Shown one piece after another: positions 1-22,030 of a stretch of 22,030 nucleotides of DNA (position 1 is its first letter; each line of letters opens with the position of its first letter). The translations under genes and the position numbers were made by a program. Source of the stretch: a virus; IMG/VR virus record IMGVR_UViG_3300021185_000096, positions 1 to 22,030 of that record. One strand, given 5' to 3'. The notes under the pieces were generated by a model that saw only the letters and a list, made by a program, of their open reading frames with translations, was not told the origin of the DNA and did not search any database.

Positions 1-743
1 CCCAAGTCAAACCTAATTCACCTACTGACCACCTGAGATGGGCGGGATTGTATGCGGCAGAGAAAAAGCCAGATGTCATTGTGCATATTGGCGATCATTT
101 TGATATGCCTAGCCTATCATCATGGGATGTTGGGAAGAAGTCGTTTGAAGGCCGTCGATACAAGGATGATATCGAGGCAGGGATACACGCAATGGAAGTA
201 TTCTTACAGCCTATACGAGATGAGCAACAACGGCTAAAGGTAAACAAGCATAAACAGTGGCGGCCTCGCATGGTCTACACACTGGGCAACCATGAAAACC
301 GTATTGAACGCGCTATTGAGAGTGATCCAAAACTGGATGGTCTGATAGGGTACAAGGATTTACAGTTGGAGGAGATGGGTTTTGAGGTTTATGACTTCCT
401 TGACGTGGTGATTATAGATCAAATCGCATACGCTCATTACTTTACTTCTGGGATAATGGGTCGGCCTGTATCCAGTGCTAGGAATATGCTCAGTAAAAAG
501 ATGATGTCCTGTATTATGGGTCATGTACAAGATAGAGACATTGCCTATGGCAGGAGAGCAGACGGAACAAACATTTTAGGATTGTTCTCAGGGATTTATT
601 ATCAACATGATGAGGATTACCTTACCCCACAAACTAATTCGTCATGGCGTGGTATATGGATGCTGAACGAGGTTGCTAATGGTGGGTGCGATGAGTTGCC
701 AGTGTCGATGAACTACCTACGGAACAAATACCAAGGGAAATAA
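1..743 (+). CDS. Calcineurin-like metallophosphoesterase, 5'-truncated by window edge
   Basis: The reading frame is open from base 3 with no stop, so the gene starts upstream of the window. A TTG at 48 could be read as a start, but the residues before it (QVKPN...DHLRWAG) fit the family and continue the protein. Visible metal-site motifs are GDHFD (90-104), GNHE (285-296) and a GH (519-524). The last motif reads GHVQ instead of the usual GHxH, and the first DxH-type motif would lie at or before the window edge. Phage proteins of this type are binuclear-metal phosphoesterases, often sitting at the end of the replication/nucleotide block; the substrate is unknown. This is the last plus-strand gene before an inverted cassette. 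The family call is firm, the biochemical role is not. Confidence 0.85.
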   Translation, partial: QVKPNSPTDHLRWAGLYAAEKKPDVIVHIGDHFDMPSLSSWDVGKKSFEGRRYKDDIEAGIHAMEVFLQPIRDEQQRLKVNKHKQWRPRMVYTLGNHENRIERAIESDPKLDGLIGYKDLQLEEMGFEVYDFLDVVIIDQIAYAHYFTSGIMGRPVSSARNMLSKKMMSCIMGHVQDRDIAYGRRADGTNILGLFSGIYYQHDEDYLTPQTNSSWRGIWMLNEVANGGCDELPVSMNYLRNKYQGK

Positions 744-765
744 AAAGCCCCCATGATGGAGGCTT
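741..765 (-). terminator. Intrinsic terminator of the minus-strand cassette
   Basis: Read on the minus strand this is AAGCC, a 5-bp stem, closing on GGCTT and running directly into TTTTTATTT. That is a typical Rho-independent layout with a T-tract in the minus direction. On the plus strand the hairpin is followed by GGAAGG, so it would be weak there. It sits in the 38-bp gap between two convergent genes, so it mainly stops transcription of the 782-1737 cassette before it enters the phosphoesterase gene antisense. Confidence 0.65.
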
Positions 766-781
766 GGAAGGGTTATTAAAT

Positions 782-1078
782 TTAGATATTACAGTAGTTA
801 AGATTGAATCTGACTTGAACGTGTATGTATTGATCATCGTGATAGGAATAGGCATTCTTCAAACCTTTGGCAATGTCTAGAATGCGCTTAACAAACTCAT
901 CATTTATATCGCTGTCATTTGTAAAAGCGAGCCTTGTAAGCTGTTTAAGGTTGTTTTTATGGCCCTCATCGTGGCCCCACAAAGAGCCATCAGAGTAGAT
1001 TGCAATCTCTGCATCATTCCCAATAGGGTCATCACAACCTAAAACCGCTGGTAAATCTTTTTTCCATTCAGTACTCAT
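782..1078 (-). CDS. Hypothetical protein, 98 aa
   Basis: Not recognised. It is a soluble, acidic protein with no membrane segment. It has a central Asp/Gly/His-rich stretch (IYSDGSLWGHDEGHKNN) and a C-terminal half predicted by eye to be one helix followed by a strand (YIHVQVRFNLNY). The start was set at the ATG at 1078 (MSTEWKK) rather than the ATG at 1090. The GGAGG inside the longer version lies 8 bases before the 1078 ATG and makes a good ribosome site for it, and that ATG overlaps the previous gene's stop as TAATG, which suggests coupling. It is the last gene of the minus-strand cassette and is followed by a terminator. No function is proposed. Confidence 0.65.
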   Translation of the reverse strand: MSTEWKKDLPAVLGCDDPIGNDAEIAIYSDGSLWGHDEGHKNNLKQLTRLAFTNDSDINDEFVKRILDIAKGLKNAYSYHDDQYIHVQVRFNLNYCNI

Positions 1079-1281
1079 TACAACCTCCATTTGGCGATAG
1101 ATACCTTCTCACCATATTTATTAGTTACTGTTAACCGTTCTGTCTTTATGTCGTGACCGTCTTGTTTCAACTCGCAGATTCTGGCAGGGCATTCTAATAT
1201 CCCCAACATCTTCCAAGAGTTCAAGCGTGTCAGTGTATACCCACGCTCCAAGTAAGCCAGTATGCGTTCTTTCTGAGTCAT
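1078..1281 (-). CDS. Small winged helix-turn-helix protein (HTH_39-like), 67 aa
   Basis: The sequence MTQKERILAYLERGYTLT...ARICELKQDGHDIKTE...KWRL matches the pattern of the short phage helix-turn-helix family: a first helix (QKERILAYL), a recognition helix ending in ARICELKQDGHDI, then a two-strand wing (ERLTVTN / SIAKWRL). It probably binds DNA and could regulate this cassette or the divergent late promoter; that part is inference. The start is the ATG at 1281, with GGAGGG seven bases upstream; a TTG at 1296 inside that ribosome site would give a longer but less likely form. There is a one-base gap to the upstream gene, and its stop overlaps the next start (TAATG). Confidence 0.7.
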   Translation of the reverse strand: MTQKERILAYLERGYTLTRLNSWKMLGILECPARICELKQDGHDIKTERLTVTNKYGEKVSIAKWRL

Positions 1282-1282
1282 T

Positions 1283-1474
1283 TTAAAACCCTCCAACGTG
1301 CATATGGTAGCCCATGACCAACACGGCTACAGTTAAGCCTGCTAGAAACGAGATGCTTATATCCGCTCTGTGCGTCGATCTGACAGCGTTTTCGTGTCTT
1401 TTAAGGGCAATATATCTCTCTGCCCTTTCGTTCCTGTTGCGTACCTTTAACGCTTCTATGTTATCTAGTCTCAT
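1283..1474 (-). CDS. Small single-pass membrane protein, 63 aa
   Basis: Residues 1-38 are strongly charged and rich in Arg/Lys/Glu. They are followed by one hydrophobic segment at about 41-58 (ISISFLAGLTVAVLVMGY) and a short tail, HMHVGGF. By the positive-inside rule the basic N-terminus should stay in the cytoplasm. The ATG at 1474 overlaps the stop of the upstream gene (ATGA) and has GAGGTG just upstream. Small phage membrane peptides can act in exclusion, lysis or membrane anchoring, but nothing here picks one of these. It could also be an uncharacterised structural accessory, though its place in a minus-strand, probably early cassette argues against that. Confidence 0.65.
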   Translation of the reverse strand: MRLDNIEALKVRNRNERAERYIALKRHENAVRSTHRADISISFLAGLTVAVLVMGYHMHVGGF

Positions 1475-1737
1475 GCTGTCACCTCATCAAAGTCAGGGTT
1501 GCACTCACTGGCAGACGTTAATAGCCAGTCTATACGTTGTTGTGGAACTAAAGTATGCTCGCAACCATCTAACCATCGGTTGATGTGCTTAGACGTTGTA
1601 ACGCTGTATTTCTGCTCAGTCCTAATTAATGATCCGTCAGTGATCCTAGCGGCTACTGGTGTTTCATAGCTAAAGAATACCTGAGCAAAGCCTAAATCCA
1701 ACTCTGTTTGGTTACTTCCAATTAATCTTAGTTTCAT
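1471..1737 (-). CDS. DUF8033-like phage protein, 88 aa
   Basis: The core LGFAQVFFSYETPVAAR...RTEQKYSVTTSKHINRWL has the pattern of a small phage domain of unknown function: a beta hairpin with FSYxTPVA, then SVTTSxHINxWL. I associate this with DUF8033, from memory. The start was placed at the ATG at 1737 (MKLRLIG) for two reasons. AGGAG lies eight bases before it, and a good minus-strand promoter has its -10 box at 1784-1789, so an ATG at 1800 would be upstream of the transcript. It is the first gene of the four-gene cassette and overlaps the next by ATGA. Function unknown. Confidence 0.6.
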   Translation of the reverse strand: MKLRLIGSNQTELDLGFAQVFFSYETPVAARITDGSLIRTEQKYSVTTSKHINRWLDGCEHTLVPQQRIDWLLTSASECNPDFDEVTA

Positions 1738-1783
1738 CTTTGTTACTCCTAGTTGTTTAATTATGTTGTTTGTTACGGAATCT

Positions 1784-1813
1784 ATTCTAATCTTATACAT
1801 TGACAGATGTCAA
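1784..1813 (-). promoter_or_regulatory. Sigma70-type promoter of the minus-strand cassette
   Basis: On the minus strand TTGACA (1813-1808, perfect -35), an 18-base spacer and TAGAAT (1789-1784, five of six -10 bases) lie about 47 bases upstream of the first ATG at 1737. This is the best match to a host housekeeping promoter in the window, which suits genes read before any phage regulator is made. Confidence 0.7.
1800..1813. promoter_or_regulatory. Inverted repeat over the -35 box (possible operator)
   Basis: TTGACA-GA-TGTCAA is a perfect 6-bp inverted repeat with a 2-bp centre. One arm is the -35 element of the minus-strand promoter. A dimeric repressor bound here would block RNA polymerase. 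The small HTH protein of the same cassette is an obvious but unproven candidate ligand. Confidence 0.45.
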
Positions 1814-1885
1814 CAATGTAACGCTCATTTTTATAACGAGTTCTTATAAGGATATGCAATAAACTAACTTTTACTCATATATAAG

Positions 1886-1903
1886 GGGTAAATAGGGTAT
1901 AAT
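1886..1903 (+). promoter_or_regulatory. Probable late promoter ahead of the packaging genes
   Basis: A perfect -10 box, TATAAT (1898-1903), is preceded at fixed distance by GGGTAAA (1886-1892). No convincing -35 hexamer is found 15 to 19 bases upstream. The expected start of transcription is near 1909-1911, giving a leader of about 75 bases before the first late gene at 1987. The missing -35 suggests that an activator may be needed. A similar arrangement lies ahead of the major capsid gene (7592-7609). Confidence 0.5.
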
Positions 1904-1942
1904 TGGTTAAATAATGATCAATCTGGTTAAAAAATGATCAAT
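1904..1942. repeat. Tandem 20-bp-period repeat at the late promoter start site
   Basis: TGGTTAAATAATGATCAAT (1904-1922) and TGGTTAAAAAATGATCAAT (1924-1942) match at 18 of 19 bases and start exactly 20 bp apart, close to two helical turns. Each contains the palindrome TGATCA. They begin directly after the TATAAT box, so they cover the predicted start site and early transcribed region. A further dyad, ATTGA-A-TCAAT, follows at 1941-1951. The layout looks like a multi-site operator. Confidence 0.55.
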
Positions 1943-1986
1943 TGAATCAATGGTGTAGGAATAAATAATATAGAGGAATACAGTAT

Positions 1987-2283
1987 ATGGCACGTCCCAA
2001 GGGAGCATTAGGCAAGAACAAAGCATTTTTACTCAATCGTCTAAAGGATATGTATGGGAAAGACTTCGATCCCATAATGAAGGCGGCAGAACAGGCTCAT
2101 ACCCTCGACCAGTTGGCGCAGGAAGATCCTACTGTGGCCAATCAACGTGACTCTATAGCTTCATGGCTCAAGATAGCGGAGTACGTAGCACCCAAGCTAA
2201 AGGCAATAGAACACAGCACTGGAGATACAGGGATTACGGTGGCAATTCAGCGCAAGAATTACTCAGGAGAGTCCACGGAGTAG
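1987..2283 (+). CDS. Probable terminase small subunit, 98 aa
   Basis: The N-terminus MARPKGALGKNKAFLLNRLKD is typical of small phage DNA-recognition proteins that begin with a basic arm and a helix. A helical central part follows, ending in ASWLKIAEYVAPKLKAIEH, similar to the tail of many putative small terminases. The small terminase subunit selects the phage DNA and presents it to TerL. The placement as first gene of the late block and upstream of TerL supports this. The start is the ATG at 1987, with AGAGGA nine bases before it. Three tiny ORFs separate it from TerL, so the pairing is not immediate. At 98 aa it is short for a TerS, and it could instead be another small DNA-binding protein. 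Confidence 0.5.
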   Translation: MARPKGALGKNKAFLLNRLKDMYGKDFDPIMKAAEQAHTLDQLAQEDPTVANQRDSIASWLKIAEYVAPKLKAIEHSTGDTGITVAIQRKNYSGESTE

Positions 2284-2285
2284 CA

Positions 2286-2342
2286 CCCCCCCCCTCCGAA
2301 GGCGCGCGTGATATGTATATATATGTCCCTCCCAAAAAAAAA
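2286..2342. repeat. Low-complexity spacer: C9, alternating TA, A9
   Basis: The 61-bp gap between the first late gene and the next ORF holds a run of nine C (2286-2294), an alternating AT/TA stretch at about 2310-2325 and a run of nine A (2334-2342). Run lengths like these are easily miscalled, so local coordinates may be off. No Shine-Dalgarno site is visible before the ATG at 2345. Confidence 0.7.
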
Positions 2343-2344
2343 TT

Positions 2345-2542
2345 ATGACAATACATAAGATCAGACCTGACGTAGAAGACCTCCTAGAAGCTCATATAAA
2401 GCGTTCTAAGGACTTTATTTTCATTTCTATAGGTGACCTAGGGGTTGAGGTAGGAAGTACGCTTACAAGTGACTCTGAGGTGTTTTATCTTGAGTTAGCA
2501 AAAACACTTGTAATGAAAGATTGGTTAAGGGATGATAGTTAA
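2345..2542 (+). CDS. Hypothetical protein, 65 aa
   Basis: Not recognised. It is a small acidic soluble protein with a predicted helix at the N-terminus (PDVEDLLEAHIKRS), a hydrophobic strand (FIFISIGDLGVEV) and a C-terminal helix (VFYLELAKTLVMKDWL). The ATG follows a run of nine A, and there is no clear ribosome site, so it may be poorly translated or rely on the A-rich unstructured leader. Its stop (TAA) is directly followed by the ATG of the next small ORF, which supports both being real and co-translated. Confidence 0.5.
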   Translation: MTIHKIRPDVEDLLEAHIKRSKDFIFISIGDLGVEVGSTLTSDSEVFYLELAKTLVMKDWLRDDS

Positions 2543-2725
2543 ATGATAAGTCTTAATACGGATGAACCTGTGAGTGATGCTGATTACGAATTAATTGAAG
2601 CTTTTTGTACGGCTTTAATTGATAAAGACTTATACGCGATGAAAGAAGTTCTGTATGTGTTAGATGAAAAGATGTTTAGTGAGTGTATTTGTTTAGAAGA
2701 AACGTGTATATGCGGTAGGTGGTAA
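2543..2725 (+). CDS. Hypothetical protein with Cys-rich tail, 60 aa
   Basis: Not recognised. Residues 10-45 are acidic and likely helical (YELIEAFCTALIDKDLYAMK). The C-terminus carries two CxC pairs (CICLEETCIC, about residues 48-57) that could bind a metal or form disulfides. It abuts the previous ORF (TAAATG), and the ribosome site for the next ORF lies in its last codons. The clustered cysteines are the only distinctive feature; no function is assigned. Confidence 0.5.
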   Translation: MISLNTDEPVSDADYELIEAFCTALIDKDLYAMKEVLYVLDEKMFSECICLEETCICGRW

Positions 2726-2727
2726 TT

Positions 2728-2892
2728 ATGGCGAAGAAAGGCCCAAACTTAGTTCATAAGTTAGACAAAGAAACAAGAGATAGACACTTTCCTGAATACA
2801 ATGGTGGTAAGGGTAGTCATGCTCGTAAGTCTACAGCGAGTAGTCGAGAAGTATTTAAATCTAATTACGATAAGATAGATTGGTCTAAATAA
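2728..2892 (+). CDS. Hypothetical small basic protein, 54 aa
   Basis: This short frame (ATG at 2728, TAA at 2890-2892) starts MAKKGPNLVHKLDKETRDRHF and ends YDKIDWSK. The ribosome site AGGTGG overlaps the stop of the previous gene, with TAATT before the ATG. It is rich in Lys/Arg/His and Gly/Ser, hydrophilic throughout, and probably flexible. It fills the space between the previous ORF and TerL in the same orientation, with the same tight packing, and has a good ribosome site, so it is likely a real gene. A minor virion or packaging accessory is possible but not shown. Confidence 0.55.
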   Translation: MAKKGPNLVHKLDKETRDRHFPEYNGGKGSHARKSTASSREVFKSNYDKIDWSK

Positions 2893-2917
2893 CAACGAGC
2901 TTAATTACGAGGTTGTA

Positions 2918-4375
2918 ATGAGAATTGAATACAACTTGATGCCACAAGGCCAAGTCCTGCAAGATTTCAATGATTGCCGCGCAAGAAACTCCTTTATCAT
3001 GGGGCCGTTAGGTTCTGGTAAGACCGTCCAGTGTATTCTTAAACTGTTTGACCTCATGTGTGAACAAGAGCCTGTTAAAGATAAGAAACATAAGAACTAT
3101 GGTGTACGCTTATCTAGGGTTATTGCCGCACGTAATACCTATTCTGAGCTGTTCTCTACTACGATTAAAGACTGGCTAGAGATACATGGGGAGTTAGGTG
3201 ACTTCAAACAAGGTAACAAAGAACCTCCTACACACTTCATACGATTTAAGCTAGAAGATGGTACGTCTGTCCATTGTGATGTTGTCTTTATTGCGTTCGA
3301 CCGTCCTGAACACGTTAAGAAAGCTAGGGGTATACAGACTACATGGGTGTGGTTAAACGAGACTAAGGAACACGCTAAGGCTGTTTTAGATATGTTAGAC
3401 CTAAGACATGGTAGATATCCCTCTAACAAGGAAGGTGCGCGTCCTACACATCATGGAATCATAGGAGATAGTAACGCTCCTGATGAAGACCATTGGTATT
3501 TTAAACTAGCAGAGATAGAAAGACCTGATGACTGGGCATTCTACAGACAACAGGGAGGGGTATTGAAGGATGGTGAAAGCTGGATTATTAATAAAAACGC
3601 TGAGAACCTTACTAACCTTCCTGATGGCTATTATAAAAGAGGACTTCAAGGGAAGACGGATGATTGGATCAAGGTCAATCTAGCGAATGAATACGGCTTT
3701 GTATCTAACGGTAAACCTGTACATCCTATGTATACTGATTCAGTCCACTGTCAACACATGGAATTTGAGCCTACTAAAGACCAGCCTATTATTCTTGGTT
3801 TTGATTTTGGTCGTACTCCAGCGTGTGCTTTTATCCAAAGAACCTCTGTAGGCCGTTGGGTCTGCTTTGATGAAGTCGTATTAACTGACTCTGGCGCTGT
3901 TGACTTTGCCCCTAGTCTTAAAAGATATATCGAAGAAGTCTATCCTGATCACACGTTTAAAGGATGGGGTGATCCCTCTGGTAACAATAAGAACCAGTCT
4001 AACTCTGAAACACCTTTCCAGATTATGAGAGCCGCAGGCATACCCTGTCAACCTACTGCGTCTAATGATCCTATGAAGCGTAGAGCCGCCTTAGAAGTCC
4101 CTATGAAAGAGATGTGCATGGATGGCAAGCCTAGATTTATTGTACTACCTAAAGCATCTATGATCCGTAAAGGTCTACAAGGTGGTTTCTGCTACCGTAG
4201 AGTACAGACTACAGGGGAAAGATACACTGATGAGCCTGATAAAAACGAATATTCTCACCCTGTTGAGGCTTTGGAGTACGCATTACAAGGTGAAGGCGAG
4301 GGTCGTGCCGCACTACGACGCACAAACACTTTTTCAAAAGCTGTTACAGCAAAAGTAAATTTTAATGTCTTCTAA
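2918..4375 (+). CDS. terL: Terminase large subunit (packaging ATPase and nuclease), 485 aa
   Basis: TerL is the motor that translocates DNA into the prohead through the portal and cuts the concatemer. The N-terminal ATPase has a Walker A, GPLGSGKT (29-36), and a Walker B-like WVWLNE (143-148). The C-terminal RNase H-fold nuclease begins at ILGFDFGRT (293-299), with D296 as likely metal ligand. It continues with FDEV (317-320), GDPSG (351-355) and DKNEYSHPVEALEY (441-454), a usual late motif of this family. Length is normal for the family. The ATG at 2918 has GAGG five bases upstream. The last codons overlap the next gene by 11 bases. The whole protein appears intact. Confidence 0.93.
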   Translation: MRIEYNLMPQGQVLQDFNDCRARNSFIMGPLGSGKTVQCILKLFDLMCEQEPVKDKKHKNYGVRLSRVIAARNTYSELFSTTIKDWLEIHGELGDFKQGNKEPPTHFIRFKLEDGTSVHCDVVFIAFDRPEHVKKARGIQTTWVWLNETKEHAKAVLDMLDLRHGRYPSNKEGARPTHHGIIGDSNAPDEDHWYFKLAEIERPDDWAFYRQQGGVLKDGESWIINKNAENLTNLPDGYYKRGLQGKTDDWIKVNLANEYGFVSNGKPVHPMYTDSVHCQHMEFEPTKDQPIILGFDFGRTPACAFIQRTSVGRWVCFDEVVLTDSGAVDFAPSLKRYIEEVYPDHTFKGWGDPSGNNKNQSNSETPFQIMRAAGIPCQPTASNDPMKRRAALEVPMKEMCMDGKPRFIVLPKASMIRKGLQGGFCYRRVQTTGERYTDEPDKNEYSHPVEALEYALQGEGEGRAALRRTNTFSKAVTAKVNFNVF

Positions 4376-4703
4376 AGTTTATATCGTTTTTGAGGATGAT
4401 TGTGTTAATTGGTGGTCAAAATTCTTAAAAAAAGGCATTCGACACTGCTTTTTGATCAAACCTGTACCAAATTCTTACATTATTTACGGAAAATCAGCCA
4501 AAAGTTTCGATTTATTTACTGTTTCCGACCAAAAGAGTATAATCGAAGGTAACTATATAATGGAAAGTTACGTACCGAAAGAATGTAAAAGATCGTTATT
4601 TATGTTGAATACTTGTGTCGGGCATACTAAACAGATATTAGGTATCAACAATCCTTTCATTCTAACCCCTTATCAACTGCTAAAACATCTGAGGAAACAA
4701 TAA
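4365..4703 (+). CDS. Possible permuted papain-fold (NlpC/P60- or LRAT-like) protein, 112 aa
   Basis: This type of small protein recurs near packaging genes in phages but has no agreed function that I know. What is seen is a His early, in a strand after a loop (GIRHCFLI, H27), and a Cys late, at the start of a predicted helix (LNTCVGHTKQILGI, C84), followed by the conserved-looking NPFILTPYQLLKHL. In circularly permuted NlpC/P60 and LRAT-type folds the catalytic His precedes the Cys in just this way, so a thiol hydrolase or acyltransferase-like fold is plausible. That is inference; no search was possible. The start overlaps terL by 11 bases with a weak ribosome site. A consensus promoter lies inside the gene at 4515-4543. 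Confidence 0.4.
   Translation: MSSKVYIVFEDDCVNWWSKFLKKGIRHCFLIKPVPNSYIIYGKSAKSFDLFTVSDQKSIIEGNYIMESYVPKECKRSLFMLNTCVGHTKQILGINNPFILTPYQLLKHLRKQ
4515..4543 (+). promoter_or_regulatory. Candidate internal promoter ahead of the head genes
   Basis: TTTACT (4515-4520, four of six -35 bases), a 17-base spacer and a perfect TATAAT (4538-4543) form a plausible sigma70 promoter inside the preceding coding sequence, about 160 bp upstream of the head operon start at 4703. In AT-rich DNA such matches arise by chance, so this is tentative. Confidence 0.35.
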
Positions 4704-5002
4704 TGGGATTTATGAAAAGACCTAAAGCGCCAGAACCTACTGCACAAGAACTTGCTGTAGTAGAAAGGCAAAGCAGACAACTTGATGAAGAAATGGAAGA
4801 GTCTGAAAAAAGACTCAAGGCTTTGGCTCGTGGAAAGCTAGGGTCTAAGTCTTTGTTAGCTAAAAGCGCGTCAAACAGTACCTCTGGCACAAAAGGAGCA
4901 AAAGGAGCAGGAGGAATGCGAGCAGGAACAGGTTATACCAGCGGCCTTACTGGTGGAATATTTAGACAAGATGGTGCTCGCCCTCAAATTTCAAGGAAAT
5001 AA
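4703..5002 (+). CDS. Small virion-associated protein, coiled coil plus Gly-rich tail, 99 aa
   Basis: The start MGFMKRPKAPEPTAQELA, followed by a charged helix (about residues 15-45, VERQSRQLDEEMEESEKRLK) and a Gly/Ala/Lys-rich disordered half (GTKGAKGAGG), is the usual look of a short protein found just before the portal in Bbp-like podoviruses. Its role is not established; a head accessory is likely from position. The ATG overlaps the previous stop (TAATG), with GAGG eight bases upstream. A second, strong ribosome-like sequence (AAGGAG and AGGAGG at about 4902-4914) precedes the in-frame Met72 codon at 4916, so a 28-residue C-terminal product is possible. Confidence 0.6.
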   Translation: MGFMKRPKAPEPTAQELAVVERQSRQLDEEMEESEKRLKALARGKLGSKSLLAKSASNSTSGTKGAKGAGGMRAGTGYTSGLTGGIFRQDGARPQISRK

Positions 5003-5005
5003 AAC

Positions 5006-6586
5006 ATGAAACTTCCAAAAGAATTAGGTTCTTTGCAGGATTTAAAGGCAAGAGAGTTGCAAGCATTTAGTCGTGCGGCTTATTGGAATGACCAGCTAGA
5101 TGACGCTTATGAATACTTTTTGCCTAACAGAAATTTATTTGAAGATAGTCTTGCTGGCCAAAAGAAAATGGACAAGATTTTTGATTCAACTGCTTTAGAA
5201 GCTATTCAACAGGGAGCAAGTAAATTACAAGAAAACATTGCGCCTATTTGGTCAAGGTGGGCAACTTTAGAGCCTTCTAACCAAGTTAAATTACTTTTAA
5301 GTAATGGTGAATATGACGTTTCAGAAAAAGATATAAGAGAAAATTTAGAAGAGCAATCTGAAATTATTTTTGATTACATTAATCGATCTAACTTTGCTAC
5401 TCAGTTTTATGAACACGCTCTTGATCTTCTTATAGGTACAGGTACTTTAAGAATAGATGAAGACCCTGATAACAGTATGCCTATTATTTTTACGGCTATT
5501 CCGCAGAAAGGAATTGCTTTTGAAGAAGGGCCGTATGGCAATGTAGAAACTCACTGGCGTAGATTTAAAGTTAAAGTTCGAGACCTTTCTAGAAAGTGGA
5601 AAGGTTTTAAGCCGTCAACAGAAATTGCTGAAAAAATTAAAAATAATCCTGAGTCTGAAGTAGATGTTAGTGAAGGTGTTATTTACCTTCCTAAAGCTAA
5701 AAAATATTACGGTTGCTTATGGATTGGGAAAGAAGATAATTTAAGCTGGATGGAAGATTTCGGAAAATCAAGCCCTTGGGTAACTGGTCGTTACTCTAAA
5801 GTATCTGGCGAAATACGAGGTCGTGGCCCTGCATTGCAGGCGCTTCCAGATGTTAAATCTTTAAATAAAGCTAAAGAGTTTGTTTTACAAAAAGCGGCTA
5901 TTGATTTAGCTGGTATGTATACAGCTACAGATGATGGTGTTACCAATCCATACAATATTAGCATAAGCCCAGGAGTTGTTATTCCAGTTGGTTCTAATAA
6001 CTCGTCTAATCCATCTATACGAAGGTTAGATACTGGTGCAAACTTACAATTAGCGCAATTTGCTATTAATGATCTTCAGATGTCTATTAAAAAATCTTTG
6101 TTTAACGATTTAAGAGATCCTACTGGCGCTGTTAGGTCTGCAACAGAAGTAGCTATTGAGTCTAGGGAGTTAGCTAAAAGAATTGGCTCTGCATTTGGAC
6201 GTTTACAGACAGAAGTATTAATTCCTATTATTAAACGCGTGGCTTCTATATTGACTCGAAGAGGTTTATTACAGCCTTTACAGCTAGAGGGTCAAGACAT
6301 TGAAATTAAATTTACTTCACCATTAGCGCGCGCACAAGATAGCGAAGATGTTTTAAATGTACAACAAGCTGTGCAATTTGTATTACAAAATGCTGGCCCA
6401 GATCAAGCTAAAATTGGATTTAAGTTAGAAGACTTTGGAACTTGGGTAGCAGAAAAAACTGGAATGCCTGCGGAATTAGTAAGAAGTCCTACTGAAAAAC
6501 AACAAATAATACAAGCTGGAGCGCAAGCGGCACAAGCTAACATAAATACTGGTGAACCGCCAATGCAAGGACAAACTCAGGTATGA
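5006..6586 (+). CDS. Portal / head-to-tail connector protein, 526 aa
   Basis: The portal is the dodecameric ring at one capsid vertex through which DNA enters and leaves, and to which TerL and then the tail adaptor dock. The N-terminal QENIAPIWSRWATLEP (75-90) and the region around GRGPALQALPDVKSLNKAKEF are hallmarks of the T7/Bbp head-tail connector family. The C-terminal half is helical (LQTEVLIPIIKRVASIL), as in the crown/barrel of portals, and the end is Gln/Ala-rich. Length is within the family range of about 500 to 560. AGGAAA in the end of the previous gene gives the ribosome site. The stop overlaps the next start (ATGA). No defect is seen. Confidence 0.9.
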   Translation: MKLPKELGSLQDLKARELQAFSRAAYWNDQLDDAYEYFLPNRNLFEDSLAGQKKMDKIFDSTALEAIQQGASKLQENIAPIWSRWATLEPSNQVKLLLSNGEYDVSEKDIRENLEEQSEIIFDYINRSNFATQFYEHALDLLIGTGTLRIDEDPDNSMPIIFTAIPQKGIAFEEGPYGNVETHWRRFKVKVRDLSRKWKGFKPSTEIAEKIKNNPESEVDVSEGVIYLPKAKKYYGCLWIGKEDNLSWMEDFGKSSPWVTGRYSKVSGEIRGRGPALQALPDVKSLNKAKEFVLQKAAIDLAGMYTATDDGVTNPYNISISPGVVIPVGSNNSSNPSIRRLDTGANLQLAQFAINDLQMSIKKSLFNDLRDPTGAVRSATEVAIESRELAKRIGSAFGRLQTEVLIPIIKRVASILTRRGLLQPLQLEGQDIEIKFTSPLARAQDSEDVLNVQQAVQFVLQNAGPDQAKIGFKLEDFGTWVAEKTGMPAELVRSPTEKQQIIQAGAQAAQANINTGEPPMQGQTQV

Positions 6587-6864
6587 CTTGGGAAAATATT
6601 GATCAACTTTCTGATTCAAAAACGGCTAAAAAACAAGCTGAATTACGAAAAAGAAATGCTAATGATTTGGCTAAAGCATATCACAGGGTCTTTACAACTG
6701 ACGATGGAGCGCGTATCTTAACAGATCTGACCAAAAGGTTTGTTTATGATAATGATACTTCTTTTGGCTCAGAAAATATTAATTACGAATCTGCTTATCA
6801 TAACGGTGAAGCTGGAGTAGTTAAGTTTTTAATTAACCAAATGAGACAAGCTGAAATTAAATAA
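6583..6864 (+). CDS. Bbp19-like small structural protein, 93 aa
   Basis: The segments AYHRVFTTDDGARILTDLTKRF (about residues 32-53) and YHNGEAGVVKFLINQM (about 72-87) fit the small Bbp19-type virion domain found between portal and scaffold in Bordetella phage-like podoviruses. The family name is recalled, not searched. It is almost certainly a head-morphogenesis or minor virion protein; the precise role is unknown. The start overlaps the portal stop as ATGA, so translation is coupled. It is followed ten bases later by the scaffold gene. Confidence 0.65.
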   Translation: MTWENIDQLSDSKTAKKQAELRKRNANDLAKAYHRVFTTDDGARILTDLTKRFVYDNDTSFGSENINYESAYHNGEAGVVKFLINQMRQAEIK

Positions 6865-6874
6865 GGATTACATT

Positions 6875-7579
6875 ATGTCAGAAGAACAAGCCGCTGAACA
6901 AAGCGATACCTTGTTAGATAGTTCCGAGCCTACTCTTGCAGAAGGTGAATATTATTTAACTGACGGTATTAAAGGAACTGGTGAAGTACCTGAATGGCTA
7001 GACACAAAGTATAAATCTGTAGCAGATCAGGCTAAAGGTTATTCTGAGCTGTCTAAGAAGTTTGGAGGATTCAAGGGTTCGCCTAAAGATGGTTACACAC
7101 CCCCAGAAGGAATTGAGAGTGATGATGCTTTGTATCAAGAGTTAGAGGCATTTGCTACTAAGACTAATATGAGTGCTGATGCATTTGGAGAAGCATGGGA
7201 ATTGTTATCTGCTCAAGACTATGCCGCACAAGCTGTAGATCAAGAAGAAGAGTTGTTTAAGCTAGGCGATAACGCTCAGGAAAGAATTAAGACTGTAGAA
7301 GGGTTTATGAAAAACAACCTCGATGCAGATACTTACGAACAAGCCAGAGGTCTAGTGACTACCGCTGATACCATTGCATTGGTAGAAATGTTAGTACAAG
7401 CAACTGCTCCTGCTAAACTTCCGATGGAGGGAGGGCATAATCCAGAAGGTCTGTCTTGGGAAGCTATTGAAACAGAAATGTTTAAGAAAGATGAGCAAGG
7501 AAACCTTCTCAGAAGTACCAATATCGACCATGAGCGCAAGATTCAAAAAATGATGCAAGCGTGGGGCGGTTCTCAATAA
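6875..7579 (+). CDS. Probable capsid scaffolding protein, 234 aa
   Basis: The protein is acidic, has no membrane or catalytic motif, and is largely helical. It starts with a Glu/Ser/Asp-rich disordered region, then GEVPEWLDTKYKSVADQAKGY (about 36-56), a motif common in podovirus scaffolds, and a PKDGYTPPEG linker. The end (NIDHERKIQKMMQAWGGSQ) has the charged helix by which scaffolds often contact coat protein. Scaffolds direct assembly of the coat into a prohead and then leave or are degraded. The position between portal and major capsid protein is the usual one. No protease is encoded nearby, so release rather than cleavage is more likely. Confidence 0.75.
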   Translation: MSEEQAAEQSDTLLDSSEPTLAEGEYYLTDGIKGTGEVPEWLDTKYKSVADQAKGYSELSKKFGGFKGSPKDGYTPPEGIESDDALYQELEAFATKTNMSADAFGEAWELLSAQDYAAQAVDQEEELFKLGDNAQERIKTVEGFMKNNLDADTYEQARGLVTTADTIALVEMLVQATAPAKLPMEGGHNPEGLSWEAIETEMFKKDEQGNLLRSTNIDHERKIQKMMQAWGGSQ

Positions 7580-7609
7580 TTGATTAATACAGGGTAAAAG
7601 GTGTATAAT
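7580..7609 (+). promoter_or_regulatory. Promoter of the major capsid gene
   Basis: TTGATT (7580-7585), an 18-base spacer and TATAAT (7604-7609) form a good sigma70-type promoter in the 154-bp gap before the capsid gene. The box GGGTAAA (7592-7598) sits 12 bases before the -10, the same distance as at the late promoter (1886/1898). A separate promoter fits the need for hundreds of coat copies per virion. Confidence 0.65.
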
Positions 7610-7638
7610 CAAGACACTGGATACCCTTCTCTAAAAGG

Positions 7639-7678
7639 CCCAGTAAATTTAGGTTGAATGCTGACCATTTTTACTGGG
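7639..7678 (+). other. Long-loop hairpin in the capsid mRNA leader
   Basis: CCCAGTAAA (7639-7647) is perfectly complementary to TTTACTGGG (7670-7678), giving a 9-bp stem with a 22-base loop. No T-run follows, so it is not an intrinsic terminator. It lies downstream of the capsid promoter and about 55 bases before the capsid ATG. It could stabilise the transcript 5' end, be an RNase III site or control translation. Confidence 0.5.
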
Positions 7679-7733
7679 TACTCAGCAAAAAACCTTGAAA
7701 ACTTTTTTATTACTCTTTTTCGAGGAAACTATT

Positions 7734-8564
7734 ATGAGTGCTAATCTATCATCCGTAGCGTCGATTGAATTTGACAGTATGGTCAAACACGCCTACGCAC
7801 AAAAAGGGCTATTAAAGCCTGCTGTAACAATCCGTAACAATGTAGTTGGTGACACCTACAAATTCCGTAACATGGGTAAAGGACTTGCTAACCAAAAAGC
7901 AACTTCTGCTGATGTCGTTCCTATGGGCGTAACTTATGCTTTTGCAGTAGCAACTCTTGCTAACTGGAATGCTCCAGAGTACACAGACATCTTTGACCAA
8001 GCTGAAGTAAACTTTGATGAAAAACAAGAGTTAGCAGACACTATTGCTGGCGCTTTGGGTCGTCGTAGTGATCAGTTAGTAATTGATGCAATGGATGCAA
8101 TTACTCCTGCTTCTACTGTTGCCGCTGGCACTACTGGTCTTACTATGGCTAAAGTAATTGATGCTCAAGTAGCGTTGCGTGGTCAGGCTGTTCCTAACTC
8201 TAACTTGTTTGCCGCAATTAATAGTGCAGGACTTGGCGGTCTTTTAAAGGATGAGAAATCTACTTCTGCTGATTATCAAACTGTTAAGGCACTTGTTAGC
8301 GGTGACGTAAACAGCCTAGCTGGATTCCAGTTTATCATTCTTGATGATCGCGCTGAAGGTGGATTGACTGTTGCAAGTAACGTTGTTGATTCATACTTCT
8401 TTAGCCGTGACGCTGTTGGACTTGCTATTGGTATTGACATGAAGACCTCTGTGGATTGGGTTGCACAGAAAACTTCTTGGCTTTGTAATGGTATGCTCAA
8501 GGCTGGTGCTGTTGCGCGCGATGTAGACGGTATCTGTAAAGTTCAATACAAAGATAACGTATAA
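7734..8564 (+). CDS. Major capsid protein, 276 aa
   Basis: This is the coat protein forming the icosahedral head. The pattern VKHAYAQKGLLKPAVTIRNNVVGDTYKFRNMGKG near residues 17-50, then PMGVTYAFAVATLANWNAPEYTDIFD and LGRRSDQLVIDAM, is typical of the major capsid family of Bbp-like podoviruses. That family is presumed to have the HK97 fold. Start chosen at the ATG at 7734 (MSANLSSV), which has GAGG eight bases upstream; a TTG at 7695 would add 13 hydrophobic residues and lacks a ribosome site. Codon use leans to frequent codons and the gene is bracketed by its own promoter and a strong terminator, as expected of the most abundant virion protein. Confidence 0.85.
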   Translation: MSANLSSVASIEFDSMVKHAYAQKGLLKPAVTIRNNVVGDTYKFRNMGKGLANQKATSADVVPMGVTYAFAVATLANWNAPEYTDIFDQAEVNFDEKQELADTIAGALGRRSDQLVIDAMDAITPASTVAAGTTGLTMAKVIDAQVALRGQAVPNSNLFAAINSAGLGGLLKDEKSTSADYQTVKALVSGDVNSLAGFQFIILDDRAEGGLTVASNVVDSYFFSRDAVGLAIGIDMKTSVDWVAQKTSWLCNGMLKAGAVARDVDGICKVQYKDNV

Positions 8565-8587
8565 GTTATTATTGCGTAACTTAATTA

Positions 8588-8609
8588 GGGGGGTTCGCCC
8601 CCCTTTTTT
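8588..8609 (+). terminator. Strong intrinsic terminator after the capsid gene
   Basis: GGGGGG-TTCG-CCCCCC followed by TTTTTT: a 6-bp all-GC stem with a UUCG tetraloop and a T-run, a textbook Rho-independent terminator. It separates very high capsid expression from the tail genes, which start 15 bases later and must rely on read-through or another promoter. Confidence 0.92.
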
Positions 8610-8624
8610 ACATAAAGGTTTATT

Positions 8625-9182
8625 ATGGCAAGTAAAATCCAACTTATATCTAATGCGTTAATTTTAATTGGTGATTTGCCTATTACGTCTTTAGTCGGCA
8701 ATACGCGCGCACAAACTGTTGCTAACAACCTGTATGACAATATTGTTCACAATGAACTTACAAAATACCGTTGGGGATTTGCAAGAAAAAAAGCACAGTT
8801 ATCTAAAATTAATGAAACTCCAGTAGGCATTGAATACAGCACTATGTATCAATTACCTTCTGATTTGTTAGTATTTATTAAAATTAATCCTAGCATTAAT
8901 TATCAAATTCTTGGTGATCGAGTATATTGTAATACTGAATCTAATTTATATTGCGATTACATTTACACTGTATCTGAATCTGTTTGGCCTGCATATTTTT
9001 CAAAAATGGTAGAGTACGCTTTAGCAAAAGATTTTGCTATGTCTATTAGAGACAGTGCATCTACTAAACAATTAATGAATGAAGAATATATTAATGCATC
9101 AAACATGGCTAGATATACAGACTCTCAACAACACCCAATAACTCCTCTTGCAAGCAGGCCTTTTGTTGACGTGAGGTTTTAA
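8625..9182 (+). CDS. Tail tubular protein A-like adaptor (T7 gp11-like), 185 aa
   Basis: The gene product forms the ring joining the portal to the nozzle in short-tailed phages. Evidence: ISNALILIGDLPITSL (8-23), a helical first part with WGFARKKAQL (50-59), and YQLPSDLLVF (75-84), a very common motif of T7 gp11-type adaptors. After these come a strand-rich part and two C-terminal helices. Length (185) compares with 196 for T7 gp11. It sits just before the nozzle gene, overlapping it as TAATG. The ribosome site (AAAGG) precedes the ATG at 8625. Confidence 0.85.
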   Translation: MASKIQLISNALILIGDLPITSLVGNTRAQTVANNLYDNIVHNELTKYRWGFARKKAQLSKINETPVGIEYSTMYQLPSDLLVFIKINPSINYQILGDRVYCNTESNLYCDYIYTVSESVWPAYFSKMVEYALAKDFAMSIRDSASTKQLMNEEYINASNMARYTDSQQHPITPLASRPFVDVRF

Positions 9183-12013
9183 TGGCTAAAAGTTATTTTT
9201 CTCAAAATAGTTTTGTTAGTGGGGAGCTGTCTCCTTTACTTAAAGGGCGCATTGATCTTGATCAATACTATCAGGGAATGCAAACTGCTGAAAACGTCCT
9301 TATTGTCCCACAAGGAGGGTTAAAGCGTAGAGCAGGAACACAACACGTAGATACCGCAGAAAACATTTTAGCTCCTTTTATTTTTAGTGGATTAGGGCAA
9401 TTATTTACTTTTACTGTTACTACTGGCCTGCCTATTGTTGGCAAAACATATACAAATAATTCTTCTACTTTTACCATTCTTTCTTTCACTGGGTCAAGTC
9501 TTCCATATACTGTCTACGCAGAAAGGACAGTTGGAACTAATGATCCTAATGCTAGTGGAACTCTTGTTAAAACAGTTAGTACACCTAACCTCATATATTC
9601 TGCATTTACAACATTTACTTCAAGTATGCCAGAAGGCGGTACTGTCGCTAATATTAATGACTTTGATCGCTCAACCGTAGGACTAACAACAACTAATATC
9701 GGTGTATTAGGTACAGGCGCTAATCCTGATTATGTTGTAGCTTTATACAATGTTCTCGGAACAACTGATAGAGGTCGGTTCATAGATGTAAAAGACATCA
9801 AACTAAGCGGCACTGGCTCTGGTGAATTTAAAGTACAGATATCTGGTGACGGTGTTTCTTGGACAACTAAAGAAACTCTTACTGTTACAGAAGTAGAGCA
9901 ATCCTATCGTATTCGTCTGTCTGATACGTTTGTTGGGCAATATTATAGAATAGTAAGAACTGGTGATACAGGAAACTTAGGAACTTTAAAAATACAGCTT
10001 AGTGAGTTTAATGTTTTATACTTAACAGATGAGGCTTCTAATGTTAAGACATTTGACTTTAGCATTGAAACAAACAGGCATTACTTATGTGTTGTTACTG
10101 GAGGCGCTGATACGTCACCTTCTTTTGGTAATATGTCTATCTATAGAGTAACAGATCAAACGTCTAATTTTACGCCTGTAGCTTATTTGCCGTTACCTTT
10201 TAAGTCTACTGAAGTTGCAAATGTACGTGATGTGCAAACAGAAAACGTCATGTTAATGTTCCATGAGGATCATCATCCTATAAGAATAATAAACACAAGT
10301 ACATCTACTTTTACTATTGACGACATCCCTTTTCTTAATGTACCTCAGTACGATTATGATGATGCGTCTAGCCCTACGCCTACAAGTTATGTAACAACGA
10401 TGACATTAGGTCATTTTGAAACAGGCGATAGATTTCAGATAGATGTTGAAGGCGTGTTAAGTAAAAACATTACTTTTGCTGGAGATGCTAACGCTAATGA
10501 ACAATCATCTTCTGCATTTAACATAGAGAAAAATTTACAAGAAATGCCTGTTTTTGGTGATACAGGTGTGTCTGTAAGCAGAACAGGAACAGCCACATAC
10601 ACTATTACTATTTCTGGTGAGTCTACAAAAGAATTTGAATTGTTTTCTGGCTTTGCAACTTCAGACAGCGGTGGTACTGCTAACGAAATATCTTTTGCTT
10701 TAGTTACGCAAGGCTCCCCTAGAAAAGAAGACGTATGGTCTGCAACTAGAGGATACCCTAAGACAGCCGCATTTTATGCAGGAAGGTTATGGTTAGGCGG
10801 TACAAAGTCTAAACCGCAGAGTTTGTTTGCATCTAGGTCTGGCTCATTCTTTGATTTTTACACAGAAGAAGGTGATGATGACGAGGGTATCTTTACAACT
10901 ATATCCTCAAGACAGCTAACAGAGATTATCGACATTAACCCTGATCGTGGCCTACAGGTGTTTACAGCAGGCGCAGAGTTTATTGTTAAGGGTAATACTC
11001 CGTCTGACATTACTATTGAAGCGCAAACACAGCATGGAGCGTCTTTCTTAGAGGTTAAATCAGTAGATGGTGCAACACTCTTTGTAGATCAAAACGGCAG
11101 AACATTACGATCTTATTTATATAACTACAATGAAGATGCTTATAATAGTACAGATATATCTGTTTTGTCCTCACAGCTTATTGATAATCCAGTAGATTTA
11201 GGCGCTTTAACTGGGTCGTTGTCTGAAGATGCTAACTGGGTATTTATTGTAAACCAAGATGGTACTTCTAGTATTTTAAATACGCTTAGATCACAAGATA
11301 TTAATGGCTTTACTAAGTGGATTAATGGAAATACTAACACTGTATACCCTCTTAAAACTGTATCGGTATCTGTGGTTAACAACGATTTATTCTTAGTAAA
11401 TAAGAGAACTACTGACACTACTACTACATACACAGTAGAAAAGTGGGATTTTGATTACTTAATGGATTCATCTGTTAGACTTGAAACTAGCTTGAGTATA
11501 GTAGGAAATAACTTATATTTAGCATCAAACCATTTAGATGGAGAGACAGTTAGTGTTGTGGCAAGAGGAACGCTATTAGATAACCGTGTAGTACAAACTG
11601 GATACATTATTTTAACTAATGCGGAAAAATCATTTATTCTTGAGCAAGATCCTTCGGGCGGTGTTATTGATGTAGAGGTAGGATACAACTTTACACTTAA
11701 GGTTGTAGCAATGCCTTTAAATACTAGAGCGCCTAATGGATCACAAACTGTATTAGAGCAAAAGCGCATAGACCGAATGAATTTACGTGTTTACAATAGT
11801 GCTGGTGTTTATATAGATGGAAATTTAGTTGCCGTTAGAACATTTGGAGATGCTGGCAATAGTCCTTTAAACTCATCTCTTATACCTTCTACAGGTATTA
11901 TAGAAGATAACCACGGTGGTAACGGATGGGATAGGGAAGTTGCTCCTGTAATTACAGTGCCAGACCCAACGCCATTTCATTTGCAAGCCATTGGATATGA
12001 GATTAGTTCGTGA
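9182..12013 (+). CDS. Tail tubular protein B-like nozzle (T7 gp12-like) with discoidin-like insertion, 943 aa
   Basis: This is the nozzle forming the lower tail tube. The N-terminus FVSGELSPLLKGRIDLDQYY...ENVLIVPQGGLKRRAGTQ (11-53) is the hallmark of Bbp-like nozzle proteins. Another typical block, FYAGRLWLGGTKSKPQSLFASRSG, follows near residues 527-553. At 943 aa it is longer than T7 gp12 (794). Part of the extra length is a beta-rich segment at about 140-280 with FKVQISGDGVSWTTKETL and SYRIRLSDTFVGQYYRI, which looks like an F5/8 type C (discoidin) sugar-binding fold. If so, the nozzle may contact host surface glycans. The start overlaps the adaptor stop (TAATG). The C-terminus overlaps the next gene by four bases (GTGA). 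Confidence 0.85.
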   Translation: MAKSYFSQNSFVSGELSPLLKGRIDLDQYYQGMQTAENVLIVPQGGLKRRAGTQHVDTAENILAPFIFSGLGQLFTFTVTTGLPIVGKTYTNNSSTFTILSFTGSSLPYTVYAERTVGTNDPNASGTLVKTVSTPNLIYSAFTTFTSSMPEGGTVANINDFDRSTVGLTTTNIGVLGTGANPDYVVALYNVLGTTDRGRFIDVKDIKLSGTGSGEFKVQISGDGVSWTTKETLTVTEVEQSYRIRLSDTFVGQYYRIVRTGDTGNLGTLKIQLSEFNVLYLTDEASNVKTFDFSIETNRHYLCVVTGGADTSPSFGNMSIYRVTDQTSNFTPVAYLPLPFKSTEVANVRDVQTENVMLMFHEDHHPIRIINTSTSTFTIDDIPFLNVPQYDYDDASSPTPTSYVTTMTLGHFETGDRFQIDVEGVLSKNITFAGDANANEQSSSAFNIEKNLQEMPVFGDTGVSVSRTGTATYTITISGESTKEFELFSGFATSDSGGTANEISFALVTQGSPRKEDVWSATRGYPKTAAFYAGRLWLGGTKSKPQSLFASRSGSFFDFYTEEGDDDEGIFTTISSRQLTEIIDINPDRGLQVFTAGAEFIVKGNTPSDITIEAQTQHGASFLEVKSVDGATLFVDQNGRTLRSYLYNYNEDAYNSTDISVLSSQLIDNPVDLGALTGSLSEDANWVFIVNQDGTSSILNTLRSQDINGFTKWINGNTNTVYPLKTVSVSVVNNDLFLVNKRTTDTTTTYTVEKWDFDYLMDSSVRLETSLSIVGNNLYLASNHLDGETVSVVARGTLLDNRVVQTGYIILTNAEKSFILEQDPSGGVIDVEVGYNFTLKVVAMPLNTRAPNGSQTVLEQKRIDRMNLRVYNSAGVYIDGNLVAVRTFGDAGNSPLNSSLIPSTGIIEDNHGGNGWDREVAPVITVPDPTPFHLQAIGYEISS

Positions 12014-12387
12014 ATCAAATAACAACGCAAGATGATATTGTAAAGTTACAATCATTAATGTTAAAAGGTGATACTGTAGAGTTAGAAACCAAGCATCATT
12101 TTAGTGATGGCTTATATGCAAGAGAGTTGTTTATTCCTGCTGGCGTATGTTTAGTAGGGGCGTTACACAAGACGACTCACTTGTACATGGTAGTAAAGGG
12201 TAGATGTAAGGTGTCTAGCCAATTTGGCAACTTGGATATAGAGGCTCCGTTTATGGGAGAGACTATTCCGCAAACTAAGCGTGTTATATACGCTGAAACA
12301 GACTGTGTATGGATTACATATCATCCTACACACTTAACTGATATAGACGAGATAGAAGCGGCTTTGTTAGAGCCAGAGGATATTTAG
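12010..12387 (+). CDS. Cupin-like small phage protein, 125 aa
   Basis: The sequence has the strand pattern of a single small beta barrel: ARELFIPAGVCLVGALHKTTHLYMVVKGRCKVSS...APFMGETIPQTKRVIYAETDCVWITYHPT. This resembles the cupin-like proteins found in tail regions of many phages. The metal-binding His/Glu set of enzymatic cupins is not clearly present, so a structural role is more likely than catalysis. The GTG at 12010 overlaps the nozzle stop (GTGA); an ATG at 12058 would give a shorter form lacking only the N-terminal helix. The next gene starts immediately after its stop. Confidence 0.6.
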   Translation: MNQITTQDDIVKLQSLMLKGDTVELETKHHFSDGLYARELFIPAGVCLVGALHKTTHLYMVVKGRCKVSSQFGNLDIEAPFMGETIPQTKRVIYAETDCVWITYHPTHLTDIDEIEAALLEPEDI

Positions 12388-12822
12388 ATGAGTTTTGCAA
12401 TAGTGGCTAGTTTAATCGCGGTAGGCACAACAGTAAGTGCTTATGGTCAAGTACAAGCTGGTAAAGCGGCAGAAGAACAAGCGATAGAGCAAGCTAGGCA
12501 AGAAAAGATTGCGGCTGAAGGTCGTGAATTACAAAGACGACAAGAATTGAACAAAGCCCTTGCATCTAATGTTGTAGGAATGTCTACTTCTGGTATGGCA
12601 GGCGAAGGAACCCCTGCTAGTATTGCTTTAGAAAGTGCTAAACAAGTAGGGGCAAGCGAAGGAATGATAGGGCTGTCTGAAAAATTAAGACGCAGACAAA
12701 TAAGAATGCAAGGAAAAATGGCTAAAGGAACTGCTTACACTCAAGCTACATCTACTTTGCTTAAAGGTGCGGCTGATGCTTATGGTGGATTTCAAACCTA
12801 TCAGGCAAACAAGGAAACATAA
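12388..12822 (+). CDS. Internal virion protein, T7 gp14-like, 144 aa
   Basis: A hydrophobic N-terminal stretch (FAIVASLIAVGTTVSAYG, 3-20) is followed by a charged Ala/Glu/Gln/Arg-rich helix (about 25-60). Then comes GMSTSGMAGEGTPASIALESA (64-84), a motif widely seen in small ejection proteins of podoviruses. In T7, gp14 is ejected first and forms a pore in the outer membrane; the same role is inferred here from position and make-up. It is shorter than T7 gp14 (196). It directly follows the previous stop (TAGATG), has GAGG eight bases upstream, and overlaps the next gene (TAATG). Confidence 0.75.
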   Translation: MSFAIVASLIAVGTTVSAYGQVQAGKAAEEQAIEQARQEKIAAEGRELQRRQELNKALASNVVGMSTSGMAGEGTPASIALESAKQVGASEGMIGLSEKLRRRQIRMQGKMAKGTAYTQATSTLLKGAADAYGGFQTYQANKET

Positions 12823-14885
12823 TGGCTAAACGACCTAGACAACAACGTATTCTATCTTACGGAGAGTTTCGCCCTACTGGTGTAGATGACTCTATATCTA
12901 GGCGTATGCAGGCTCTAGCAGGCTTAGGAGAAACTGTAGCAGGCGTTGCTGAACAGTTTGGAAGGGCTAAGGCAGAACGTGAGGCTCCTGAGCAAGCACA
13001 GCAAGCTGTAGAAGAAGCTGTTACTGTTGATCCAGAGACAGGTAAAAAAGTTTTTGGGGAGGTTCCTACTCGTAGAGGGTGGGGGTCTGAGGTGTTTAAC
13101 CGTACTGCGGTCAATGCTTATCTGTCAGAAGTAAGTATGGATGCAGATGCAAAGTTTATAGAGTTACAAGAAACCTTTAAGGACGATCCAGCAGGATTTG
13201 CTTCTAGTGCTGAAGCATACCGTGACGCGACTATTAAAGGGTTGCCTGCTGATGCTCAGATTAAAGCTAATGAAGTATTAACAAATCGTATATCTGCTAC
13301 TGAACAAAAAATAAACACAGAGTTTTTACGAGAAGCTAATAATAAAAACATTAATACATTAAATAATTCCATTGATGTTGGCTTAATAAACATTGCTAAC
13401 TTGGCTAGAGAAGGTGATTTAGAGTTAGCTAATTCTGAAGCAGAAATGCTACAACTTACTATGGATGCACTGGCTGAAGCTAGTCCGAGGTATGCAAGCA
13501 TTGTAAGCGAACAAAAAAGAAAACTAAAAAATAAAATTTATGAGCAAACTGAATTATCTAAAATAGATGCAATTAGTGAAGAGCAGGGCATTCCTGCCGC
13601 TATGTCTGCATTAGATGATTTTCTTAAAAAGCCTATTCCGCAAGGGTATTCGCAAGAGGAATTGCGCGCATTTGAAATAAGCACACAACAAGATTTAAAT
13701 AGACAAAACTCTCGATTGCAAGCAACTAAAACAGTGGCAACAAAAGAAGCTACTGCAAAAGTACAAGATTATATAACTGCTAGAACTTTAGGCCAGCCTA
13801 TTGAAGAGCAAGAAAGAGCAAGTGTATATGAAATTGCTAAAGGGACTCCGCTAGAAGAAAAGTTATTTTTAGCTGATGAAATAGGAATCTTTGCTACTGC
13901 CTCAGTGCAGGCTAGAAATGAAATGCTTGATGCCGCTAGGACAGGCGGTTTAGATCGTGCTGATGCTTACAGGGCTATGTTAGTAGCTAATGAAGATATC
14001 AACAGGCAAGCTAGAGAAGACGGAATAAGTATGTTTGTTGCACAAGGATTAGGTGAGCCAATAACATTTGATCCCTTAGCAGAAGATTTTGATAGTCCTG
14101 AAAATCAACAAGCATTTGCTCAAAGACAAGAACAGGCTAAATTAGCCTCTGAGCATTATGGAGTTTCAGTGTCTCCACTTACTGATAATGAAGCTAGTGC
14201 GTTAAGTAACACTATTACGCAAATGACTCCTGCTGAAAAAGTAGAATTAGTTAATGTATTTGGCAGTAACTCAGCTTTATGGGGTCAAATTGCACCTAAA
14301 CAACAGGGTGTATTTGCACAGGCCGCGGCAAGTGGTAATAGAGTTGTTCAAGAGACTATATTTAAAGGACAAGATTTACTAGCTAACAAATTAGTGGCTA
14401 CGTTAAAATCAAATGATGGGTATATGTCAGACTTTAATGATATTGTTGGTACTGTTTATGGCCCGAATGATAAGCGAGATACCCTTGATGCGGCTCTTAA
14501 CTACTACTACGGCTCTTTAGACGTTGGAGAAGACCAATATAACCCCTCTAAGTTTAAAGCGGCTGTACAGGCTGTTACAGGCGGTGTAGAAAAGATACGA
14601 GGATATCAGACACAATTACCAAGAGGTATTCCTGATTACGATCTTGATACTTATTTTGATTCTCTTGGCTTTCCTGATGGTCAAATTAAAGCTATTGCAG
14701 GCCAAGGTAATTACCACGTTTATGATAATAGTGGGATTCCTATTTATGGGGAAGACGGTGCGCCAATAATATTTAATGTTACTCAAGAAAAAATTGATGA
14801 CATGAAAAGCACTAAAGAAGGCGGCTCTTTTGTAGAGGCTAGACGTAAAAAGTTTTTAACTCCAGTATTAACTAGAGACTTATAA
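12822..14885 (+). CDS. Internal virion (ejection) protein, T7 gp15-like, 687 aa
   Basis: A long, mostly helical, hydrophilic protein with no membrane segment. It has a basic start (MAKRPRQQRILSYGEFRP) followed by a segment, ADAKFIELQETFKDDPAGFASSAEAY, that recurs in podovirus core proteins, and a C-terminal LPRGIPDYDLDTYFDSLG block, also typical. Length is near that of T7 gp15 (747). In T7 the homologue forms part of the periplasmic channel through which DNA enters the cell; that function is inferred from position between the gp14-like and gp16-like genes. Both ends overlap neighbours by one base (TAATG), indicating tight coupling. Confidence 0.75.
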   Translation: MAKRPRQQRILSYGEFRPTGVDDSISRRMQALAGLGETVAGVAEQFGRAKAEREAPEQAQQAVEEAVTVDPETGKKVFGEVPTRRGWGSEVFNRTAVNAYLSEVSMDADAKFIELQETFKDDPAGFASSAEAYRDATIKGLPADAQIKANEVLTNRISATEQKINTEFLREANNKNINTLNNSIDVGLINIANLAREGDLELANSEAEMLQLTMDALAEASPRYASIVSEQKRKLKNKIYEQTELSKIDAISEEQGIPAAMSALDDFLKKPIPQGYSQEELRAFEISTQQDLNRQNSRLQATKTVATKEATAKVQDYITARTLGQPIEEQERASVYEIAKGTPLEEKLFLADEIGIFATASVQARNEMLDAARTGGLDRADAYRAMLVANEDINRQAREDGISMFVAQGLGEPITFDPLAEDFDSPENQQAFAQRQEQAKLASEHYGVSVSPLTDNEASALSNTITQMTPAEKVELVNVFGSNSALWGQIAPKQQGVFAQAAASGNRVVQETIFKGQDLLANKLVATLKSNDGYMSDFNDIVGTVYGPNDKRDTLDAALNYYYGSLDVGEDQYNPSKFKAAVQAVTGGVEKIRGYQTQLPRGIPDYDLDTYFDSLGFPDGQIKAIAGQGNYHVYDNSGIPIYGEDGAPIIFNVTQEKIDDMKSTKEGGSFVEARRKKFLTPVLTRDL

Positions 14886-16516
14886 TGCCTATTCTTTCTA
14901 ATCAAGATCAACGCGATTATTATCAGAACTTGCTCGGCCCACAAGAGGTTCGTGAAGACCCTACTTTTTTTGAGACTATGAGTTCAGCGTTTGGTTTTGT
15001 CATAGACGAAGAGTTATCTGTTTCTAGTTTGTTAAATCGTCAGGGATATGACGACAGAAATGAACAAATATTTAAAATGTCTAGCGAAGGGTTTGATTTA
15101 AAGCCTTATACGGACATTACTGGTGAGATTGATTACGATAGAATATCTGAAGACACAGGCTTAATAAGAACTAATCGTGAATTATACGACGAGCGCACAA
15201 AAATACTACGCAAGCGCAGAGAAGAAAACCAAGATGTTATAGAGCGTGGCAATGGATTTTCACAGTTTTTAGGAAGCATGGGTGGTTATATGCTTGATCC
15301 TATTAACGTAGCTACTATGGCTATAGGTGTAGGTACTGTTTACAAAGGGATGAGTACATTAAGCCAAGCATTAATGACAGGCAGGAACACAGCCGCTATT
15401 GCCTTAGCCTCTGAGTCTGCTATTCAACCACTGGTATACAAGCACAAGCACGACATCAATTCACCATACGAGTTTAACGATGCTCTTATGGCTATTGGCA
15501 CTACAGCAATAGGTGCAGGGCTTCTTGGTGGGGCAATGGGTGGGATTTCTGGATACTTTAGAAACCTTTCTAAGAATGCGTCAGAGTTTGTTGGGCCTCC
15601 TAAGCCGACTGATAAAATTGATGCTGAGGTTAGGTTAACTCCAGAGCAAGAATCAATAAACATTTTAGACAGGATGGGTACACAACTAGCTGAACAAAAA
15701 TCGGCTTTACCTCCTAGAATAGAAGATAAGATTCTACAAGAATACGATAATTTCCAAGCAGGGCAATATTCAAAGTTAGAAGATGCTAGGGATGCAAATA
15801 TTCTTACTCTTGAAAAAGATATTGTTAAAATAGAAAAAGAAAATATTACGTTAGCTAGATGGATTGCTAAAGAAGGCGGTTTGAACAAGGAAAGATGGGC
15901 GCGTGAAGGAATCGACGTTGCAGATATGAAAGCAATGAGGGGAGGACAAAAGCCTGTCTTCCGCGTGAAGGGTGGTTACGACCCTGATATGTTAGCTGAA
16001 CGACTGCGCGAGTCTGGTGCTACAGAAATGCAAATGAATGATGCTATCGATTTAGTTGAAGATATGGTTAGAAACCCTAAAATGTTTCGTGACCCTACTG
16101 TGCAAAATCAAATTGATGAAATAGAACAAAATATAAACGCCTTGCGTGACGACAACACTGTATTAGAAGAATACTATGGGCAAGTAATTAGAAGTAATGT
16201 CGAAAAAGACATGGAGTTATTATCCCAAAATAAATCATTTGAAAACGCCATGAATAAGCCAACAATAGCGTATGATGATTATGTTGTTAGTCAGTTGCCT
16301 CCTGCTCCAAAAGCAACTAAAACAGGACTACAAAGAGAGCAGTTAGACTCTGAAGGATTGGCGTCTAATTATGATAGAGATATTGCAAACTTTGAAGCGC
16401 AAGAAGTTAGGCGTGTTGTAGTAGATGGCAAATTAGTGGACGCTGATGAATATATGAAATCATTAGATGATCAGATAGAAGGAATTGAATCAGTGAGGGT
16501 ATGTGCGCTTGGCTAA
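14885..16516 (+). CDS. Internal virion (ejection) protein, gp16-like N-terminal part, 543 aa
   Basis: The N-terminal half includes FSQFLGSMGGYMLDPINVATMAIGVGTVYKG (125-154) and a Gly/Ala-rich hydrophobic segment (ALMAIGTTAIGAGLLGGAMGGISGYF, 200-225). Both are likely membrane-active. A long charged coiled coil follows (about 285-325). This layout recurs in the largest ejection protein of Bbp-like podoviruses. No lytic transglycosylase motif like that at the T7 gp16 N-terminus is visible. The frame ends in VRVCALG and overlaps the next, 788-codon ORF by 14 bases in another frame. The two together come to 1331 codons, close to T7 gp16 (1318), so they may be halves of one ancestral protein. Confidence 0.7.
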   Translation: MPILSNQDQRDYYQNLLGPQEVREDPTFFETMSSAFGFVIDEELSVSSLLNRQGYDDRNEQIFKMSSEGFDLKPYTDITGEIDYDRISEDTGLIRTNRELYDERTKILRKRREENQDVIERGNGFSQFLGSMGGYMLDPINVATMAIGVGTVYKGMSTLSQALMTGRNTAAIALASESAIQPLVYKHKHDINSPYEFNDALMAIGTTAIGAGLLGGAMGGISGYFRNLSKNASEFVGPPKPTDKIDAEVRLTPEQESINILDRMGTQLAEQKSALPPRIEDKILQEYDNFQAGQYSKLEDARDANILTLEKDIVKIEKENITLARWIAKEGGLNKERWAREGIDVADMKAMRGGQKPVFRVKGGYDPDMLAERLRESGATEMQMNDAIDLVEDMVRNPKMFRDPTVQNQIDEIEQNINALRDDNTVLEEYYGQVIRSNVEKDMELLSQNKSFENAMNKPTIAYDDYVVSQLPPAPKATKTGLQREQLDSEGLASNYDRDIANFEAQEVRRVVVDGKLVDADEYMKSLDDQIEGIESVRVCALG

Positions 16517-18869
16517 ATCACCTAAACAATTAGATCCACTTCACGGTAAATATAGCAAATGTATTGATGTTGCTGTGCAAGGTGGAAAAATATCTAAATC
16601 AATGGGCCAAGAGATTTTAAAAGCTGATAGCCCAGAAGATGCCATATCTAATTTAGTTAAGAATATATCGCGTGAAAAGCGAGAAAAAGCTATTCAGTCT
16701 ATCCGCATTGCAGAAGACTTTGACCTTATTAAAAACCATCCGTCAGGTAATCCAATGACAGGATTGATGTCCTTGATGGTAAAAGACATTACAGGTAAAG
16801 CCAGTTATCTTAACGTAGATATGTTGGGCAAGTCTTACACTAAAAAGTATATGGCTAAGTGGGCTGATTCTTTGTCTATGTTTAGAACAAGAATGTTTGG
16901 GCTGTCGCAAGACGAAGAAAGTATACATAAGTTTATTGGCAGTGTTTATGGCAAAAATACTGGTGACGCAAACATAGATAAAGCGGCAAAAGATTGGCTT
17001 GAGATTGTTGATGATGCGAGAAATGATTTTAATGGCATGGGTGGTAGCATCTCTAAGAATGAAAAATTCTTGTTGCCTCAAGCGCACGATATGAGAACTG
17101 TGCGTAATGCAGGGTTTACAGAGTGGCGAGCATTTATTATAAACAAGTTAGACCGAAGCCAAATGTTAGATGATAAAGGACGAGTATTGTCTGATAACAA
17201 TTTTGAAGATGCTCTTAAATATGTATATGAAACCATATCAACAGGCGGATTAAACAAAGCTAAAGACTTTACTATTCGTAACTTAGGCACAAAGTTATCA
17301 CGCAAAGGCTCTGAAAAAAGGTTTTTGTTTTTTAAAGATGCAGAATCATGGATTGACTACCAAAACACGTTTGGCAAAGGCGACATTCTTACTACGCTAA
17401 CAGACCATCTTCAGGTTATGGGTAATGATACGGCTCTAATGCGCGTATTTGGCACTAACCCAAAACAAACATTTGAAATCTTAAAAACAGAAGCAGAAAA
17501 ACTAGAGATTGCAAAAGGAAAAGTAGTTAAAGATCGAACTAAGTCTATGTTGAATGCTGTCTATAAAACAATTAGCGGTGATATCAATAACGGTGAATTA
17601 GTTACTTTGGCTGATGGTATGCAGTTTATAAGAAACATACAAGTAGCATCTAAACTGGGTGGAGCAACACTATCCTCTGTGACTGATTTAGCAACTACTA
17701 CATTAACTGCTAACTATAATAAAATTCCTGTTGCAAAAGTGTTTGCTAGGCAAATGAAATTAATAAATCCTGCTAATGAACAAGATAGGATTTTTGCGGC
17801 TAGAATGGGATTAATATTTGATGGATGGTTTGGTCGCGCTCATTCTGCAAATAGGTTTTCTGATACTTACGGAACTGGTGCTAGTGCTAAAACTGCTGAA
17901 GCTGTACTGCGGTTTTCAGGCTTAGAGGCATGGACTGAATCAGGACGTAAAGCATTTGGGATGGAATTTGCAGGAATGCTGTCTGATAACTTTAGCAAAA
18001 CATTTGATGAACTAGACCCTGTAATACAAGGTGTTTTTAAAAACTATCAAATTACAAAAGCAGATTGGGATAATTTTAGAGCAACAAAGCCATTAGATTT
18101 GCGCGGCTCTAAGTTTGCTGACTTAACTAAAGATGAAAGCATGAAGTTTCATTCCATGATTTTGTCAGAAACAGATTATGCTGTACCTACTCCTGATGCA
18201 AGAGTAAGAGCAATAGCAACTGGAGGAACAGAAAGAGGAACAGTCTGGGGGCAAATTTCACGTTCAGCTATGATGATCAAATCGTTCCCTATTACCATAG
18301 CTACAACTCATTTATACCGTGGTGCTACACAAGCAACAACAGGCGGCAAGATGATGTACTTAGGCTCATTTGCTACTGCCACAACTTTAATGGGTGCTTT
18401 TGCATTACAAATAAAAGACCTTGCGGCAGGACGAAATCCAAGACCTATGGATGATCCAGAAGATTGGGTAACGGCTTTTGTACAGGGAGGATCAGGTAGT
18501 TTATTGGCTGATTATGTAGTATCTGATGTTAATAAATATGGCCGAGGATTTGTTGAGACATTGTTAGGCCCAATGGCAGGACTTACTAATGACACTTACA
18601 AGTTTACAGTAGGGAATATTAGAGAAGCTATTATAGGTGATGAGACAAATGTTCTTGGAGAAGGCGCTAAGTTTCTAAAGGACATTACCCCTGATCCTTG
18701 GCAAGTACAGTTATTTACAAACTCTATGTTTGATAATGTACGTTTAATGGCTGACCCAAGCTATCAGTCTGCATTAAATAGAGTTAGATCAAAACGATAT
18801 AAAGAGTATGGGCAAGATTATTGGTGGGAGCCTGCGGAAACCCCGATGGAAGTTTTGGAAGATTTATAA
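16503..18869 (+). CDS. Internal virion (ejection) protein, gp16-like C-terminal part, 788 aa
   Basis: Recognisable blocks are NHPSGNPMTGLMSLMVKD, WADSLSMFRTRMFGLSQDEES, SISKNEKFLLPQAHDMRTVRNAGF and a Gly/Ala-rich hydrophobic segment (MYLGSFATATTLMGAFALQI, about 617-636). The C-terminus is YGQDYWWEPAETPMEVLEDL. These are typical of the large inner-core protein that follows the nozzle block in podoviruses and enters the cell with the DNA. The start is uncertain: GTG at 16503 has GAGGG only three bases away, while TTG at 16509 has it nine bases away and gives MAKSPKQ. The ORF is open only from 16497 in its own frame, so it is either a separate coupled gene or the product of a +1 shift. Confidence 0.7.
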   Translation: MRLAKSPKQLDPLHGKYSKCIDVAVQGGKISKSMGQEILKADSPEDAISNLVKNISREKREKAIQSIRIAEDFDLIKNHPSGNPMTGLMSLMVKDITGKASYLNVDMLGKSYTKKYMAKWADSLSMFRTRMFGLSQDEESIHKFIGSVYGKNTGDANIDKAAKDWLEIVDDARNDFNGMGGSISKNEKFLLPQAHDMRTVRNAGFTEWRAFIINKLDRSQMLDDKGRVLSDNNFEDALKYVYETISTGGLNKAKDFTIRNLGTKLSRKGSEKRFLFFKDAESWIDYQNTFGKGDILTTLTDHLQVMGNDTALMRVFGTNPKQTFEILKTEAEKLEIAKGKVVKDRTKSMLNAVYKTISGDINNGELVTLADGMQFIRNIQVASKLGGATLSSVTDLATTTLTANYNKIPVAKVFARQMKLINPANEQDRIFAARMGLIFDGWFGRAHSANRFSDTYGTGASAKTAEAVLRFSGLEAWTESGRKAFGMEFAGMLSDNFSKTFDELDPVIQGVFKNYQITKADWDNFRATKPLDLRGSKFADLTKDESMKFHSMILSETDYAVPTPDARVRAIATGGTERGTVWGQISRSAMMIKSFPITIATTHLYRGATQATTGGKMMYLGSFATATTLMGAFALQIKDLAAGRNPRPMDDPEDWVTAFVQGGSGSLLADYVVSDVNKYGRGFVETLLGPMAGLTNDTYKFTVGNIREAIIGDETNVLGEGAKFLKDITPDPWQVQLFTNSMFDNVRLMADPSYQSALNRVRSKRYKEYGQDYWWEPAETPMEVLEDL

Positions 18870-18881
18870 CCCTTTAAATAG

Positions 18882-18887
18882 TATAAT
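18882..18887 (+). promoter_or_regulatory. Candidate -10 box ahead of the fibre genes
   Basis: A perfect TATAAT lies in the 41-bp gap between the last ejection gene and the first fibre gene, followed by TTGG as at 1898-1906. No good -35 is found at the right distance. It resembles the late promoter in its -10 context (AAATA-GTATAATTGG), so it may be a weak or activated fibre promoter. Confidence 0.35.
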
Positions 18888-18910
18888 TGGCACAACCTAC
18901 GAGGCCATAA

Positions 18911-19612
18911 ATGACAGTCACAGCTAATACAACTAGAAACGATTATACCGCAGGAAGCAATCAAAATGTGTATAACTATACGTTTCAGTTAAATGAAGCT
19001 ACAGACGTTACAGTTTTATTAGGCGGTGTTGTACAAACTTTAAATACACACTACACAGTACAAAATGTAGGAGTAGGATCAGGCGGTACTATTACATTTA
19101 CATTAGTAGATAGTAACAACAACCCTATCTTTCCTACGCAGGGTACAGCAATAAACATATTAATGTCTATGGATTTAGACAGAGATACGGCATATCAAGC
19201 TAACGGTTCGTTTTTAGCTACCGAAGTAAATAATGATTATGATAGATTATGGCTTGCCGCAAACCAACAACAAACTGCAATTAATCGATCATTAAGATTA
19301 AAAGATGAAGATGTAGCTTCTGGAAGTATGGAGCTACCTTTAAAAGATAGTCGTAAAGGTAAGTTTTTAGGATTTGACTCAATTACAGGTGAGCCAGTAG
19401 CAACGCAGTCTTTCTCTGGATCAGGCTTTGTAGAAAAAACAGGCGATACAATGACAGGTTTATTAAACAATACTGTTGGGTATGCGGCTGGAGGCACAAC
19501 TTTTATTAATGCAACGCGAGAACTATTAAACGTAACTGGCGATGTATCTCAGTTTACAAATGATAGTAATTATTTAGATAACAATGCTACTCTAGAGGGT
19601 GGAAACTTTTAA
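18911..19612 (+). CDS. Tail fibre protein with T7 gp17-like N-terminal domain, 233 aa
   Basis: The first about 130 residues have the tail-attachment domain of T7-type fibres: NDYTAGSNQNVYNYTFQLNEATDVTVLLGG, then MDLDRDTAYQANGSFLATEVNNDYDRLWLAANQQQTAINRSLRL (87-130). In T7 this domain docks the trimeric fibre to the adaptor/nozzle. T7 gp17 is 553 aa; here the protein stops at 233 after a short KTGDTMTG linker and ends DSNYLDNNATLEGGNF. It therefore looks like an anchor only, with the distal fibre supplied by the next gene(s). GAGG lies six bases before the ATG at 18911. The call of its N-terminus is firm; its role as an adaptor is inferred. Confidence 0.8.
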   Translation: MTVTANTTRNDYTAGSNQNVYNYTFQLNEATDVTVLLGGVVQTLNTHYTVQNVGVGSGGTITFTLVDSNNNPIFPTQGTAINILMSMDLDRDTAYQANGSFLATEVNNDYDRLWLAANQQQTAINRSLRLKDEDVASGSMELPLKDSRKGKFLGFDSITGEPVATQSFSGSGFVEKTGDTMTGLLNNTVGYAAGGTTFINATRELLNVTGDVSQFTNDSNYLDNNATLEGGNF

Positions 19613-19627
19613 ACACGGAGCAAGAAA

Positions 19628-20776
19628 ATGGCACAAACTATTACAATTAAACAAAGCTCGTCTACTAACGCGCCTACAACCCTTGTTAATGGTGAATTAG
19701 CATATTCATCTAGTAGTAACAAATTGTGGATTGGCAGACCAGGGGGGACTACATCTAACGTAGATGCTATTGGCGGTAAATATTTTACAGATCGATCTAT
19801 TGAAACTAATGGACTTAGTTTTGATACGGCTACTGGTGTATTAACAATTAATCAGGTTGGTACAAATTTATCTGAAGATGTTGATCTTGATGGTCGTTAT
19901 ATTAGAGACAAAGCTACAACTACTTCATTAGGCGGAATCAAAATATATTCTGGTACTGTGCAAACTGTTTCTGCACAGCCTGCTGGTACAACTGCATTAA
20001 GAACTTACGGTATTCAACTCAATAGTGTAGATCAAGCTGTAGTAAACGTGCCTTGGACTGATGTAAGTGGTAATAATAAATTGCCTCTCGCTGGTGGCAC
20101 GATGACAGGTGATATTATTTATGGAGATAATGTCAAAGCTAAATTCGGTAATAGTAACGATTTGCAAATTTATCATGATGGGTCAGCCTCCTACATAAGT
20201 GAAGTTGGTACTGGCAATCTAAAGATAATGGGCAGTAATCTTGAGATGAAAAGTACGTCTGATGAGATGTATTTAGATGCTACTCAAGATGGAACCTTAA
20301 GGTTATATTGTGATAACCAAATTCGTCTAACAACGACTAGTACTGGTGTAACTGTTTCGGGCGATTTAAAAATAAATAATACAACTGTTGAGAACGGCCT
20401 TGAGACAGGTCACATTTACGCTCCTGAAGTTTTAGTTATCGACCCTGCTTCTCATTCTGCAAATACAGGAAAGGTAGTTATTGATGGCGACCTTGAAGTA
20501 AAAGGCGTAACAACAACGATTGACTCTACTACAGTAACAATTGCTGATAACTATATTCAGCTTAATTCTGCCCAAGATCCGACAACAGCACCTCCTTCAA
20601 GTATGTTCTGCGGTATCCAAGTAGATCGTGGAAGTGAAACATATGACTCTGGCATCTATTGGATTGAGTCATCCGATGAGTGGGTGGTAAACACTGGCAG
20701 TGCAGGAATTAATCGTTTGATTCACGACAGTAATTTTGAAGCCAAATATCCTGTTTTAAATGGCGGTACTTTTTAA
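19628..20776 (+). CDS. Tail fibre / host-recognition protein, 382 aa
   Basis: A Ser/Thr/Gly/Asn-rich, beta-structured protein. It starts with a short domain (MAQTITIKQS...LVNGELAYSSSSNKLWIG) shared with many marine phage fibres. A module follows at about 152-200, LPLAGGTMTGDIIYGDNVKAKFG...DLQIYHDGS, then TTSTGVTVSGDLKIN, VVIDGDLEVKGVTTTIDS and a C-terminal HDSNFEAKYPVLNGGTF. The same blocks occur in the next gene, so the two are paralogues or share recruited modules. It probably forms part of a trimeric distal fibre that recognises the host surface. The ATG at 19628 follows GGAG by eight bases. No catalytic motif is seen. Confidence 0.75.
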   Translation: MAQTITIKQSSSTNAPTTLVNGELAYSSSSNKLWIGRPGGTTSNVDAIGGKYFTDRSIETNGLSFDTATGVLTINQVGTNLSEDVDLDGRYIRDKATTTSLGGIKIYSGTVQTVSAQPAGTTALRTYGIQLNSVDQAVVNVPWTDVSGNNKLPLAGGTMTGDIIYGDNVKAKFGNSNDLQIYHDGSASYISEVGTGNLKIMGSNLEMKSTSDEMYLDATQDGTLRLYCDNQIRLTTTSTGVTVSGDLKINNTTVENGLETGHIYAPEVLVIDPASHSANTGKVVIDGDLEVKGVTTTIDSTTVTIADNYIQLNSAQDPTTAPPSSMFCGIQVDRGSETYDSGIYWIESSDEWVVNTGSAGINRLIHDSNFEAKYPVLNGGTF

Positions 20777-20830
20777 AGCCGCTTTTATTTATTTCTCTAG
20801 TCTACATAGACCAATTTTTAGGAGAGCCAG

Positions 20831-22030
20831 ATGGCACAAACGATTAAACTCAAGCGTTCAGCTACCGCAGGAAATACACCTACAACTTCCCAATTAGCTT
20901 TGGGCGAGTTAGGTATAAACACGACTGATGGAAAGCTATTCCTAAAGAAAAGCGTTAGTGGCAATGAGTCCATCGTGGACGTTGGTGGTTTACCTCTTAC
21001 TGGCGGCACACTCACAGGCAACCTATCACTTGGCGATAACGTCAAGGCACAGTTTGGTGCGAGTGATGACTTACAGATTTATCATAGTGGCACACACTCA
21101 CATATTAGAAATACTACTGGTAATCTGTATTTACAAGATGATGGCTACGTTGAAATTGGTAGCCCGTCGGGTGAGGTTTATATAGGTGCTGTAAAAGATG
21201 GCGCAGTAAACCTACGTCACAACAACGCCATCAAACTAGCCACCACCTCTACAGGCATAGACGTTACTGGCTCAGTTGTAGCCGATGGGTTGACTGTAGA
21301 TAGCACCACAGGCTTTTCATGGCTACCAGTTTCTACAGCAGGGGCAAAGTTAGGCGCAATTAGCACAGGCAGTTCAGTAATTTTCAATACGCCTAGTGTT
21401 AACGCAAATTATGGTTCTGGATTGGCTATTGATGGTAGTTATGCTAGTGACCTTTCATCGGTAAATATAAAAGCGTTTGGCGCTAAATATAATTCATATG
21501 GTAGTGAATTAAACTTATTTACATCAAGCGGTACGTCATTACTTAAAAGGTTAGCTATTGCCTCCAACGGTGACATCAGCTTCTACGATTCTTCTGGCAC
21601 AAGTCAAAGTTTCTTCTGGGATAGTTCAGCATCTTGCTTGGGAATTGGTACTACGAATCCTACTTCTTACTACGCAAAAAACTTAGTTGTAAGTGCGCCT
21701 TCAGAAGGTGGTTTAACAATAGCTTCTACAGCAACAAGTCATACAAACTATATATTATTTGCAGATGGTACGTCAGGTGATTCTGCCTATAGAGGTCAGA
21801 TAGCTTACAACCATAATAATGATTTAATGAATGTAATAAGTTCTGGATCTATGGATTTCAGGACTGGTTCTAGTAGAGATATTAGGCTAACCATCAACTC
21901 ATCAGGCAACGCCACATTCTCAGGTAGCGTGACAGCAGGGTCAAACGGTCTTTTCAAAAACACTGCAAATGCAAACGGCACTACATTAACTGTAGCAGAC
22001 AATGCTAACAGAGCAATTACAATTACTTCA
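20831..22030 (+). CDS. Second tail fibre / host-recognition protein, 3'-truncated by window edge
   Basis: The frame opens at the ATG at 20831 (AGGAG six bases upstream) and stays open for 400 codons to the last base of the window, so the gene continues beyond it. The N-terminus MAQTIKLKRS...LALGELGINTTDGKLFLKK and the module LPLTGGTLTGNLSLGDNVKAQFGASDDLQIYHSG (54-87) parallel the preceding gene. A Gly/Ser/Asn-rich beta region follows, with repeats such as TTSTGIDVTGSV and INSSGNATFSGSVTAG. Base composition is uneven, with blocks near 50% GC in the shared modules and about 37% GC between them. A fibre or receptor-binding role is inferred; it might end in a chaperone or peptidase domain outside the window. 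Confidence 0.75.
   Translation, partial: MAQTIKLKRSATAGNTPTTSQLALGELGINTTDGKLFLKKSVSGNESIVDVGGLPLTGGTLTGNLSLGDNVKAQFGASDDLQIYHSGTHSHIRNTTGNLYLQDDGYVEIGSPSGEVYIGAVKDGAVNLRHNNAIKLATTSTGIDVTGSVVADGLTVDSTTGFSWLPVSTAGAKLGAISTGSSVIFNTPSVNANYGSGLAIDGSYASDLSSVNIKAFGAKYNSYGSELNLFTSSGTSLLKRLAIASNGDISFYDSSGTSQSFFWDSSASCLGIGTTNPTSYYAKNLVVSAPSEGGLTIASTATSHTNYILFADGTSGDSAYRGQIAYNHNNDLMNVISSGSMDFRTGSSRDIRLTINSSGNATFSGSVTAGSNGLFKNTANANGTTLTVADNANRAITITS

Follow-up and report, generated by a model that had tools for sequence, protein, structure and literature searches.

Organization of the locus

The window analysed in this work, that is, the whole 22-kb stretch of DNA, is one record of an uncultured virus, the nearest isolates of which by terminase large subunit (TerL) are Burkholderia phage BcepC6B (52%), Pseudoalteromonas phage Y3, Pelagibacter phage EXVC031P and Methylophilales phage MEP301. 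Two divergent operons face away from the region 1801-1986, and the repeats under study lie inside it, among the following features.

782 to about 1740, minus strand: leftward operon, from the ORF layout
1078-1281, minus strand: 67-aa HTH_39 winged-helix protein of the divergent operon (Pfam PF14090, E 1e-14), candidate binder
1784-1813, minus strand: divergent early-type promoter TTGACA-18-TAGAAT, from a promoter scan (11/12 matches)
1876-1888, plus strand: AT-rich CATATATAAGGGG in the -35 region of the late promoter, kept in most close relatives (promoter alignment)
1898-1903, plus strand: TATAAT, -10 hexamer of the late promoter, read from the sequence and found beside the array in all 40 terS loci that have the tandem
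1903-1921, plus strand: putative operator site 1, imperfect dyad TTGGTTA-AATAA-TGATCAA (PWM 22.4 bits; column identity 0.86)
1923-1941, plus strand: putative operator site 2, CTGGTTA-AAAAA-TGATCAA, 20 bp after site 1 (PWM 21.5 bits; column identity 0.88)
1946-1950, plus strand: ATCAA core, conserved in the alignment of relatives, where the 20-bp register would put the left half of a third site
1972-1977, plus strand: AGAGGA, likely ribosome-binding site of the first late gene, kept in close relatives
From 1987, plus strand: rightward late operon, with a terS-like ORF followed by TerL, portal, capsid and tail genes (gene content)
1987-2283, plus strand: terS-like ORF of 98 aa, first gene of the late operon, with homologues in 49 contigs
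2918-4375, plus strand: TerL, marker of the late operon, 52% identical to BcepC6B TerL

The gene content of the rightward operon suggests that it is expressed late, and the place of its first ORF ahead of TerL points to a terminase role. No TTGACA-like -35 was found at the late promoter, where the sigma-70 scan makes no call; therefore, an activator may also be needed. Given the TATAAT at 1898-1903, transcription would be expected to start at about 1910, inside site 1.

On the divergent side, the perfect palindrome TTGACAGATGTCAA at 1800-1813 contains the -35 of the early-type promoter, and the related AGATGTCAACAA adjoins the HTH_3 gene of a relative (L146, about 2681-2692); the palindrome is possibly the operator of a Cro-like HTH_3 protein. 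Farther left, the match of the metallophosphoesterase of the window (48-743) to phrog_221 covers only positions 136-356 of the latter, and the homologues in L165 and L172 extend further, having at the N-terminus an additional region that resembles a helix-turn-helix in its sequence.

A tandem array of imperfect dyads

The two repeats, TGGTTAAATAATGATCAAT (1904-1922) and TGGTTAAAAAATGATCAAT (1924-1942), are identical at 18 of 19 positions with an exact period of 20 bp, and the first begins on the base that follows the perfect TATAAT. The original prediction, made from the letters of this DNA alone, of two near-identical 19-bp sites differing at one base and placed directly after a -10 was thus borne out. 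The scan for the 19-mer that it had proposed returned only these two places within three mismatches in the 22-kb window, and two such matches arose in none of 100 shuffles at the same threshold. The shuffle test, with 1000 dinucleotide shuffles of the intergenic region, gave at best 14 identities for a 19-mer repeat at period 20, as against 18 in the window, and a best tandem PWM score of 8.9, as against 43.9. The tandem repeats are far beyond chance. An RNA hairpin was rejected as an explanation of the repeat sequence (fold z -1.1), and a weak site at 6588 (TTGGGAAAATATTGATCAA) is accounted for by the coding sequence for MTWENIDQ, and its dyad is not preserved in every relative.

The symmetry of the copies proved to differ from what had first been described. 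The hexamer TGATCA, reported as the dyad of each copy, is indeed there, but the variants in relatives reveal it to be one half-site and not the dyad centre: because the symmetry is preserved or even improved in variants like TTGGTTAAATATTGACCAA and TTGGTCAAATAATGAGCA, the symmetric unit is an imperfect dyad of 17 bp, TGNTYA-N5-TGANCA, in which the free base is the third of the left half and the fourth of the right half, matching the requirement of an inverted repeat. The final T of the -10 also belongs to site 1, which spans the expected start site. The third dyad that had been claimed to extend the array, ATTGAATCAAT (1941-1951), had to be given up, as relatives carry CGAATCAA, CTAATCAA, TAGATCAA or TTAAATCAA at this place and the dyad is not kept.

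The array in related phages

A viral scan with the exact 19-mer yielded 58 stretches, mostly relatives in which the site lies between TATAAT and the terS-like gene. Relatives fetched in this manner are motif-biased, and the bias-free set is that of the loci collected with the terS-like protein as the only query. Among the 45 such loci with enough upstream DNA, the tandem adjoins TATAAT in 40, a single copy is present in two (L012 and L069), and the motif is absent from three distant ones (39-43% identity). The original prediction was to fall if related phages kept the promoter while losing the sequence and spacing of the repeats; in fact, tandem and spacing persist together in these 40 loci, and the distant terS relatives L092, L094 and L095 lack both the motif and any recognisable form of the promoter.

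Conservation is concentrated on the two sites. Across 14 non-redundant tandem promoters, mean column identity was 0.86 in site 1 and 0.88 in site 2, as compared with 0.55 in the upstream flank and 0.65 in the downstream one; an earlier count over 17 representatives, two group B contexts included, had given 0.85 and 0.86 for the sites and 0.52 and 0.61 for the flanks, in the same order. Site 2 is missing in the lineage of L012, L033, L069, L126 and L145, and the first copy is degraded in L016; two copies are not strictly needed, since the L012/L069 lineage has one. Relatives L107-L112 and L148 have a different terS-like gene, yet they keep TATAAT and the array with one extra base between the two. 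Judged by these alignments, the tandem is a real, conserved and selected element.

Arrays outside the family

Tandem-pattern scans also recovered arrays of 2-5 dyads at a 20-bp period in unrelated phage groups, next to other early or late promoters.

Group B (L096, L099, L101, L102): three dyads in a divergent early region
Group C (L097, L100): array in the early region
Group D (L098, L103): five and four TTGATCA-N5-TGATCAA dyads, respectively, at a 20-bp period, then TATAAT 5 bp on
Group E (L035): tandem dyads, other gene set
Group F (L115, L116): tandem dyads, other gene set
Group G (L110): tandem dyads, other gene set

The TATAAT of group D being 5 bp downstream, its last dyad covers the -35. 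Arrays with mixed half-sites occur in L155 and L158, relatives of group C, and L133 has dyads at a 20-bp period too, beside a 72-aa ORF for which no relatives were found. The array recurs in phages with no gene in common over the sequence parts compared. A three-dyad array in L193 (7300-7369) and L195 (7181-7250) is wholly absent from the corresponding divergent intergenic region of the syntenic sisters L197-L199 (7080-7440). Several unrelated contigs (L009, L014, L017, L021, L023 and L027) carry a single exact 19-mer, possibly by chance, in non-coding DNA 5' of genes for the small or the large terminase subunit; chance accounts at least in part for the exact single 19-mers of unrelated contigs and of chromosomes. 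The search of phage isolates and plasmids, with a query that was partly low-complexity and possibly masked, gave no convincing motif match, and no account of the tandem element was found in the literature.

Among 84,980 bacterial and archaeal genomes scanned, the tandem turned up in five contigs only, none of them with the phage half-sites. Four of the five are from Pelagibacter, and in three of these the tandem precedes a MarR_EPS gene and has the half-site TGTTCA. Most genes of this bacterial winged-helix family (TIGR04176) have a YGTTCA-N5-TGAACR dyad, alike in geometry to that of the phages, 5' of their own start codon (L205-L218, L118, L121 and L122), in two copies at a 20-bp period in Pelagibacter. 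The upstream dyad of MarR_EPS genes, going by its position, is likely an autoregulatory operator of that family.

Candidate binders and alternative readings

The protein first proposed for a binding test on the repeats is the HTH protein at 1078-1281, here assigned to HTH_39; in this narrower form of the operator reading, a winged-helix protein made early would repress the late promoter. AlphaFold2 gives a confident winged helix (pLDDT 96), and the predicted fold resembles MarR/ArsR-type DNA-binding domains in the general manner of winged helices (fold matches at Z of about 8); a PDB sequence search with the protein gave no match. The gene occurs in every array-bearing record that covers enough of the early arm (11 of 11), groups D-G being short fragments without it, and by a small-protein scan it encodes the sole Pfam-detectable regulator common to groups A and B, being present in group C also. 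Phages fetched by HTH_39 alone furthermore include the group C relatives L155 and L158 with their arrays, as well as L165, L167 and L170 with weak dyads before terS. Nevertheless, a site does not accompany every close homologue: L172-L176, with HTH_39 about 60% identical and a very similar recognition helix, and L197-L199, syntenic and with HTH_39 77-82% identical, have no array in the 13-35 kb examined, the latter lacking it in the same intergenic region of a gene neighbourhood that is otherwise kept whole. Mannheimia phage 587AP2 likewise has the protein and not the array, and among groups A, B and C the recognition helices differ while the sites are near-identical. The proposal thus held as far as the regulator common to A, B and C is concerned and faltered on the copies of 60-80% identity without an array, so that we regard HTH_39 as a possible but doubtful binder.

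An HTH_3 (CI/Cro) repressor was rejected as binder: it is encoded in most group A records and absent from the long group B records G009 and G014, and the intergenic region adjoining the HTH_3 gene of L146 contains no TGNTYA dyad. The MarR_EPS operator has GTTCA in both halves, and the half-sites of the window are TGGTTA and TGATCA. A search for another shared binder found nothing common to all array groups, and the binder gene may sit in genome parts beyond the sequences compared.

Alternatively, the sites might be borrowed by phages from a host transcription factor. The recurrence of the array in phages without common genes, in the parts compared, and its presence or absence between syntenic sisters would agree with such a factor; the 84,980-genome scan described above, in which none of the five tandem contigs had the phage half-sites, makes it less likely. 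Single sites, about 40 in 398 Pseudomonadota genomes, are near the base-composition expectation by a rough estimate, although the control for this count was not a fair one, as CTAG, which is rare, occurs in the reversed pattern. We thus hold a host factor to be rather unlikely.

It is highly improbable, in our opinion, that the repeats serve for packaging (pac/cos) or for terminase binding beside terS. The array does lie 45 bp before the terS-like gene in the family of the window, and several unrelated single-site contigs also have the site 5' of terS or TerL, but it stays when the terS-like gene is replaced instead of travelling with a given terS, its place in groups B and C is the early region, at a distance from the terminase genes, and its fixed register to TATAAT would be left unexplained. 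Iterons for a replication initiator are scarcely credible: the 20-bp period, the AT-richness, the nearness to divergent genes and, in group B, to a primosomal gene recall them, but the family of the window has one or two copies only, in fixed register to the -10, and the initiator gene is elsewhere.

A putative late-promoter operator and its known counterparts

We consider it probable that the tandem consists of adjacent operators for a dimeric protein, and that the bound dimer blocks host RNA polymerase at the late promoter. A repeated dyad at near-helical spacing overlaps promoter elements that are kept in relatives, as is expected of tandem operators. Each 17-bp dyad would be the landing site for one dimer, and the spacing of 20 bp would put both dimers on nearly the same face of the helix. 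Taken together, the predicted operators would span the edge of the -10, the start at about 1910 and the first ~30 transcribed bases. Repressors usually work by competing with RNA polymerase. One dimer at site 1, alone or together with a cooperating dimer at site 2, would compete in this way, and late-gene expression would be kept down until the protein is lost to titration, to degradation or to dilution as the DNA replicates. A small winged-helix protein is the likely class of binder, for which the neighbouring HTH_39 would be the first candidate.

On a broader scale, the array might be an orphan operator cassette, whereby unrelated phages share a code of dyads at a 20-bp period and gain or lose the block at promoters of either the early or the late kind, all of them answering to one winged-helix regulator encoded by some phages or by the host; we put this forward as an unlikely scenario. 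The array offers a cis-element on which the early/late switch can be tested in a group of uncultured podoviruses lacking regulatory data, with a motif that recurs in several unrelated phages, and the binder, if found, would assign a role to a family of small winged-helix phage proteins or uncover a regulator common across phages.

Several known systems invite comparison. Among the nearest isolates, the podoviruses BcepC6B (Ryyoungvirus), MEP301 and EXVC031P have TerL of 36-52% identity, and the motif occurs in none of them. The small phage proteins of HTH_39/phrog_4973 have a winged helix, and in three groups their genes lie close to the array; however, they have no known binding site and are also found in sister phages without the array. 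The MarR_EPS (TIGR04176) dyads resemble those of the window in their 17 bp, their spacer of 5 and, in Pelagibacter, their tandem arrangement at 20 bp, whereas they have GTTCA in both halves and belong to bacterial exopolysaccharide loci, not to phage promoters. In lambda OR/OL, 434 and P22, adjacent dyads of ~17 bp, about two helical turns apart on a promoter, suit cooperative dimers. The array of the window is likewise made of adjacent ~17-bp dyads on a promoter, where binding is predicted; it differs in lying on a late promoter, with no CI/Cro-type gene adjoining and with a spacing of 20 bp. The putative tandem operator is a known and ordinary kind of element, whereas its motif is an orphan and its recurrence among unrelated phages is unusual.
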